A DNA stretch of 64,000 bases from Halanaerobium salsuginis. Lineage in GTDB: Bacteria > Bacillota > Halanaerobiia > Halanaerobiales > Halanaerobiaceae. A program made the translations under genes and the position numbers. Position 1 is the first letter of the stretch. Each line of letters opens with the position of its first letter. Below are positions 1 through 64,000 of the stretch, in pieces. The notes under the pieces are model-generated. The model was not told where the DNA came from and did not search any database. It saw nothing but the letters and a program-made list of their open reading frames with translations. The stretch covers positions 1 to 64,000 of the forward strand of contig NZ_FOTI01000001.1 in the NCBI RefSeq assembly GCF_900114545.1, written 5' to 3'.

Positions 1-166
1 AAGATCTGCCAATATTACTTAAAAGCACTGATTGACTATCTAAAAGTCCGTAAATCATTTGAGATATGAATTTAGTTTTAGGTTTTGATAAACCTTTTGA
101 TATTTTTTTAGAGAAATTACTTACTTTTCGTTTAATTTCATAGATTAATCTGGTATAATTAGTCAC
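1..166 (-). mobile_element. N-terminal fragment of an IS4-like transposase, cut by the window edge
   Basis: Reading the minus strand from GTG at 166 gives an open frame of 55 codons running off the left edge. The start has a good ribosome site (AAAGGAG, about 10 bases upstream). The peptide begins VTNYTRLIYEIKRK and continues with a basic stretch and a segment containing KFISQMIYGLL, which resembles the amino end of DDE transposases of IS4-like elements. The catalytic DDE residues lie outside the window, so the family call rests only on this amino end. The gene points away from the asp23 operon. Confidence 0.5.
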
Positions 167-236
167 GGTGAAACAACTCCTTTTGGTGTTTTTTGTCTGC
201 AAACTAATTATACCAAAAGAAGGAGCTTGTTTCACC
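167..236. repeat. Imperfect inverted repeat (hairpin) just upstream of the IS-like transposase
   Basis: The arm at 167-187 (ggtgaaacaactccttttgg) pairs with 212-236 apart from small insertions. It overlaps the transposase ribosome binding site. Hairpins at IS ends often stop read-through transcription from outside or sequester the transposase ribosome site. The true IS end and target duplication cannot be fixed from one side. Confidence 0.55.
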
Positions 237-250
237 TTTTTTACGTAATC

Positions 251-312
251 TGTGGATAATCTATTTTAAGGGTTTCTAAGAGCTAATTATCCACAATTTT
301 GACTGTTGATAA
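251..312. promoter_or_regulatory. Cluster of three DnaA-box-like 9-mers
   Basis: TGTGGATAA at 251-259 and TTATCCACA at 287-295 are perfect consensus DnaA boxes in opposite orientation. They form the core of a 10-bp perfect inverted repeat (251-260 / 286-295). TGTTGATAA at 304-312 is a one-mismatch box. They lie between the IS fragment and the asp23 promoter, in a very AT-rich stretch. They could bind DnaA, or they could belong to the IS end. No dnaA or dnaN is nearby, so this is not called an origin. Confidence 0.4.
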
Positions 313-363
313 CTTTGAGTTTTTGCTATTTTAAAAAATGGGGAAACTCATTTTAATTTTTTC

Positions 364-392
364 TTGCATAGAACAATTTTATGAGATAGAAT
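364..392 (+). promoter_or_regulatory. Sigma-A type promoter of the asp23-fakA operon
   Basis: TTGCAT at 364-369 and TAGAAT at 387-392 are separated by 17 bases. Transcription would start near 399, about 20 bases before the asp23 ATG at 420. Confidence 0.6.
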
Positions 393-419
393 TATTATGT
401 ATGAAAAGAGGTGTTAATA

Positions 420-782
420 ATGGAAAAAGAATTAAAAAATGAACTTGGTAAGATTATAATTGATGAAGAAGTTATAGCTAAAACAGCAGGTATTGCTGTT
501 ATGGAGTGTTATGGCCTGGTTGGCATGTCTTCGCGGGGAATGCAGGATGGATTAGCTGACTTGTTAGGCTGGGATAATATAAGTAAGGGTGTAGGTGTAA
601 ATATTAATGGTGAAAAAGTTCATCTTGATTTAAATATTATAGTAGAATATGGTACTAATATTCATGAAGTAGCTCATAATGTAATGGACAGAGTCCGCTA
701 TACCCTCCAGAATAAAGTTGGAATAGAAGTTGTAACAATAGATGTAAATGTAAGGGGAGTGAGGGTTGGCGATGCCAATTAA
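420..782 (+). CDS. asp23: Asp23/YloU family envelope stress protein
   Basis: A 120-residue protein of the Asp23/Gls24 (DUF322) family. It has the usual length and shows the family pattern of a VAxxAG...CYGLVGM segment, a central hydrophobic beta region, and a VxIxVxGV end. Family members associate with the cell envelope in Firmicutes and respond to alkaline or envelope stress; the molecular role is unclear. ATG at 420 is chosen over GTG at 411 because the GAGGTG ribosome site overlaps the latter. It overlaps fakA by 11 bases. Linkage of this gene to the DAK-domain gene is conserved across Firmicutes. Confidence 0.85.
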   Translation: MEKELKNELGKIIIDEEVIAKTAGIAVMECYGLVGMSSRGMQDGLADLLGWDNISKGVGVNINGEKVHLDLNIIVEYGTNIHEVAHNVMDRVRYTLQNKVGIEVVTIDVNVRGVRVGDAN

Positions 783-2538
783 TAATCAAGAAAAGCTAAC
801 TAAAGTTAATTCAAAACAATTTATAGATATGATGAATACTGCTCTTTACTGGTTAAAAGAGCAGAAGTCATTTATTGATTCATTAAACGTATTTCCAGTT
901 CCAGATGGTGATACAGGTACTAATATGTATTTAACTTTTAAAGAAGCCGTTTCTTCTTTAAAAGGGAAAGAAACAGCCAATGTTTCCCAATTAGCAGCAG
1001 CTTTATCTAAAGGTGCATTAATGGGAGCACGTGGTAATTCAGGAGTTATTCTTTCTCAGTTAATCAGAGGTCTTTCTCAGGCTTTAAAAGGCAGAGAAGA
1101 TCTAGACAGCAGATCTTTAGCTGAAGCTCTTAAAAAAGCTTCAGAAGTGGCTTATCATGGAGTATTAAAGCCAGTTGAAGGAACAATTTTAACTGTTTCT
1201 AGAGAAGCAGCTGCTGAAGCAGAAAAAAAAGCAAAATCTGGCCAGGGTGTAGGAGAGCTGCTTGAAATAGTAATTAAAGAAGCTAAAGCTTCTCTAAAAA
1301 GAACACCTGATTTACTTGCTGCTCTAAAAGAGGCGGAGGTAGTTGACGCTGGAGGTCAGGGCTATGTAACTATTTTAGAAGGAATGTTAAAAGGACTGCG
1401 GGGAGAAGAAATTACTTCTGCTGAGGTTGAAGCTGAAAAAAATACTCAAAAAAAATCAGAGCCTGCTGCTGATATCAAATTCACTTATTGTACACAGCTT
1501 TTAATTGAAATTGATAGCAGAATTAATGATTTAGATACTGTAATTAATAAGACTAGAAAAGATCTGCAGGATTATGGTGACTCAATTATGGTAGTTGGTA
1601 GTGATGAAATTATTAAAATTCATGTGCATACTAATCATCCTGGTGTAGTGCTCGAATATGGTCTTAAAAAGGGTAAAGTCTTTGATATAAAAATAGATAA
1701 TATGCGTAAACAAAATCAAGAAAAAGTTAGGCGAGAAAATGACGAGTTTTTTGATCATTCTCAATTTCATCCTAATCAGGCTGCTCATGATTCGGCTGAG
1801 TCACAGCAGGATAATGATTCTATAGCTAAAACATCTGATTCTGATCAAGAATCTGTTTCTAAACAAGCAAAAATTACAGTAGAAAAAAATACTGGTATTA
1901 TCTCCGTAGCTAATGGAGAAGGTATAATTAATATTCTGCATGAATTGGGAGTTGATTATGTAATTGAAGGTGGTCAATCTATGAATCCTTCTACTAATGA
2001 CTTCTTAGAAGCAGTCAAAAAGTTGAGCAGTAATCAAATTATAATTCTACCTAATAATAAAAATATAATTTCAGCGGCTAAACAAGTTGCTGAACTAACT
2101 GATAAAGCAGTTGCAATTGTTGAAACTAAATCTATTCCTCAGGCAATAACTGCAATGATGGCTTATAATGATGATTTGAAGCCAGTTGAACTAAAAGATG
2201 AAATGGAAGCTGAATTAACTTACGTAAAAACATTAGAAATTACTCGAGCTGTTAAAGATTCTAAGGTTAATGGAATGCAGATTAAGCAGGATAATTTTAT
2301 TGGCCTTTGTGAGGGTAAAATAGTAGTTACTGCAACTAATGAAATAGAAACTATTCAGCAGCTGCTGCAGCAAACAGCAGCAGATGAAGAGTTAGTTACA
2401 ATTTATTATGGAGAAGATGTTACAGCTGAGCAAGCAGCAGAAATCAAAGAAATTATTACTGCAGAATATGATTTTGATGAAGTTGAACTTTACTCTGGTG
2501 GTCAGCCATTATATCCGTTTATAATTTCTTTAGAATAA
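772..2538 (+). CDS. fakA: Fatty acid kinase catalytic subunit FakA (DAK2 domain, YloV)
   Basis: A 588-residue protein. FakA phosphorylates the carboxyl group of exogenous fatty acids bound to FakB, giving acyl-phosphate for PlsX/PlsY. The amino third is a DhaL/DAK2 kinase domain with the nucleotide/magnesium motif VPDGDTGTNM near residue 45 and GARGNSGVI near residue 87. A middle domain follows, then a low-complexity acidic linker (about 335-375) and a carboxyl domain typical of YloV. ATG at 772 has GAGGG upstream; TTG at 766 is a less likely start. The downstream degV-type gene at 2551 supplies the fatty-acid binding partner, which strengthens the FakA call over a dihydroxyacetone kinase. 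Confidence 0.88.
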   Translation: MPINNQEKLTKVNSKQFIDMMNTALYWLKEQKSFIDSLNVFPVPDGDTGTNMYLTFKEAVSSLKGKETANVSQLAAALSKGALMGARGNSGVILSQLIRGLSQALKGREDLDSRSLAEALKKASEVAYHGVLKPVEGTILTVSREAAAEAEKKAKSGQGVGELLEIVIKEAKASLKRTPDLLAALKEAEVVDAGGQGYVTILEGMLKGLRGEEITSAEVEAEKNTQKKSEPAADIKFTYCTQLLIEIDSRINDLDTVINKTRKDLQDYGDSIMVVGSDEIIKIHVHTNHPGVVLEYGLKKGKVFDIKIDNMRKQNQEKVRRENDEFFDHSQFHPNQAAHDSAESQQDNDSIAKTSDSDQESVSKQAKITVEKNTGIISVANGEGIINILHELGVDYVIEGGQSMNPSTNDFLEAVKKLSSNQIIILPNNKNIISAAKQVAELTDKAVAIVETKSIPQAITAMMAYNDDLKPVELKDEMEAELTYVKTLEITRAVKDSKVNGMQIKQDNFIGLCEGKIVVTATNEIETIQQLLQQTAADEELVTIYYGEDVTAEQAAEIKEIITAEYDFDEVELYSGGQPLYPFIISLE

Positions 2539-2550
2539 GGATGTGTTATT

Positions 2551-3423
2551 ATGATTGCTCTAGTAACAGATAGCACCTGTGATTTGCCGACCGAAATTCT
2601 AGCTAAATATGAAATAGAAGTAGTTCCACTTACAGTTCAGGTTGGTGAGGATAGTTATTTTGATAAAGTTGATCTAACAGCTGATCGTTTTATTGAATTG
2701 ATGGAGACTTCAAGGCAGTTGCCTACTACTTCACAACCAGCTGTGGGAGCTTTTTTACAGAAATATCAGGAGCTAGCTGCACAATATGAGCAGGTTATTT
2801 CTCTTCATATTTCGGCTGCTTTAAGTGGAACTTTCGAATCTGCTAAATTAGCAGCAAGTCAGGTTTCGGATCTAGAGATTTCAGTAATTGACTCTACCTC
2901 TACAAGTACTGGGCTCGGCTTTTTAGTTGTACTGGCAGCTAAATTAATTAAACAGGGCAAAAAATTAACTGAAATTGAAAAAGAAGTTATTGCTGCTCGT
3001 CAAAATTTACAGATTTATTTTACTGTAAATGAACTGACTTATCTTGAAAAAGGTGGCAGAATTGGTAAAGCACAGGCTTTTTTAGGAACAATTTTTAACT
3101 TTAATCCTATTTTAGAGCTGGCTAAAGAATCAGGTAAGATACTACCTAAAGATAAAGTAAGAGGTTATAAAAAGACCAATTTAAAATTAGTTGAATTAGT
3201 TAAAGATGCTGTTTCTGAACAGAGTAGAGTTAATTTAGCTTGTATATATGCTAAAAAAAGTGATAATTATCAGCAGTTTAAAGAACTATTAACTGCTGAA
3301 CTGAATAATCAGGAGCAGCTTACTTATAAATTGTTTGAAAATAAGATTGGAAATGTATTGACTTCACATACAGGTCCACTCGTATATGGAATTGTGATTT
3401 ATAAAGGAGAGTTATTAGACTAA
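2551..3423 (+). CDS. fakB: DegV family fatty-acid binding protein FakB
   Basis: A 290-residue DegV-fold protein carrying the family signatures STCDLP near the start, TSQPAVG around residue 61, SAALSGT around 88 and LEKGGRIG around 170. DegV proteins bind a single fatty acid in a buried pocket and present it to FakA. It lies 12 bases after fakA and its stop codon overlaps the recG start (TAATG), so it is co-transcribed. A second, badly damaged degV copy lies at the far end of the window (from 63553). The specific fatty acid preferred cannot be read from sequence. Confidence 0.85.
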   Translation: MIALVTDSTCDLPTEILAKYEIEVVPLTVQVGEDSYFDKVDLTADRFIELMETSRQLPTTSQPAVGAFLQKYQELAAQYEQVISLHISAALSGTFESAKLAASQVSDLEISVIDSTSTSTGLGFLVVLAAKLIKQGKKLTEIEKEVIAARQNLQIYFTVNELTYLEKGGRIGKAQAFLGTIFNFNPILELAKESGKILPKDKVRGYKKTNLKLVELVKDAVSEQSRVNLACIYAKKSDNYQQFKELLTAELNNQEQLTYKLFENKIGNVLTSHTGPLVYGIVIYKGELLD

Positions 3424-5480
3424 TGGCAGCTCAATTAGCAGATGAGGTACAATTTATTAAAGGCGTAGGTCCCAGGTGGTCTGAGCGCCTTGCTAATTTA
3501 GATATCAAAACTGTGGCTGATCTGCTTTATTATTTTCCCCGTGAATATGAAGATAGAAGTCAGATAACAGAAATCAGATTTGCCAGTCCAGGTCAAACAG
3601 CAACTTTTAAAGCTAAAGTAATTAAAATCGATTATCATCGAATTAGAAATAATTTTGATATTTTGAAAATAAGTTTTAGTGATGATACTGGTGTGATCAA
3701 TGGCGTCTGGTTTAATCAGTCATATTTACGTGATAAATTTAACGAGGGTGAGTATTATTTATTAAGTGGTAAAATCAGCGAGAAAAATTGGCGTAAATAT
3801 AAGAGCAAAGATATTAATAATCCAGTTTATGAGAAGTTAACTGACCAAAACTCAGTTTTAAATACTGGTAGAATAGTACCTGTTTATCCACTTACTGAAG
3901 GAATAAACCAGCGCCGTTTAAGAAAAGTAATTGCTAATGCACTAAAAAAATATCTACCATTGGTAAAAGAAATTTTGCCTGATTATATTTTAGAAAAACA
4001 CAAATTTCCTGATCTTAAAACTGCAATTTTAGGGATGCATTATCCTAAAAATTTTACTCACCAAAATAGATCTCGCCAGAGATTGGCTTTTCAAGAATTT
4101 CTAATTTTTCAACTTTATTCTTTGGCTGAAAAGAAAGCAATGGCTGCCCAAACTGGAATTCAGCATAAATATCAGGAAAATCAGATCAATCAATTTTTAG
4201 CTGAATTAGATTTTGAGCTTACTTCTGCCCAAAAAAGAGTCTGGCAGGAGATTCGTCAAGATATGGAAAGCAATCGAATAATGGCAAGGCTGCTGCAGGG
4301 AGATGTTGGTTCAGGTAAGACTGTAATTGCAGCCCTTTCTTTATTAGAGACAGTTGCTAATGGCTATCAGGGGATTTTTATGGCTCCCACTGAGATTTTA
4401 GCAGAACAGCATTATCTTAATTTTAAGGAATTATTTAGTGATTTTGCAATAAATATTGAGCTAATTACTGGCAGCTTGAAAGCTGCGGCCCGGAAAGAAG
4501 TTGAGTCAGGTATTAAAGACTCTACTATTGATTTAATAATTGGTACACATGCCTTGTTTCAGGATAAGCTAGAGTATTATAATCCAGGCCTGGTTGTAAT
4601 TGATGAACAGCATCGTTTTGGGGTAGAACAGCGCCATACTCTTAAGGAAAAAGGTAATAATCCAGATTTATTGATTATGACAGCAACTCCTATTCCACGC
4701 TCTATGGCGATGCTGCTGTATGGTGACCTTGATTTATCAATTATTGATGAACTTCCACCTGGACGTAAAAGAATAGCAACTTTCTGGAGGCGTAAAAATA
4801 GACGTAAAAAAATTTATCAATTTCTGTTAACTAAACTTGCGGCAGGGCGTCAGATTTATATAGTATGTCCGTTAATTGAACCTTCAGAAGAATTACCTGA
4901 TTTAAAATCAGCTGAGCAATTATATCAAGAACTAGTTAAAGGTATCTTTAATGATTATCAAGTTGCTCTAATTCATAGTTCAATTAAGTCAGCAGAAAAA
5001 AAAGAAATTATGGAAAAATTTCGCCAGGGAAAAATTCAGGTTCTAATAGCAACAACTGTAATTGAAGTTGGGGTTGATGTAAGCAATGCTACAATTATGG
5101 TAATTGAAAATGCAGAAAGATTTGGTTTAGCCCAGCTTCATCAGCTAAGAGGTCGGGTTGGTAGAGGTAGTAAACAATCTTTTTGTATTTTGATTTCAGA
5201 TGCTCAGGGACAAGAAGCTAAGCAGAGGCTTGATATAATGGTCAAAACAAATGATGGATTTAAGATTGCAGAAGCTGATCTAGAGTTAAGGGGTCCAGGA
5301 GAATTTTTTGGAACAAGACAGCATGGAATTGCAGATTTAAAAGTTGCTAATTTAATGACAGATCATGATTTGCTAGCTAAATCTAGGCAGGAAGCAGCTG
5401 CTTTGCTAGATAATAATAATTGGCAGAATAAATATCCCCGGCTTGCTGAGCGAGTTAAAAAATTGGAGGTAAAGGTATAA
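3423..5480 (+). CDS. recG: ATP-dependent DNA helicase RecG
   Basis: A 685-residue superfamily 2 helicase that reverses stalled replication forks and processes Holliday junctions. The amino part is the OB-fold wedge domain (about 10-150). The helicase core shows Walker A GDVGSGKT near 293, the DEQH box (VIDEQHRFG) near 392, motif III TATPIPR near 420, and QLRGRVGRG motif VI near 580. The length fits RecG. Its ATG overlaps the fakB stop by one base. A second gene unit begins soon after it (rsmD, 35 bases on). Confidence 0.95.
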   Translation: MAAQLADEVQFIKGVGPRWSERLANLDIKTVADLLYYFPREYEDRSQITEIRFASPGQTATFKAKVIKIDYHRIRNNFDILKISFSDDTGVINGVWFNQSYLRDKFNEGEYYLLSGKISEKNWRKYKSKDINNPVYEKLTDQNSVLNTGRIVPVYPLTEGINQRRLRKVIANALKKYLPLVKEILPDYILEKHKFPDLKTAILGMHYPKNFTHQNRSRQRLAFQEFLIFQLYSLAEKKAMAAQTGIQHKYQENQINQFLAELDFELTSAQKRVWQEIRQDMESNRIMARLLQGDVGSGKTVIAALSLLETVANGYQGIFMAPTEILAEQHYLNFKELFSDFAINIELITGSLKAAARKEVESGIKDSTIDLIIGTHALFQDKLEYYNPGLVVIDEQHRFGVEQRHTLKEKGNNPDLLIMTATPIPRSMAMLLYGDLDLSIIDELPPGRKRIATFWRRKNRRKKIYQFLLTKLAAGRQIYIVCPLIEPSEELPDLKSAEQLYQELVKGIFNDYQVALIHSSIKSAEKKEIMEKFRQGKIQVLIATTVIEVGVDVSNATIMVIENAERFGLAQLHQLRGRVGRGSKQSFCILISDAQGQEAKQRLDIMVKTNDGFKIAEADLELRGPGEFFGTRQHGIADLKVANLMTDHDLLAKSRQEAAALLDNNNWQNKYPRLAERVKKLEVKV

Positions 5481-5515
5481 TTAATTTTAAATTTGGAATT
5501 AATTGGAGGTAATTA

Positions 5516-6055
5516 ATGCGTATTATAGCAGGAAAAGCGGGAGGAATTCCCCTTAAAAGTTTAAAAGGAAGAGATGTTAGACCTACTCTTGATAGAGTAA
5601 AAGAATCAATGTTTAATATTATTGCTTTTTATTTGCCGGGAGCAATAGTGCTTGATTTATTTGCTGGTTTTGGTAATTTAGGTATTGAAGCTTTAAGTAG
5701 AGGCGCTGTTAGCTGTCAATTTGTTGAAAAAAGCAGCTCTCATTTGCAAATAATTCGAGAAAATCTTGAAAAAAGCAAATTAATGACTGGAGCAAAATTA
5801 GAGCAGCAGGATGTATTTGCTTTTTTAAAACAAACACAGCAGAAATATGATCTTATCTTTATGGATCCTCCTTATCAGCAGGGACTGACTGAACAAGCAG
5901 TAGAGTTAATTCAGGCTCAAAAGTTACTTAACGAAAATGCGTTAATTATTTCAGAAAGATCTGCTGCAGAAAAAGCAGTTGAGTTTAGTGATCTAACTAT
6001 AATTAAATCTAAAAAATACGGTAATTCATTATTAACAATCTATAAATCAAATTAA
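5516..6055 (+). CDS. rsmD: 16S rRNA (guanine966-N2)-methyltransferase RsmD
   Basis: A 179-residue SAM-dependent methyltransferase of the RsmD family. It has the SAM-binding motif DLFAGFGNLGIEALSRGA near residue 47 and the catalytic DPPY tetrad (MDPPYQQG) near residue 122. The amino end MRIIAGKAGG is typical. It methylates N2 of G966 in the 30S subunit. A clear GGAGGT lies six bases before ATG. It precedes coaD, an arrangement common in Firmicutes. Confidence 0.93.
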   Translation: MRIIAGKAGGIPLKSLKGRDVRPTLDRVKESMFNIIAFYLPGAIVLDLFAGFGNLGIEALSRGAVSCQFVEKSSSHLQIIRENLEKSKLMTGAKLEQQDVFAFLKQTQQKYDLIFMDPPYQQGLTEQAVELIQAQKLLNENALIISERSAAEKAVEFSDLTIIKSKKYGNSLLTIYKSN

Positions 6056-6075
6056 TGTTATAAGAGGGAGTTAAG

Positions 6076-6561
6076 ATGATGAAAAAAATTGTTTATCCAG
6101 GAAGTTTCGATCCAGTCACAAACGGCCATCTTGATCTTGTTAAAAGAGCTGCCAATATTTTTGATGAAGTAGTAATTTCAGTTTTTTGTAATCCTAATAA
6201 AAAACCAGTGTTTTCGATGTCAGAAAGAGTTGAAATGCTTGAACAGGCAACAGCTGATTTTAAAAATGTAACTGTAGATTCTTTTTCTGGTTTGACTACT
6301 AAATATGTGAAATCAATTGGTGCAGGCGCTATTTTACGTGGTTTGCGAGCTGTTTCTGATTTTGAAGGAGAATTTCAGATGGCTTCTATGAATAAACATC
6401 TTGATCAGGAAATAGAGACTATTTTTTTAATGACAGATACTAAATATGCTTTTTTAAGTTCCAGTGTAATTAAAGAAGCAGCTTATTTTGCTGGCGATAT
6501 TAAAGAATTAGTGCCAGATTTTGTATATCAGAAATTAAAGATTAAATTTAAAAATGATTAA
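6076..6561 (+). CDS. coaD: Phosphopantetheine adenylyltransferase CoaD
   Basis: A 161-residue nucleotidyltransferase catalysing the penultimate step of coenzyme A synthesis (4'-phosphopantetheine plus ATP to dephospho-CoA). It has the T/HxGH motif (YPGSFDPVTNGHLDL) near the amino end, RGLRAVSDFEGEFQMA near residue 92 and the SSSVIKE motif near residue 130. Length and start match the family. It lies 20 bases after rsmD with GAGGGAG as ribosome site. Confidence 0.95.
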   Translation: MMKKIVYPGSFDPVTNGHLDLVKRAANIFDEVVISVFCNPNKKPVFSMSERVEMLEQATADFKNVTVDSFSGLTTKYVKSIGAGAILRGLRAVSDFEGEFQMASMNKHLDQEIETIFLMTDTKYAFLSSSVIKEAAYFAGDIKELVPDFVYQKLKIKFKND

Positions 6562-6622
6562 AATAATTTAAAAATTAATTTTATAGATTAAACTAACTAA
6601 ATTTTATTTTATGGTGATAAAA

Positions 6623-7561
6623 ATGACTCCTAAAGTTTTCTTAGAATTAGTTGAATTAAGAACTAAAATAGCAAGTATGACTCCATTTTTACTGGCCAAT
6701 GCTTATGTACTTTATCATTATAAAGGTTTTAATTTGCTTAATTTTATTTTAATGTTGATCTCCTTATTGGCAGTTGATATGGCAACAACGGCTTTAAATA
6801 ACTTTCAGGACTATTTAACTGCTAAAAAAAAGCATGGTTTTAATTATGAAGTTCATAATGCAGTAGTAAAATATAATCTAGCCAGTAGAACTGTTTTCAT
6901 AACAATTATAATGCTTTTCTCAATAGCAGTAGTAAGTGGTTTGCTGCTTTATTTGCGAACTGATTTATTAATTATCTTATTAGGTGCATTATCATTTTTA
7001 GTTGGAATTTTATATACTTCAGGTCCAATTCCAATTTCCCGAACACCGTTCGGAGAAGTTTTTTCAGGTTTTTTTATGGGATTTGTAATTACTTTCTTAA
7101 CAATTTATATTCAAAAATCTGATCTAATTAATTTAAGTTTAATTGGAGCAAAGCTTAATTTAACAATAATATACCCTGACTTAATTAGAATATTTATTTT
7201 TTCTTTTCCTCTTATTTTAGAAATAGCTGCCATTATGCTGGCTAATAACATTTGTGATATCAAAGATGACTTATCAAATAATAGATATACTTTAGCAACA
7301 TATTTGGGTAAAGAAAAAAGTTTAACTATTTTTAGCTGGTTATATTATTTTAGCTATCTTAGTGTATTGGCTGCAATCTTATTAAATATTGTACCAGTTT
7401 ATGCAATAATTGTTTTTATAAGTTGGCCCTATTTAAGAAAAAATATTAATATTTTTAAGCTAAAGCAGAACAAAAAAGAAACTTTTGTTTTAGCGGTTAA
7501 AAATTTTACAATCTTTAATTATCTTAATTTATTAGCTTTTTTACTGGCTTTTATTTTTTAA
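6623..7561 (+). CDS. UbiA-family prenyltransferase (MenA-like)
   Basis: A roughly 312-residue, very hydrophobic protein with about eight or nine predicted membrane helices. It resembles 1,4-dihydroxy-2-naphthoate prenyltransferases. The first Asp-rich motif appears degenerate (NNFQDYLTAKK, with one aspartate where NDxxD is usual). The second is good (NNICDIKDD). ATG at 6623 follows GGTGAT; ATG at 6611 has no ribosome site. The substrate could be a quinone precursor, a heme or another aromatic or lipid acceptor. No other menaquinone gene is in the window, so the function is uncertain. Confidence 0.7.
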   Translation: MTPKVFLELVELRTKIASMTPFLLANAYVLYHYKGFNLLNFILMLISLLAVDMATTALNNFQDYLTAKKKHGFNYEVHNAVVKYNLASRTVFITIIMLFSIAVVSGLLLYLRTDLLIILLGALSFLVGILYTSGPIPISRTPFGEVFSGFFMGFVITFLTIYIQKSDLINLSLIGAKLNLTIIYPDLIRIFIFSFPLILEIAAIMLANNICDIKDDLSNNRYTLATYLGKEKSLTIFSWLYYFSYLSVLAAILLNIVPVYAIIVFISWPYLRKNINIFKLKQNKKETFVLAVKNFTIFNYLNLLAFLLAFIF

Positions 7562-7619
7562 TTATTTTAATTCTAATACCTTATTAATTAAATAAAATTA
7601 GCAGAGAGGTGTTGGCAAA

Positions 7620-8480
7620 GTGTTAATTGAAAACTGTGCTCTTGTCCTGGAAGGTGGTGGGATGAGAGGAGCTTTTACAGCTGGAATAATTGATTATTTT
7701 TTAAGTAATAATATTTATTTTAATTATACTATTGGTGTTTCTGCTGGTGCAAATAATGGTGCTAATTATACTAGTAGGCAGCGTCTTAGAAATAAAAAGA
7801 TTTTTACAGAGTTAGTTACAGATGAAAGATATATGGGATTTAAAAATTTGATTAAAGATGGTAACTACTTCGGAATGGATTTTTTATTTCATGAACTACC
7901 GCATGAGATATTACCTTTTGATTATGATAATTTTAAAAAGTCAACAACTAAGTTAACTGTTGCAGCAACTGATTGTCAGAGTGGTGAAATTAAATATTTT
8001 AGTCCTCAGTCTGGCTCTAATTTAGATATAATAGATAAAACTTTTAAAGCTTCCAGCAGTCTTCCGCTTGTTTCCAGTCCAGTTCAAATTGGAGATAGAC
8101 TTTACCTGGATGGTGGGATAAAAGACCCAATTCCGGTTAAGAAAGCTTTTAGTGATGGTTTCGAAAAAGCTGTTGTTATTTTAACTAGAGAAAGAGATTA
8201 TCAAAAAGAAAAAGTTAAAGGTAAATTTTTATTAAATTTATTTTTACGCAATTATCCTAATTTAGTTGATGATATTTTACACAGACATCAAGTTTATAAT
8301 AATACCTTAGAGCTAATTGAAGCTCAAGAAGCAGCTGGAAAAATTTTTGTTTTTCGGCCAGTCAACCTGGAAATTGACCGATTTAGCAAAGATGTTAAAC
8401 AGCTGGAGAGACTTTATAATTCAGGCTTAAAAATAGCAGAGAATCAAGCTGCAGATTTATTAAATTGGCTGCATAATTAA
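7620..8480 (+). CDS. Patatin-like phospholipase (RssA/YjjU type)
   Basis: A 286-residue patatin-fold acyl hydrolase. It has the oxyanion motif LEGGGMRGAF near residue 10, the nucleophile elbow GVSAG near residue 40 and the catalytic aspartate motif DGGIKDPIP near residue 165, so the Ser-Asp dyad is complete. No signal peptide is seen; it is probably cytoplasmic or membrane-associated. The GTG start follows GAGAGGTG at good spacing. The physiological substrate is not evident. It lies between the UbiA homologue and the TtcA-like gene, on the same strand with short gaps. Confidence 0.85.
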   Translation: MLIENCALVLEGGGMRGAFTAGIIDYFLSNNIYFNYTIGVSAGANNGANYTSRQRLRNKKIFTELVTDERYMGFKNLIKDGNYFGMDFLFHELPHEILPFDYDNFKKSTTKLTVAATDCQSGEIKYFSPQSGSNLDIIDKTFKASSSLPLVSSPVQIGDRLYLDGGIKDPIPVKKAFSDGFEKAVVILTRERDYQKEKVKGKFLLNLFLRNYPNLVDDILHRHQVYNNTLELIEAQEAAGKIFVFRPVNLEIDRFSKDVKQLERLYNSGLKIAENQAADLLNWLHN

Positions 8481-8496
8481 ATAAGGAGTAGGCTTA

Positions 8497-9267
8497 ATGA
8501 AACTTTTTTTAAACAGTGAGTTAACTAATAAAGCAGTTAAAGCAATTGCTGAATTTGATTTAATTAAAGCTGGAGATCGAATAGCTGTCGGATTATCTGG
8601 GGGCAAAGATAGCAATTTCTTGCTTTATGTGTTGAGATTATTACAGCTTAATTTTAAAATAGATTTTAATTTAACAGCTATCCATGTTGAACCTGGTTTT
8701 AAAACAACTTTTCTTAATAAATTAAGTGATTTTTGCCAGCAGTTAGGTGTTGATTTAACAGTTATTGAAACTAAAATTGCTGAATATATTAATCAAACAA
8801 CAGATAATAGTCCCTGTGCTAAGTGCTCTTATTTTAGAAAAGGGGCAATAATTAATCATTTAAATCAAAATAATTTTAATAAAGTAGCTTTTGGACATCA
8901 TCTTGATGATGTTGTAGAAACTTTTTTGCTTAGTTTATTCTATTCTGGTCAACTTAAAACTTTACAACCTAATCGTTATCTGGATCAAAATCGGGTTAGT
9001 ATTATCCGTCCTTTAATTTATTTAAGAGAAGAAGAGATTAAAACAGCTGTTAAAGCTAAAGGAATAGAAGTTTTAGCAAGTAATTGTCCCTATGATAAAA
9101 AAACTACTCGAGCTAATATTAGAAATGATTTTGCTAAGTATTTTACTGATCAGCTATTGTTTGCTAATCTAATTTCAGCAATGAGGAATAATCATAATTC
9201 AGAACTATGGCCTGAAGAAATGGATTATAATCTTTTAAAAACTAAGATGAATAATTATTGGCATTAA
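8497..9267 (+). CDS. ttcA: TtcA-like tRNA thiolation enzyme (PP-loop ATPase)
   Basis: A 256-residue adenine nucleotide alpha hydrolase with the PP-loop LSGGKDSNF near residue 34, a CxxC motif (PCAKCSYF) near residue 106 and a third cysteine in ASNCPYD near residue 195. These are the cysteines that hold the iron-sulfur cluster in TtcA, which makes 2-thiocytidine at tRNA position 32. A related TtcA-like thiolase with another target base is possible. ATG follows GGAGTAGG. A new transcription unit follows. Confidence 0.75.
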   Translation: MKLFLNSELTNKAVKAIAEFDLIKAGDRIAVGLSGGKDSNFLLYVLRLLQLNFKIDFNLTAIHVEPGFKTTFLNKLSDFCQQLGVDLTVIETKIAEYINQTTDNSPCAKCSYFRKGAIINHLNQNNFNKVAFGHHLDDVVETFLLSLFYSGQLKTLQPNRYLDQNRVSIIRPLIYLREEEIKTAVKAKGIEVLASNCPYDKKTTRANIRNDFAKYFTDQLLFANLISAMRNNHNSELWPEEMDYNLLKTKMNNYWH

Positions 9268-9287
9268 TCTGCCGGGGGGTTCCAAAG

Positions 9288-11378
9288 ATGTCAGCAAAAA
9301 GTAATGATTTTTTACTTAAAAAATTGAATTTTACTAAGAAAAGATTAAATTCTATTTATCAACAGTCACCACTTGCTTTTATCTCCTGGAATCGAGCAGG
9401 GGATATAATTGATTTAAATAATGCAGCAGTTAAACTTTTAGGCTGGCGAAAAAAAGAATTAATAAATAGAGACTTTATTTCAACTATCATTGCTGAAGAA
9501 GATCGTGATGTCTGGCGTAACTGGGAAAATGGTACCCTTGAACAGCTGCCAGCAGATTTAGTTAGTAAAGCAGTTCAAAAAAATGGTGAATTAATTACCT
9601 GTACCTGGAATAATGCCATTATTGAAGAAGATAATAATGTTGAGGAAGTTATTTCTATTGCTGAAAATCTGAGTAATGAACTGGAAAAAGAATTTAAAAT
9701 GATGAAATTAGTTAAAGCAATTAATGAAACTGATAATTGGGTAGTCATTACTGATCAGAATGGAATAATTGAGTATGCAAATACAACTGTAAAAGATATA
9801 ACTGGTTATGAAAATGAAGAGTTAATTGGTAAAAATCCTGTTGTTTTTAAATCGGGCAAGCATCAGCAGGAATTTTATGCTAATCTCTGGCAAACTATAA
9901 AAAGTGGTGAAGTCTTTAATGATGTAATTATCAATAAAAAGAAAAACGGGGAATTATTTTATTCTGAACAGACGATAACTCCGATCAAAGATCACAATAA
10001 TAAAATTATCAATTATATTTCTGTGGGCAGGGATATAACTCAGAATGAAAAATTAAAAAGAAAGATTGAATATCTGGCTAATTATGATATTATTTTTAAT
10101 ATTCCCAATCGAAAAGCTCTTAATGAAAAAATTGATAATTTAATTACACTTAATAATGACTCTGAACATAAGTTAGCAGTACTTGTAGTCAATATTAATC
10201 GGATTAAATACTTAAATGATATTTATGGCCAGGAAGATGAAAAATGCTTAATTAGTTTAGTTACAAATTTGATGAATCAACAAATCAAAAAAGAAATTAA
10301 TAGCATTAAACTAGATAACGATAATTATGTTTCTTATCTTGGCGGCGATAATTTTGCTATGCTGCTTAATGTAAATCGGAATGCTAATTTAATTTATAAG
10401 TTTGCTGAAACTATTTTAGGCCTTTTTGTTAATGCTCTTACTTGTAATAATGAACCATTTATGCTAAATGCTAAGATAGGGATTTCAATTTACCCTGATG
10501 ATTGTATAAGTTCTAAAAGTCTGGTTTCAAATGCAGAGATAGCTCTAATTAATATTGAAGAAAATGATTATGCTTTTTTTGATGAAGAAATGAACCTTGA
10601 AATTAAGGCTTACACTAGATTAGAAGCCAAGCTGGATCGAGCAATTAAGAATGATGAATTCATAGTTTATTATCAGCCATATTATACTGGGAGTGGAAGG
10701 CTTTTTGCAATGGAGGCGCTTCTGCGCTGGCATGATCCTGAACGTGGGATTATTGCACCAGCTGAGTTTATGCCTATTTTAGAAAATTCTTTACTTATTA
10801 AAAGAGTTGGTTTAATAGTTATAAAGAAGGTTACTTTTGCAATTAAACAATGGCTGGAAAAAGGATTTCCAGTTGTTCCTGTTTCAATTAATCTTTCTAC
10901 TAAGCAGCTGGAAGATTTAAATCATCTCCATAAAATTTATAAAATTATTAAAAAAAGTTTAATTAAAAATGAGCTGATAAAATTTGAAATAACTGAGTCT
11001 GGTGTAATGCGAGATGTAGATTACAGTTTAAAAATAATGGAACAAATGAAGCAGAAGGGTTTTGCTATTTCAATAGATGATTTTGGCACAGGATACTCTT
11101 CTTTTAGTTATTTACAAAAATTTCCGATAGATTACTTAAAAATTGATCTTAGTTTTATTAGAAATATGACTTTAAATACTGATAGTAAAAATATTGTAGA
11201 ATCAATTATAAATATTGCTCATTTATTAAACTTAAAAACTATTGCTGAAGGTATAGAAAAGGAACTTGAATTAGAATTATTAAATAAAATGGGAAATGAT
11301 TATATTCAGGGTTATTATTTTAATCCACCAGTAGCAGAAGCTAAGATAACTGAATTTTATCAGCAGAATAATTTTTAA
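9288..11378 (+). CDS. PAS-PAS-GGDEF-EAL protein, probable cyclic-di-GMP phosphodiesterase
   Basis: A protein of about 696 residues with two PAS domains (about 25-125 and 140-255), a GGDEF domain (about 265-420) and an EAL domain (about 430-690). The GGDEF signature is degenerate (LGGDNFAML), so cyclase activity is doubtful. The EAL residues look complete: EALLRW, SINLS, FEITES, DDFGTGYSS, YLKID, IAEGIE and YIQGYY. It should hydrolyse c-di-GMP, with the GGDEF part perhaps acting as a GTP sensor. No membrane segment is seen. ATG at 9288 follows GGGGGGT; an upstream TTG at 9258 overlaps ttcA and is unlikely. Confidence 0.88.
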   Translation: MSAKSNDFLLKKLNFTKKRLNSIYQQSPLAFISWNRAGDIIDLNNAAVKLLGWRKKELINRDFISTIIAEEDRDVWRNWENGTLEQLPADLVSKAVQKNGELITCTWNNAIIEEDNNVEEVISIAENLSNELEKEFKMMKLVKAINETDNWVVITDQNGIIEYANTTVKDITGYENEELIGKNPVVFKSGKHQQEFYANLWQTIKSGEVFNDVIINKKKNGELFYSEQTITPIKDHNNKIINYISVGRDITQNEKLKRKIEYLANYDIIFNIPNRKALNEKIDNLITLNNDSEHKLAVLVVNINRIKYLNDIYGQEDEKCLISLVTNLMNQQIKKEINSIKLDNDNYVSYLGGDNFAMLLNVNRNANLIYKFAETILGLFVNALTCNNEPFMLNAKIGISIYPDDCISSKSLVSNAEIALINIEENDYAFFDEEMNLEIKAYTRLEAKLDRAIKNDEFIVYYQPYYTGSGRLFAMEALLRWHDPERGIIAPAEFMPILENSLLIKRVGLIVIKKVTFAIKQWLEKGFPVVPVSINLSTKQLEDLNHLHKIYKIIKKSLIKNELIKFEITESGVMRDVDYSLKIMEQMKQKGFAISIDDFGTGYSSFSYLQKFPIDYLKIDLSFIRNMTLNTDSKNIVESIINIAHLLNLKTIAEGIEKELELELLNKMGNDYIQGYYFNPPVAEAKITEFYQQNNF

Positions 11379-11444
11379 ATAAGTAAAATGTTATTTAATC
11401 AAACTTTAATCTGTTAAATTTTTAGTCGAATTTATAGAATAATT

Positions 11445-11481
11445 AAGCCTCTTCCAATTTTTAAAATTGGAAGAGGCTTTT
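11445..11481. terminator. Terminator between two converging transcription units
   Basis: The arms aagcctcttccaattt and aaattggaagaggctt form a near-perfect long stem between the EAL gene and the minus-strand NhaC gene. It ends in TTTT on the plus strand and could stop transcripts from both sides. Confidence 0.8.
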
Positions 11482-11510
11482 AGATTTATATTATTATATT
11501 GTACAACTAG

Positions 11511-13046
11511 CTATGCTTCAGCTTTTTTACCAAAGAAATTAACTATTAAATAAAGAACTATAAGTGCAACTGGTAATGAATAAAAAGCAGGGACACCAAA
11601 ACCAGCTGGGAGAAAGCCAAATAAAGCAGCAACTGCTCCTACAGTTAAAGCATAGGGCATTTGAGTAGTAACATGATCCATATGATCAACTGCTGAAGCA
11701 GTTGAAGACATAATAGTTGTATCAGAGATAGGCGAACAGTGATCACCCATTACTCCAGCAGTTAAAACTGCTGCAATAGTTGGCAGCATAGGAATTCCAA
11801 TTGAATTAGCCAGAGGAATCGCCAATGGCATTACAATTGCTACTGTTCCCCAGGAACTACCGATAGTAAAGGCGATAAAGGAAGCCATTATAAAAAGGAG
11901 TGCCGGGACTATTTGGGGCATAATATTTCCCTGCAGCAGTGAAACTAAATAATTAGCAGTACCAAGATCATCAGTAACACTACCAATTGACCAGGCAAGA
12001 ATTAAAATTAAACAGGCAATAAACATTGACTTTGCTCCATCAATCCAACCTGCAACTATTTCTTCAATTCCAATAATTCTTTTAATAAGAGCTAATCCAC
12101 CAGCTAGGAAGCTCCCTATAATAGAAGCCCAGAGGAGAACAACACTAGCATCAGCATTACCATATGCATCCTGAATTGAAACACCGGTTTCCAGACCTCC
12201 TCCATTATACCAGAGACCGATAATTGTAACAGCAATTACCCCAAGAATTGGCACAAAAGAATTAAAGAAGCTAAAGCTTTTACCTTCCGGTTGCTCTATT
12301 TCTTCCATTTCTTTAGAAACCATTGGAGTAGAACCAGGACGTAATGTTTCTCCAGTTTGGCGAGCTCTTTTTTCTGCTGCAAGCATTGGGCCAAAATCTT
12401 TACCAGTAAAAATAATAATTAAGGCAAATCCCAGGGCAAGTATACTATAGAAACGAAAAGGTATTGTCTGTACAAAAGTAGAGTATGCACTTGCCTGAAT
12501 TCCTAATGCATCAAACCCATCTTTAATTAAGCCAACTTCGAAAGCAATCCAGGTAGAAATTGGTACAATACTAGAAACAGCTGCAGCTGTTAGATCAACT
12601 ATAAAAGCTAATTTTTCTCGAGAAATTTTCATTTTATCTGTAATAGGACGCATAGTATTGCCAACAATTAAAGTATTTGCATAATCATCAAAGAAAATTA
12701 AAACTCCCATAATCCAGGCTGCTAATTTTGTTTTAAGAACAGAGTTAGCGCGTTCAGCAACGTATTCTCCAATGGCAATAATGCCGCCGGATTTATTGAT
12801 AATTCCAATCATACCTCCCATTGCAAGTAGGAAAAGAATTATACCTGCATTCCACGAATCAGCCAGTGAAGCCAATACATAATTATCCAGTGTGTGCATG
12901 AATGCAAGGATGGGGTTATAATGATTAATAACCAGTGCTCCTGAAAAAATACCTAAAAATAAAGACAAAACAACCTGTTTACTCCACCAGGCAAGTAAAA
13001 TTGCCAGCAGAGGTGGTAAAAGTGAAATAAGACCGTAACTATCCAT
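11511..13046 (-). CDS. NhaC-family carrier (Na+/H+ antiporter superfamily, possible LysW-type lysine transporter)
   Basis: A 511-residue polytopic membrane protein with about 11-12 hydrophobic helices and the NhaC signatures FFDDYANTLIVG, GDHCSPISDTT and SSWGTVAIVMPL. Annotation pipelines would call it a Na+/H+ antiporter. It is the last gene of the operon whose leader is a lysine riboswitch (18300-18545). NhaC-superfamily genes under lysine riboswitches have been proposed as lysine importers (LysW). Lysine or lysine-derivative transport is therefore a serious alternative, although sequence alone cannot separate the two. It lies 21 bases after the amidohydrolase gene, with GGAGGT before ATG. 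Confidence 0.8.
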   Translation of the reverse strand: MDSYGLISLLPPLLAILLAWWSKQVVLSLFLGIFSGALVINHYNPILAFMHTLDNYVLASLADSWNAGIILFLLAMGGMIGIINKSGGIIAIGEYVAERANSVLKTKLAAWIMGVLIFFDDYANTLIVGNTMRPITDKMKISREKLAFIVDLTAAAVSSIVPISTWIAFEVGLIKDGFDALGIQASAYSTFVQTIPFRFYSILALGFALIIIFTGKDFGPMLAAEKRARQTGETLRPGSTPMVSKEMEEIEQPEGKSFSFFNSFVPILGVIAVTIIGLWYNGGGLETGVSIQDAYGNADASVVLLWASIIGSFLAGGLALIKRIIGIEEIVAGWIDGAKSMFIACLILILAWSIGSVTDDLGTANYLVSLLQGNIMPQIVPALLFIMASFIAFTIGSSWGTVAIVMPLAIPLANSIGIPMLPTIAAVLTAGVMGDHCSPISDTTIMSSTASAVDHMDHVTTQMPYALTVGAVAALFGFLPAGFGVPAFYSLPVALIVLYLIVNFFGKKAEA

Positions 13047-13067
13047 TAATTTATTACCTCCAAATTA

Positions 13068-14669
13068 TTAATTCCAGACTAGATTACCATTTACAACAGT
13101 TCCAGCAACCTCAATATCTTTAATTTTTGTTTCGGATATTTTATATGGATTGCCTGCTAAAATAGTAAAGTCAGCCAGATAATCTTCTTTAATCTGACCA
13201 ATTTCGTTTTCTTTAAAACAATTATAAGCTGCATTTTTAGTATATAATTTTAAAGCATCAGTAAGGGTAAGTTTTTGCCAGGGTAACCAACCTCCTTCAG
13301 GTTTATTATTTTTATCCTGCCTATTGACTGCACAGGAAATTCCCCAGAGAGGGGCAGGAGTTTCAATTGGGCAGTCAGATCCACCAGCAGCATTAATTCC
13401 TAAATCAAACATAGTTTTCCAGGCATAACTTAATATCTCGCGTTCTTTACCAACTCTCTTGGCAACTATTTGCCAGTCTGTTGCTGTAAAAGCAGGTTGA
13501 ATATCTGCTGAAATATTTAATTCAGCCATTTTATTTAATAACTTATAGTCACTAATTTGACAGTGCACAATTCTATTCCTAAGCTGCTGATTAAATTTTG
13601 GCTGTAATTGACCAAGAATAGCTAAATAAACTTCTAAAGTACGATCACCGATTGCATGGCAGGCAACCTGTAAATTATTTTTAAAGGCTGTTTCAATCAA
13701 ATTATACATCTCTTGATAACTATATGCCAGTTTTCCTTTGTTATTGGGTTGATCATGATAATTTTTTCTTAAAGCTGCTGTGCCAGCACCTAAAGAACCA
13801 TCAGCTAAGATTTTTAAAGGACCAAGTGTTAAATAATCACTATATTTACTGAGTGAATTTTTGGATAAAAACTCTCTTATTTCAGCAGGTGTTTTAAGAC
13901 GCAGCTGTAAGTTGAATTTAATCGGTAAATTATTTTCATCAGCTAGTTCATAATAAGCCTGCATAACTTTTTGATAACCGGCATTTGTACTGGCTAAATC
14001 GTCTGTCTGGACATGAGTAAGCCCCATTTTTCTGAGCTTTTTAGCAGCTTTTAATATGTGAGACTTAATTCCAGATACATCAAGATTATCGCGCCATTTA
14101 TAAACTAACTCGAGAGCATTTTCAGCAAAGATACCAGTTAAAGAACCTGATTCATCTTTACCAATTTTACCACCAGTAACTTCTGTTTTAGCAGATATAT
14201 CTAATAAATTTAAAGCTTTAGAGTTTACTACTGCAAGATGACCACAAGTTCGTGTAAGAACAATGGGAATCTGTTTACTTGCCTGATCAAGATCAAATCT
14301 ATTTGGCATTCTTTTTTCTTTAAAAAGTTCTTGATTCCACCCCCAGCCAAAAACCCATTGCTCAGCTTTAACATCATTTTTAGCAAGATAGTTTTTGGTT
14401 AACTCTATTAACTCAGCAATTGAGCTAACACCATTTAAATCAATTATGTTGAGATTCATACCAAAATTAAGTACATGGAGATGACTATCATTAAAGCCAG
14501 GCAGCATTGTCTTACCAGCCAAGTTGATTAACTCAGCTTCTGGGGCTGATTCAACATTTAAAGCTATTATTTTGTTCGCTTCTATTAAAACATTATTGGC
14601 AATGGGCTGTTCAGCTGACATTGTATAAATATTTCCATTATAAAATAATTTTTTTTGCAATCTAATCAT
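13068..14669 (-). CDS. YtcJ-like metal-dependent amidohydrolase
   Basis: A 533-residue member of the Amidohydro_3/YtcJ group, predicted cytoplasmic. Metal-site signatures are visible: NDSHLHVLNFG near residue 60, CHAIGDRT near 333, the HCQ motif near 360, and GGSDCPIETP near 430. Family members cleave amide or N-acyl bonds in varied small molecules. Its start overlaps the dppC stop by 4 bases (ATGA), showing translational coupling to the permease. With the lysine riboswitch upstream, a reasonable inference is that it frees lysine from an imported conjugate. The substrate is not known. Confidence 0.8.
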   Translation of the reverse strand: MIRLQKKLFYNGNIYTMSAEQPIANNVLIEANKIIALNVESAPEAELINLAGKTMLPGFNDSHLHVLNFGMNLNIIDLNGVSSIAELIELTKNYLAKNDVKAEQWVFGWGWNQELFKEKRMPNRFDLDQASKQIPIVLTRTCGHLAVVNSKALNLLDISAKTEVTGGKIGKDESGSLTGIFAENALELVYKWRDNLDVSGIKSHILKAAKKLRKMGLTHVQTDDLASTNAGYQKVMQAYYELADENNLPIKFNLQLRLKTPAEIREFLSKNSLSKYSDYLTLGPLKILADGSLGAGTAALRKNYHDQPNNKGKLAYSYQEMYNLIETAFKNNLQVACHAIGDRTLEVYLAILGQLQPKFNQQLRNRIVHCQISDYKLLNKMAELNISADIQPAFTATDWQIVAKRVGKEREILSYAWKTMFDLGINAAGGSDCPIETPAPLWGISCAVNRQDKNNKPEGGWLPWQKLTLTDALKLYTKNAAYNCFKENEIGQIKEDYLADFTILAGNPYKISETKIKDIEVAGTVVNGNLVWN

Positions 14670-15484
14670 CCTTTTTTATGAGGGTCTAAATAATCTCTAA
14701 TACCATCACCCATTAAATTTAGACCTAAAATTGTTAAAACAATTGCTATACCTGGATAAATCATAATCCAGGGGGCAGTCCAGATATAATCTTTTCCATT
14801 ACTTAACATTGTACCCCAGCTTGGAGTAGGTGGTTGAGCACCAATCCCCAGAAAACTTAAACTTGACTCAATTAAAATAGCTGAAGCAACTCCAAAAGTT
14901 GCTATAACAAGGACTGGACCAATGATGTTAGGTAATATATGTTTGAAAATAATTCTTTTGTTAGAAGCTCCTAATGCTCTGGCAGCAGAGATAAATTCTT
15001 TTTCTTTAATAGCTAAAGTTTGAGCTCTAGTAACTCGACATGTGTAAGTCCAGAGAGTAAAACCAAGTGCAATAAAAATATTAATTAAACCCGGACCAAG
15101 GACTGCCATAATTGCCAAAGCAAGTATTAAAGACGGAATTGAAAGCATTAAGTTAGTAATATTCATAATTAGATCATCTATTTTTCCGCCAAAATAGCCA
15201 GCTATAAGCCCCATTAAAACTCCAACAAAAGTATTAATTATTTGAGTAACCAGACCAATTGTTAAAGAAATTCGTGCTCCATAAATTATACGACTAAAAA
15301 TATCGCGTCCCTGTCTATCAGTTCCAAAGATAAACTGATCTCCTGGTTGCTCAAGACTATTAAGAAGATTGGCATCATCAATCGGATCATATGGCGCCAG
15401 TAGAGGAGCGAAAATAGCTGTTAGAATTACGGCTGCTGTGATAAAAACTCCTAAATATAATTGCGGATTCTGCTTAAACTTAAT
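14666..15484 (-). CDS. dppC: Peptide-type ABC transporter permease DppC/OppC, apparent AUU start
   Basis: A protein of about 272 residues of the binding-protein-dependent permease family. It contains GTDRQGRDIFSRIIYGAR, the EAA loop (ARALGASNKRIIFKHILPN) and the end FLGIGAQPPTPSWGTML. The first in-frame ATG (15214) would delete the amino membrane helix and the GTDRQGRD motif. Upstream the frame is open to a stop at 15527-15529 but has no ATG, GTG or TTG. A strong AAGGGAGGT at 15500-15492 sits 7-8 bases before an ATT codon at 15484, which I take as the start. The operon lacks DppD/DppF ATPases. Confidence 0.82.
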   Translation of the reverse strand: MKFKQNPQLYLGVFITAAVILTAIFAPLLAPYDPIDDANLLNSLEQPGDQFIFGTDRQGRDIFSRIIYGARISLTIGLVTQIINTFVGVLMGLIAGYFGGKIDDLIMNITNLMLSIPSLILALAIMAVLGPGLINIFIALGFTLWTYTCRVTRAQTLAIKEKEFISAARALGASNKRIIFKHILPNIIGPVLVIATFGVASAILIESSLSFLGIGAQPPTPSWGTMLSNGKDYIWTAPWIMIYPGIAIVLTILGLNLMGDGIRDYLDPHKKG

Positions 15485-15555
15485 TGTTAAGACCTCCCTT
15501 ATAAGTAGATTAACTAAATTTAATAGCTAGAGTTGAAATAAATTGCAAGATAAAT

Positions 15556-16488
15556 TTAAGAATATGATATTCTGGGATCTAAAAAAGCATAAAGGAGATC
15601 AACAGTTAGATTAATTACAATAAAGCCAATTGCAAAAACTAGAATACAGCCCTGCATTGCTGGAATATCTCGTTTGAAAATAGAATTAACAACTAAAACA
15701 CCAATTCCTGGCCAGGCAAAAACTTTTTCTACAACTACAGTATTAGCTAAAATTGTACCAAGCTGCAGACCAATTATTGTAATAATTGAAGTTAAGGCAT
15801 TTCTTAATATATGTTTAAAGTTTACTTTTAATTGAGAAATTCCTTTTGCTTTAGCTGTTCTAACGTGATCATGATTTATTTCATCTAGTACAGCTGATCT
15901 AGTTGTTCTGGCAATAAGAGCTATCATTGGAATACTTAAAGTTAAAGCAGGTAAAATTAAATAAGTAAAAGCGCCATTACCAGTTCCAGCTGCAGGTAAA
16001 ATATTTTTAATAACAGCAAAATAATACATTAACATTAGTCCTAACCAGAAACGAGGCATTGAAATACCTAATATTGCAATTACCATTAATATAATATCAA
16101 GTAGTTTGCCGCGATTTAAAGCTGCAATAAAACCAAGAGAAATTCCTACAATTACTGCTAATAAAAAGGCAATAAAGACTATTTTTAAAGTATTAATTAA
16201 TTTAGGGAATAATAATTTAGTAACTGCTGTTGAAGTACGATATGAAGTTCCTAAGTCACCATGTAATAGATTTTTTATGTAAGTGAAATAACGAATTGCT
16301 AATGGCTGATCAAGTCCCCATTTAGCTCTAATATTAGCAATTACTGCTTCATTTTTAGCCATTCTTAAATCACCAGCCAGTAAAGCTGCATCACCGGGAA
16401 GGACATTCATGACAAAAAATAAGATTGTTAAGAGGACAAAAATTGTAATAATTGCCTGGATAATTCTTCTGCTAAAATACTTTAACAT
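15556..16488 (-). CDS. dppB: Peptide-type ABC transporter permease DppB/OppB
   Basis: A 310-residue inner-membrane permease with about six helices. Its features are typical of DppB: amino end KYFSRRIIQAI, PGDAALLAGD, WGLDQPLAIRYFTYI, and the EAA loop region HVRTAKAKGISQLKVNFKHILRN (residues about 208-230, quoted only as location). It pairs with the dppC product to form the membrane channel. Only a weak GGAAA precedes ATG, and it lies in a hairpin. A full AGGAGGTG overlaps the upstream gene's stop codon and may serve this start across the hairpin. The gap to dppC is about 70 bases. Confidence 0.9.
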   Translation of the reverse strand: MLKYFSRRIIQAIITIFVLLTILFFVMNVLPGDAALLAGDLRMAKNEAVIANIRAKWGLDQPLAIRYFTYIKNLLHGDLGTSYRTSTAVTKLLFPKLINTLKIVFIAFLLAVIVGISLGFIAALNRGKLLDIILMVIAILGISMPRFWLGLMLMYYFAVIKNILPAAGTGNGAFTYLILPALTLSIPMIALIARTTRSAVLDEINHDHVRTAKAKGISQLKVNFKHILRNALTSIITIIGLQLGTILANTVVVEKVFAWPGIGVLVVNSIFKRDIPAMQGCILVFAIGFIVINLTVDLLYAFLDPRISYS

Positions 16489-16496
16489 TTTAATTT

Positions 16497-16524
16497 CCAG
16501 AAACAGCCTTTAGGCTGTTTCTGG
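16497..16524 (-). promoter_or_regulatory. Perfect 12-bp intercistronic stem-loop between binding protein and permease genes
   Basis: CCAGAAACAGCC pairs perfectly with GGCTGTTTCTGG around a 4-base loop. There is no T-run, so it is not a terminator. A strong AGGAGGTG at 16536-16529 lies just before the stem and the dppB ATG (16488) 8 bases after it. Folding would bring the ribosome site to about 12 bases from the start codon. The stem may also protect the 3' end of the binding-protein mRNA. Confidence 0.7.
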
Positions 16525-16534
16525 GATACACCTC

Positions 16535-18160
16535 CTATTTTCGGGGACTGGAACTGTTCAGCCAGATCTTTGCAAAAGGCTGATAAGTCATTTCTCTAGC
16601 GTTACCTACGATTCCATTAACCCATGGCTTTCTAATCATAACTGCTTTATTATAATTAAAAAACCAGGCAGCAGCATCATCAACTAAAACTTTTTCAGCT
16701 GCCTGAACATATTTTATTCTCTGTTCTAAGTCAACTGTATTCAAAGCTTTTTCAATTAGTCTATCAAATTCTTCATTTTTATAATTACCATAATTAGTAG
16801 CTGTTCTTGGTATTTCAGACCAGAAGAAAAGAGACATTTCTTTAATTGGCGAAGTTTCTCCTCCTAGTGAAAAGATAAAAGCATCAAAATCTCCTTGCCG
16901 AGCTCTGGTTGACCAGGTTGCCCCATCTACTACTTCAGTAGTTACTTTAAAACCAACATTTTTTAGATAAGGCATAGCTGCTTCAATAACAGGGATACCC
17001 CAGGCGGGATTATTAGTTCCAATGATATTAATTTCTAGAGGATTTTCTGGTGTATAACCTGCAGCCTGCATTAATTCTTTAGCTTTTTCAGGATTAAATT
17101 CATATCCTTTTAGCTCAGGATTATAAGCAATATTGCTGGGAGGAAGCCAGCCAGTTGCTGCAGTAGCTTTACCATTTAATAGTTTTTCTACAATTAATTT
17201 TTTATCAATTGCATAATTAAAAGCCTGTCGAACTCTTTTATCCTGAAATTTTTCTAAATCTAGATTAAAAATAACCGTTCTAACCCATACTTCAGGTACC
17301 TCTACCAGGAGATCTTTATACTGAGGATTATTTTTATATGTCTTATATTGAGCAGCAGAGACTAGATCAACATCGAGTTCATCTGATCGGAAAGAAGCTG
17401 TCCTTGTAGCTGCTTCTGGCATAACAATAAATTGAATTTTGTCTAGATAGGGACGTCCAGCATAATAATCTTTAAAAGCAGCCACTACTACTTTTTCATC
17501 CTGGCTTAATTCGACAAATTTAAAGGGACCAGTTCCAACTGGCTCCATACCAAAATCATTACCAACTTTTGTTACATAATCTTCAGGTAAAATTGCTGCT
17601 TTTTCATTGGCTATTAAATCTAGAAAGCCAACATCAAGACTGGCTAAAGTTATTTTTATTGTATAATCATCAATAATTTTTATGCCTGTTAAATGATCTG
17701 TTTTACCAGCTATGTAATCTGCTGCACCAGCAATATTTTGAGCAATTGGAGTAGCTACAGAAGCTTGTTTAGGATCTAATATTCTTTCAAAAGTAAAGCG
17801 AACATCTTCTGCTGTAAAAGCCTCTCCGTTATGAAAAGTAACTCCGTGTCTTAAGTTAAAGATGTAGTTTAAACCATCTTGACTAACCTGATAAGATTCG
17901 GCTAAATCAGGAACTATTTTACCACTTGCTTCATCTACTCTGACCAGGGTAGAAAAAATTGCTTTAGTTACAATACTCTGAGTTACATCATTTGATTGAC
18001 CAGGCTCCAGGGTCGATATACTCTGTGGATAGGGTAAAGGATAATTTAAAGTCCCCCCATATTCAGCCTCTTCAGCTGCCAGAACACTAAAAGAACAGGC
18101 AGTTATTAATAAAAAGCCCAGACTCATAAAAAATACTAACTTACTCACTACTTTTTTCAT
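16535..18160 (-). CDS. Extracellular solute-binding protein, family 5 (DppA/OppA type) lipoprotein or secreted protein
   Basis: A protein of about 541 residues. The signal peptide starts MKKVVSKLVFFMSLGFLL and ends near TACSFSVLAAEE; the cysteine may be a lipobox. The mature part has SBP_bac_5 features: YGGTLNYPLP, YNFNLRHGVTFHNGEAFTAEDV-like start of domain I (about residues 90-115), and GTGPFKFVE near 180. This class captures peptides, nickel or other amphipathic ligands outside the cell. ATG at 18160 follows GGAGTGATG; an in-frame ATG at 18280 lies before the riboswitch terminator and is rejected. It is the first gene of the lysine-riboswitch operon. Confidence 0.88.
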   Translation of the reverse strand: MKKVVSKLVFFMSLGFLLITACSFSVLAAEEAEYGGTLNYPLPYPQSISTLEPGQSNDVTQSIVTKAIFSTLVRVDEASGKIVPDLAESYQVSQDGLNYIFNLRHGVTFHNGEAFTAEDVRFTFERILDPKQASVATPIAQNIAGAADYIAGKTDHLTGIKIIDDYTIKITLASLDVGFLDLIANEKAAILPEDYVTKVGNDFGMEPVGTGPFKFVELSQDEKVVVAAFKDYYAGRPYLDKIQFIVMPEAATRTASFRSDELDVDLVSAAQYKTYKNNPQYKDLLVEVPEVWVRTVIFNLDLEKFQDKRVRQAFNYAIDKKLIVEKLLNGKATAATGWLPPSNIAYNPELKGYEFNPEKAKELMQAAGYTPENPLEINIIGTNNPAWGIPVIEAAMPYLKNVGFKVTTEVVDGATWSTRARQGDFDAFIFSLGGETSPIKEMSLFFWSEIPRTATNYGNYKNEEFDRLIEKALNTVDLEQRIKYVQAAEKVLVDDAAAWFFNYNKAVMIRKPWVNGIVGNAREMTYQPFAKIWLNSSSPRK

Positions 18161-18236
18161 TTCATCACTCCTAATTTTTATTAAATAATAAAATTTTGAA
18201 CTACTATGGAGTTTTAGTAGTGAATTTTTGATAAAT

Positions 18237-18266
18237 AAAAAAACCCTGGCGATAATTGCCAGGGTT
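18237..18266 (-). terminator. Riboswitch terminator in front of the peptide-type transport operon
   Basis: On the minus strand AACCCTGGC pairs with GCCAGGGTT around a short loop, followed by seven T residues. It sits between the lysine aptamer and the first gene, as expected for a transcription-terminating OFF switch. Confidence 0.9.
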
Positions 18267-18297
18267 ACATGCAAAATCACCTCTACTAAAACTTTTA

Positions 18298-18545
18298 AGA
18301 TAGCACAACATTATAATTAATAATTATAATGACAGTCCTGTATATATTTTATACAGACCCAGCAAATTATCCAGAAAACCAGCTGAACAATTGCTTCGGC
18401 GATAAAACCTTTCCTCATTAACTAAACTCTATAAAAGCAGCAATTTGGTTTTATTTCTATTATAATGATTACTAATTTTTACCGCACCTCTACCTCATCA
18501 GTTTAAGATGAGGCTTTTCTAGTCAAAGACTATATTCTATTATTT
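18298..18545 (-). ncRNA. Lysine riboswitch (L-box)
   Basis: The minus-strand leader carries the conserved L-box blocks in order: GATGAGGTAGAGGTGCGG (about 18499-18482), AGTAAT, GAGGAAAGG, CGCCGAAGC, CTGG, TTGCTGGGTCTG, a hairpin loop, ACTGTCA, and the closing GTGCTATC. The P2 helix (GCCTCATC / GATGAGG) with its internal-loop turn is visible. A terminator follows at 18266-18237. Lysine binding should end transcription early, so the operon is expressed when lysine is scarce. This directly ties the downstream transporter, amidohydrolase and NhaC-type carrier to lysine supply. Confidence 0.93.
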
Positions 18546-18557
18546 TTATTTGTTAAG

Positions 18558-18587
18558 AGTATATCATTAGTCCCTAATTTATGTCAA
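18558..18587 (-). promoter_or_regulatory. Promoter of the lysine-riboswitch operon
   Basis: Perfect TTGACA (18587-18582) and TATACT (18563-18558) on the minus strand are 18 bases apart. This gives a leader of about 390 bases before the first ATG. Confidence 0.8.
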
Positions 18588-18621
18588 GGAATACATGTGT
18601 AATTTAGAGCTAAGTAATTTT

Positions 18622-18651
18622 TTGCATTTAACCATTAGTTTAAGATATAAT
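18622..18651 (+). promoter_or_regulatory. Promoter of the sepM-like gene, divergent from the lysine operon
   Basis: TTGCAT at 18622-18627 and TATAAT at 18646-18651, 18 bases apart. Confidence 0.6.
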
Positions 18652-18743
18652 ATATTCGTTGTCCAGCATTCATTAGTCCGAAAATAAGCTGGTAAATTAA
18701 TTATTTATTGAGCTTAAAAAATAATAAATTAAGGAAGATGATA

Positions 18744-19751
18744 ATGAAACGTAAAAATCGCTCTCGATTAAGTTCAAAGTTAATTGGTATTATTTTTATT
18801 TTATTTGTTTTAAGTCATTTTATTCCAATCCCTTATCAGGTGATGGCGCCAGGAATTGCAGCTAGATTAGCGCCGATGGTAGAGGTAGAAGGAGCTAAAC
18901 CTGCCGCTGGAGATTTCTTTTTAACAGCAGTTAGTACCAGACGAGCAGTTGCCTGGGATTTTATCGAAATTAAACTTTTTAAACCAGAAGATAAGGAACT
19001 TACTGCTGTCAGTGATCAGCTGCCTGAAGGAATGGATATGCAGCAGTATCTTGATATTATGGCAAAATTAATGGAAGAAAGTAAACTTCAGGCTCAGGCA
19101 GTAGCTTTTCGCAAAGCAGGCTACCAGGTTAAAATAACTGGTGAAGGAGTAGAGGTCGTTGAAGTAATGAAAGATGGTTCTGCACAAGGTAAGCTTAAGG
19201 CTGATGACTTGATTACAGCTATTGATGGACAAAAAGTAGAAATGGCAGCTGATGCAGTTAACTTGATTAAAGATAGAGAAATTGGTGATTTAGTTAAAAT
19301 TACTGTTAAACGCGCTGATCAAACTTTAAATTTTGATTTGCCGACAGTTGAATTAGAAGGTAATAAAGGGAATCCTTCAATCGGAGTTTTGATTACTTCA
19401 AAAGGCTTGAATTATGATATCCCGAAAAAAGTTATCTTCCATACAGAAAATATTGTAGGCCCTTCGGCAGGAAGTATGTTTACAATGGAAATTTATAATC
19501 AGCTCACACAGCGTGATCTTACAGGTGGGCTTAAAATTGCTGGAACTGGAACCATAAACCTTGATGGTAAAATTGGCAGAATAGATGGAGTTAAATATAA
19601 AGTTATGGCAGCAAAGAAAGCGGGAGCTGATCTTTTTATAGTTCCAGTTGAAAATTATGACACAGCTGCCAAATATGCAGCTGGATTAAAACTATTAAAG
19701 GTTAAAACTATTGATGATATAATTAATTATCTAGCTCAGCAGAGAACTTAA
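18744..19751 (+). CDS. sepM: SepM/YlbL-like PDZ-Lon (S16) serine protease
   Basis: About 335 residues. There is one amino-terminal membrane helix (LIGIIFILFVLSHFIPIPY), then an extracellular PDZ domain (about 115-205, ending IDGQKVEMAADAV...) and a carboxyl Lon-type protease domain. The catalytic serine lies in GPSAGSMFTMEI and the catalytic lysine in the DGVKYKVMAAKKAGAD region. SepM in streptococci trims a signal peptide; YlbL in Bacillus degrades a cell-division inhibitor. ATG at 18744 has AAGGAAG upstream; TTG at 18708 is less likely. It converges with tmcAL, overlapping by 4 bases. Confidence 0.87.
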   Translation: MKRKNRSRLSSKLIGIIFILFVLSHFIPIPYQVMAPGIAARLAPMVEVEGAKPAAGDFFLTAVSTRRAVAWDFIEIKLFKPEDKELTAVSDQLPEGMDMQQYLDIMAKLMEESKLQAQAVAFRKAGYQVKITGEGVEVVEVMKDGSAQGKLKADDLITAIDGQKVEMAADAVNLIKDREIGDLVKITVKRADQTLNFDLPTVELEGNKGNPSIGVLITSKGLNYDIPKKVIFHTENIVGPSAGSMFTMEIYNQLTQRDLTGGLKIAGTGTINLDGKIGRIDGVKYKVMAAKKAGADLFIVPVENYDTAAKYAAGLKLLKVKTIDDIINYLAQQRT

Positions 19752-21028
19752 ACTTTAAGCAGAGGCTGGTGGTAGTCTTTTCTTGCCTGCTGCCAGCTGT
19801 GATTTTGATAAAGTAAGCAATAGAGATCACTAGCTAAAATATCATAGCTTAAAGCTAGCTGTAAAGGATCTCTATTATGATACGATGGTTCTCGCAGAAA
19901 AGCAGCAGGATTAGTAATTATAGGTAAAGAAGCCTGTTGGGTTAATTTTTTGAGTAGTTTTTCCTGGCCCTGTTTGATACCAATTACTCGCAGATAAGAA
20001 GGTCCATTTTTATCTAATAGTGATAATTTAGCTTCATTAAGTTCAAAATAAATTTGCAGTAAATTACGTTTTAATCTTGTTTCAGTATAATTCTTTGCTT
20101 TTAAATTTTGCATAAAATTATCATTTTTAGTATAAAGAGCTGTTTTTAAGAGGCGGCTAGCTAAATCCGTATTTATTTCAGGGTAAGCTGTTAATTCAGC
20201 AATTGTTTGCCGTCTGATTAAATCAAGTTGTTTAATTAAAAGTGATTTTTTACCGGAGTTGCCTACATAACGTCCCTGCTTAATTTCCTGCTCCAAAATT
20301 TGGTAGGCTGATTTGGGAACTAGCTCTTTGATATTCGTTTTATCTAATTGATTCTGGTTGAATATTTTTTCCCTCAGCAGAGAAGCGCTGGCAAATTCAC
20401 CTGCTGTTTTTTGGCTGTGATAGCTGCTGCCTACTCTCTTAATTGTAAATGGCCTTAAATTTAAATTTAAGCGATCAATAGCTTTTAAATATTCAATAGC
20501 AAGAATATTATTCGGGGAGTTTAGAACATTTTTTATTTCAGTAGCTGAAAAATTTTTAAATTGTTTATATTTGTGATAAGATGCTAACAGTGCCTTTTCT
20601 CGAGCAAGGGGATAATTTAACCCCTGATTGAGATAGCTGCTCAAATTATTTTTGAAATGCTTGTTTTCATTGTTAAAGGCCTCAGCTACTGCCTGCAGCA
20701 ATTTCAAATCACCTGATTCACTGCCGAAAACAATATTATCAATCAGCTGGCTTTTCTGGATACTCTGGACTGCAAAATAAGCAAAGTATTCAGCACTGCG
20801 AATATTATAGACGAAAGGTAATTCAAGAACAAGATCTGCACCACATTTTAGAGCCTGACTGGCCCGGGCCCATTTATTAAGTAAAGCAGGTTCTGCTCGC
20901 TGGGTAAAATTACCGCTCATAATTACAATTATATAGTCTGCTGATGTTAGTTTGCGGCTTTGTTCGAGATGATAAAGATGGCCATTGTGAAAAGGGTTAT
21001 ATTCTGTTATTAATGCTGTTATCTGCAA
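19748..21028 (-). CDS. tmcAL: tRNA(Met) cytidine acetate ligase TmcAL (YlbM)
   Basis: About 426 residues with the nucleotidyltransferase signature EYNPFHNGH at the amino end (HxGH motif), followed by SGNFTQRAEP and a LVLELPFVYN segment, all typical of TmcAL. It makes acetylcytidine-34 on elongator tRNA-Met using acetate and ATP. TTG at 21028 is preferred because GAGGTG lies 8 bases upstream; GTG at 21037 sits inside that ribosome site. Its acetate requirement and its position next to pta-ackA are suggestive, but this neighbourhood is also a conserved Firmicute arrangement. Confidence 0.9.
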   Translation of the reverse strand: MQITALITEYNPFHNGHLYHLEQSRKLTSADYIIVIMSGNFTQRAEPALLNKWARASQALKCGADLVLELPFVYNIRSAEYFAYFAVQSIQKSQLIDNIVFGSESGDLKLLQAVAEAFNNENKHFKNNLSSYLNQGLNYPLAREKALLASYHKYKQFKNFSATEIKNVLNSPNNILAIEYLKAIDRLNLNLRPFTIKRVGSSYHSQKTAGEFASASLLREKIFNQNQLDKTNIKELVPKSAYQILEQEIKQGRYVGNSGKKSLLIKQLDLIRRQTIAELTAYPEINTDLASRLLKTALYTKNDNFMQNLKAKNYTETRLKRNLLQIYFELNEAKLSLLDKNGPSYLRVIGIKQGQEKLLKKLTQQASLPIITNPAAFLREPSYHNRDPLQLALSYDILASDLYCLLYQNHSWQQARKDYHQPLLKV

Positions 21029-21192
21029 AAAAAACACCTCAATTTAAGCATAAATTATTAATTTTATTAAAAAGTTTTACTTTTCGAACTTCTTTAAATA
21101 ATAAAGGAATAAAAGCTTTAATATAGTATTATAATAACAGAGAAATAAAAAAACAACAATAAATATCTAAAATTTCGGGGGAGGAATTAAAA

Positions 21193-22191
21193 ATGGATGT
21201 CTTGAAAAATTTCAAAGAAAAAGCAGCAGCTGATTTAAAAAGGATTGTTTATGCTGAAGGATATGATGAAAGAATTGTTCAGGCAGCAGCCCAAGCTACA
21301 ACAGAAAAAGTAGCTGCAGTAACAATTTTGGGTAAAGAAGCTGAAATAAAGGCTACTGCCAAAGAAACAGGAGTTGACTTAACTGGAGTAGAAATAATTG
21401 AACCGGAAAACTCTGCTTACATAACAGAATTTACCGATAAATTTTATGAGTTAAGAAAACATAAAGGAATTAGTAAAGCAGATGCTGAAAAAGCAATAAA
21501 AGATCCGCTTTATTTTGGAACAATGATGATTTATACTGATAAGGCTGATGGTATGGTAGCTGGAGCGGCTAATGCTACTGGCAATGTACTTCGTCCTGCT
21601 TTCCAAATTGTCAAAACTAAACCAGGTATTTCTACAGTTTCCAGTGCAATGATTATGGTCTTAAAGGATAAGTCTTTTGGTCAGGACGGTATTATGGTCT
21701 TTTCTGATTGTGCAGTTAATCCGGCTCCTAATTCAGAACAGCTGGCAGAAATTGCTGCTACAACAGCTGATACAGCAAGCACACTGGTTAATATTGACCC
21801 TCAGGTAGCAATGCTGTCTTTTTCAACCAAAGGTAGTGCTAGACATGATAATGTAGATAATGTTGTTCGGGCAGTTAAGCTGGCCCAGGAAAATAATCCT
21901 GACTTAAAGGTAGATGGAGAAATGCAGGCTGATGCAGCTTTAGTAGCTGCAGTGGCCCAGAAAAAAGCTCCTGGTAGTAAAGTTGCCGGTCAGGCAAATG
22001 TTTTAATATTCCCTGACTTACAGTCAGGAAATATTGGATATAAACTTGTTCAGAGGCTTGCTGGTGCAGAAGCTGTTGGGCCAATCTTACAGGGATTAGC
22101 AGCTCCTATTAATGACTTATCTCGGGGATGCTCAGTTGAAGATGTCGTTAATTTAACAGCAATTACAGCAGTGCAAGCACAAAATAAATAA
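21193..22191 (+). CDS. pta: Phosphate acetyltransferase
   Basis: A 332-residue short-form Pta that interconverts acetyl-CoA plus phosphate with acetyl-phosphate. Family features are visible: RIVYAEGYDERIVQAA near the start, GMVAGAANATGNVLRPA near residue 118 and NVLIFPDLQSGNIGYKL near residue 268. It is 19 bases ahead of ackA, forming the classic ATP-yielding acetate pathway of fermenters. GGGGGAGG precedes ATG. No convincing -35 box is seen, although TATAAT occurs at 21130-21135. Confidence 0.95.
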   Translation: MDVLKNFKEKAAADLKRIVYAEGYDERIVQAAAQATTEKVAAVTILGKEAEIKATAKETGVDLTGVEIIEPENSAYITEFTDKFYELRKHKGISKADAEKAIKDPLYFGTMMIYTDKADGMVAGAANATGNVLRPAFQIVKTKPGISTVSSAMIMVLKDKSFGQDGIMVFSDCAVNPAPNSEQLAEIAATTADTASTLVNIDPQVAMLSFSTKGSARHDNVDNVVRAVKLAQENNPDLKVDGEMQADAALVAAVAQKKAPGSKVAGQANVLIFPDLQSGNIGYKLVQRLAGAEAVGPILQGLAAPINDLSRGCSVEDVVNLTAITAVQAQNK

Positions 22192-22210
22192 TATTTCTAG
22201 GAGGAAAAAA

Positions 22211-23404
22211 ATGAAAATTCTTGTTATCAATAGTGGTAGTTCGTCAATCAAATATCAACTAATTGATATGACAGATGAATCAGTATTAGCAGTTGGTTTG
22301 GTAGAAAGAATTGGTATCGATGGAGCTCGTTTAGAACAGGAAGTCTCAGGACATGAATATGTGATTGAGCAGGCTATACCTGATCATGAAGTAGGGATGG
22401 AATTGGTTATTGCTGCCTTAACTGATGAAGAAAATGGTGTTATCAGCAGTGTTGATGAAATAGATGGTGTTGGTCATCGAGTAGTTCAGGGTGGTAAATT
22501 TTTTGATAAATCTGTTTTAGTTGATGATGATGTAAAAGCTAAAATTAAAGAGTGTGCTAAAATTGCCCCTCTACACAATCCAGCGCATTTAATGGGAATT
22601 AATGTTTGTGAAGAATTAATGCCTGAAACAAAACAGGTTGTTACTTTTGATTCTGCTTTCCATCAATCTATGCCAGAAGAAGCATATATGTATGCTCTTC
22701 CTTATAAATATTATGAAAAATATGATATTAGAAGATATGGAGCTCATGGTACTTCTCATAAATATGTAGCTCAATTAGCAGCTGAGCAGCTAGGTAAAGC
22801 TGTTGAAGAAACAAAAATAATTACTTGTCATCTTGGAAATGGGGCTAGTATTACAGCTGTCAAGAGTGGTAAATCTTATGATACAAGTATGGGTTTAACT
22901 CCTTTAGAAGGATTGGTAATGGGTACTCGTTGTGGAGATATTGATCCAGCCGCTATTCCTTATATCATGGAAAAAGAAGACCTTAGTCCTCAAGAAATGG
23001 ACGATATTATGAATAATGAAAGTGGATTTTTAGGTATAACTGGTATCAGTAATGATACTCGTGATATTGAAGAAGCAGCTGAAGAAGGTAATCAAAAGGC
23101 TCAACTAGCTTTAAAAATGTTTTCTTATAGAGCTAAAAAATATATTGGCTCTTATGTAGCAGCTATGAACGGTGTTGACGCAGTAGTCTTTACAGCCGGA
23201 ATTGGTGAGAACGGAATTGAAATGCGAGAAGATATTTGTCAGGATCTTGACTATCTCGGCATTAAAATTGATACTGAAAAAAATAACGTACGCGGTAAAT
23301 TAACCGATATTACAGCAGCAGATTCAAAAGTTAAGGTTTATGTTATTCCTACAAATGAAGAATTAGTGATTGCACGGGACACTCTAGCGCTTGTTGCTGA
23401 ATAA
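22211..23404 (+). CDS. ackA: Acetate kinase
   Basis: A 397-residue ASKHA-fold kinase that converts acetyl-phosphate and ADP to acetate and ATP. Signatures are VINSGSSSIKYQL at the amino end, TFDSAFHQSMPEEAY with a catalytic aspartate near residue 147, GAHGTSHKYV near 178, and VVFTAGIGENG near 322. A strong ribosome site (AGGAGG) lies ahead of the ATG. No terminator separates it from the next promoter, which begins 8 bases after the stop. Confidence 0.96.
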   Translation: MKILVINSGSSSIKYQLIDMTDESVLAVGLVERIGIDGARLEQEVSGHEYVIEQAIPDHEVGMELVIAALTDEENGVISSVDEIDGVGHRVVQGGKFFDKSVLVDDDVKAKIKECAKIAPLHNPAHLMGINVCEELMPETKQVVTFDSAFHQSMPEEAYMYALPYKYYEKYDIRRYGAHGTSHKYVAQLAAEQLGKAVEETKIITCHLGNGASITAVKSGKSYDTSMGLTPLEGLVMGTRCGDIDPAAIPYIMEKEDLSPQEMDDIMNNESGFLGITGISNDTRDIEEAAEEGNQKAQLALKMFSYRAKKYIGSYVAAMNGVDAVVFTAGIGENGIEMREDICQDLDYLGIKIDTEKNNVRGKLTDITAADSKVKVYVIPTNEELVIARDTLALVAE

Positions 23405-23411
23405 ATTCTCC

Positions 23412-23440
23412 TTGACAGTTAAAGCTCCTTTCTGTATAAT
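23412..23440 (+). promoter_or_regulatory. Consensus sigma-A promoter for yceD-rpmF
   Basis: TTGACA (23412-23417), a 17-base spacer and TATAAT (23435-23440): a perfect consensus promoter starting 8 bases after ackA. Confidence 0.85.
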
Positions 23441-23474
23441 AAAACGTGGCTATTTACAGGGGTGATCTAATAAA

Positions 23475-23954
23475 TTGTATATTAACCTCAGTGATTTAAA
23501 GGAAATCGGTGGTAAAAAAGAATTCAATCAGGAACTAGAACTCAACAGCTTAAAATTTGCAGAAAGAGAAATTGAAGTTGCTGACTTAATTGAAATTAAT
23601 CTGGAAGTTTTTAATACAACTGATTCTTTTCTAGTTAAGGGAACAATAACAAGTAAGTTGAAATTAAACTGTAGCCGCTGTTTAAAAGAGTTTATAGAAC
23701 CGATTGAATTAGCTATTTCTGAAGAAGTTTTAAAAGAGGAAATGGAAGATCAATCAGAACTATTTATTGATGAGATAATTATTGATAATATTATTTTATC
23801 TTTACCAATGAAAGTTCTTTGTTCTGATGATTGTAAGGGTTTATGTCCTCAATGTGGACAGAACTTAAATGAAGGTGAATGTGACTGTGAAATTGATACT
23901 ATAGATCCTCGCCTGGCTAAGTTAAAGGAGTTTTATGATAAAAAAGATAGTTAA
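23475..23954 (+). CDS. yceD: YceD/DUF177 family protein
   Basis: A 159-residue protein of the DUF177 family, which almost always precedes rpmF and has been linked to 23S rRNA accumulation. Family cysteines are present: CSRCLKEF in the middle and [16 protein letters not shown] near the carboxyl end, which could bind zinc. The start is TTG at 23475 with a GGGGTGAT ribosome site. The gap to rpmF is short and has AAAGGAGGTGG. Confidence 0.88.
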
Positions 23955-23968
23955 AGGAGGTGGAGAAT

Positions 23969-24142
23969 GTGGCTGTACCAAAGAAACGGACTTCTAAAAC
24001 ACGTAAGCGTAAAAGACGTACCCATAAAAAATTAAGCACTCCGAATCTGGTAGAATGTTCTAACTGCCATGAAAAGATTTTACCTCATCATGTATGTCCT
24101 GAGTGTGGACATTATGATGGTAAAAAGGTGAGCGCTAATTAA
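23969..24142 (+). CDS. rpmF: Ribosomal protein L32
   Basis: A 57-residue protein with the L32 start [17 protein letters not shown] and two CxxC pairs ([16 protein letters not shown]), so it is the zinc-binding C+ form. GTG at 23969 is chosen because it gives the conserved MAVPKK start and sits correctly after AAAGGAGG. An in-frame GTG nine bases upstream lies in the ribosome site. Confidence 0.97.
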
Positions 24143-24154
24143 ATTATTGTCTTA

Positions 24155-24191
24155 AACAGAGATCTCTTTAATCGAGATTCTCTGTTTTTTT
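24155..24191 (+). terminator. Terminator after rpmF
   Basis: AACAGAGA pairs with TCTCTGTT through an imperfect central stem, followed by a run of seven T residues. Confidence 0.8.
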
Positions 24192-24203
24192 CTTGTCCTA
24201 AAC

Positions 24204-24232
24204 TTGCATTTGACCGACGGTTGAGATATAAT
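24204..24232 (+). promoter_or_regulatory. Promoter of the plsX-fabK-fabG unit
   Basis: TTGCAT (24204-24209), a 17-base spacer and TATAAT (24227-24232). I see no recognisable FapR-type operator here, and fapR itself is absent from its usual place before plsX. Confidence 0.65.
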
Positions 24233-24293
24233 GTTTTGCAAATGATAGCTTATCTATATTTTTTTGTTTTTTTCTTTCTGGGAGGCGGCAATA

Positions 24294-25307
24294 TTGGATA
24301 AAATAGCTGTTGATATAATGAGTGGAGAAAATACCCCTGCTGAGCTTTTAAAAGGGGTTATTAAGGCGATTAATCAGGATTCGAAGCTAGAATTGACCCT
24401 GATAGGGGAATATGATATTATAACTCAGGAGTTAGCTGAATTTAATTATAATCAGGCTCAAATTAAAGTCGAGAATGCTGATCAGGTGATTACAATGGAA
24501 GAGTCTCCTGTCAAGGCATTACGAAAAAAGAAAAATGCAACAGTTAATGTAGGAGCTAATCTATTAAAAACAGGTCAGGTAAATGCTTTTATTTCACCTG
24601 GTAATACTGGTTCAGTTCTGGCGGCTGCTTTATTAAGGGTAGGCAGAGTGAAGGGTGTTTTAAGACCCCCTATTGCTGCTAATTTCCCAGCTAGTAAGGG
24701 GAGTACTCTTGTCCTTGATAATGGAGCTAATACTGATTGCAGTCCGGAAAATTTACAGCAATTTGCTTTAATGGGACAATTATATGCAGAAAAAGTACTT
24801 AATATTAAACAACCCAGAATTGGTTTGCTTAATATTGGGTCTGAAAGTAATAAAGGAAATAAACTAGCTAAAGAAAGTTATCAAGTTTTAGCAGCTGATC
24901 AGAGAATTAAAAATTTTATTGGCAATGTTGAAGGCCGCGATATTTTTAATGATCGATGTGATATAATTGTGACTGATGGATTTATTGGAAATATAGTTTT
25001 AAAGACAACTGAAGGAGCTGCTTCTTTTTTTCTTGATTTACTAAAAGAGAGTTTTCGGGCTAATTTATTGACTAAGCTGGCGGCTTTAACTTTAAAACCT
25101 TACTTAAAAAAAGTTATGCAAAAAATTGATTACCGTCAGTATGGAGGTGCTCCTTTATTGGGAATTGATGGCATTGTTATTATAAGCCATGGTAGTTCTG
25201 ATGCAACTGCTATCTATAATGCTATTAAAACAGCCCAGAAGGCCCTGCAAGAAGATATAGTTGACCAGATTAAACTGGAAATTGAAGCAGATGAGGAGTT
25301 GAAATAA
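24294..25307 (+). CDS. plsX: Phosphate acyltransferase PlsX
   Basis: 337 residues. PlsX makes acyl-phosphate from acyl-ACP for PlsY (35013-35630), starting phospholipid synthesis; FakAB (772-3423) feeds the same acyl-phosphate pool. Family features are KIAVDIMSGENTP at the start, FISPGNTGSVLAAAL near 96 and LNIGSESNKGN near 182. TTG at 24294 follows GGGAGGCGG at normal distance and gives the standard amino end; an ATG 30 bases upstream lacks a ribosome site. Confidence 0.94.
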   Translation: MDKIAVDIMSGENTPAELLKGVIKAINQDSKLELTLIGEYDIITQELAEFNYNQAQIKVENADQVITMEESPVKALRKKKNATVNVGANLLKTGQVNAFISPGNTGSVLAAALLRVGRVKGVLRPPIAANFPASKGSTLVLDNGANTDCSPENLQQFALMGQLYAEKVLNIKQPRIGLLNIGSESNKGNKLAKESYQVLAADQRIKNFIGNVEGRDIFNDRCDIIVTDGFIGNIVLKTTEGAASFFLDLLKESFRANLLTKLAALTLKPYLKKVMQKIDYRQYGGAPLLGIDGIVIISHGSSDATAIYNAIKTAQKALQEDIVDQIKLEIEADEELK

Positions 25308-25310
25308 TTA

Positions 25311-26261
25311 ATGGCCTTGAAAACTGAATTGTGTGATTTATTAAATATAGAAAAACCGATTATCCAGGGTGGTATGGCCTGGGTTGCAACTGGAGAGCTT
25401 GCGGCAGCAGTTTCTGCAGCTGGAGGATTGGGAATTATTGGAGCTGGGAATGCTCCTGCTGATGTAATAAAAAAAGAAATTGATAAAGTACGTAAGCTTA
25501 CTGATAAACCATTCGGGCTAAATATTATGTTGTTGTCACCATTTGCCGAGGAAATAATTGAACTGGCAATTACAGAAAAAATTCCAGTTATTACTACTGG
25601 AGCAGGAAATCCTGGTAAACATGTCAAAAGGTTTCAGGCAGCTGGCAGTAAAGTTGTTCCTGTTGTACCTTCGGTTGCTTTAGCAAGAAGAATGGAAAGA
25701 CTGAAGGTAGATGCAGTAATTGTTGAAGGAACTGAAGCTGGGGGACATATCGGTGAGCTGACTACAATGGCTTTAGTACCTCAGGTTATTGATGCAATTT
25801 CCATTCCGGTAATTGCTGCTGGAGGTATTGCAGATGGACGTGGTTTAGCTGCAGCTTTAACTTTAGGAGCAGCTGGTGTTCAGATGGGAACACGCTTTGT
25901 TTGTGCAGCAGAATGTACAGCAGCTGAGGAATTTAAAACAGCAATTTTAAAAGCTCGAGATCGAGATGCTGTTGTTACAGGAAGAAGTACTGGACATCCG
26001 GTGCGTAATTTAAAAAATACTTTAACTAAAAGGATTGCCAAGTTAGAGCAAGCAGGAACTGCTACTCCTGAAATAGAGGAGCTTGCTACAGGTAGATTGC
26101 GTGCAGCAGTTATTGAAGGTGATGTTACAGAGGGCAGTGTAATGGCAGGTCAGATTGCAGGATTGATTGCTGATATTTTACCTGCAGCTGAAATAATTGA
26201 AAATTTGATCCAGGATGCAGAGATTGTTATTAAAAATAATTGTAATAATTTACTGAATTGA
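25311..26261 (+). CDS. fabK: Enoyl-ACP reductase II FabK (FMN-dependent)
   Basis: A 316-residue TIM-barrel flavoenzyme of the nitronate monooxygenase-like family. FabK reduces trans-2-enoyl-ACP with NAD(P)H and FMN in Firmicutes that lack FabI. Features are IIQGGMAWVATGELAAAVS at the amino end, VEGTEAGGHIG near residue 143 and AAGGIADGRGL followed by GAAGVQMGTRF. The gap to plsX is 3 bases. In this position (plsX-fabK-fabG) the lipid assignment is secure. Confidence 0.92.
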   Translation: MALKTELCDLLNIEKPIIQGGMAWVATGELAAAVSAAGGLGIIGAGNAPADVIKKEIDKVRKLTDKPFGLNIMLLSPFAEEIIELAITEKIPVITTGAGNPGKHVKRFQAAGSKVVPVVPSVALARRMERLKVDAVIVEGTEAGGHIGELTTMALVPQVIDAISIPVIAAGGIADGRGLAAALTLGAAGVQMGTRFVCAAECTAAEEFKTAILKARDRDAVVTGRSTGHPVRNLKNTLTKRIAKLEQAGTATPEIEELATGRLRAAVIEGDVTEGSVMAGQIAGLIADILPAAEIIENLIQDAEIVIKNNCNNLLN

Positions 26262-26302
26262 AATCATTAAGTTAAATTTTGAGTTCAAAAGGAGGGCAAA
26301 GT

Positions 26303-27049
26303 TTGCTAAACCTTACTGATAAAAAAGTTTTGATTACAGGAAGTTCCCGGGGAATTGGAGCTGCAATAGCCAGAAAAATGGCGGCTTTAGGTGCAATTGT
26401 AACTTTAAATTATGCCAATTCAGAAACAAATGCTTTAGAATTACAAAATGAACTAGAAGCAAGTGGGAGCAGAGCATTTGTCATTCAGGCTGATGTTGGT
26501 GATTACAATGCAGCAGCTACTTTGGTTAAAGCAGCTTATCAAAAAATGTCAGGTTTAGATATCTTGATTAATAATGCCGGGATAACCAGAGATAAACTAT
26601 TATTGAGGATGAAAGAATCCGACTGGGATCAAGTAATGAATATTAATCTAAAAGGTGTTTTTAATTGTACTAAAAACGCAGTTAGATATTTACTTAAATC
26701 TGAACAGGGAAGAATTATAAATATTTCTTCTGTGGTTGGAATTAATGGCAATGCTGGCCAGGCAAATTATTCAGCAGCAAAAGCAGGTATTATAGGATTT
26801 ACTAAGTCTTTAGCTAAAGAATTAGCTGCCCGGGGAGTTTGTAGTAATGCGGTTGCACCTGGATTTATTACAACTGATATGACAGATGAGCTGACAGATC
26901 AGTTAAAAGAAGAGATCTTAAAGCAGATTCCACTTGCCAGGTTAGGCAAAGCAGAAGAAGTTGCTAATTTAGTAGCTTTTCTGGCTTCTGATCAAGCTGC
27001 CTACATAAATGGAGAAGTAATTAAAATTGATGGTGGAATGGGTGCTTAG
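26303..27049 (+). CDS. fabG: 3-oxoacyl-ACP reductase FabG
   Basis: A 248-residue short-chain dehydrogenase that reduces 3-oxoacyl-ACP with NADPH. Motifs are TGSSRGIGAAIA (nucleotide binding), NNAG near residue 89, the catalytic serine in ISSVVG near 141 and YSAAKAG near 154. TTG at 26303 follows AAGGAGGGC and gives the normal family length; an upstream in-frame TTG at 26279 adds eight residues without a ribosome site. Its stop is followed at once by the 62-bp repeat array. Confidence 0.93.
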   Translation: MLNLTDKKVLITGSSRGIGAAIARKMAALGAIVTLNYANSETNALELQNELEASGSRAFVIQADVGDYNAAATLVKAAYQKMSGLDILINNAGITRDKLLLRMKESDWDQVMNINLKGVFNCTKNAVRYLLKSEQGRIINISSVVGINGNAGQANYSAAKAGIIGFTKSLAKELAARGVCSNAVAPGFITTDMTDELTDQLKEEILKQIPLARLGKAEEVANLVAFLASDQAAYINGEVIKIDGGMGA

Positions 27050-27054
27050 CCAGC

Positions 27055-27244
27055 CTAGTGCGAAGGGCTCACTGCCCTAGTGCTAGGTCGACCACTGTGT
27101 TTATAAAAGAAGACAACTAGTGCGAAGGGCTCACTGCCCTAGTGCTAGGTCGACCATTGTGTTTATAAAAGAAGACAACTAGTGCGAAGGGCTCACTGCC
27201 CTAGTGCTAGGTCGACCACTGTGTTTATAAAAGAAGACCTAGTG
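27055..27244. repeat. Tandem array of three 62-bp structured repeats between fabG and acpP
   Basis: Copies start at 27055, 27117 and 27179, with a remnant at 27239. Copies 1 and 2 are 62 bases and differ by one base (position 41, C or T); copy 3 lacks two bases at its end. Each holds a stem AGGGC-TCACT-GCCCT inside outer CTAG/CTAG pairs, a near-palindrome CCTAGTGCTAGG and a perfect palindrome GGTCGACC. The unit has 30 G or C in 62, much richer than the surroundings. I found no other copy in the window. There is no open frame through it. Confidence 0.95.
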
Positions 27245-27260
27245 AAAGGAGGTGAATGGA

Positions 27261-27494
27261 GTGGACAAGATTAAATCAAGAGTAATCGAAATTGTAGCAG
27301 AAGAGTTAGCTGTTGATGTTGATGAAATCAATGAGGACTCTTCATTTATAGATGATTTAGGAGCAGACTCTCTGGATGTTGTAGAATTAGTTATGGCATT
27401 TGAGGAAGAGTTTGATGTAGAAATTCCTGATGAGGATGCAGAGGACATTCGCACAGTTGATGATGCTGTAAATTATCTGGAAGATATTCTTTAA
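27261..27494 (+). CDS. acpP: Acyl carrier protein
   Basis: A 77-residue, highly acidic helical protein carrying the phosphopantetheine attachment motif [10 protein letters not shown] (serine near residue 37). It carries growing acyl chains for FabK/FabG and donates to PlsX. GTG at 27261 is 7 bases after AAAGGAGGTG and gives the family length exactly. The upstream triple repeat sits between it and fabG and may separate their expression levels. Confidence 0.96.
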
Positions 27495-27511
27495 TCTTTA
27501 AACAATAATCA

Positions 27512-27547
27512 GGATGAAGCTCCATTTGGGGCTTTCATCCGTTTTTA
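27512..27547 (+). terminator. Terminator after acpP
   Basis: GGATGAAGC pairs with GCTTTCATCC (one bulge) around CCATTTGGG-like pairing, followed by GTTTTTATTT. Confidence 0.8.
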
Positions 27548-27556
27548 TTTATCTGA

Positions 27557-28291
27557 ATGGATGGTGATATAAAGAAGATGAGTCAGTTATTTAATCAAAG
27601 GAAATTAATGGAGTTTGAAAAAAGTCTGCTGCTTGATTTTAAAGATAAGCTGTTGATTCAACGGGCTTTAACTCATAAGTCTTTTCCTAATGAAAATAGA
27701 CGTTTGCATTTGAAAGATAATGAAAGATTGGAATTTTTGGGAGATTCAGTTTTAAGCCTGGCCATTAGTACTTATTTATTTACCCGCTTTTCTAATTTGC
27801 CAGAAGGAGATCTTGCTAAAATGCGAGCAGTAATAGTAAGCGCTCCTATTTTAGCTGGTGCAGCTAAAAGAATTGAATTAGGTCAATTCTTATTCCTGGG
27901 TAAAGGTGAAGAAATGACTGGAGGCAGGGAAAGAGATTCTATTCTTGCAGATACTATGGAAGCAATTTTTGGTGCTTTATATCTTGATCAGGGATTTGAA
28001 ACAGCAAGCGAACTTATTTTAAGATTACTTAAACCAGATATTATTGATGTTGTGGAAGGTAATCATATTCAGGACTACAAGACTATGCTTCAGGAAGTAA
28101 TTCAAGAGAATGGCAACATTCGACCAGAATATGAAGTTATTGGAGAAGAAGGTCCTGACCATAATAAAACATTTAAGGTTGCTGTTAAGTTAAAAGAAGA
28201 TAATCTTGGTTCTGGTTGTGGATCAAGTAAAAAAGAAGCTGAACAGGAAGCAGCAAAAGTTGCTTTAGATAAACTTAATAAATTAAATTAA
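27557..28291 (+). CDS. rnc: Ribonuclease III
   Basis: Up to 244 residues. The endonuclease domain has the signature ERLEFLGDSVLSL near residue 55 and the second acidic site DTMEAIFGALYLD near residue 133. The carboxyl part is a double-stranded RNA binding domain (DYKTMLQE...KEAEQEAAK). It processes rRNA and structured mRNAs. The start is uncertain: ATG at 27557 has no clear ribosome site, and ATG at 27578 has only a weak AAGAAG. Linkage to acpP is conserved in Firmicutes. Confidence 0.94.
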   Translation: MDGDIKKMSQLFNQRKLMEFEKSLLLDFKDKLLIQRALTHKSFPNENRRLHLKDNERLEFLGDSVLSLAISTYLFTRFSNLPEGDLAKMRAVIVSAPILAGAAKRIELGQFLFLGKGEEMTGGRERDSILADTMEAIFGALYLDQGFETASELILRLLKPDIIDVVEGNHIQDYKTMLQEVIQENGNIRPEYEVIGEEGPDHNKTFKVAVKLKEDNLGSGCGSSKKEAEQEAAKVALDKLNKLN

Positions 28292-28307
28292 GCTGGAGGG
28301 AAATTGA

Positions 28308-28664
28308 ATGTACGCACTGCGCGGAGCGATTAGCGTTGAAAATAACAAAGCAGAAGATATTCGAATTGCTACACAAGAACTCATGCAGGATCTTATGCAG
28401 GCAAATGAGCTTAATGAATCTGAATTGATCAGTATTATTAGTTCTGCTACTAATGATCTAGATCAACTTTATCCTGGCAAAGCTATTCGTGAGCTTGGAT
28501 ATCAAAATACGCCTATTTTATGTCTTCAAGAAATGAAAGTTGAAAATAGTAGTCCTAAAATGATAAGATTATTAATACATGTAGATGGTTCAAAAGAATC
28601 AGCTTTATTAAAACATAGTTATTTAAAAAGAGCTAAAAATTTAAGACCAGATCTTATCAAATAA
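28308..28664 (+). CDS. aroH: Chorismate mutase, AroH type
   Basis: A 118-residue trimeric-type chorismate mutase (chorismate to prephenate). It has the AroH start MYALRGAISVENN, the helix NESELISIISSATNDLD and the LCLQEM segment with the active-site glutamate. It is slightly shorter than the Bacillus enzyme. It lies between rnc and cmk, separated by short gaps, with GGAGGG ahead of ATG. Confidence 0.9.
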   Translation: MYALRGAISVENNKAEDIRIATQELMQDLMQANELNESELISIISSATNDLDQLYPGKAIRELGYQNTPILCLQEMKVENSSPKMIRLLIHVDGSKESALLKHSYLKRAKNLRPDLIK

Positions 28665-28687
28665 TTTTTGAAGGTGATGTGAGCTTA

Positions 28688-29344
28688 ATGAAAAACGTAG
28701 TAGCAATTGATGGCCCAGGTGGTGCTGGTAAAAGTACTATTGCCCGTTTATTAGCTGAAAAATTAAATTATCTGCATCTAGATACAGGGGCTATGTATCG
28801 AGCTGTTACTCTTGCAGCTTTAAATAAAGAGATTGATTTTGATAATAAAACTAAACTGGTTGAATTAGCTAAAGAAATTAAAATTGAATTTGATTTAACT
28901 GGTAAAGTCTTTTTAGATGGGGAAGATGTTAGTCAGGAAATAAGATCAGAAAAAGTAAATGAATTTGTTTCCAAAACTGCAGCTGTTAAAGGGGTACGGG
29001 AAGTTTTAGTAAAAAAACAGCAGCAAATAGCAGCCGTAAATAAAGTAGTTATGGATGGACGTGATATTACTACAGTTGTTTTGCCGGATGCTGAATATAA
29101 ATTTTTCTTAACTGCATCTCTAACTGAAAGAGCTAAGCGCCGATATGAACAATTAAAAAAACAGAATAAAGAGGCTAATTTGGATGAAATAAAAGCAAGT
29201 ATAGCCAGAAGGGATAAATTTGACAGTGAGCGGGAACATTCCCCTCTCACAATAGCTGATGATGCTGTAGTTATTGATACAACGAAACTTGATATCCCTA
29301 ATGTGATTTCTGAAATTTTGAAAATTATGTCAGGTGATAAATAA
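28688..29344 (+). CDS. cmk: Cytidylate kinase
   Basis: A 218-residue P-loop kinase that phosphorylates CMP and dCMP. Motifs are AIDGPGGAGKST at the amino end, LDTGAMYRAVTLA near residue 33, VMDGRDITTVV near 118, and RRDKFDSERE near 172. ATG at 28688 is preferred over GTG at 28679, which would touch the ribosome site. The stop overlaps the plsC ATG (TAATG). Confidence 0.95.
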   Translation: MKNVVAIDGPGGAGKSTIARLLAEKLNYLHLDTGAMYRAVTLAALNKEIDFDNKTKLVELAKEIKIEFDLTGKVFLDGEDVSQEIRSEKVNEFVSKTAAVKGVREVLVKKQQQIAAVNKVVMDGRDITTVVLPDAEYKFFLTASLTERAKRRYEQLKKQNKEANLDEIKASIARRDKFDSEREHSPLTIADDAVVIDTTKLDIPNVISEILKIMSGDK

Positions 29345-29931
29345 TGAAAGATATTATCTATCAGGTAATTAGAGTAATTCTCTTAGCTGTTTTTAAGCTG
29401 TTTTTAGGCATAGAAGTGAAGGGAAAAGAAAATATTCCAGCTCAAGGAGGAGCAATTATAATGTCTAACCATATTAGTGCTCTTGATCCTCCATTATTGG
29501 CAGCAATTTTCCCCCGCCCCGTTAGATTTATGGCTAAAAAGGAACTTTTTGATAACATCTTGCTGCGGTTTGTGCTTTTTCTAGCTGGATCTTTTCCAGT
29601 TGATAGGGGGAAAGTTGATATTAGTGCCGTTAAAAATGCGCTTCAAGTTATTAAAGATGATCAAATCTTAGGCATTTTTCCGGAAGGAACTCGTCGTCCA
29701 GAAGGAAAACCTGGACTGCCTAAAGCTGGCTCTGTCATGCTGGCAATTAAAAGTAAAAGTCCGATTTTGCCAGTCGGGATTAAAAATATTAATCGGGCAG
29801 GTAGAGTTACGGTTAGTATTGGGCAGCCATTTACAATGGAAGAGTTTACTGATCATAAATTAACTTCTGCTGAGAAAAAAGCTGCAGCTAAATATATTAA
29901 AGATAAAATTGTAGCACAAATAAATTTATAG
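29344..29931 (+). CDS. plsC: 1-acyl-sn-glycerol-3-phosphate acyltransferase
   Basis: A 195-residue membrane-associated acyltransferase with the catalytic NHxxxxD motif (NHISALDPP) near residue 40, the glycerophosphate-binding FPEGTRRPEG near residue 117, and an amino-terminal hydrophobic segment. It acylates the sn-2 position to make phosphatidic acid after PlsX/PlsY. The cmk-plsC-ispH/rpsA order is common in Clostridia. Confidence 0.94.
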   Translation: MKDIIYQVIRVILLAVFKLFLGIEVKGKENIPAQGGAIIMSNHISALDPPLLAAIFPRPVRFMAKKELFDNILLRFVLFLAGSFPVDRGKVDISAVKNALQVIKDDQILGIFPEGTRRPEGKPGLPKAGSVMLAIKSKSPILPVGIKNINRAGRVTVSIGQPFTMEEFTDHKLTSAEKKAAAKYIKDKIVAQINL

Positions 29932-30092
29932 TAATTCATTCCTTTTTTATAAAAAATCTAGTTTTTTTAAAATTTTTTTGGATATAAAGAAGGAATTCAA
30001 AGATTAATAGAGAAAAAAGTTTAAGAGGTACCCTTTTATTTTTGATGGGTGCCGTGTATTTGTTGGTGTTGTTCTGGAAGGAGGTGAAGGTT

Positions 30093-32249
30093 CTGGAGGT
30101 TATTACTGCAGAAGAAGCTGGGTTTTGTTTTGGGGTAGAAAGAGCTCTTGATATGGTTTTAAAAGCAGCCAAAGATAATGAAGGGCTTACCGTTTATACC
30201 CTGGGACCATTAATTCATAACCCACAGGTTGTGCAGAATTTAGAAGCAAAGAATGTTAAAGTTGCTTCTTCGCTTGCTGAAATTGATTCTGGAATTGTAG
30301 TTATTCGCTCTCATGGAGTGTCTCCAGATATTTTAGAACAAGCAAAAGACAAGGATCTTATAATTATAGATGCTACTTGTCCATTTGTAAAAAATGCTCA
30401 AAAATATGCTCGTAGGTTGGTCGAAGATGGTTATCAAACTTTTATTTATGGTGACTACGATCATCCAGAAGTTAAAGGAATTTATGGAGCGAGTTTACAA
30501 AAGGCAACTATAATTAAGCAAAAATCTGATCTCGCTAATATTAAATTGCGGGCTAAGGTTGGCTTTGTAGCACAAACTACTAAATCTCCTGAGTCTTTTC
30601 GGGAAATAATAGCTTCAGTAATAACTGAAGTCAAAGAATTAAAAGTTTATAACACTATTTGTAATACTACAGATATTAGACAATCATCAGCAAGAAAGCT
30701 GGCTGAGGATGTAGATGTTATGTTTGTAATAGGGGGTCATAATAGTGCTAATACTACAAGGCTGGCAGAAATATGTTCAGCCACAAATACCCCTACTCAT
30801 CATATAGAAACAGCCACTGAAATTGATAAAAAATGGCTGCATGGAAAAAATAAAGTTGGAATTACAGCTGGAGCATCAACTCCAGACTGGTTAATAAGGG
30901 AGGTTGTTCAGTTAATGAACGAAGAAAACAAAGATGTAAATGTTGAGTCAACTGAAAATTTAGAGGAAAGTGAAGAAAAGGTAGTAGAGGAGGTAGAAGA
31001 GACAGCAGCAGAAGCTGCAACTGAAGCTGAAAACAACGAGGAAGAGGCTGAAGCTACTGAAGCAGAAGCTGAATTTAAATATAGCGATAATGATATTGCT
31101 GATTTAAGAAAAGGACAAAAGGTTACAGGTACTGTAGTTGAAATCAATGATAATGGTGTCTATGTTGATGTCAATTACAAAACTGATGGCTTTATTCCTT
31201 TGCGTCATCTCAGTCATCGTCAGGTAGAAGATGCTAATGAAATTGTTAGCTTAGATGAAGAAGTTGAGGTTGTTATCTTGACTTTAGAAGACGATGAAGG
31301 TAATATGATTTTATCTAAAAAACAGGCAGATTATGAAAAAGCCTGGGAAAAAATTGTAGAAGCTTATGAAAATGAAGAAATTATTGAAGCTGAAGTTACT
31401 AAAGAAGTTAAAGGCGGACTTGTTGTAGATGTTGGAGTAAGAGGATTTATTCCTGCTTCTCATGTTGCAATTGGTTATGTAGATGACTTAAGCGAATATG
31501 TTGGACAAACTTTACGTTTAAAAATCATCGAAGTCGAAAGAGATAATAATAATGTTGTTTTATCAGCTAAAAAAGTTCTGGAAAAAGAAAGAGAAGCTAA
31601 GAAATCAGAAACTCTCGCTTCTTTAGAAGAAGGCCAGACAGTAAAAGGTAAAGTAACAAAATTAGTTGATTTTGGTGCTTTCATTGATCTAGGTGGAATA
31701 GAAGGTTTACTCCATATTTCTGAAATGTCATGGGGCAGAATTGAAAGCCCGGCAGAAGTTCTTGCTGAAGGTGAAGAAGTAGAAGTTAAAGTTTTAGGTG
31801 TTAACAAAGATGAAGAAAGAATTTCTCTTGGCCTAAAACAATTACTACCAGATCCCTGGGAAGAATTTGCTGAAAAGCATTATGAAGGCGAAATTATTGA
31901 AGGTAAAATTACAAAATTAGTTGATTTTGGTGCCTTTATGGAAGTTGAAAAAGGAATTGAAGGTTTAATTCATATTTCTCAACTTTCTCACAGACATGTA
32001 AAAACTGCTGACGAAGTAGTTAGTGTTGGTGAAGTTAGAGAAGCTAAAATTATTAATATTGATGCTGATCAGGAAAGAGTTGGCTTAAGCTTGAAAGAGT
32101 TAGAAGAAAAGCCTGAACCAAGACCTGAAAGCAGCAAAAAATCTAATAATAACAATAGTAAATCACAAAATAAATCAGAAGATAATTCTTCTTCTGGTGG
32201 AGCAACTATTGGAGAAATTGTTGGAGATATTTTTGGCAAGGGTGAATAA
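30093..32249 (+). CDS. ispH: IspH - ribosomal protein S1 fusion (HMBPP reductase plus four S1 domains)
   Basis: About 718 residues. Residues 1-275 are IspH, the last enzyme of the MEP isoprenoid pathway; the iron-sulfur cysteines are in GFCFGV, DATCPFV and NTICNTT. A Glu/Ala-rich acidic linker (about 280-330) leads to four S1 RNA-binding domains (starting near 338, 424, 509 and 594, the last two containing KLVDFGAF) and a Ser/Asn-rich tail. The fusion is known from Clostridia. The start is uncertain: CTG at 30093 lies 8 bases after GGAGG and gives MEVITAEEAGFCFGV. GTG at 30084 abuts that site. ATG at 30042 would add 17 non-conserved residues. Confidence 0.93.
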   Translation: MEVITAEEAGFCFGVERALDMVLKAAKDNEGLTVYTLGPLIHNPQVVQNLEAKNVKVASSLAEIDSGIVVIRSHGVSPDILEQAKDKDLIIIDATCPFVKNAQKYARRLVEDGYQTFIYGDYDHPEVKGIYGASLQKATIIKQKSDLANIKLRAKVGFVAQTTKSPESFREIIASVITEVKELKVYNTICNTTDIRQSSARKLAEDVDVMFVIGGHNSANTTRLAEICSATNTPTHHIETATEIDKKWLHGKNKVGITAGASTPDWLIREVVQLMNEENKDVNVESTENLEESEEKVVEEVEETAAEAATEAENNEEEAEATEAEAEFKYSDNDIADLRKGQKVTGTVVEINDNGVYVDVNYKTDGFIPLRHLSHRQVEDANEIVSLDEEVEVVILTLEDDEGNMILSKKQADYEKAWEKIVEAYENEEIIEAEVTKEVKGGLVVDVGVRGFIPASHVAIGYVDDLSEYVGQTLRLKIIEVERDNNNVVLSAKKVLEKEREAKKSETLASLEEGQTVKGKVTKLVDFGAFIDLGGIEGLLHISEMSWGRIESPAEVLAEGEEVEVKVLGVNKDEERISLGLKQLLPDPWEEFAEKHYEGEIIEGKITKLVDFGAFMEVEKGIEGLIHISQLSHRHVKTADEVVSVGEVREAKIINIDADQERVGLSLKELEEKPEPRPESSKKSNNNNSKSQNKSEDNSSSGGATIGEIVGDIFGKGE

Positions 32250-32259
32250 TTAAAAAAGC

Positions 32260-32293
32260 ACCCGCTGTCCTTTTCAGGACGGCGGGTTTTTTT
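32260..32293 (+). terminator. Terminator after the IspH-S1 gene
   Basis: CCCGCTGTCC pairs with GGACGGCGGG (one wobble or mismatch) around TTTTCA, followed by seven T residues. Confidence 0.9.
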
Positions 32294-32342
32294 AATGTTA
32301 GCAGGCTGGATTATATACTATCTTTTTAAGCTATTATTTTAT

Positions 32343-32370
32343 TGCTTAGTTATTTTAAATATGATATTAT
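32343..32370 (+). promoter_or_regulatory. Promoter of the DUF512-der unit
   Basis: TTGCTT (32343-32348) and TATTAT (32365-32370), 16 bases apart, 25 bases before the DUF512 ATG. Confidence 0.55.
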
Positions 32371-32394
32371 CAAGCTGGCAGGGGGCTGGTAACT

Positions 32395-33693
32395 ATGATT
32401 AAAATTAAAAACATAATTTCTGGTTCAACTGCAGATAAAGCAGGCATTAAAGCTGATGATAAAATTGTTAAAATTAATGGACAGGAAATTAAAGACTATA
32501 TTGATTATTTATATGAAATATCTGAGCCTTTTATTTCTCTACAGTTAAAAAGAAATAATGGACAGATTGAAGAAATAGAGATTGAGCGTGAACTAGGTAA
32601 AGAATTAGGGATTGAATTTAAAGAAATTATTTTTGATGGACTAAAACAGTGTGCTAATAACTGCATTTTCTGTTTTGTTAAACAGCAGCCTCAAAATTTA
32701 AGAGCTTCCTTAAACCAAAAAGATGATGATTATCGTTTTTCTTTTTTACAGGGAAGTTTTATAACTCTAACAAATTTGAAAACTGCTGAAATTGAAAGAA
32801 TAATTACTCAAAATTTAAGCCCACTTAATATTTCAGTTCACACCACTAATCCTGAACTGAGAGTTGCAATGATGAAAAACCCCCGGGCAGCTGAAATAAA
32901 AAAATTGCTTACTATTTTAGCTGAAAATGGAATTGAGTTTCATACTCAGATTGTCTTATGTCCTGGTTATAATGATCAAAAAGAATTAGATAAGACTTTA
33001 TCTGATCTGCTTAATTATTACCCGGCATTACTTTCTATAGGAATTGTTCCAGTAGGTTTAACCTGCCATCGTCAGGGACTGGCCGATTTAAGAATACTAA
33101 CTAAGCAGGAAAAAAGAGCAGCTCTAAAGCAAATAAAATATTGGCAGAATAAAGCCCGGACCAGGTATGGTGAGAACTTAATTTATGCGGCTGATGAATT
33201 TTATCTAGAAACAGAAACTAAGCTGCCTGGCCTTGCTGAATATAATGGATTTCCACAGCTGGAAAATGGGATTGGGTTAACAGCTCTTTTAGAAAGTCAA
33301 TTTGCAAAACTTAATTTGCCCAACAATCTTACTGCTAATTTAGATACTTTACTGTTAACATCTAAATTAGGGAAAAAATCAATTATTAATATAGTCAATA
33401 AATTAAATGAAATTAATAATTTTAAGCTTGAATTGGCGGTAATTAGCAATAGATTTTTTGGTGATACAGTTACTGTAACTGGTCTTTTAACAGCGCAAGA
33501 TATAAAAAATAAATTGCTAAAAATTGATCCTCAAAAATATGATAAAATATTTATACCTGCGAAAGTTTTAAATGATGATCAGAAGTTTTTAGATGGAGTT
33601 ACTAAAGCAGATTTTTTAACTGAATTAGCTGACTATCAGCTTAAGTTTATTAATAATTTTGAAGAATTAGTGGAGGTGATAAAAAATGGCTAA
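32395..33693 (+). CDS. DUF512 radical SAM protein with PDZ domain
   Basis: 432 residues. An amino-terminal PDZ-like domain (1-70, IISGSTADKAGI) is followed by a radical SAM-like core with the cysteine motif CANNCIFC (CxxxCxxC) near residue 85 and a DUF512 carboxyl half. It is widespread in anaerobic Firmicutes and Cyanobacteria directly upstream of der. The reaction is unknown to me. It overlaps der by 8 bases, which implies coupled translation. Confidence 0.85.
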   Translation: MIKIKNIISGSTADKAGIKADDKIVKINGQEIKDYIDYLYEISEPFISLQLKRNNGQIEEIEIERELGKELGIEFKEIIFDGLKQCANNCIFCFVKQQPQNLRASLNQKDDDYRFSFLQGSFITLTNLKTAEIERIITQNLSPLNISVHTTNPELRVAMMKNPRAAEIKKLLTILAENGIEFHTQIVLCPGYNDQKELDKTLSDLLNYYPALLSIGIVPVGLTCHRQGLADLRILTKQEKRAALKQIKYWQNKARTRYGENLIYAADEFYLETETKLPGLAEYNGFPQLENGIGLTALLESQFAKLNLPNNLTANLDTLLLTSKLGKKSIINIVNKLNEINNFKLELAVISNRFFGDTVTVTGLLTAQDIKNKLLKIDPQKYDKIFIPAKVLNDDQKFLDGVTKADFLTELADYQLKFINNFEELVEVIKNG

Positions 33694-35002
33694 AACAACT
33701 GTGGCAATTGTGGGGCGACCTAATGTTGGAAAATCAACTCTTTTTAATCGTTTAGTTGGCGGTAGAAGAGCTATTGTTGAGGGTGAGCCTAATGTTACCC
33801 GAGATCGGATTTATGGTGAATCAGAATGGACAGGCAGAAAATTTAATGTAATTGATACTGGTGGAATAGTTTTGCATGATCAGGATAAAATAAAAAACCA
33901 AATTAAATATCAAGCTGAATTAGCTATGGAAGAAGCTGATGTTATTTTATTTGTAGTTGATGCTAGAGATGGTTTAACTGGTGTCGATGAAGAAATTGCT
34001 CAATTATTATATAGAACAAATAAAGAAGTTATTCTGGTAGTAAATAAAGTTGAAGATTTTTCTCATCAGGAGGAAATTAGTTGGGAATTTTATTCACTTG
34101 GTTTTGGAGATCCAATTCCTATTTCAGCTGAGCATGGTAAAAATACTGGTGAATTACTTGATGTTCTAGTTAGTAAATTACCAGAGGTTGAAACTGTAGA
34201 AGAAGATTCTGATCAAATAAAGGTAGCTGTAATTGGTAAACCAAATGCAGGAAAGTCAAGTTTAATTAATTATCTATTGGGCCAGGAGAGAGTTATTGTT
34301 AGTGATATGCCTGGTACTACCAGAGATGCAGTTGATACTTTGATCGAATGGAAAGAAAATAAATTTAACTTCATTGATACAGCTGGTCTGCGCAGAAAAT
34401 CAAGAGTAAAAGAAGATATTGAATATTACAGTAATTTAAGAGCATTACGCTCTATTGACAGAGCAGATGCTGTTTTAATGATGATTGATGCTGAAAAAGG
34501 TGTTACAGATCAGGATAAAAAAATTGCTGGTTATGCGCATGATGAAGGTAAAGCAATGGTAATAGCGGTTAACAAATGGGATTTAATGGATAAGAATTCT
34601 AAAACAATGCAGAATTATACTGATGAGGTATATTTCCAGCTTAAATTTTTAAACTATGTTCCGGTAACTTATATTTCTGCTCTAACAGGTGAAAGGATTG
34701 AAGAATTATTATCTTTAGTTGAATTTGTAGTAGATCAAAGTAATTTAAGAATTAAAACTGGTATTTTAAATGAGGTAATCTCCGAAGCAGTTCAGCTGAG
34801 AGAACCACCAAGTCGTAAAGGTAAAAGGCTTAAAATTTATTATGGAAGCCAGGTTGGAATTAAGCCTCCAACATTTGTCTTCTTTGTTAACGATCCTAAT
34901 CTAATGCATTTTGCCTATCAAAGATATCTTGAAAATGTTTTAAGAGAGGCTTTTGGATATGTTGGAAATCCAATGCTATTTAAATTAAAACAAAGAAATT
35001 AA
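33686..35002 (+). CDS. der: Ribosome assembly GTPase Der (EngA)
   Basis: A 438-residue protein with two tandem GTPase domains. The first P-loop is GRPNVGKST near residue 10, with DTGG; the second is GKPNAGKSS near residue 182, with DTAGLRRKSR. Switch and base motifs include NKVE in the first domain and NKWD in the second. A KH-like domain ends the protein. It is required for 50S subunit maturation. Confidence 0.97.
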   Translation: MAKTTVAIVGRPNVGKSTLFNRLVGGRRAIVEGEPNVTRDRIYGESEWTGRKFNVIDTGGIVLHDQDKIKNQIKYQAELAMEEADVILFVVDARDGLTGVDEEIAQLLYRTNKEVILVVNKVEDFSHQEEISWEFYSLGFGDPIPISAEHGKNTGELLDVLVSKLPEVETVEEDSDQIKVAVIGKPNAGKSSLINYLLGQERVIVSDMPGTTRDAVDTLIEWKENKFNFIDTAGLRRKSRVKEDIEYYSNLRALRSIDRADAVLMMIDAEKGVTDQDKKIAGYAHDEGKAMVIAVNKWDLMDKNSKTMQNYTDEVYFQLKFLNYVPVTYISALTGERIEELLSLVEFVVDQSNLRIKTGILNEVISEAVQLREPPSRKGKRLKIYYGSQVGIKPPTFVFFVNDPNLMHFAYQRYLENVLREAFGYVGNPMLFKLKQRN

Positions 35003-35012
35003 GGAGGTTAAA

Positions 35013-35630
35013 ATGAGTTTTATTTTTGCCGTACTTTTAAGTTATCTGATTGGTTCAATTCCATCTGGTTTTTTATTAACTAAATATTTAATGAAAAAAG
35101 ATGTACGTAAATATGGTAGTGGTAATATAGGAGCAACTAATGTGGCGCGAGTAATGGGCCTGAAATCTGGTATTATTGTGGCTGTTTTTGATATTCTAAA
35201 AGGATATTTAGGTGTATTAGCTGCTCAGTTAATTCTAGCTAATTCAGCTCCAATCTGGGTTTTAATAGCTGCTGTAGCTGCCATAGCGGGTCATAATTGG
35301 TCAGTTTTCCTCGGCTTTTCTGGTGGTAAAGGAGTTGCTACTACTTTTGGAGTTATTTTAAGACTTTATCCGCTAGCTTTTTTGATTTATGGTTTAATCT
35401 GGCTGGCTTTTGTTTTGAAAACAAGATATGTTTCATTAGGTTCGATAATTGGCGCTATTTCTCTTCCTTTTACACTTTATTTTAGTGGTTTTGCAGCTCA
35501 AGACATAATTTTTGCCTGTCTTTTAGCTCTATTTGTAATATATACTCATCGCGAAAATATTAAGCGCTTACTGCATGGTAAAGAGAATAGAATGGATCCA
35601 GATAAATTAGGAAAGAGTGGTAAAAAATAA
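35013..35630 (+). CDS. plsY: Acyl-phosphate:glycerol-3-phosphate acyltransferase PlsY
   Basis: A 205-residue integral membrane enzyme with about five or six helices. Motifs are LIGSIPSGFLLTK at the start, GSGNIGATNVAR near residue 36, and GFSGGKGVATTFG near residue 107. It uses the acyl-phosphate made by PlsX or FakAB. AAGGAGG precedes the ATG, and its stop overlaps the gpsA start. Confidence 0.96.
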   Translation: MSFIFAVLLSYLIGSIPSGFLLTKYLMKKDVRKYGSGNIGATNVARVMGLKSGIIVAVFDILKGYLGVLAAQLILANSAPIWVLIAAVAAIAGHNWSVFLGFSGGKGVATTFGVILRLYPLAFLIYGLIWLAFVLKTRYVSLGSIIGAISLPFTLYFSGFAAQDIIFACLLALFVIYTHRENIKRLLHGKENRMDPDKLGKSGKK

Positions 35631-36664
35631 TGAAATTTAAGATTGCAGTAATTGGGGCAGGCAGCTGGGGAACAGCTTTAGCTAATTTATTAGCTGAGAA
35701 TGGTCATCAAGTTAATATATATGCCCGTAATCAAAAAATTGCCGCTTCTATTAATAATCAACATCTTAATCATAAATATTTCCCCAACTATATTTTAGCA
35801 AAAAATATTAAAGCTTACTCTGATTTGGCTGAGACTGTGGCAGAAGCTGAACTGATAGTTATTTCTGTGCCTACCCAGGCAGTTGCTGAGCTTAGTAACA
35901 AATTAAATGATTTGCTACCAGATGAGACCATAGTTGTTTCTACAGCAAAGGGAATTTCGGAATTTGATTTTAAAACTAATTCACAATTAATTGCTGGAGC
36001 AGGTTTTACAAATATAGTTGCTTTATCAGGGCCTACTCATGCAGAAGAAGTTATGGAAAAATTACCAACAGCAATTGTGGCTGCATCCCAAAATAAATCT
36101 GCAGCTGAACAGGTTCAATCCATTTTTATGTCAAAATATTTTAGAGTTTATACTAACCCAGATCTGCGGGGAGTAGAGCTTGGTGGTGCTTTAAAGAATG
36201 TTATTGCTCTGGCCAGTGGTATTTGTGATGGTCTTAATTTTGGCGATAATACACGAGCTGCTTTAATTACCAGAGCTTTAATGGAAATGAATCGTTTTGT
36301 TGAGTACCAGGGTGGTAAGATAATTACTCTGGCTGGTCTGGCGGGTATGGGTGATCTTGTTGTAACCTGTACCAGCATGCATAGCCGCAATCGTCGTTTT
36401 GGGATTGAAATTGGTAAAGGAAAAACTTTAGAAGAGGCTAAACGAGAGGTAAAACAAGTTGTAGAAGGAGTTAAAACTTGCCGGGCCATTTATAATTGGC
36501 TTAAAGATAATAAAATTAATTTGGAGATGCCGATTACAGAAAAAGTTTATCAGGTCTTATTTAATGGGGAAGATCCTTATCAGGCTGTTGAAGAGCTAAT
36601 GCTGAGAAGCAAAAAACATGAGATGGAAGAAATTGTTGATAATTCACTCTGGGCTCAAGAATAA
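35630..36664 (+). CDS. gpsA: Glycerol-3-phosphate dehydrogenase [NAD(P)+]
   Basis: A 344-residue enzyme that makes sn-glycerol 3-phosphate from dihydroxyacetone phosphate, the acceptor for PlsY. The Rossmann motif GAGSWGTALA is at the amino end, followed by STAKGI near residue 103, the catalytic-lysine segment GGALKNVIALASGI near residue 185, and LAGMGDLVVTC near residue 238. The ATG overlaps the plsY stop by one base. Confidence 0.96.
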   Translation: MKFKIAVIGAGSWGTALANLLAENGHQVNIYARNQKIAASINNQHLNHKYFPNYILAKNIKAYSDLAETVAEAELIVISVPTQAVAELSNKLNDLLPDETIVVSTAKGISEFDFKTNSQLIAGAGFTNIVALSGPTHAEEVMEKLPTAIVAASQNKSAAEQVQSIFMSKYFRVYTNPDLRGVELGGALKNVIALASGICDGLNFGDNTRAALITRALMEMNRFVEYQGGKIITLAGLAGMGDLVVTCTSMHSRNRRFGIEIGKGKTLEEAKREVKQVVEGVKTCRAIYNWLKDNKINLEMPITEKVYQVLFNGEDPYQAVEELMLRSKKHEMEEIVDNSLWAQE

Positions 36665-36763
36665 ATTTGATATTTTTTCGTTTAAAAAGCAGGAAATCGC
36701 TGTTATAGCGAGAATAATAAATAATGACCGACAAAGCCTACAGTTTAAAGGGGGTGAATTTTC

Positions 36764-37063
36764 ATGACAAAGAATGAACTTATTGATGCTGTTGCAGAAA
36801 AAACAGGTGTCACTAAAAAAGATACAGGTGATGTAATTAATGAGACTATCGAAACAATTATGGCTCACTTAAAAGCAGAGGCCAAAAAAGATGAAGCTAA
36901 AAGAGACAATGTTCAGCTAATCGGTTTTGGTACCTTTGAAGTTAAAGATAGAAGTTCAAGAAAAGGCCGTAATCCTCAAACAGGTGAAGAAATTCAGATA
37001 CCAGCACGTAAAGTGCCTGTCTTTAGAAGTGGTAAATCTTTTAAAGAAACAGTTGATATTTAA
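36764..37063 (+). CDS. hup: HU family DNA-binding protein
   Basis: A 99-residue HU/IHF-fold protein. It starts MTKNELIDAVAEKTG, with the DNA-binding arm GRNPQTGEEIQIPARKVPVF near residue 70. It is about nine residues longer than a standard HU, mainly because of a charged insertion (KKDEAKRDN) before the QLIGFGTF strand. AAAGGGGGTG precedes the ATG. It is probably a monocistronic nucleoid protein gene, with its own terminator. Confidence 0.93.
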   Translation: MTKNELIDAVAEKTGVTKKDTGDVINETIETIMAHLKAEAKKDEAKRDNVQLIGFGTFEVKDRSSRKGRNPQTGEEIQIPARKVPVFRSGKSFKETVDI

Positions 37064-37090
37064 ATTTTATCCTGTAACATATGTTATTTT

Positions 37091-37124
37091 GAAGAACTGG
37101 TTAATCCCGGTTCTTCTTTTTTTA
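37091..37124 (+). terminator. Terminator after hup
   Basis: GAAGAACTGG pairs with CCGGTTCTTC (one wobble), followed by a run of T residues. Confidence 0.88.
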
Positions 37125-37285
37125 TACCTAAAAAAGCTCGAAATAAAGTTATTTAGCTGCTATTTTAAATATAAATTAAACATACTTAAAAGCAGGAAAT
37201 AAACTAAAGAGACAGAAATTAATAATTAACTAGCGGTTTAATAGCTAAGATTACTATTAATTAATCTAAATAAGGAGGAAAAAAA

Positions 37286-38101
37286 TTGAATCAAATTACT
37301 GAAGGTTTGCAGGCGACTATTGCTAATTATGGAATGAAATTAATCTTATCGTTAATTTTACTAATTATTGGTTTGTGGATTATAAAGTTTATTATAAAGG
37401 TATTAGAAAAAAATATTAGAAATAGATTTGAAAAAACTTTAAGTGGTTTTTTGCTTTCGATTACCAGAGCAGCTCTGCTTGTTTTATTGTTTATTTCTAC
37501 TGCTTCAACTCTGGGTATTGAAGTAGCTTCCTTTGTAGCTGTTTTAGGAGCAGTTGGTTTTGCAGTTGGCTTTGCTCTTCAGGGAAGTTTATCAAATTTT
37601 GCCGGTGGAGTTCTCCTGCTTATTTTTCGTCCATTTACAGCTGGTGATGTTATAGAAGTAGCTGGCTATAAGGGGAAAGTACAAGAGATAGAAATTTTAT
37701 ATACTATTTTAACTACTTTTGATAATAAAAAAATATATATTCCAAATAGCAGTATCTCTACTAATAGTATTGTTAATTATTCAGCTATGGAAACAAGAAG
37801 AGTGGATTTAACATTTGGTATTGGTTATGATGATGATATTCATCAGGCAAAAGAAGTGTTAAATCAAGTAGTTAAGGAACATCAATTAATTTTAAAGGAG
37901 CCCGAGCCTTTGATTAGATTAGCTGAGCATGGTGGAAGTTCCCTGAACTTTGCAGTTAAAGTATGGGTAAAAGGTGAAGACTACTGGACTGTTTACTATG
38001 ATCTGCATGAAAATGTAAAAGATGCCTTCGACCAGGCAGGAATTGGAATTCCATTTCCACAATTGGACATTCACTTTGATCAAGGAACAAAACTTTGTTA
38101 G
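37286..38101 (+). CDS. Small-conductance mechanosensitive channel (MscS family)
   Basis: A 271-residue protein with three amino-terminal membrane helices, then the MscS pore helix and beta domain: AVLGAVGFAVGFALQGSLSN near residue 88, FRPFTAGDVIEVAG near 113, and IPNSSISTNSIVNYS near 150. The size matches the minimal E. coli-type channel. Such channels release solutes after osmotic downshock. The TTG start follows AAGGAGG. The stop overlaps the start of the photolyase gene by 7 bases. Confidence 0.92.
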   Translation: MNQITEGLQATIANYGMKLILSLILLIIGLWIIKFIIKVLEKNIRNRFEKTLSGFLLSITRAALLVLLFISTASTLGIEVASFVAVLGAVGFAVGFALQGSLSNFAGGVLLLIFRPFTAGDVIEVAGYKGKVQEIEILYTILTTFDNKKIYIPNSSISTNSIVNYSAMETRRVDLTFGIGYDDDIHQAKEVLNQVVKEHQLILKEPEPLIRLAEHGGSSLNFAVKVWVKGEDYWTVYYDLHENVKDAFDQAGIGIPFPQLDIHFDQGTKLC

Positions 38102-39462
38102 TTAATAAAAAAAGAATTCATCAGGTTAATCAGGCAGAAGTTAAGCGAAATTCATATGTGGCTTATTGGATGCAGTCTGCTCAGCGCTTAGAATATAATC
38201 AGGCACTTGGATTTGCAATTGAAAAAGCTAATCAGTTAAAGCAGCCTTTATTAATATTCTTCTTAGTTGATCTAGATTATCCAGAAGCTGAATTTGGCCA
38301 TTTTGAATTTATGTTCACAGGCCTAAAAGAGTTACAAAAAAAATTAAAGCAGGCTGATTTTAATTTTTATATATTATCTTATCATAAGCCTGAACAGTTA
38401 AAAAAAATTCTGGATGATGCCTCGCTTTTAGTAAGTGAAAAAAGTTATTTGAAAAATTTACAAAGCTGGAAAAAAAGCATTGCTGATTTACTGACAGTTC
38501 CTTTTTATCTAATTGAAACTAATTTAATTTGTCCAATAGGTGAAGTTAGTTCTAAAGAAGAATATGCAGCTTATACAATTAGAAAAAAGATCAATGCTGT
38601 TAAAGCTGAATTTTTACAAAAATATCAGCTGCCAGAACTCCTTAATAAAACGAAAGTTAAAACAACTGCTTTTAATGATTTAATAATTGCTGATCTTGAT
38701 CAAATTCTAAGAGAACATGACTGGCATGAGCAAAATAGTTATAGTAAATTTTTTAAAGGTGGATATCAGTCGGCCCGGAGCAGATTGGATAACTTTATTG
38801 ATAATAAACTGGCAGACTATGCTGAAAAACGTAATCAACCTGAATTGAATTATCAATCTAATTTGAGTCCCTATCTTCATTTTGGGCAGATTTCTGCACT
38901 TGAAGTTGCTCTAGCAGCATTAGATTCTAATCATGATGCTGCTGATTTTTTGGAAGAATTAATTGTTAGAAGAGAATTAGCATTTAATTTTGTTTATTAC
39001 AATCAGAAATATGCTACCAGTCTAAAAGATATTTTACCAGATTGGGCCTATCAAACATTGTTAGATCATAGAAGTGATCAGCGCAGCTATAATTATTCTC
39101 TGCAAGAACTAGCTGCTGCTGAAACCCATGATGAATATTGGAATGCTGCTCAGCAAGAACTTTTAATAACTGGTAAGATGCATAATTATCTGAGAATGTA
39201 TTGGGGAAAGAAAATATTAGAATGGACTTCTGATCCTGAAGCGGCCTATCAGACTGCTTTAAAACTTAATAATACTTATTCCCTAGATGGACGTGATGCA
39301 AATAGTTATGCAGGTGTAGCCTGGTGTTTTGGCAAACATGATCGAGCCTGGCAGGAAAGAGAGATATTTGGTAAAGTAAGATATATGAATTCAAATGGTC
39401 TGGAACGTAAATTTGATATGCAGGCTTATTTTGATAAAATTAATAGCTTTAGAGAGCGCTAA
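38095..39462 (+). CDS. phr: Class II deoxyribodipyrimidine photolyase
   Basis: A 455-residue flavoprotein that repairs cyclobutane pyrimidine dimers with light. Class II features are SYVAYWMQSAQRLEYN near the start and the carboxyl FAD/DNA-binding part with SPYLHFGQIS near residue 260, ELIVRRELAFNFVYYN near 283, KMHNYLRMYWGKKI near 362 and DGRDANSYAGVAWCFGKHD near 398. TTG at 38095 has AAGGA 8 bases upstream, inside the mscS gene, so translation is probably coupled. This is notable in an otherwise anaerobe-looking genome. Confidence 0.92.
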   Translation: MLVNKKRIHQVNQAEVKRNSYVAYWMQSAQRLEYNQALGFAIEKANQLKQPLLIFFLVDLDYPEAEFGHFEFMFTGLKELQKKLKQADFNFYILSYHKPEQLKKILDDASLLVSEKSYLKNLQSWKKSIADLLTVPFYLIETNLICPIGEVSSKEEYAAYTIRKKINAVKAEFLQKYQLPELLNKTKVKTTAFNDLIIADLDQILREHDWHEQNSYSKFFKGGYQSARSRLDNFIDNKLADYAEKRNQPELNYQSNLSPYLHFGQISALEVALAALDSNHDAADFLEELIVRRELAFNFVYYNQKYATSLKDILPDWAYQTLLDHRSDQRSYNYSLQELAAAETHDEYWNAAQQELLITGKMHNYLRMYWGKKILEWTSDPEAAYQTALKLNNTYSLDGRDANSYAGVAWCFGKHDRAWQEREIFGKVRYMNSNGLERKFDMQAYFDKINSFRER

Positions 39463-39493
39463 GTCAGTTAATTCGGCTTAATAAACTGACTAG
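39460..39493. other. Hairpin after the photolyase gene
   Basis: AGTCAGT pairs with ACTGACT, with inner TTAA/TTAA pairing. There is no T-run immediately after it, so it is at best a weak terminator. The 39463-39608 gap holds nothing else I can identify. Confidence 0.4.
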
Positions 39494-39608
39494 GAAGTGC
39501 ATTTTTTAGATTTAACTTGTTAATTTTAATGCAGGATATTAGCTCTAATTGTTGAATAATTAATAAAGAAAGGGATAAATTTTAACAATTCACAGGAGGT
39601 AGATAGTT

Positions 39609-40121
39609 ATGTTGAATGAAAAACTTGAAGAAGCGCTAAATGAACAGATAAATGCAGAACTTTACTCAGCTTATTTATATCAAGCAATGGGTGCTTATTT
39701 TGCTAATAAAGGTCTGGCAGGATTTGCTACCTGGATGGATCTGCAGACAGATGAAGAAATGACTCATGCCCGTAAAATTTATGATTATGTTAATGAAAGA
39801 GGTGGCAGAGTTATTTTAGAAGCTATCGATAAGCCAAAATCTGACTGGGAATCTAACCTGGAAGTATTTGAAGAGGCTCTAGCTCATGAAGAAAAAATAA
39901 CTGCTAAAATAAATGACTTAGTAACTTTAGCCAATGAAGAGCAGGATTATGCTACTAATTCCTTTTTACAGTGGTTTGTGGATGAACAAGTTGAAGAAGA
40001 AGATTCTGTAGGGGATGTAGTTGATAAGCTGCGTATGGTAGGCGAATCAACTCAGGGAATTTTTATGATGGACGAAAAATTAGGTTCTAGAACAGCTGCT
40101 GCTGATACAACAGCTGAGTAG
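39609..40121 (+). CDS. ftn: Non-heme ferritin
   Basis: A 170-residue four-helix ferritin of the FtnA type with ferroxidase ligands in NEQINAELYSAYLY (glutamate near 17), TDEEMTHARKIYDY (ExxH near 50-53) and the later EEKIT and DEQVEEE segments. It stores iron and removes ferrous iron that would react with oxygen. An AGGAGG site precedes the ATG. It is followed by a strong hairpin. Confidence 0.95.
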   Translation: MLNEKLEEALNEQINAELYSAYLYQAMGAYFANKGLAGFATWMDLQTDEEMTHARKIYDYVNERGGRVILEAIDKPKSDWESNLEVFEEALAHEEKITAKINDLVTLANEEQDYATNSFLQWFVDEQVEEEDSVGDVVDKLRMVGESTQGIFMMDEKLGSRTAAADTTAE

Positions 40122-40139
40122 TCTAGTCTATTTAATAAA

Positions 40140-40178
40140 AGTTTAAAGATATGCCAAAAAAGTGCATATCTTTAAACT
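40140..40178 (+). terminator. Hairpin after ferritin, probably a terminator
   Basis: AGTTTAAAGATATG pairs perfectly with CATATCTTTAAACT (14 bp) around an 11-base loop. The tail (ATTTAACTTTTTAG) is T-rich but not a pure T-run. Confidence 0.65.
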
Positions 40179-40221
40179 ATTTAACTTTTTAGATTTTCTA
40201 ACTAAAGGAGGCTTGCTGGTA

Positions 40222-40533
40222 ATGGGTTTACTGGCTACACTTAAAAATATTTTTATGGGCTCTAATAATAATGGCGGTAATTTAATTACTATTTATGTTA
40301 AAGATAATAAATGTGGTAATAAAATGAAATTGTTATTTAGAAAAAGTTATGATATTCAAAAAGTTTATGAAGATGAACGTGATGCTGCTTTTGAAATAAA
40401 AAAAGTAATTGTATGTGATAATTGTTATAATAAGCTGCAGCTTGAGCTTGAATTTGATCGTAAATATAATATAATTAAACAAAAATTAGAAAATGGTGAA
40501 ATTATCACTGAAGAAGAATATCAAGAAATTTAG
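40222..40533 (+). CDS. Small conserved-looking protein with three cysteines, function unknown
   Basis: About 103 residues. I do not recognise a named function. The middle contains a lone cysteine (VKDNKCGNKMKL) and a later CxxC (VIVCDNCYNKLQ), which could together bind a metal. The carboxyl end is a charged helix ending ENGEIITEEEYQEI. There is no signal peptide. ATG at 40222 follows AAAGGAGG (10 bases); an in-frame ATG at 40162 would lie inside the ferritin hairpin. It is tightly followed by pgsA. Confidence 0.65.
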   Translation: MGLLATLKNIFMGSNNNGGNLITIYVKDNKCGNKMKLLFRKSYDIQKVYEDERDAAFEIKKVIVCDNCYNKLQLELEFDRKYNIIKQKLENGEIITEEEYQEI

Positions 40534-40549
40534 TCCTGGAGTGATTAAT

Positions 40550-41062
40550 TTGTTTACTATCCCGAACTATATAACATTTTTAAGAATTATTTTAATTCCT
40601 TTTTATTTATTTTTTTTCACTCAGGGAGATATTTTTACTGCAGCTGTTTTATTTTCTATTTCAGCTTTGACTGATTTTCTGGATGGCTTTATTGCACGTA
40701 AATATAAATTACAGTCTAGTTTTGGCAAACTGCTTGATCCTCTAGCAGATAAATTGACAATTGTTAGTATTTTATTTGTTTTAATTCATTTAAAACTTAT
40801 TTCAGGAGCAATTGCTTATATAATTTTGGCCCGCGAACTTTTTATTTTATTTTCGGGAATTATTACTTATATTTTTGGACTTAATTTTATCAACCCTACT
40901 TTAATCGGTAAACTATCAATTGCTTTATTATATCTAGCTATTTCATTACGGGTATTAAGGGTAGATTATTTTGGTGATGCTTTTTTCTATCTGGTTATTC
41001 CAGTAACTATTATTTCAGCTATTGATTATTCGTTTAAAGCCTATAAGAAAATTTTTAAGTAG
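40550..41062 (+). CDS. pgsA: CDP-diacylglycerol-glycerol-3-phosphate 3-phosphatidyltransferase
   Basis: A 170-residue membrane enzyme with the CDP-alcohol phosphotransferase motif complete: DGFIARKYKLQ...FGKLLDPLADK (DG-AR-G-D-D pattern, residues about 45-68). The amino end FTIPNYITFLRIIL is typical of PgsA, which makes phosphatidylglycerophosphate. TTG at 40550 follows GGAG at 8 bases; GTG at 40541 is an alternative. Confidence 0.88.
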   Translation: MFTIPNYITFLRIILIPFYLFFFTQGDIFTAAVLFSISALTDFLDGFIARKYKLQSSFGKLLDPLADKLTIVSILFVLIHLKLISGAIAYIILARELFILFSGIITYIFGLNFINPTLIGKLSIALLYLAISLRVLRVDYFGDAFFYLVIPVTIISAIDYSFKAYKKIFK

Positions 41063-41161
41063 TTATAATCTATTTAGTTAAATTATTTTTAAATGATTTA
41101 AATTAAATTTAGAGATTATTTTTGAAATTTTATTTAATGTCCGGCAGAAAGGATGTTAGTT

Positions 41162-42478
41162 TTGAAAACTTTAATTAAAAATATTGCTGAACTATATACT
41201 GGTCAGCAGGCTGAATCACAAAAAAGTCAATTTATACTTATTGATGACAATTATATAGAAAAGATTGCTCCAATGGCAGAATTAACTTTAGCAGATGAGT
41301 ATGATCGGGTTATCGATGCAGCTGGGAAAATGGTTCTGCCCGGTTTAATTAATACCCATACCCATTCTGCAATGACTTTATTAAGGGGCTATGCTGATGA
41401 TATGCCGCTTGATAGTTGGCTGCAGGATAAAATATGGCCATTTGAAAGTGAAGTTAGTGCAGATGATATTTATTGGGGAACTGCTCTGGCAGCAATTGAA
41501 ATGATTAAAACAGGAACTACTACTTTTTCTGATATGTACTTTGCTATGCCGCAAGTTGCAGAATTAGTAGCAGATAGTGGTATGAGAGCTGTTTTAGCAG
41601 AAGGGTTAATTGAAGCAAATGACGGCCAGGCCGGTCTGGAAAAAGCACTTGAGTTTGCCTGTGAGTATAATAATACTGCTGAGGGAAGAATAACAACTAT
41701 GCTTGCTCCCCATGCTCCTTATACCTGCAGTGAAGAATATTTAGCTCAAATAACTGATCTGGCTGCAGCAAATGATCTAGCTGTACATATTCATATTTCA
41801 GAAAGTAAAAAAGAGTTAGCTAACTTTCAAAAAGATCAGCAGCGATCCCCGATTAAATTTTTAGCTGATATTAATTTTTTTAAAAATCATGTAGTAGCTG
41901 CTCATTGTGTTCATTTAGCTCCAGGTGATCTGGAAATTTTCCGCAAGAATAAAGTCAATGTATCACATAATCCGATGAGCAATGCCAAATTGGCTAATGG
42001 AATTGCTCCAGTCGTAGATTATTTAAAAAATGAAATTAATGTTGGTCTGGGAACCGATGGTGTATCTAGTAATAATTCATTGGATTTAATTAAAGAAGCT
42101 AGAATGGCTGCTTATCTGCAAAAAATTAAATATTCAGATCCAACTGTGTTGCCGACTGACCAGTTGCTAGCAATGCTAACTCAGCATGGTGCCCGGGCTT
42201 TAAATTTAAATAATGTTGGGGAACTAGCGGCAGGGAAATTGGCTGATCTAATTATAATTAATATTGATCAAACAAGTTTTTCAATTCCACGTCATAATAA
42301 TTTATCTAATCTGTTTTATGCTGCTGATAGCCAGGTTATAGAATCAGTTATGATAAATGGCAGATTAGTTTTAGATTCTGGAGAATTAAAAACACTCGAT
42401 CAAGAAAAAATATTTTATGAAGTTGAAAAAAGAGCATTTAAAATAGCAGATAAATTGAAAGGGGTTTCGAATGAGTAA
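41162..42478 (+). CDS. mtaD: 5-methylthioadenosine/S-adenosylhomocysteine deaminase
   Basis: A 438-residue amidohydrolase of the MtaD/TrzF group, which deaminates methylthioadenosine and S-adenosylhomocysteine. Metal and active-site motifs are GLINTHTHSAMTLLRG near residue 60, VHIHISES near 210, VAAHCVHL near 243, and GTDGVSSNNSLDL near 293. TTG at 41162 is 8 bases after AAAGG; an ATG three codons earlier lies too close to that site. It overlaps the next gene by 8 bases. Confidence 0.87.
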   Translation: MKTLIKNIAELYTGQQAESQKSQFILIDDNYIEKIAPMAELTLADEYDRVIDAAGKMVLPGLINTHTHSAMTLLRGYADDMPLDSWLQDKIWPFESEVSADDIYWGTALAAIEMIKTGTTTFSDMYFAMPQVAELVADSGMRAVLAEGLIEANDGQAGLEKALEFACEYNNTAEGRITTMLAPHAPYTCSEEYLAQITDLAAANDLAVHIHISESKKELANFQKDQQRSPIKFLADINFFKNHVVAAHCVHLAPGDLEIFRKNKVNVSHNPMSNAKLANGIAPVVDYLKNEINVGLGTDGVSSNNSLDLIKEARMAAYLQKIKYSDPTVLPTDQLLAMLTQHGARALNLNNVGELAAGKLADLIIINIDQTSFSIPRHNNLSNLFYAADSQVIESVMINGRLVLDSGELKTLDQEKIFYEVEKRAFKIADKLKGVSNE

Positions 42479-45305
42479 AACAATTAAACTTTTGCTTTCA
42501 ATTTTAGGTATAGCAATTGTTGGATTTTCTATTTTAATATTGGCAGGAACTAATATTTACACAGATTGGTCCTGGTTTCAAGAGCTTGGACTTACCAAAA
42601 CATTTACTATCATGTTCATTTCTAATTTTATTCTCAGGTTAATTATTGGAGTAGTTTTTGCTGCTTTAATTTATTTAAATCTTCATTTTACTAAAAAACC
42701 AATTTTAAACTTTATTAACATTAATTCTGATAACCGTGTAGAAAGTTTATTTGGTGATGAAAAAAGCCAGATTTTTAACTGGTTAAATAAGAAAAGATTG
42801 AACTTGATTTATCTTGCCAGCAGTTTGATTTTTGGTTTTTTGTTTAGCTCAGTTTCTAATGACAGTTGGAAGATGGTACTTAAATTTATCCACCGAACTC
42901 CTTTTAATAAAGTTGATCCTATTTTTAATCATGATATTGCTTTTTATGTTTTCACTCTGCCATTTTTAAGCTTTGTTAGAGAAATGCTGATGGTAATTGT
43001 AGTACTTGCTTTAATCATCGTTGGAGCAATTTATATTATGTTTACAGGTGTTCGCTCTATAAATGAATTTTCAGTTAAATTAAGCAGTAGAGCTAAAAAA
43101 CATATGGCAGTTTTAGTATTTGCATTTCTTTTATTAAAAGCCTGGGATTATCGCCTAAAAATGTATAATATTTTATTTTCTCCAACGGGAGTAGTTTTTG
43201 GAGCAGGATATACTGATGTCCATGCTAATTTATTGGGATATAAAATTTTATTTGGAGTTGTTCTTTTTGTTGCACTAGCAGTTCTTTATAGCCTGTTTAA
43301 ACGTAATTATAAGCCACTTGTCTGGGGGATTTCTGCCTGGATAGTCCTGGTTATTATTTTTACAGGTGTTTATCCAGCTTACATTCAAAAGTTTAGTGTT
43401 GAACCAAATGAAATAAATCGTGAAAAACAATATATCAAAAATAATATTAATTTAACTCAACAGGCATATAAATTAGATAATGTAGAAACAAGAGATTTTG
43501 AAATTTCAAATGATAGATTAAGTTATAATGATTTAATGGAATATAAAACTGTAGTTGATAATGTTAGACTCTGGGATTATCGACCTTTACAGCAAACCTA
43601 TTCTCAGTTGCAGGCACTTAGACAATATTATACTTTTCCTGATATAGATGTTGATCGTTACCAATTAGGAGATAGTTATACTCAAGTTATGTTAGGAGCA
43701 AGAGAACTTGATCAATCTGCTCTGGCCCAGCAGGCTCAGACCTGGGTTAATAAAACTTTAAAATATACTCATGGGCTGGGAATAACTATGAGTCCAACTG
43801 GCAAAATTAAAGAAAATGGCCAGCCAGAGTTTATTGTTCAGGATATTCCGCCTCGGGTTAATAATGACAATTTACAGCTGGCTAATAATTCAATTTACTA
43901 TGGAGAAAAAACTAATAATTATGTAATTGTTAACACTGCTGAAACTGAATTCCATTATCCAATGGGATCAGAAAATATTTATACTCAGTATGAGGGTACA
44001 GGTGGAGTAAAGATGAATAATTTATTAAAAAAGATTATTTACTCACTGCACTTTAATACTACTAAGATTTTGCTTTCAGATGATATTAATAATGAAAGTA
44101 GAATTATGTATAATCGTAATATTCATCGCCGGGTTAGAAAAGCAGCTCCATTCTTAAAATATGATAGTGATCCTTATATGATTACTGCTCAGGGAAAGTT
44201 ATATTGGATTTATGATGCTTATACAACTACTAATCTTTATCCATACTCACAACCATATAATGGTCGTGATAATTATCTGCGCAATTCTATTAAAGTAGTA
44301 GTTGATGCCTATAACGGAACAATGGATTATTATATAGTTGATCAGAATGATCCAATTGCAGTTACTTACAGCAAAATTTTTACTGATTTATTTAAACCGT
44401 TTACTGAAATGCCAGCAGCAATTAAGGCTCATTTACGTTATCCTCAAGACTTATTTAAAATTCAAGCACAGATTTATAGTACCTATCATATGCAGGATCC
44501 AGTAGTTTATTACAATAGAGAAGATGTCTGGAATATTCCAACTGAAAATTATCAGGGATCAACTATTGAAATGGAACCTTATTATATTATTAATAATCTT
44601 CCTGATGAAGAAAAGGCAGAATTTATTTTAATGACTCCTTTTACTCCGGCTAATAGAAATAATATGGTAGCCTGGATGGCAGCTCGTAATGATGGAGAAC
44701 ATTATGGAGAATTATTTACTTATCAATTCTCTAAAGATCAGCTTGTTTATGGTCCTAATCAGATTGAATCAAGAATTGATCAGGAATCAAAAATATCACA
44801 GCTTTTATCACTCTGGAGTCAGCGTGGTTCCCGGGTAATTAGAGGTAATTTGCTGGTTATTCCAATTAAAAATAGTGTTATTTATGTAGAACCAATCTTT
44901 TTACAGGCAGAAACAGGTGGAATTCCTGAACTAAGAAGAGTTATCGTAGCTTATAAAAGTGATATTGTAATGAGAGATAATTTAGCAGAAGCTCTGCAGG
45001 CGATGTTTCAAGAAGAAGCAGAACAAGCTGTGCCAGAATTGGATAATCAAAATTTAAATCAAGATAGCAGCCAGGATAGTATTTTAGGAGAATTATCAGA
45101 ACAACAATCTCAAGAAAATAGTTCAGCTGCTGAAGCAGAATCTTCTGCGCTGGATAATCTAGCTCAAAGTGAATTGATAAATCGAGCTAGTCAAACTTAT
45201 CAGCGGGCACAACAGGCTTTACAAAACGGTGATTTTAGCATCTATGGTAGATTAATTACAGAATTAGGCGATATTTTAGACCAATTAACAAAGACAGGGG
45301 AGTAA
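42471..45305 (+). CDS. UPF0182 family large membrane protein
   Basis: A 944-residue protein of UPF0182 (DUF183). The amino third has about seven membrane helices. A TDWSWFQELG segment follows the first helix, FNHDIAFYVFTLPF is near residue 155, and KAWDYRLKMYNIL is near 223. A large extracellular domain follows, with a low-complexity Gln/Ser/Glu-rich region near 850-900 and a helical end. The family is widespread but its function is unknown. It overlaps mtaD at its start and is followed 6 bases later by the YfmF homologue. Confidence 0.88.
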   Translation: MSKTIKLLLSILGIAIVGFSILILAGTNIYTDWSWFQELGLTKTFTIMFISNFILRLIIGVVFAALIYLNLHFTKKPILNFININSDNRVESLFGDEKSQIFNWLNKKRLNLIYLASSLIFGFLFSSVSNDSWKMVLKFIHRTPFNKVDPIFNHDIAFYVFTLPFLSFVREMLMVIVVLALIIVGAIYIMFTGVRSINEFSVKLSSRAKKHMAVLVFAFLLLKAWDYRLKMYNILFSPTGVVFGAGYTDVHANLLGYKILFGVVLFVALAVLYSLFKRNYKPLVWGISAWIVLVIIFTGVYPAYIQKFSVEPNEINREKQYIKNNINLTQQAYKLDNVETRDFEISNDRLSYNDLMEYKTVVDNVRLWDYRPLQQTYSQLQALRQYYTFPDIDVDRYQLGDSYTQVMLGARELDQSALAQQAQTWVNKTLKYTHGLGITMSPTGKIKENGQPEFIVQDIPPRVNNDNLQLANNSIYYGEKTNNYVIVNTAETEFHYPMGSENIYTQYEGTGGVKMNNLLKKIIYSLHFNTTKILLSDDINNESRIMYNRNIHRRVRKAAPFLKYDSDPYMITAQGKLYWIYDAYTTTNLYPYSQPYNGRDNYLRNSIKVVVDAYNGTMDYYIVDQNDPIAVTYSKIFTDLFKPFTEMPAAIKAHLRYPQDLFKIQAQIYSTYHMQDPVVYYNREDVWNIPTENYQGSTIEMEPYYIINNLPDEEKAEFILMTPFTPANRNNMVAWMAARNDGEHYGELFTYQFSKDQLVYGPNQIESRIDQESKISQLLSLWSQRGSRVIRGNLLVIPIKNSVIYVEPIFLQAETGGIPELRRVIVAYKSDIVMRDNLAEALQAMFQEEAEQAVPELDNQNLNQDSSQDSILGELSEQQSQENSSAAEAESSALDNLAQSELINRASQTYQRAQQALQNGDFSIYGRLITELGDILDQLTKTGE

Positions 45306-45311
45306 TTTTTG

Positions 45312-46586
45312 ATGAATGAACAGCAGTTTAGTAATATTGATGGTCGTTTTAATTTACACTATTTAGCAACTGATAAATTTAAGACAAATTTAGTTCAGAT
45401 CTATTTCATGCTGCCTCTACGAACTGAAAAAGAGGCAGCAATGAATGCTCTGATACCTGCTATTTTAAGAAGAGGTTCAGAAAACTATCCCGACAATCAG
45501 TTAATTAAAACAGAGCTAGAAAATTTATATGGTTCAGCAATTAACTTTAATATTTTAAAAAGAGGAGAAAATCAGCTGTTAAGATTTTCTCTAGAAATGG
45601 TAAATGAAAAATTTCTAAGTCATCGTAGTGATTTGACTAAAAAAGCTTTTCAATTGTTAAATGATTTAATTTTCCGTCCAGTTCTAGAGAATAATAAGTT
45701 TAAGCAGAAATATTTTGAGCAGGAAAAAGAAGTATTAAAAAATAATATTGAAGCCCTTATCAATGATAAATATAGTTATACCATTGAAAATTGTATAAAA
45801 AAAATGTGCAGCCGGGAAAAATATGGGATTTATAAGCTTGGTTCTATAGAAGAACTGGCTAAAATTGAAAACGAAGAACTTTTCGCTCATTATAAAAAAA
45901 TTATTAAGCAGGCAAAAATGTCATTATTTTTAGTCGGTAATTTTAAACGCAAATTTATTGATGATATTTTTGAACAAAGTCTTCTACCTGCTAGTAGTGA
46001 AATTGTTGATGATAATACAGAATTACTTTATCGAGAAAAAGAAGCAGAATATTATCAAACCGAGTTAAAATTAAATCAAGCTCGTTTATCTATGGGGTAT
46101 AGAACTGGAATAACTAGAAATTCAACTGCTTATTATGCTTTGTTGGTTTTCAATAGTTTATTAGGTGGTTCAACCCATTCAAAACTTTTTCAGGAAGTTA
46201 GAGAAAAAAGAAGTTTAGCTTATTATGTAAGTTCTTCTATTGAAACTACCAAAGGTTTACTGTTTATTAATAGTGGTATTAATTCAGCTAACAGTAAAAA
46301 AGTAGAAAACTTAACTCAAGAACAGCTAGCAAAAATAGCAGCTGGTGATTTTAGTGAAGAAGAATTTAGTCGATCTAAAAAAAGCATTATTAATAGTCTG
46401 AAACAGGATCTTGATAGCAATAAGGCACTGGCAGCTCATTTTCTGCTTAGTTTAATTAATAATAAAGAAGAGTCGATTAATGCGACTATTAAACAGGTAG
46501 AACAGATTAAAAGAAGTGATTTAATTAAAGTAGCAAAAAAATTAAGACTTGATACAATATATTTATTAAAAGGTAAGGATGATTAA
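45312..46586 (+). CDS. yfmF: M16-like protein YfmF (catalytically inactive partner)
   Basis: About 424 residues with the M16 metallopeptidase fold (YFMLPLRTEKEAAMNALIPAIL, FQEVREKRSLAYYVSSS). The zinc motif HxxEH is not present, so it should be the inactive half of a heterodimer with the next gene. YfmF/YfmH homologues in Bacillus (YmfF/YmfH) are needed for 5-aminopentanol modification of EF-P. ATG at 45312 is 9 bases after GGGGAG; TTG at 45309 is equally possible. Confidence 0.8.
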   Translation: MNEQQFSNIDGRFNLHYLATDKFKTNLVQIYFMLPLRTEKEAAMNALIPAILRRGSENYPDNQLIKTELENLYGSAINFNILKRGENQLLRFSLEMVNEKFLSHRSDLTKKAFQLLNDLIFRPVLENNKFKQKYFEQEKEVLKNNIEALINDKYSYTIENCIKKMCSREKYGIYKLGSIEELAKIENEELFAHYKKIIKQAKMSLFLVGNFKRKFIDDIFEQSLLPASSEIVDDNTELLYREKEAEYYQTELKLNQARLSMGYRTGITRNSTAYYALLVFNSLLGGSTHSKLFQEVREKRSLAYYVSSSIETTKGLLFINSGINSANSKKVENLTQEQLAKIAAGDFSEEEFSRSKKSIINSLKQDLDSNKALAAHFLLSLINNKEESINATIKQVEQIKRSDLIKVAKKLRLDTIYLLKGKDD

Positions 46587-47871
46587 TTTGGAGACTATCT
46601 ATAATCAGAATATGGATGAAACATTAGTTAAGGCACAGTTAGATAATGGCTTAAATGTCTATATTTTTACCAAGCCAGATTATGTTAAACAATATGCAAT
46701 GTTATCAGTAAATTTTGGCTCAAATGATTTTGAATTTATTGATGTTAAAAATGGTCGTAAAAGATTAATGCCGCTGGGAGTTGCTCATTTTCTGGAACAT
46801 CAGTTGTTTGAAGATAAGGAAACCAGTATTTTTGACAAATTTGCTGATTTAGGTGCTTCGGCAAATGCTTATACAAATTTTGATAGTACTAATTATCTTT
46901 TTTCCAGTACCAGTAATTTTGAAGAATCTTTAATTAATCTAATTGAATTTGTACAGGAACCATATTTTAGTGATGAAAATGTAGAAAAAGAAAAAGGAAT
47001 TATTATTCAAGAGATTAAGATGTATCAAGATAATCCTTACTGGAGATCATATTTTAATCTCTTATCTGCTTTATATATTAATCATCCTGTTAAAAATGAT
47101 ATTGCAGGAACTGAAGCTAGTGTAAATGCAATTACACCAGAAGACTTATATATTTGCTATTATAATTTTTATTTACCTTCTAATATGGATTTGATTTTAA
47201 TCGGTGATCTGGAAGCTGAAAAAATAATTAGTTTACTGAAAGATCATCAGGCATCTAAACATTTTCCTGAATTTAAAAATCCAGTTAGAATTAGAAAAGA
47301 TGAGCCAGCAGCTGTTGCTAAAAAAATAGTTAAAGAAGAAATGGATATTTCTCGACCAATGGTTCAGATTGCTTTTAAAGATCCAGCTGTAAGTGAATTG
47401 CCTGCCGAAACTATTCGCAGAGAATATCTAATTAATATTTTACTTGATATAATTTTTGGTCGAAGCAGTAAAAATTATAATCAACTTTATGATCAAGGTA
47501 TAATTGATAATAGCTTTTCTTGCTCTTATCATAAGAAACCTGATTATGCTTATGTCCATTTATATGGAGAAAGTAATAAGCCTGATTTAATGCGAGAAAA
47601 AGTAAAACAAAAACTGGTGAATATTGATCAGGCAGAAATAGAAGCCAATTTTGAAAGGATTAAACGCAAATATCAAGGAAGTTTTATTAGATTATTTAAT
47701 AATTTTGATCATCTGGCAGCTGAATTTATTGAGTATCGTCGGCTGGGAATAGATATTTTTGATCTGGCAGAAATAATAAATAATATTTCCTTAACAGATT
47801 TACTCAGCTACTCGGATAAAATATTTAATAAAGATCTGATGGTTGAATCAATTATTCTTAATAAGGACTGA
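46579..47871 (+). CDS. yfmH: M16 metallopeptidase YfmH
   Basis: A 430-residue M16 zinc peptidase. The inverted zinc motif HFLEH is near residue 71, with the distal glutamate likely in the EKEKGIIIQEI segment. It overlaps yfmF by 8 bases and probably forms an active/inactive pair with it. ATG at 46579 or TTG at 46588 could start translation; the latter sits better after AAGG. A YmfI-like reductase, which follows in Bacillus, is not next here; an MFS carrier is. Confidence 0.85.
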   Translation: MINLETIYNQNMDETLVKAQLDNGLNVYIFTKPDYVKQYAMLSVNFGSNDFEFIDVKNGRKRLMPLGVAHFLEHQLFEDKETSIFDKFADLGASANAYTNFDSTNYLFSSTSNFEESLINLIEFVQEPYFSDENVEKEKGIIIQEIKMYQDNPYWRSYFNLLSALYINHPVKNDIAGTEASVNAITPEDLYICYYNFYLPSNMDLILIGDLEAEKIISLLKDHQASKHFPEFKNPVRIRKDEPAAVAKKIVKEEMDISRPMVQIAFKDPAVSELPAETIRREYLINILLDIIFGRSSKNYNQLYDQGIIDNSFSCSYHKKPDYAYVHLYGESNKPDLMREKVKQKLVNIDQAEIEANFERIKRKYQGSFIRLFNNFDHLAAEFIEYRRLGIDIFDLAEIINNISLTDLLSYSDKIFNKDLMVESIILNKD

Positions 47872-47876
47872 TTCTT

Positions 47877-49022
47877 TTGACCTTTAAACTATATAACTTC
47901 ATTTTTTATATCTCGATGGCTGCTTATGGGTATTTCAATATATTTTTTAGGGAAGCTGGTCTGGATTCTTTTCAAATAGGACTGGTTAATTCTATACCGA
48001 GAGTATTTGCTTTACTCTTATTACCAATCTGGGGTTTTTTAACTGATTATTTTCAGGAAAATAAAAAAGTGTTAGCTATTACAATTACTGGAAGTTTTCT
48101 TACTGTTATAGCCTTTCCGTTTGCAGCTTCAATGAAGTTATTAATGGTTTTAATGTTTTCTTATACCCTTTTTCAAAATCCAATTATTCCACTTTCAGAT
48201 AGTCTGCTGCTTGATCATCTTGGTGATAGAGCCTATCTTTATGGTAAATATCGACTCTGGGGTTCAGCAGGATATATGACTTTTGTTTCTTTAATTGGGC
48301 TTTTTCTGGAAAAGACTGAACCAGCTAATTTATTTTATATTTATGCAGTAGTTTTATTATTAACTTTAATTTTACTTAAATTCTTGCCGCAAGGAGAAAG
48401 AAAAATTAAAGTTATTGCAACTTCAGACTTTAAAAAGATATTTCAAAAAAAGTCACTACTATTTTTCCTCTGTTTTGTTTTTATATTGCAGAGTTCAATG
48501 AATGCTAATTATGGCTATTTCCCCCTTTATATAGTTGACCATGGTGGTGGAGAATTTTTATTAGGGATTGCTTTAACTATAGCTTCCGCTAGTGAATTAG
48601 CAGCATTTTTCTTTTCTGATAAAATAATCAATAGTAATAAATTCAGTCGATTGACTTTATTAATTAGTTTTGCTTTTACTTGTCGCTGGCTATTGCTTGC
48701 TTTTTTTCCGCATCGAATAATTATTTTACTAGCTCAAGCTTTACATAGTCTAACTTTTGGTCTCTTTTTTGCAGTAGGTGTAAATTATGTCAACAAAATT
48801 AGTGGTGAAAAATTTAGAGCAACTGGTCAGAATATTTATGCTGCTGTTTTTACTGGTATGAGTGCAATTTTTGGTAATCTAATTGGTGGTAAACTTTATC
48901 AAATGTTAGGAGGAGAAAGAATGTATTTTTTACTGGCGATTGCTACTATCTTAACTGGTTTAATTTATAGTTTTTATTTATCATTAGAGGAGAGGGAATT
49001 AAAAAGAATTGTTGAAAAATAA
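47877..49022 (+). CDS. MFS transporter (LacY/PPP-like family)
   Basis: A 381-residue major facilitator protein with about 12 helices, beginning LYNFIFYISMAAYGYFNIFF. The first loop reads GLDSFQIGLVNSIPR and a second-domain start lies near residue 190 after a central loop. The segment YRLWGSAGYM resembles nucleoside- or sugar-type MFS_1_like carriers. The substrate is unknown. The TTG start follows AAGGA within the yfmH tail, and the stop overlaps the queG start. Confidence 0.8.
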   Translation: MTFKLYNFIFYISMAAYGYFNIFFREAGLDSFQIGLVNSIPRVFALLLLPIWGFLTDYFQENKKVLAITITGSFLTVIAFPFAASMKLLMVLMFSYTLFQNPIIPLSDSLLLDHLGDRAYLYGKYRLWGSAGYMTFVSLIGLFLEKTEPANLFYIYAVVLLLTLILLKFLPQGERKIKVIATSDFKKIFQKKSLLFFLCFVFILQSSMNANYGYFPLYIVDHGGGEFLLGIALTIASASELAAFFFSDKIINSNKFSRLTLLISFAFTCRWLLLAFFPHRIIILLAQALHSLTFGLFFAVGVNYVNKISGEKFRATGQNIYAAVFTGMSAIFGNLIGGKLYQMLGGERMYFLLAIATILTGLIYSFYLSLEERELKRIVEK

Positions 49023-50118
49023 AATCATTAAAAATGTTGCCTATCAAAATGGGTTAGATATTTGTAGAATTACAGATGGAAATGAATTAATAGCAGCCAG
49101 AGAAAAGTTACAGGCCAGAGCTGAGACTGAATATTGGCCTCAACCACTTGCAAATCAGAATATTACTGAGCTTACAACTCCTTCACTTTTCCTGACTAAT
49201 TTAAAGTCAATTATTGTGCTGGGAGTTAATTATTATAATCAGGGAGTTTTTAATCAAAAATTATCTTCTTATATTACAGCAGTAGATTATCATAATTATT
49301 TACAAAACAAATTAGAAAAATTAGTTGAACAGTTAAAGCTAAAATTTAACTTCGATTTTAGCTATAAAATATTTGTTGATACAGCACCTTTTTTAGAAAG
49401 AGAAGTTGCTCGTAAAGCTGGAGTGGGTTTTATAGGCAAAAATACAATGTTAATTAATCCCCAATATGGATCTTACCTTTTTTTAGCAGAAATTTTGACT
49501 GATTTAGAAATTGAAATAGATTATCCCCTGACGAATAATTGCGGCAGCTGTCAGATTTGTCTTAATAATTGTGAGGGAGGCGCTTTAAAAGAAGAATATT
49601 TACTGGCCGGAAAAGATTGTATCTCTTATTTAACTCAAAAAAAAGGAATGTTAACTGAAGCAGCAAGAAAAAAAATTGGTACTCATTTTTGGGGGTGTGA
49701 TATTTGCCAGCAAAAGTGTCCTTATAATCAGCAGCTTAGTTATAACAAGCAGGCAGAATTACAATTTTTTGCTAAAGATTTAAGTTATTTTTTAGAGTTA
49801 GAACGAAATAATTTACCAGCAGAATTAGAGAAAACTGCTCTTAGCTGGCGGGGAGCTAGAATTTTGCAGCGTAATGCATTGATTGTGGCAGCTAATTTGC
49901 AAGAAGAAAAATATTTTGAGCTTATTCGCAAATACTTAACGGATAATTCACCAATTATTCGCTGTTATGCTGTCTGGGCTTTAAGCAAACTAGATTATGC
50001 TAGATCAGTAGATTTACTTCAGAAGCAATTAGTAAAGGAAAATGATAGGCTGGTAAAAAAGGAAATAAAAGCAATTTTATTTAATGGAGGAGACAGAATA
50101 AATGAATATTCTAATTGA
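49009..50118 (+). CDS. queG: Epoxyqueuosine reductase QueG
   Basis: A 369-residue cobalamin and iron-sulfur protein that performs the last step of queuosine synthesis in tRNA. The DUF1730 region includes DTAPFLEREVARKAGVGFIGKNT near residue 123 (location only). Two 4Fe-4S motifs follow: CGSCQICLNNC near 178 and GCDICQQKCPYN near 228. A short HEAT-like carboxyl end is present. TTG start; it overlaps the MFS gene by 14 bases and the kinase gene by 17. Confidence 0.92.
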   Translation: MLKNKIIKNVAYQNGLDICRITDGNELIAAREKLQARAETEYWPQPLANQNITELTTPSLFLTNLKSIIVLGVNYYNQGVFNQKLSSYITAVDYHNYLQNKLEKLVEQLKLKFNFDFSYKIFVDTAPFLEREVARKAGVGFIGKNTMLINPQYGSYLFLAEILTDLEIEIDYPLTNNCGSCQICLNNCEGGALKEEYLLAGKDCISYLTQKKGMLTEAARKKIGTHFWGCDICQQKCPYNQQLSYNKQAELQFFAKDLSYFLELERNNLPAELEKTALSWRGARILQRNALIVAANLQEEKYFELIRKYLTDNSPIIRCYAVWALSKLDYARSVDLLQKQLVKENDRLVKKEIKAILFNGGDRINEYSN

Positions 50119-51751
50119 TCAGGAAGAATTAAAAATTATCGAAAAAAGTACGATTGAAGAGATAATTGCTGCCAGTAGTATTGAAAATAAAAAAGATGTA
50201 ATGGCGGTCATTATAGATAATCAAGTTTATGATTTAAGTGAGGAAATTGATGAAGATGCAGTTATTAAGACTATCCAGATCAAATCTGAACCAGGAAATA
50301 GAATCTATCGCCGCAGTCTCTTTTTAGTAATGGCTAAAGCTGTATATGAACTTTTTCCAGAAACAACTTTAAGAATAGAAATTTCGATTAGTAATGGAAT
50401 TTATTGTGAGCTGGTTAATAAAAAAAGTCTCAGTCAGCTTGATCTGGTTAAGATTAAGAAAAGAATGCAGGAAATAATTGCTGCAGATTTAAAAATTGTT
50501 AAGCATAAATTTAAACGGGCTGAAGCTAAAGCAATTATTAATTCCCAAAATTGTTGTTTTCGGTCTGATTTAATTGATGAGCAGGATAAAGATTATTATA
50601 CTCTTTATGAACTAGATGGCTATTATGATTATTTTTATTATAATATGGTGCCAGCAACCTCATATTTAAAAGAGTTTGAGCTTCACTTAAGAATTCCAGG
50701 ATTTGTCCTTTTAGTACCTAAATTTTTTGGCAATAAAAAATTACCCAAATTTATTGAGCAGCCAAAACTGGCTAATGTTTTTCTTGATTATGAACGATTT
50801 GGCGAAATAATTGGAGTTAATAATGTTTCTGATTTGAATAAAGTAGTTAGAGAAAAAAAGCAGGGAGAATTAATTAGAATTGCTGAAGCATTACATGAAA
50901 AGAAAATAGCCCAGATTGCTGATCAAATCAAGGGAGGAATGCCCAGAAATAAAATAATTTTAATTGCAGGACCATCTTCTTCTGGTAAAACAACTTTTAC
51001 TCATCGTCTTGCAACTCAGCTTAAAATTAATGATCTGCGTCCAATTCAAATTTCTACTGATAATTATTTTGTTAACCGGGAAGATACACCTCTAGATGGA
51101 GATGGTGAGCCAGATTTTGAATCTATTGAAGCAATTAATCTGGATTTATTTAATGAACATTTATTAAATTTAATTCAGGGGGAAGAAGTTGAACTTGTTA
51201 AATTTAATTTTGCTCAGGGAAAAAGAGAAAAAACCGGTAAGACTCTGCAGTTAGAAGAAGATCAACCTATTTTAATTGAGGGAATTCATGGACTTAACAA
51301 TCATTTAACAGAAACTATCCCACATAACTTAAAATTTAAAATTTATATTAGTGCTTTGACTCAGCTAAATATTGATTGCCATAATAGGATTCCTACTACA
51401 GATACCAGATTAATTAGAAGAATTGTTAGAGATAATCAATATCGAAATTTGCCAGCAGCTACTACTTTAGATATGTGGACGGGGGTTAGAAGAGGAGAAG
51501 AAAAAAACATTTTTCCTTATCAGGAAAATGCAGATGTAATGTTTAATTCAGCTCTTGTCTATGAACTGTCTGTTTTAAAAAATTATGTAGAACCATTGCT
51601 AAAACAAATTGATAGAACAAATAAAAACTATTATCAGGCACAGCGTTTACTGGAAATCCTCAGCAACTTTAGAGCTATACCTGATAATGAAGTACCTTTT
51701 ACTTCAATTTTAAGAGAGTTTACCGGACATAGTGTATTCCGCGAGGAATAA
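50102..51751 (+). CDS. Uridine kinase-like nucleoside kinase with ThrRS-related amino domain
   Basis: 549 residues. The amino half resembles the TGS and second additional domain of threonyl-tRNA synthetases. The carboxyl half is a phosphoribulokinase/uridine kinase domain with the P-loop GPSSSGKTTF near residue 290. A DNYFVNREDTP segment follows near 318, then LIEGIHGLN near 395. This architecture is common in Clostridia and Thermotogae. GGAGGAG precedes the ATG. Its 3' end overlaps the opposite-strand nucleotidase gene by 42 bases. Confidence 0.87.
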   Translation: MNILIDQEELKIIEKSTIEEIIAASSIENKKDVMAVIIDNQVYDLSEEIDEDAVIKTIQIKSEPGNRIYRRSLFLVMAKAVYELFPETTLRIEISISNGIYCELVNKKSLSQLDLVKIKKRMQEIIAADLKIVKHKFKRAEAKAIINSQNCCFRSDLIDEQDKDYYTLYELDGYYDYFYYNMVPATSYLKEFELHLRIPGFVLLVPKFFGNKKLPKFIEQPKLANVFLDYERFGEIIGVNNVSDLNKVVREKKQGELIRIAEALHEKKIAQIADQIKGGMPRNKIILIAGPSSSGKTTFTHRLATQLKINDLRPIQISTDNYFVNREDTPLDGDGEPDFESIEAINLDLFNEHLLNLIQGEEVELVKFNFAQGKREKTGKTLQLEEDQPILIEGIHGLNNHLTETIPHNLKFKIYISALTQLNIDCHNRIPTTDTRLIRRIVRDNQYRNLPAATTLDMWTGVRRGEEKNIFPYQENADVMFNSALVYELSVLKNYVEPLLKQIDRTNKNYYQAQRLLEILSNFRAIPDNEVPFTSILREFTGHSVFREE

Positions 51752-52309
51752 TTCTATCTGTTTGGTTATTTCCGACCAGTTATTAACTCTTTTAATTTTA
51801 GCTGTTGTTTTAAAATCAAAGTTATGATATTGGTTAACCAGCAGGACTGGAATTCCTGCTGCTGCCAGGCTAAGAGCATTTTCTTTATTATCATCAATAA
51901 ATAAGTCTATATTTTTAGTGAGAGCTAAAGGAGCTTTGTCATGTTCATGATAAAGCTCATGATAAGGAATTTTATTTTCTGCTAGCCAATTTTCAGTTAA
52001 GTGACGAAACTTTTTATCACGAGCTGTAATTAAAATTAGTTTATGGCCTTGCTCTTTTAGATTTAATAAAGTAGAAGCAGCCTCTGCAGCAGGAACTGCA
52101 TTTTTATAAACATCAGGTAACTTTTTTTCTATAAATCCAATTAATTCATCTTCAGTTAGTCCAAAAGCCTGCTGTAGATTATAAGTGAATTCCTGAAGTT
52201 CTACCTTACGATCTAAATAACTGCTTATATTTTTCTGCCAGACGCTGTCTGTATGTGGACCTTCGTCTGTTAAAACACCATCAATATCTATACCAAGATT
52301 TAATTTCAT
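51710..52309 (-). CDS. HAD family 5'(3')-deoxyribonucleotidase-like protein
   Basis: A 199-residue HAD phosphatase with motif I DIDGVLTDEG at the amino end, motif II LITARD near 107 and motif IV LFIDDNKENAL near 145. This matches the NT5C/YorS group, which removes phosphate from dUMP/dTMP-like nucleotides. The ATG is preceded by GAGGTG. It converges with the kinase gene, with a 42-base coding overlap. Confidence 0.8.
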   Translation of the reverse strand: MKLNLGIDIDGVLTDEGPHTDSVWQKNISSYLDRKVELQEFTYNLQQAFGLTEDELIGFIEKKLPDVYKNAVPAAEAASTLLNLKEQGHKLILITARDKKFRHLTENWLAENKIPYHELYHEHDKAPLALTKNIDLFIDDNKENALSLAAAGIPVLLVNQYHNFDFKTTAKIKRVNNWSEITKQIELFLAEYTMSGKLS

Positions 52310-52502
52310 TTTAACACCTCACATTTTATAATAAACTGAATTGCTGACTTAAAATTTAAAGTGTTCCAAGCCAGCTTTTAGCTAATAGTATCATTTTTTT
52401 GAAATTAAGTCCAGAATTTAGCTCTGAGTAAATCTACCCTTTATTTTTTGATTGATATCAAGTAAAATAAAATTAAGCATTATTTAATTGGGAGGTTTTC
52501 AC

Positions 52503-53147
52503 TTGTCAACCAAGAAAATGTCAAAAGAGGATAAAGTATCAGCCTTGCTTAAACTTTTTGCTGAATATTATCCTAATCCAAAAACATCATTAAATTTTAA
52601 AACACCATTTGAATTATTAATTGCAACTATTTTATCGGCTCAGACGACTGATATTCAGGTTAATAAAGTAACAGCTGAATTATTTAAGAAATATAATACA
52701 CCAGCTGCTATTTTAAAATTAAGTCAATCTGAATTAGAAGAAAAAATTAATAGTATCGGTCTTTATCATAACAAAGCTAAATATATTTTAAAGACTTGTC
52801 AGATTTTGCTTGATCAATTTGAAGGACAGGTACCTGAAACAAGAAAAGATCTATTAAAACTATCTGGGGTTGGCAGAAAAACAGCCAATGTTGTTCTGGC
52901 TAATGCTTTTTTTAAAGCTGCCTTTCCTGTTGACACCCATGTTTTTAGAGTTTCAGCTCGTCTGGGCTTGAGTAGTGGAAAAAATGTCAGTAAAACTGAG
53001 CAGGAATTAACTGAAATATTGCCTCGTGATTGCTGGATCGATTTTCATCACTGGTTGATTGAACACGGGCGAGCAATCTGTAAAGCTCAGAATCCTGATT
53101 GTGAAAATTGTTTTGCTAGTTATCTTTGTGATTATTTTCAAGCTTAA
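52503..53147 (+). CDS. nth: Endonuclease III
   Basis: A 214-residue base-excision repair glycosylase/AP lyase. It has the helix-hairpin-helix LSGVGRKTANVVL with the catalytic lysine near residue 120, VDTHVFRVSARLGL with the catalytic aspartate near 138, and the 4Fe-4S cluster pattern C-x6-C-x2-C-x5-C at the end (CKAQNPDCENC, then C). TTG at 52503 is 6-7 bases after GGGAGGT. The 52310-52502 gap shows no clear paired promoter to me. Confidence 0.95.
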   Translation: MSTKKMSKEDKVSALLKLFAEYYPNPKTSLNFKTPFELLIATILSAQTTDIQVNKVTAELFKKYNTPAAILKLSQSELEEKINSIGLYHNKAKYILKTCQILLDQFEGQVPETRKDLLKLSGVGRKTANVVLANAFFKAAFPVDTHVFRVSARLGLSSGKNVSKTEQELTEILPRDCWIDFHHWLIEHGRAICKAQNPDCENCFASYLCDYFQA

Positions 53148-53177
53148 AAATTATTCAGAAAGAAGGCAGGAATAAAA

Positions 53178-53606
53178 ATGGCTAAAAAATTAACGAAGTA
53201 TGACGTAAAGAATACTTATTTGTTAAGACTGGATAAAGGTGACGATCTGTTGGAGACTTTAACTGAAATTGTAAGAGAAAATGAAATCAAATTAGCTACA
53301 ATTAGTGGCTTAGGTGCAGTTTCTAAAATTGTTTTTGGCTATTATGATCAAGTTGATTGGGAATATAATTTTATAGAAAGAGAAGGTCAATTTGAAATTT
53401 TAAGTTTAAATGGTAATGTTTCATTAAAAGATGGTAAACCAATGATTCATGCTCATATTATGTTAGCTGATGATACTGGTGATGCTTTTGGTGGCCATCT
53501 TGCTGAAGGAACCAAGGTTTTTGCTTCTGAAATTGAAATTCAGGAACTTACTGAAGCAGATAAAGTTAGAAAATATGATGAAGATACAGGCTTAACACTC
53601 TGGTAA
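53178..53606 (+). CDS. PPC/DUF296 domain protein
   Basis: A 142-residue single PPC (DUF296) domain with TISGLGAVSKIVFGYYD near residue 42 and the histidine-bearing MIHAHIMLAD and GGHLAEGTK segments near 95-115. Related domains occur in plant AT-hook proteins. The bacterial single-domain form is trimeric and of unknown function; the conserved histidines might bind metal. It is a short gap from nth and 28 bases before phoH. Confidence 0.85.
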   Translation: MAKKLTKYDVKNTYLLRLDKGDDLLETLTEIVRENEIKLATISGLGAVSKIVFGYYDQVDWEYNFIEREGQFEILSLNGNVSLKDGKPMIHAHIMLADDTGDAFGGHLAEGTKVFASEIEIQELTEADKVRKYDEDTGLTLW

Positions 53607-53634
53607 AAAATAAGCTTTATAGGAGGCAATAGAG

Positions 53635-54954
53635 TTGAAAAAAATATTTGTTCTAGATACAAATGTACTCTTAAATAATCCTTATGCTATTTACACTTTT
53701 GAAGATAATGAGGTAATAATCCCACTGGCCGTTCTGGAAGAAATTGACAGCTTAAAAACTAAAAATTCTGATCTTGGTTTTAATGCCCGGGAAACATCAC
53801 GAATTTTAGAAGAAGTTAGAACTCAAGGCAATCTTCACGATGGGGTTAAGCTTGAGAATGGTGGAATTATAAAGATATTTATTAATGGTAAATTGCGTTT
53901 ACCTGAAGGTCTTAGTTCCAGTAAAATGGATAATAGAATAGTTTCAACTGCTCTTCATATCAAAGATGAAAATCCAGCTAAAGAAGTCATTATGATTTCA
54001 GATGATATTAATTTACGATTGATCTGTGATGCCTATGAACTTAAAGCTGAAGAGCATAATTCTACCCGCTTAAAAGAAGAAGATATTTATTCTGGATTCA
54101 AAGAACAATTTTTACCAGCTGAATTAATTGATTTATTTTATCAGAATGATCATTTAACTGCTGCTGATTTAGCAGATTCAAAATTAGATTTTGAACAATT
54201 ATATGTTAATGAGTTTTTACAGTTAACAGCATCAGATCAGAATAAAAAAACAGCTTTAGCTCGTTATGATGGCAAAGAACTTGTTAAGCTGCGTTATAAT
54301 GAACAGCAGCCGGCTAAAATTAGAGCTCTTAATCGAGAACAGCAATTTGCTTTTGAGCTTTTACTTGATGATGAAATAAAATTGGTTACAATTTCTGGCC
54401 AGGCTGGAACAGGTAAAACCTTAATTGCTCTGGCTGCTGGGTTAAATAAAGTTGTTGATCAGGGTAATTATTCTAAACTTTTAGTTGCGCGCCCGATAAT
54501 TCCAATGGGCAAAGAATTAGGATTTTTGCCCGGTGATTTAGAAGAAAAAATGGCTCCCTGGATGCAGCCCATTTTTGATAATCTTGATTTTATTGTACAT
54601 CGTAATAAGGACAGTAGATTTGCTTATCAAAATCTACTTAATTCAGAATTAATTCAAATTGAAGCTCTGACTTATATTCGGGGACGTTCGATTCCAGATC
54701 AATTTATTGTTATTGATGAAGCTCAAAATCTTTCTTTACACGAAGTTAAAACTATTGTTACTAGAGCTGGGGAAGGAACTAAGCTGATTTTTACTGGTGA
54801 TCCTAATCAAATTGATAATCCTTATTTAAATTTGCATAAAAATGGACTAAATTATCTGGCACATAAATTTCATGAACAGAAAATTGCCGGTCATATCACT
54901 TTAAAAGAAGGAGAAAGATCGGAGCTTGCAGAAGTTGCAAGTCAACTGCTTTAG
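53635..54954 (+). CDS. PIN-PhoH family protein (YlaK type)
   Basis: 439 residues. An amino-terminal PIN ribonuclease-like domain (VLDTNVLLNNP, acidic residues at LISDDINLRL-type positions near 122) is followed by a PhoH ATPase domain with Walker A GQAGTGKTLIAL near residue 255, RPIIPMGKELGFLPGD near 286 and Walker B FIVIDEAQNLS near 355. It probably acts on RNA. The TTG start follows AGGAGGCAA. Confidence 0.88.
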   Translation: MKKIFVLDTNVLLNNPYAIYTFEDNEVIIPLAVLEEIDSLKTKNSDLGFNARETSRILEEVRTQGNLHDGVKLENGGIIKIFINGKLRLPEGLSSSKMDNRIVSTALHIKDENPAKEVIMISDDINLRLICDAYELKAEEHNSTRLKEEDIYSGFKEQFLPAELIDLFYQNDHLTAADLADSKLDFEQLYVNEFLQLTASDQNKKTALARYDGKELVKLRYNEQQPAKIRALNREQQFAFELLLDDEIKLVTISGQAGTGKTLIALAAGLNKVVDQGNYSKLLVARPIIPMGKELGFLPGDLEEKMAPWMQPIFDNLDFIVHRNKDSRFAYQNLLNSELIQIEALTYIRGRSIPDQFIVIDEAQNLSLHEVKTIVTRAGEGTKLIFTGDPNQIDNPYLNLHKNGLNYLAHKFHEQKIAGHITLKEGERSELAEVASQLL

Positions 54955-54971
54955 ATCAGGAGTTGTATTAG

Positions 54972-57065
54972 ATGAAAAAATTTTTTCGAGTAATTATACT
55001 GGCAGCATTATTATTAGGTTTAATGCTGCCAGTATTTGACCATTATTTAGTAGAAAATAAATCGACTGAAATCTCTGTTGCTCAAGAAAGTAAGACGAGA
55101 AATATTCAGGAATTATTTAAATTAGCCAGAGAATCTTTTTATCAAGCTAATTATCAATCAGCAGAAAATTATTATCTGGAAATTATTAAGCTGGCACCAT
55201 TCAATTTAGAAAGCAGAAGAAATTTAGCTGCTTTATATACAGATAATAACCAGCTTGCTGCTAAAAGTGAGATATTAGTCAAAACTGCGATTTTAAGTGC
55301 TGATCAAAATGATTATCTTGCTCTGGCTGTTAATCTTTATAATCTGCACAAATACAGGAGTTCTAACTATATACTCCAGAATTTAGTTAGCGCTGAGTTG
55401 AGGCAGCCAGAAAATTTATTTCAGCGTTATTATTATTTAGTAAAAAACAGCTTAAAATTGGGACAATTTAATCTGGCAGAAGAGTATTTGATGAAGATTA
55501 CTAATTTAAAATCAAATCAGGCTCAAGTATATTTATTAAGTGCTGAGCTAAATCAGGCTCAGGCAAATTATTTGCAGGCTTTTAATGATTATCAGAGTTC
55601 TTATCAGAAAAATCGAACTCAGACTTTTTTATTTAAAGATATGGCTTTAATGTTAGAAAAAGCTGGCCAGGAGATAAAAGCTTATAATTATTGGCAAAAA
55701 ACCCTTGCTTATGGCTGGTTTGAAGAACTTGCATATCAAAAAATTAATTTTTATCAGCAAAAGCATCCAGAACTAAAGCCAGAACCAGCCTCTCAAACAG
55801 AGCCGGATCAGATTAATCCGTTTACTTTGACAGCTGATTGGCAAAAAATAGAGGAGCTTGATACAGTAGAGAATAATAAAAAATTGAGAATTGGGTTGCA
55901 GGAAAAGAATCAACATTTATTATTTCAATATGCTGATTCGTTTGCTATTATTAAAGCAGGTAAAATAATTTTCCGTGGTCAAGCAAAGAAAAATTATTTG
56001 CTGCAGCTAGAATCAAACCGGCTTATGATAAGAAGTTCTACCCAAAAAATTTATTTAGGTGCAGCTGATGCTGAATATGAATTTAATAGCACAAGTAATC
56101 TTCCTTCATTTTATGTTTTTAATATAAAGTATGGTCAGGGCTATTTCTGGCAGGGAAGTGCCGATCGACAATATCGGGGAGAGATGATTATTCATGGCAC
56201 AGGTCAAGATTTCACCTTAATTAATCAAGTTGGTCTGGCTTCCTATTTGATTTCTGTTGTTCCTTCTGAAATCTATGCTAGTTGGCCAGTAGAGGCCTTA
56301 AAAGCACAAACTATTGCTGCACGCAGTTATACTCTAAGTAATCTAGATAGGCATAGTAAAGCAGGGTATGATCTTTGTTCCAGTGTCCACTGTGCTGCTT
56401 ATAATGGTGTTGGCAGTGAAAATAATAAAACTACGCAAGCAGTACTGGCTACTGCAGAGGAAGCTGCTTATTTTGACAATAAAATTATCGAAGCTGTATT
56501 TAGCAGTAATAGTGGTGGTTTTACTGAAAGAAGTGATCAAATTTGGACAGCTGATCTCTTTTATCTTAGAGGGGCTAATCAGATGAAAACAGATGATTAT
56601 GAATTCCCACTTCCTCCCGGCAAGCTTTATAATTGGATATTCCTCAGTGCTCCTTCTTATTCTAAAGATTATGGTCAAAATAATTACCGTTGGCAGGTTA
56701 CAATTCCAGCTTCAGTAATTAGTTATCAAAGTGAATTGGGGAAAATAACTAGAGTTGAGGTGCTTGCAAGAGCACAAGGAGGTACAATAACTTCTCTGCG
56801 CCTGGTAGGAGAAAAAGGTAAAAAAGAATATAATAGTTCCCGAATCAGAAGAGTTTTAGGTGGTCTTAAAAGCAGTCGTTTTACTTTTAGCAGTAGTTAT
56901 GATGAAAATGGATTTTTAGAAGAACTTTATATTTATGGTAGTGGTTGGGGCCATAATTTAGGAATGGATCAATCTGCAGCAGCAGGAATGGCAGCTGATA
57001 ATTGGAACTATCGTGATATAATAGAGCATTTTTATCCAGGAGTAATAATTAAAGACTATAACTAA
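54972..57065 (+). CDS. TPR-repeat protein with SpoIID/LytB domain
   Basis: 697 residues. A signal peptide or anchor (KFFRVIILAALLLGLMLPVF) is followed by TPR-like repeats (about 40-260). The carboxyl part (about 410-695) is the SpoIID domain: VVPSEIYASWPVEALKAQ, TIAARSYTL, AVFSSNSGGFTE and the end GSGWGHNLGMDQSAAAGM. SpoIID is a glycan-strand lytic transglycosylase active in spore engulfment; LytB-type relatives act in other wall turnover. Nothing nearby is sporulation-specific. The gap to phoH is 17 bases. Confidence 0.88.
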   Translation: MKKFFRVIILAALLLGLMLPVFDHYLVENKSTEISVAQESKTRNIQELFKLARESFYQANYQSAENYYLEIIKLAPFNLESRRNLAALYTDNNQLAAKSEILVKTAILSADQNDYLALAVNLYNLHKYRSSNYILQNLVSAELRQPENLFQRYYYLVKNSLKLGQFNLAEEYLMKITNLKSNQAQVYLLSAELNQAQANYLQAFNDYQSSYQKNRTQTFLFKDMALMLEKAGQEIKAYNYWQKTLAYGWFEELAYQKINFYQQKHPELKPEPASQTEPDQINPFTLTADWQKIEELDTVENNKKLRIGLQEKNQHLLFQYADSFAIIKAGKIIFRGQAKKNYLLQLESNRLMIRSSTQKIYLGAADAEYEFNSTSNLPSFYVFNIKYGQGYFWQGSADRQYRGEMIIHGTGQDFTLINQVGLASYLISVVPSEIYASWPVEALKAQTIAARSYTLSNLDRHSKAGYDLCSSVHCAAYNGVGSENNKTTQAVLATAEEAAYFDNKIIEAVFSSNSGGFTERSDQIWTADLFYLRGANQMKTDDYEFPLPPGKLYNWIFLSAPSYSKDYGQNNYRWQVTIPASVISYQSELGKITRVEVLARAQGGTITSLRLVGEKGKKEYNSSRIRRVLGGLKSSRFTFSSSYDENGFLEELYIYGSGWGHNLGMDQSAAAGMAADNWNYRDIIEHFYPGVIIKDYN

Positions 57066-57070
57066 AAAAC

Positions 57071-57099
57071 TTGCTTTTTTAGTTATGATTATTTATAAT
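57071..57099 (+). promoter_or_regulatory. Promoter of the FMN riboswitch-ribU unit
   Basis: TTGCTT (57071-57076), 17 bases, TATAAT (57094-57099). Confidence 0.6.
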
Positions 57100-57121
57100 A
57101 TAATTAACAAACTAATAGATT

Positions 57122-57246
57122 ATCTTCAGGGTATGGTGAGTTATCAAGTTTGATAATAAATCCAGACCGGTGGTAAAAGTCCACGAGCTCAAGCTGAACT
57201 GGTGTAATTCCAGTACCGACGGTAAAGTCCGGATAAAGAAGATCGT
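57122..57246 (+). ncRNA. FMN riboswitch (RFN element)
   Basis: The conserved blocks appear in order: ATCTTCAGGG, AATCCAGACCGG-TGG, AAAGTCCACGAGC, GGTGTAATTCCAGTACCGAC, GGTAAAGTCCGGAT and the closing AAGAAGAT, which pairs with the opening ATCTTC. A terminator follows immediately. FMN binding should reduce expression of the riboflavin transporter gene. Confidence 0.96.
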
Positions 57247-57252
57247 AAATTA

Positions 57253-57280
57253 AAGGCCCTGTTCAACAGGGCCTTTTTTT
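57253..57280 (+). terminator. Terminator of the FMN riboswitch
   Basis: AAGGCCCTG pairs with CAGGGCCTT around TTCAA, followed by a T-run, just before ribU. Confidence 0.92.
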
Positions 57281-57312
57281 ATACCCTGTAAATTCAAAAA
57301 AGGAGAGTTAAA

Positions 57313-57858
57313 ATGGATACACGAAAAATTACTAATATTGCAGTTTTAGCGGCTATTGCTCTAATTTTAATGATTTTAATTCAAATTCAATTTGCTTTTT
57401 TAACCTATGAACCAGGCGATATTCCAATTTTAATTATTGCTTTTTTATATGGACCGGCTGCTGCAATTGGAGCAAGCTTTATTCTATCATTTTTAATGGC
57501 AATTTTTACTGGCCTGGGAGGTCCATTTGGTGCTTTTATGCATTTTCTAGCTACAGGTGTTTTTACTGGCTTAGCTGGTTATTTTTATCACAAAAATCAC
57601 AGTAAAATTGGGGCAGCAAAAGGATTAATTATTGGGTCGTTGGCGATGACAATTATTATGGTTATTGCTAATTTATTATTGGATCCTATTTTTTATGGAA
57701 TTCCCCGGGCTCAGGTAATGAACTTTTTGTTTCCAGTTATAATCCCTTTTAATTTAACTAAAGGCTTGTTGAATTCTGCAATTACAGTTTTAGTTTATAA
57801 AAAATTGGCTAATTTTTTACGAGCAAAATCATTAATTAGCTCCCAGAAGACTATTTAA
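57313..57858 (+). CDS. ribU: Riboflavin transporter RibU (ECF S component)
   Basis: A 181-residue membrane protein with about six helices. It shows the substrate-specific component pattern: LAAIALILMIL near the start, EPGDIPILIIAFLYGP near residue 35, and GLGGPFGAFMHFLATGVF near residue 70. It captures riboflavin and works with a shared ECF ATPase module encoded elsewhere. Placement directly after an FMN riboswitch confirms the substrate class. Confidence 0.93.
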   Translation: MDTRKITNIAVLAAIALILMILIQIQFAFLTYEPGDIPILIIAFLYGPAAAIGASFILSFLMAIFTGLGGPFGAFMHFLATGVFTGLAGYFYHKNHSKIGAAKGLIIGSLAMTIIMVIANLLLDPIFYGIPRAQVMNFLFPVIIPFNLTKGLLNSAITVLVYKKLANFLRAKSLISSQKTI

Positions 57859-57864
57859 ATATGT

Positions 57865-57893
57865 TTGACAAAACACCTCTCCTGAGATAAAAT
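57865..57893 (+). promoter_or_regulatory. Consensus promoter for the PhnP-like hydrolase gene
   Basis: TTGACA (57865-57870), 17 bases, TAAAAT (57888-57893). The likely transcript start is near 57900, which supports the TTG start at 57917 over an ATG at 57899. Confidence 0.8.
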
Positions 57894-57916
57894 TTTGAAT
57901 GAAGGGAGAGGTTTTC

Positions 57917-58675
57917 TTGCAGATTACATTTTTGGGGACAGGAACTTCACATGGGATTCCTGTAATCGCCTGTGATTGTAGTACTTGTCGGTCAAATAAT
58001 CCAAAAAATAAAAGAAATAGAACTTCTATTTATGTTGAAACAGCAGGCTATCATATTTTAATTGATACACCTCCCGAAATGAGACTGGAACTGCTTAAAA
58101 ATAATATAAAAGAAGTTGATCTCATTTTAATGACACATGCTCATGCAGACCATTTAATGGGATTTGATGATATTAGAGCTTTAAACTGGTATCAGGGTAA
58201 AGAGATGCCCGTTTATGCAAATAGTGATACAATTTCACATATTAAAAGAGTATTTCCTTATATTTTTGCTAAAAATAATCCAGGTGGGGGCGTTCCGCAG
58301 GTTATTCTAAGGGAGAGCAAATCTAAAATAAAGTTAGCTAATCTTACTATAACGCCGATTCCAATTTATCATGGTAATAATTTAATTTTAGGATATCGAA
58401 TTGGAAAATTTGCTTATCTTACTGACTGCAGTAAGATTCCGGCTGCTTCTTATCCATTATTGGATGGGGTAGAGTATGCTGCAGTTGATGCACTTCGTTA
58501 TCGAGAGCATCCTACTCATATGAACGTTGAGCAGGCTGTAAATTTAATTAAAAAATTACAGCTTAAACACGGCTATTTAACTCATCTTTCTCATCGTTTA
58601 GAGCATGAGAGACTTAGTAATTCTTTACCTGACAATATTTCAGTAGCTTATGATAATCTAGTCATAAATATATAG
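57917..58675 (+). CDS. PhnP-like metallo-beta-lactamase fold hydrolase
   Basis: About 252 residues. It has the MBL metal motif THAHADHLMG near residue 75, a downstream YHG, LTDCS and LTHLSHRLEH for the other ligands, and an amino-terminal cysteine knuckle (CDCSTCR) typical of the PhnP group of phosphodiesterases. It is probably a cyclic or phosphodiester hydrolase rather than a lactamase. No phn genes are nearby, so a role in phosphonate use is not supported. TTG at 57917 follows GGGAGAGG. Confidence 0.83.
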   Translation: MQITFLGTGTSHGIPVIACDCSTCRSNNPKNKRNRTSIYVETAGYHILIDTPPEMRLELLKNNIKEVDLILMTHAHADHLMGFDDIRALNWYQGKEMPVYANSDTISHIKRVFPYIFAKNNPGGGVPQVILRESKSKIKLANLTITPIPIYHGNNLILGYRIGKFAYLTDCSKIPAASYPLLDGVEYAAVDALRYREHPTHMNVEQAVNLIKKLQLKHGYLTHLSHRLEHERLSNSLPDNISVAYDNLVINI

Positions 58676-58773
58676 TCTAATTAAATTAATTCTAGTAAGT
58701 TAGACTAAATAAAAGTAATTATTTTTAAAAATATGTTGGACGATAAAATCTAAAATTAGTAAAGGTGATTTGA

Positions 58774-59259
58774 TTGAATATTGTACTTGTTGAACCAGAA
58801 ATACCGCAAAATACAGGCAATATTGCTCGAACCTGTGCTGTAACTGATTCTAGTTTACATTTAGTGAGACCACTTGGCTTTTCTACTTCTGATAAATATT
58901 TAAAAAGAGCTGGCTTGGATTATTGGGATAAACTTGATATTTATTATTATGATAATTTGGATGATTTCTTTAGGAAAAATGAAGGTGCTAATTTTTTCTA
59001 TTCTACAACTAAGGGAGCCAATACTTACTCTGATTTTGAATATCAGCCAGATGACTTTTTTCTCTTTGGTAAAGAAACTGCAGGTTTGCCCGAAGAGTTA
59101 TTAGCAGATAACTTAAAAAAATGTATTAGAATTCCAATGAAGGAAAGTTTACGCTCTTTAAATCTGGCAAATTCAGTTGCTATTGTAGTTTATGAAGCTC
59201 TCCGACAAAATAATTTTCTGAATTTGAATGAAAAAGGTAATTTAACAAAGGAATTTTAA
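58774..59259 (+). CDS. trmL: tRNA (cytidine34-2'-O)-methyltransferase TrmL
   Basis: A 161-residue SPOUT methyltransferase. It starts NIVLVEPEIPQNTGNIARTC, with the carboxyl knot motifs LFGKETAGLPEE near residue 100 and IPMKESLRSLNLANSVAIV near residue 123. It methylates the wobble base of tRNA-Leu isoacceptors. The TTG start follows AAAGGTGAT. Confidence 0.93.
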   Translation: MNIVLVEPEIPQNTGNIARTCAVTDSSLHLVRPLGFSTSDKYLKRAGLDYWDKLDIYYYDNLDDFFRKNEGANFFYSTTKGANTYSDFEYQPDDFFLFGKETAGLPEELLADNLKKCIRIPMKESLRSLNLANSVAIVVYEALRQNNFLNLNEKGNLTKEF

Positions 59260-59311
59260 CTTTAATCTTGAATTATATATATTAGAACAAGATATAGAAA
59301 GGAGGGGAGAT

Positions 59312-60583
59312 ATGGAGAAAAAGCACCACCTGGGAATATTTATTCTTGTAATTACACTTCTTTTGACAATGCTTACTCCAAGTGCTCTAGCTTTTCAGGT
59401 TAAGTTACATGATCGGGGTCACAATGTTATTGAAGTCCAGAAATATCTGGCTGGTCTGGGTTATCGTGTTTCAGCAGACGGAATTTTTGGCAAAGAAACT
59501 GAAGATATGATTAAAGATTTTCAACAGCAAAATAAGCTGAAAGTTGATGGCATTGTTGGAGAAACTACTTTTCAACTAATGAAAAAATTGATTTCTGAAA
59601 AAGTGTCTTATGAATTATACATAGTTGATAAAGGAGATACTCTGTCAGGAATTGCGAAAAGCAGAGGCATAAGTGTCAGGGCAATTAAAAACTTTAATCA
59701 TTTAGGATCAAGCAGAATTAGAGTTGGTCAGGATCTCAAAATTCCCCGGCAAGAATCTGCTCAAAATGTTAAAACTTCTTCTCCAGAAGTTACTAAAGTA
59801 GAGAAGATTTATTATAAAGTTAAAATTGGAGATACTCTTTCTGGAATAGCTGCTAAAAGAAATTTACCGGTTGAAGAAATTATGAATGCAAATCAGATGA
59901 GTTCTGATTTTATTAAAGCTGGTCAGGAAATTGTGCTGCCAATTACTAATTTCAAAGAAAAAGCAGTTAGCAGTAAAAATTCTGCTTCTGGCAGCAAGCA
60001 GAGTAATAAAGCCAGTGATAAAAAAGAAAAAGTAGTTTATCAGGTGCGTAGAGGCGATGCTTTGAGTACTATTGCCAGAATGTATGGAACTGATGTTGAT
60101 ACAATTAGAAGAAATAATAATATTCAGGGTGATAAAATATTTGCTGGTGATAAATTAATTATTACAAATTACAGCAGAGGACCATTTAGTCTGCAAAAAA
60201 ATTCTTTAAGTTGGCCTGTACGTGGAAGAATAACTTCACCTTTTGGTTGGAGAAAGCATCCAATAAAAAATAAAAGACTTTTTCATAATGGTATTGATAT
60301 TGCTGTCCCTAAGGGTACATCTGTTACAGCAGCAGCGGCTGGTAAAGTTACCTATAGTGGCTGGATGAATGGCTTTGGTTATACTGTAATTATTGATCAT
60401 GGCCAGGGTATCGAAACTCTTTATGGACATAATTCTCGTGTACTGGTTAAAAAAGGAGTTACAGTACAGCGTGGTCAAAAAGTGGCTCTTTCTGGTAGTA
60501 CTGGTTTAAGTACTGGCCCACATCTTCATTTTGGTGTGTTAAAAAATGAAAAACCACTTAATCCCATGAATTTTTTACCATAG
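59312..60583 (+). CDS. Secreted LysM/peptidoglycan-binding M23 endopeptidase
   Basis: 423 residues. The signal peptide (about 1-28, ending PSALAFQ) is followed by a PG_binding_1 domain (about 30-85), three LysM domains (about 97-142, 165-210 and 243-285, each with a GDTLSGIA/GDALSTIA motif) and an M23 peptidase domain (about 302-420). Zinc ligands are in FHNGIDIAVP and HLHFGV, with the active-site segment LYGHNSRV. It likely cuts peptide cross-bridges during wall growth. GGAGGGG precedes the ATG. Confidence 0.93.
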   Translation: MEKKHHLGIFILVITLLLTMLTPSALAFQVKLHDRGHNVIEVQKYLAGLGYRVSADGIFGKETEDMIKDFQQQNKLKVDGIVGETTFQLMKKLISEKVSYELYIVDKGDTLSGIAKSRGISVRAIKNFNHLGSSRIRVGQDLKIPRQESAQNVKTSSPEVTKVEKIYYKVKIGDTLSGIAAKRNLPVEEIMNANQMSSDFIKAGQEIVLPITNFKEKAVSSKNSASGSKQSNKASDKKEKVVYQVRRGDALSTIARMYGTDVDTIRRNNNIQGDKIFAGDKLIITNYSRGPFSLQKNSLSWPVRGRITSPFGWRKHPIKNKRLFHNGIDIAVPKGTSVTAAAAGKVTYSGWMNGFGYTVIIDHGQGIETLYGHNSRVLVKKGVTVQRGQKVALSGSTGLSTGPHLHFGVLKNEKPLNPMNFLP

Positions 60584-60722
60584 TTTTAAACATATTTATT
60601 TTAAATTAGTCTGTAAAAAAATTGAATAGACTAGTTATTTTAGTAGAAAGAATTAATTTAGTTAATAAATATGATTTAATTAAGAGTAGATTGAGAAATC
60701 TACTCTTTTTTTATTATTTTCC

Positions 60723-60751
60723 TTGACAAAGTGTTGAATTGTTGATATTAT
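60723..60751 (+). promoter_or_regulatory. Promoter of the tRNA cluster
   Basis: TTGACA (60723-60728), 17 bases, TATTAT (60746-60751), about 20 bases before the first tRNA. Confidence 0.85.
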
Positions 60752-60771
60752 AGAAAACGTCGCAAGGAAAT

Positions 60772-60847
60772 GGGCCATTAGCTCAGGTGGTAGAGCACCT
60801 GACTTTTAATCAGGTTGTCGGAGGTTCGAATCCTCCATGGCTCACCA
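60772..60847 (+). tRNA. tRNA-Lys (anticodon TTT)
   Basis: A 76-base cloverleaf with acceptor GGGCCAT/ATGGCTC (one wobble), D arm AGCTCAGGTGG, anticodon loop CTTTTAA, T arm GGAGGTTCGAATCCTCC and an encoded CCA end. Confidence 0.97.
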
Positions 60848-60853
60848 TTTTAA

Positions 60854-60930
60854 CGCGGGGTAGAGCAGTCCGGTAGCTCGTCAGGCTCATAACCTGGAGG
60901 TCATCGGTTCGAATCCGGTCCCCGCAACCA
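60854..60930 (+). tRNA. Initiator tRNA-fMet (anticodon CAT)
   Basis: A 77-base cloverleaf. The acceptor CGCGGGG/CCCCGCA leaves C1 and A72 unpaired, the mark of the initiator. Anticodon loop CTCATAA, T arm CGGTTCGAATCCG, CCA encoded. Confidence 0.96.
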
Positions 60931-60948
60931 TTTTTAATTTACATATTA

Positions 60949-61024
60949 GGTGGGATAGCTCAGTCGGTAGAGCAGAGGATTGAAAATCCTCGTGTCGACA
61001 GTTCGATTCTGTCTCCCACCACCA
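60949..61024 (+). tRNA. tRNA-Phe (anticodon GAA)
   Basis: A 76-base cloverleaf with acceptor GGTGGGA/TCCCACC, anticodon loop TTGAAAA, T arm ACAGTTCGATTCTGT and an encoded CCA end. Confidence 0.96.
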
Positions 61025-61034
61025 CTAAAGGAAT

Positions 61035-61062
61035 TAAGCCAGGCAGTAGCCTGGCTTTTTTT
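61035..61062 (+). terminator. Terminator of the tRNA cluster
   Basis: AAGCCAGGC pairs with GCCTGGCTT around AGTA, followed by a T-run. Confidence 0.9.
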
Positions 61063-61100
61063 ATTTTTCTTCCACTGGTTATTTAATTGTTAAATTATTT

Positions 61101-62084
61101 TTAATTAAAGATTTGGTCAGCTTCGTTTAGGATATTGGCTGGTATTGCTAAACCAATTTTTTCAGCAGTTTTTTGATTGAGATATAGTTTAAGATCCTGG
61201 GAGGATTGAATAGCCATTCCAGATGGATCTTTTCCTTTGAGTACTTCAACTGCCATACGAGCTGTTTGACGACCTAATTGATAATAATCTATGCCCAGAG
61301 TAGCTATTGCCCCCTGTTCCACTGAGTTATTCTCAGAGGAAAAAACCGGTATTTTTTTAGCAGATGCAATTTGCAAAACTGTTGGCATAGCTGAGACAAT
61401 AATATTATCTGTTGGGACATAAATTGCAGCAACTTTGTCTACTAGAGAAGCCGCTGCTAAGCTTACCTCGCTGCTGTTGCTAACAGTAGCTTCTACTAGA
61501 TTAATTCCCATTTTTTTAGTTTTTGCTTTGACTAAATCAATCTGAACTACTGAATTTACTTCACCTGAATTATACAATACTCCTAGATTTTTTATATCTG
61601 GTAAGATTTCTTTGATTAACTCTAATTGTTTAGCAACTGGATTCATATCAGTTGTTCCTGAAACATTGCGGCCTGGTTCTTCCAGACTGGCTGCTAAACC
61701 AGCGGCAACTGGATCTGTTACAGCTGTAATTAAGATTGGCGTATTTTTAATTATATTAGCAGCAGTTTGAGCAGATGGAGTTGCAATGGCAAGAACTAAA
61801 TCAGGTTGACTTTGCTTTATTTTTTGAGCAATAGTTTGAGCTGTAGCAAAATCTGCCTGTGCATTCTGAAAGTCGATTGTTAAATTTTCTCCCTTTTTAT
61901 AACCTAGTTGAGCTAACTGATCAATAAAGCCTTGCCGTGCTTTATCAAGTGAAGGATGCTCTACAAATTGTGAGATTGCAATTTCATAATCAGCAGCTTT
62001 TCCCACCCCACTTAAGATTAAAATAATTAATAAACACCCTGTAATAAAAATAGCTAAGCTAGTGCTAGTTAAACTTTTTTTCAT
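61101..62084 (-). CDS. ABC transporter substrate-binding protein, TrpX/YtrF-like family
   Basis: A 327-residue secreted binding protein. A signal sequence (SLAIFITGCLLIILILSGVGKA; location residues 9-30) precedes a periplasmic-binding fold with AISQFVEHPSLDKARQGF, ILITAVTDPVAAGL, GTTDMNPVAKQLELIKE and a closing ATLGIDYYQLGRQTA. The family binds tryptophan, tyrosine or other small ligands. The usual permease and ATPase genes do not adjoin it, so it is an orphan in this window. AGAAGGA precedes the ATG. Confidence 0.85.
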   Translation of the reverse strand: MKKSLTSTSLAIFITGCLLIILILSGVGKAADYEIAISQFVEHPSLDKARQGFIDQLAQLGYKKGENLTIDFQNAQADFATAQTIAQKIKQSQPDLVLAIATPSAQTAANIIKNTPILITAVTDPVAAGLAASLEEPGRNVSGTTDMNPVAKQLELIKEILPDIKNLGVLYNSGEVNSVVQIDLVKAKTKKMGINLVEATVSNSSEVSLAAASLVDKVAAIYVPTDNIIVSAMPTVLQIASAKKIPVFSSENNSVEQGAIATLGIDYYQLGRQTARMAVEVLKGKDPSGMAIQSSQDLKLYLNQKTAEKIGLAIPANILNEADQIFN

Positions 62085-62129
62085 TTAATCCTTCTCCCTT
62101 CTTTTTGAAGCCTAAATTAATTTTAATTA

Positions 62130-62159
62130 ATTATATAATCAATTGCTTTTAGCTGTCAA
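62130..62159 (-). promoter_or_regulatory. Promoter of the TrpX-like gene
   Basis: On the minus strand TTGACA (62159-62154) and TATAAT (62135-62130) are 18 bases apart. Confidence 0.7.
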
Positions 62160-62256
62160 TTACTTGAACTAATTAGCTGTAGTTAAGTTTGATTAGTTTA
62201 ATTTATCTTAAATTAAGTTGATTAGTTTAATCCTAAAGAAATAAAGGGCCTTAAAT

Positions 62257-62285
62257 TTGTATTTTTAGCTTTAATTTAATATAAT
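62257..62285 (+). promoter_or_regulatory. Promoter of the cyclophilin gene
   Basis: TTGTAT (62257-62262), 17 bases, TATAAT (62280-62285). Confidence 0.65.
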
Positions 62286-62326
62286 TAAGGAAGTGAAAAT
62301 CTAATTATTTAAGGAGAGGTGTTTTA

Positions 62327-62851
62327 ATGAGTAAAAATCCAGAAGTAACAATTACAATGACTACTGGTGAAGAAATTAAAATTGAATTATTGCCAGAAAA
62401 GGCAGAGAATACAGTCCGTAATTTTATTGAGTTAGCAGAAGCCGGTTATTATGATGGGCTTAAATTTCATCGGGTTATTCCTGGCTTTATGGTTCAGGGA
62501 GGTTGCCCAGATGGTACTGGGATGGGTAATCCAGGTTATGCAATTAAGGGTGAATTTAGCAGTAATGGATATGATAACGATCTCGCTCATCAAAGAGGAA
62601 TAATATCAATGGCTAGAAGTGCACAGCCAGATTCAGCTGGTTCTCAGTTTTTTATAATGCATCAAGATGCACCACATCTTGATGGCCAGTATGCTGCTTT
62701 TGGTCAGGTTATTTCTGGGCTGGAAGTTGTAGATCAAATTGCTGCTGTAGAAACTGACCATAGAGATATGCCTAAAATAGATCAAATTATGGAAACTGTG
62801 ACAGTAGAAACTTTTGATCAAGAATATGAACCAGCTGCTAAAATTAATTAG
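62327..62851 (+). CDS. Cyclophilin-type peptidyl-prolyl cis-trans isomerase
   Basis: A 174-residue cyclophilin with no signal peptide, so cytoplasmic. Active-site motifs are FHRVIPGFMVQGGCPDGTGMG near residue 45 (arginine and Phe/Gln positions), SMARSAQPDSAGSQFFIM near residue 90 and FGQVISGLEVVD. AGGAGAGG precedes the ATG, and it is followed by its own terminator. Confidence 0.95.
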   Translation: MSKNPEVTITMTTGEEIKIELLPEKAENTVRNFIELAEAGYYDGLKFHRVIPGFMVQGGCPDGTGMGNPGYAIKGEFSSNGYDNDLAHQRGIISMARSAQPDSAGSQFFIMHQDAPHLDGQYAAFGQVISGLEVVDQIAAVETDHRDMPKIDQIMETVTVETFDQEYEPAAKIN

Positions 62852-62867
62852 TTTAATAGATAACTGA

Positions 62868-62894
62868 AGCCGGCAGCTTACCGCCGGCTTTTTA
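62868..62894 (+). terminator. Terminator after the cyclophilin gene
   Basis: AGCCGGC pairs with GCCGGCT around AGCTTACC, followed by TTTTTATTTTAT. Confidence 0.88.
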
Positions 62895-62925
62895 TTTTAT
62901 TTAATAAATTATTTCAGAGAGGAAA

Positions 62926-63498
62926 ATGATTATGGAACCATTATATCGTAATAAATTATCTTCTCCTAGATTGGAGCTGCGAGTGCTTAAACCTGCTCAA
63001 GCGGACTTAGTTCTAGATTATTACCAGAGAAATAAATTATTTCTAAAAAAATGGTCAGCAGAAAGAGAAGCTTCTTTTTATACTATTACTGAACAGCAGA
63101 ATCAGCTGGCCGCTGATTTAACTTCTATTAGAAGAGGTCAGTTATATAGAGTCTGGATTTTTAAAAAGGCAGATCCAGCAAAAGTTATTGGGAGCATTTC
63201 ATTTAGTAATATTGTGCGCGGCTGTTTTCATTCCTGTTTTTTAGGTTACCAGCTGTCTCAATCAGAAGTTAAGCAGGGTTATATGACTGAAGCTTTGAAA
63301 ACAGCTATAAATTATGCTTTTTCTGATTTAAGGTTGCATAGAATAGAGGCTAATATTATGCCTGAGAATAAAGCATCTCTGCGAGTTGTAGAAAAATTAG
63401 GTTTTTATTGTGAGGGGTTGGCTAAAAACTATTTAAAGATTAATGGCAGTTGGCAAGACCATTTACATTTAGTTTTACTAAATCATAATGTAGAATAA
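62926..63498 (+). CDS. GNAT acetyltransferase, RimJ/RimL type
   Basis: A 190-residue acetyltransferase_3 family protein. It starts LSSPRLELRVLKPAQADLV, with the acetyl-CoA region GYQLSQSEVKQGYMTEAL near residue 108 and the HRIEANIMPENKASLRVVEKLGF segment near 140 (location only). It may acetylate a protein amino terminus or a small amine. GAGAGGA precedes the ATG. Confidence 0.88.
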   Translation: MIMEPLYRNKLSSPRLELRVLKPAQADLVLDYYQRNKLFLKKWSAEREASFYTITEQQNQLAADLTSIRRGQLYRVWIFKKADPAKVIGSISFSNIVRGCFHSCFLGYQLSQSEVKQGYMTEALKTAINYAFSDLRLHRIEANIMPENKASLRVVEKLGFYCEGLAKNYLKINGSWQDHLHLVLLNHNVE

Positions 63499-63552
63499 TC
63501 AGATAATTAAAAGAAAATATATTAGTAATTTGCCAAAAAAAGGGATTGGACA

Positions 63553-64000
63553 ATGGCTGCACAAATTCTTGTTGATAGTGCCTGTGACTTACCAGATAGT
63601 CTTGTAGCTGATTAGTCCAGAAGAATTTATAAATAGTTTTATTACAAGTGCTGCTAAAGGTGAAGCCTGTCTTTATCTTAGTTTTTCTTCGCAAATGTCA
63701 GGTGCTTATCAAACTGGTTGACCATCTATTTATGCTGGATAATTTGAAGGCTCTGCAAAAGGGAGGTCGAATTAGTAAGACTAAATATCTGTTAGGTAAT
63801 GTTTTACAGATAAAGCCAGTTTTAGATGTAGAAGCAGGAAAGATTGAAGTTATCGAGAAAATACCGGGTTCTAAAAAGGCTATTAATATAATGACCGAAC
63901 TATTTAAAGAAAAGAAGTTATAATTTAGATAAATAGCTAATTGCTATTACTCATGCAAATGATAGAGAAAAGGCTGAGGATTTAAAGCAAGAAATTGAGG
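63553..64000 (+). pseudogene. Decayed DegV/FakB paralogue, cut by the window edge
   Basis: ATG at 63553 opens a DegV start (MAAQILVDSACDLPDSLVAD) that ends in TAG after 20 codons. Later pieces of the same family follow in changing frames: EEFINSFITS, CLYLSFSSQMSGAYQTG, then from about 63715 LDNLKALQKGGRISKTKYLLG through KPVLDVEAGKIEVIEK, ending at TAA near 63920; a further AITHANDREKAEDLKQEI remnant lies in another frame. Large internal segments are missing. A GTG/ATG-started piece of 91 codons (63648-63923) could be translated but lacks the fold's first half. Confidence 0.85.

Follow-up and report, generated by a model that had tools for sequence, protein, structure and literature searches.

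In the window, i.e., the whole stretch of 64,000 nucleotides from a Halanaerobium salsuginis genome of 3.0 Mb in 100 contigs, three direct copies of a structured repeat lie between the fabG reading frame (26279..27049, + strand; its true start may be ca. 25 bp further in) and acpP, the gene for acyl carrier protein (27261..27494, + strand, with GTG as the most likely start). On its 3' side, acpP is followed by a terminator-like hairpin (27516..27535, + strand) and an RNase III-like ORF (27557-28291). An earlier note on this DNA had described three near-identical repeats between fabG and acpP that differ by one substitution and are GC-richer than their surroundings, and our analysis confirmed this: TRF places an array at 27055-27238 (period 62, 3.0 copies, 98% match, score 361) that is by far the strongest within the window, and its GC content is 0.48 compared to 0.32-0.40 around it. 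Rfam 15 has no match in the array up to an E-value of 10, and elsewhere in the window it recognizes lysine and FMN riboswitches (18293-18500 on the - strand and 57118-57247 on the + strand).

Using the empty and filled sites of relatives for comparison, we set the ends of the copies at 27060..27121, 27122..27183, and 27184..27243 (all + strand), i.e., units of 62, 62, and 60 bp of which the third is complete. The copies vary only at 27095/27157/27219 (C/T/C, a single substitution between copies 1 and 2) and at the last junction, which reads GACAACTAG in copies 1 and 2 and GACCTAG in copy 3. This near identity backs the proposal of a recent amplification or gene conversion. Each unit is composed of a hairpin A followed by a hairpin B: in copy 1, the stem of hairpin A (27065-27068/27074-27077) encloses the loop TCACT, while hairpin B starts with the 5' arm CTAGGTC (27083-27089) and carries GTG in its loop (27097-27099). 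Hairpin B contains an AA bulge in copies 1 and 2 and is formed by the arms CTAGGTC (27207-27213) and GACCTAG (27236-27242) in copy 3, where the loop-loop pair consists of CAC (27194-27196) and GTG (27221-27223). The array is directly followed by GAAAGGAGG (27244..27252, + strand), which comprises a target-like G and the Shine-Dalgarno sequence of acpP.

The repeat belongs to a family of ca. 60-bp two-hairpin units for which we built a first covariance model from 14 hand-picked examples. Covariance searches detected units in all 12 genomes of the genus (2-30 matches each at E-values up to 0.1) and in 35 of 59 genomes of the class (up to 41 matches each), and a second model was positive in 12 of 398 genomes of the phylum, namely 11 members of the class and one weak outlier. 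Carriers that can be named from exact motif matches include Halanaerobium congolense, saccharolyticum, kushneri, and polyolivorans as well as Fuchsiella and other Halanaerobiales. A single exact match in an unrelated Akkermansiaceae MAG is not recognized by the covariance model, and a search of viral contigs gave no match. The search for the 62-bp unit that the earlier note had called for found no copy outside the acpP array in the genome of the window, while relatives carry dispersed copies at many loci. No Rfam family matched the units of relatives at gathering score, and searches of open-access literature for Halanaerobium or Halanaerobiales turned up no description of the element. This family of Halanaerobium and its class is apparently undescribed. 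The same two-hairpin layout with other loops (AGGAU/ACGAU and TAGTAC, GACGGACANGATGTCCTAGTAC) appears at L220-L223 (on G225:C24, G225:C97, and G019:C38), a possible sister type in a distant member of the phylum and in G019 that suggests a wider superfamily.

Across the family, hairpin A has a 4-bp stem with a UCGAU-type loop and a GAC/UA internal loop, and hairpin B has a covarying stem of 6-8 bp and a loop of 20-22 nt ending in AUAAAAGAA. The window copies conform to the family in hairpin A, hairpin B, and the complementarity of loops A and B, with the TCACT loop and GAA in place of GAC as deviations in hairpin A; covariance model R1 scores copy 3 at 75.3 bits (E-value 3e-19) and copies 1 and 2 at 49 bits. 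While the loops are conserved, the stem sequences vary freely and yet remain Watson-Crick complementary. On a plain MAFFT alignment that had not been fitted to the model, 10 of 14 stem pairs show double changes, 98.5% of cells are paired, and the covariation score of 0.63 (0.25 when shuffled) lies far above both shuffles and slid controls. An alignment of 79 distinct units, this one fitted to the model, agrees with this covariation, and the loop pair in it is G-C in 64 cases, A-U in 12, G-U in one, and another combination in one.

The two loops covary with each other as well: CGA is matched by NCG, CAA by UUG (9/9), CGC by GCG (2/2), and CAC by GUG in all three window copies, a compensated combination that is found in the window units alone. 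Exceptions to this pattern are a handful of weak copies (L131, L074, L127, and L135) that do not belong to the strict set. The covariation thus indicates a contact between the loops. Stems of RNA molecules normally pass through G.U pairs. Among the standard pairs in the variable stems of the element, 1.3-1.6% are G.U, compared to 7.6% when tRNA, T-box, and TPP structures from these genomes are counted (p = 1e-5, with cells that are not independent). From this near absence we infer that the stems pair at the level of DNA or that their arms are copied from each other. A G.U-rich outer stem that had at first looked like a sign of RNA was dropped because junction mapping showed its outer bases to come largely from the flank.

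In relatives, where protein genes were named from sequence signatures and not from a database scan, units lie upstream of acpP, 16S rRNA (in the rRNA leader), rpmB, a fliK-like gene, and V-ATPase genes. Other units adjoin riboswitches and T-boxes (TPP, valS, thrS), follow groEL, or interrupt tnpB, and antisense units are found between rpsH/rplF, ilvN/ilvC, and alaS/tyrS as well as beside tRNA 3' ends. At four of the latter (L089, L091, L093, L094) the antisense unit sits right at the tRNA, and its last bases overlap the apparent CCA end; at three other loci (L121, L123, L141), short CT-rich repeats (CCTCCAATCTCTAACC-like) accompany the units. We rejected the idea of a riboswitch or T-box extension because the units adjoin such RNAs but also many unrelated loci.

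This distribution bears directly on the proposal that the array is a multi-site operator for a DNA-binding regulator of fatty acid synthesis. Each window copy does contain the two palindromes at which such a regulator would bind, GGTCGACC (perfect) and CCTAGTGCTAGG (imperfect). However, neither is a feature of the family, as relatives carry, e.g., GAGTCGACC or GAGTTATCC in their place, and the stems and hence the palindromes are not conserved between species even at the acpP locus. Related units before 16S rRNA, rpmB, valS, and thrS, after groEL, and inside tnpB also speak against an operator, and no sigma-70-like promoter was found when we looked for one in the array. This explanation is therefore largely refuted and must be regarded as highly improbable.

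Several pairs of empty and filled sites document the insertion of the element. Inside the coding sequence of tnpB, CCATC|TGCTG is split as CCATC[element]TGCTG, and 3' of tnpB four sites (GCGTC|GCACTT, AAGAC|GAATTGG, ACCTC|GYAAGTTC, and CTATTA|GAATGC) are occupied in some copies and empty in others. In five genomes (G005, G006, G007, G008, and G010; L152-L166), the number of units 3' of tnpB ranges from none to several, spread over as many as four distinct sites, which makes this part of IS605 a natural experiment on gain and loss of the element. We considered that units at this position might be the omega-RNA of TnpB but rejected this, as several tnpB copies have these sites unoccupied. The acpP unit of three species is itself interrupted at GTGCT|GAGTC by a second, different unit, and one locus shared by two species (L003 and L009) differs by exactly one whole tandem unit. 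No target site duplication was seen at the mapped empty and filled sites, so the element appears, judging from these related sequences, to insert cleanly. Left flanks vary among the five mapped sites, and a bias is seen only in the right flank, towards G(AA): a G follows 57 of 65 non-tandem units and GAA follows 31 of 65. Stem pairs are intact to the same degree in antisense copies (97.0%, n=15) and sense copies (96.6%, n=24). Given that copies antisense to both of their neighbors are as intact as sense copies, mobility is probably what maintains the structure.

These results also bear on the remaining ideas of the earlier note. Its suggestion of a small mobile repeat is supported by the dispersed copies in relatives and their clean empty and filled sites, while a role as acpP operator, stabilizer, or processing element is not supported as the reason for the structure, given that unrelated, antisense, and in-tnpB copies are equally intact and that two Halanaerobium genomes (G008 and G010) have no element at this gene.

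A cis-acting function could nonetheless have been acquired at this locus. Hairpins in a fabG-acpP transcript might create a stable 5' end or a processing site next to the Shine-Dalgarno sequence that uncouples the abundant acpP mRNA from fabG, perhaps with an element that was once mobile and is now kept. The element precedes acpP in 10 of the 12 genomes of the genus and additionally in G013 and G057, and in G002 and G005 the locus is reduced essentially to hairpin B, directly adjoining the Shine-Dalgarno sequence. In the genome of the window, the acpP array with its compensated CAC/GUG loop pair is the sole survivor of the family, and its + strand folds far better than shuffled sequences (z = -5.9; minus strand, z = -1.1). 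The persistence before acpP, the unique loop pair, and the clearly better fold of the + strand as RNA are also points against an explanation by mobility, and the first two could reflect selection in cis. However, G012 lacks the element at acpP just like G008 and G010, the preference for G(AA) as target accounts for the position, antisense copies are no less intact, and the G.U pairs expected of RNA stems are nearly missing. We therefore consider a cis-acting RNA unlikely.

Instead, the array most probably goes back to an old insertion, since amplified in tandem, of a mobile element of the Halanaerobiia/Halanaerobiales that is miniature (59-62 bp), non-coding, and non-autonomous. The element is exactly the size of its fold, with hairpin A at the 5' end, hairpin B ending ca. 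2 bases before the 3' end, and the two loops joined by a contact of 2-3 bp. Judging from its junctions, it inserts in either orientation, without target duplication, and mostly in such a way that a G (often GAA) follows. This is why copies are carried by rRNA leaders (GAACCTTG) and abut strong ribosome-binding sites (GAAAGGAGG). The acpP Shine-Dalgarno sequence matches this target, and the position of the array is most simply accounted for in this way. As the first base of the element is often a G itself, one copy can land on the end of another and give rise to head-to-tail arrays, which unequal recombination could then homogenize. The folded form would be what a mobilizing enzyme recognizes, most likely as single-stranded DNA, since the stems are almost devoid of G.U pairs. 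At acpP, the element may mainly be a tolerated passenger: the Shine-Dalgarno sequence is predicted to stay mostly unpaired (0.88 in the window), so that a neutral insertion would be tolerated there.

A bolder version of the mobile element appears rather doubtful to us. In this scenario, the two-hairpin unit with its loop-loop pairing is an entire genome of 60 nt whose hairpins may each renew one arm by copying the other during movement, and some species have then recruited the acpP copy as a cis element. Re-copying of arms would explain how stems can drift freely and still keep their Watson-Crick pairs, with almost no intermediates of the G.U type.

Among the closest precedents for a short element without its own gene are REP/REPIN sequences, i.e., short non-coding intergenic hairpins in many copies whose proposed mobilization involves a folded single-stranded DNA form and Y1 enzymes that are relatives of the IS200/IS605 transposases (PMC3116915, PMC8266576). 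The element of the Halanaerobiia is similarly short, non-coding, hairpin-forming, intergenic, and multicopy, and Y1 transposases (PF01797) are present in 32 of 35 genomes with units compared to 13 of 24 without (p = 0.0015). In a more specific version of the mobile explanation, a RAYT (TnpA-REP) transposase would move the element, in line with its hairpins, mostly intergenic location, non-autonomous nature, and lack of target duplication. Most Halanaerobium genomes encode ORFs of RAYT size (180-198 aa) with a Y1_Tnp match, and a PF01797 search of the genome of the window, from which the family is otherwise gone, returned no match at all. However, a comparison of coordinates showed that these ORFs of the genus are not close to any unit, i.e., no RAYT gene flanked by repeats was found in the genus. 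PF01797 was also not detected in two other unit-bearing genomes (G020 and G026), and an intact candidate is missing in these two and in G013. Furthermore, there is no space for a 5' guide motif ahead of hairpin A, and the flanks contain no conserved motif of the GTAG type. In a REPIN, a single conserved palindrome is paired with its inverted copy, whereas the Halanaerobiia unit has two different hairpins in direct orientation, forms direct tandems, and differs further by its freely varying stems, conserved loops, and loop-loop contact. Elements derived from IS200/IS605 insert 3' of a fixed tetranucleotide, which is not seen at the five mapped sites, though the absence of target site duplications is shared. 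Mobilization by a RAYT enzyme therefore seems improbable to us.

With its precise junctions and its unusual combination of free stems, conserved paired loops, and almost no G.U pairs, this apparently undescribed family of mobile elements, found across a single class of bacteria, makes it testable how such tiny sequences can move although they encode nothing themselves. It offers a reason for copies beside rRNA leaders and strong ribosome-binding sites and serves as a warning that a structured repeat ahead of a highly expressed gene is not necessarily a regulator. The earlier interpretation is thus supported in its mobile and amplification parts, while its operator, stabilizer, and processing parts are not supported as the reason for the structure.

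Among other known systems, type III toxin-antitoxin RNA arrays (ToxI) are tandem repeats with a pseudoknot-like fold, but the acpP array has no toxin gene beside it, and its family includes dispersed, antisense, and nested copies. Neither the terminal inverted repeats nor the target duplication of classical MITEs moved by DDE transposases were found. BOX and ERIC are modular intergenic stem-loop repeats with variable copy number near expressed genes; the Halanaerobiia element resembles them in these traits but, by description and not by sequence, is set apart in size, organization, and hosts, and we know of no loop-loop covariation in BOX and ERIC. The double-hairpin elements of fungal and algal mitochondria are very small, consist of two hairpins, and occupy many unrelated insertion sites. 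Going by their description, they share the mobile two-hairpin layout with our element, though in different organisms. The Halanaerobiia element works like other miniature hairpin elements, i.e., REPIN, BOX, and double-hairpin elements, yet lacks those defining features of REP/REPIN and MITE sequences that we tested.
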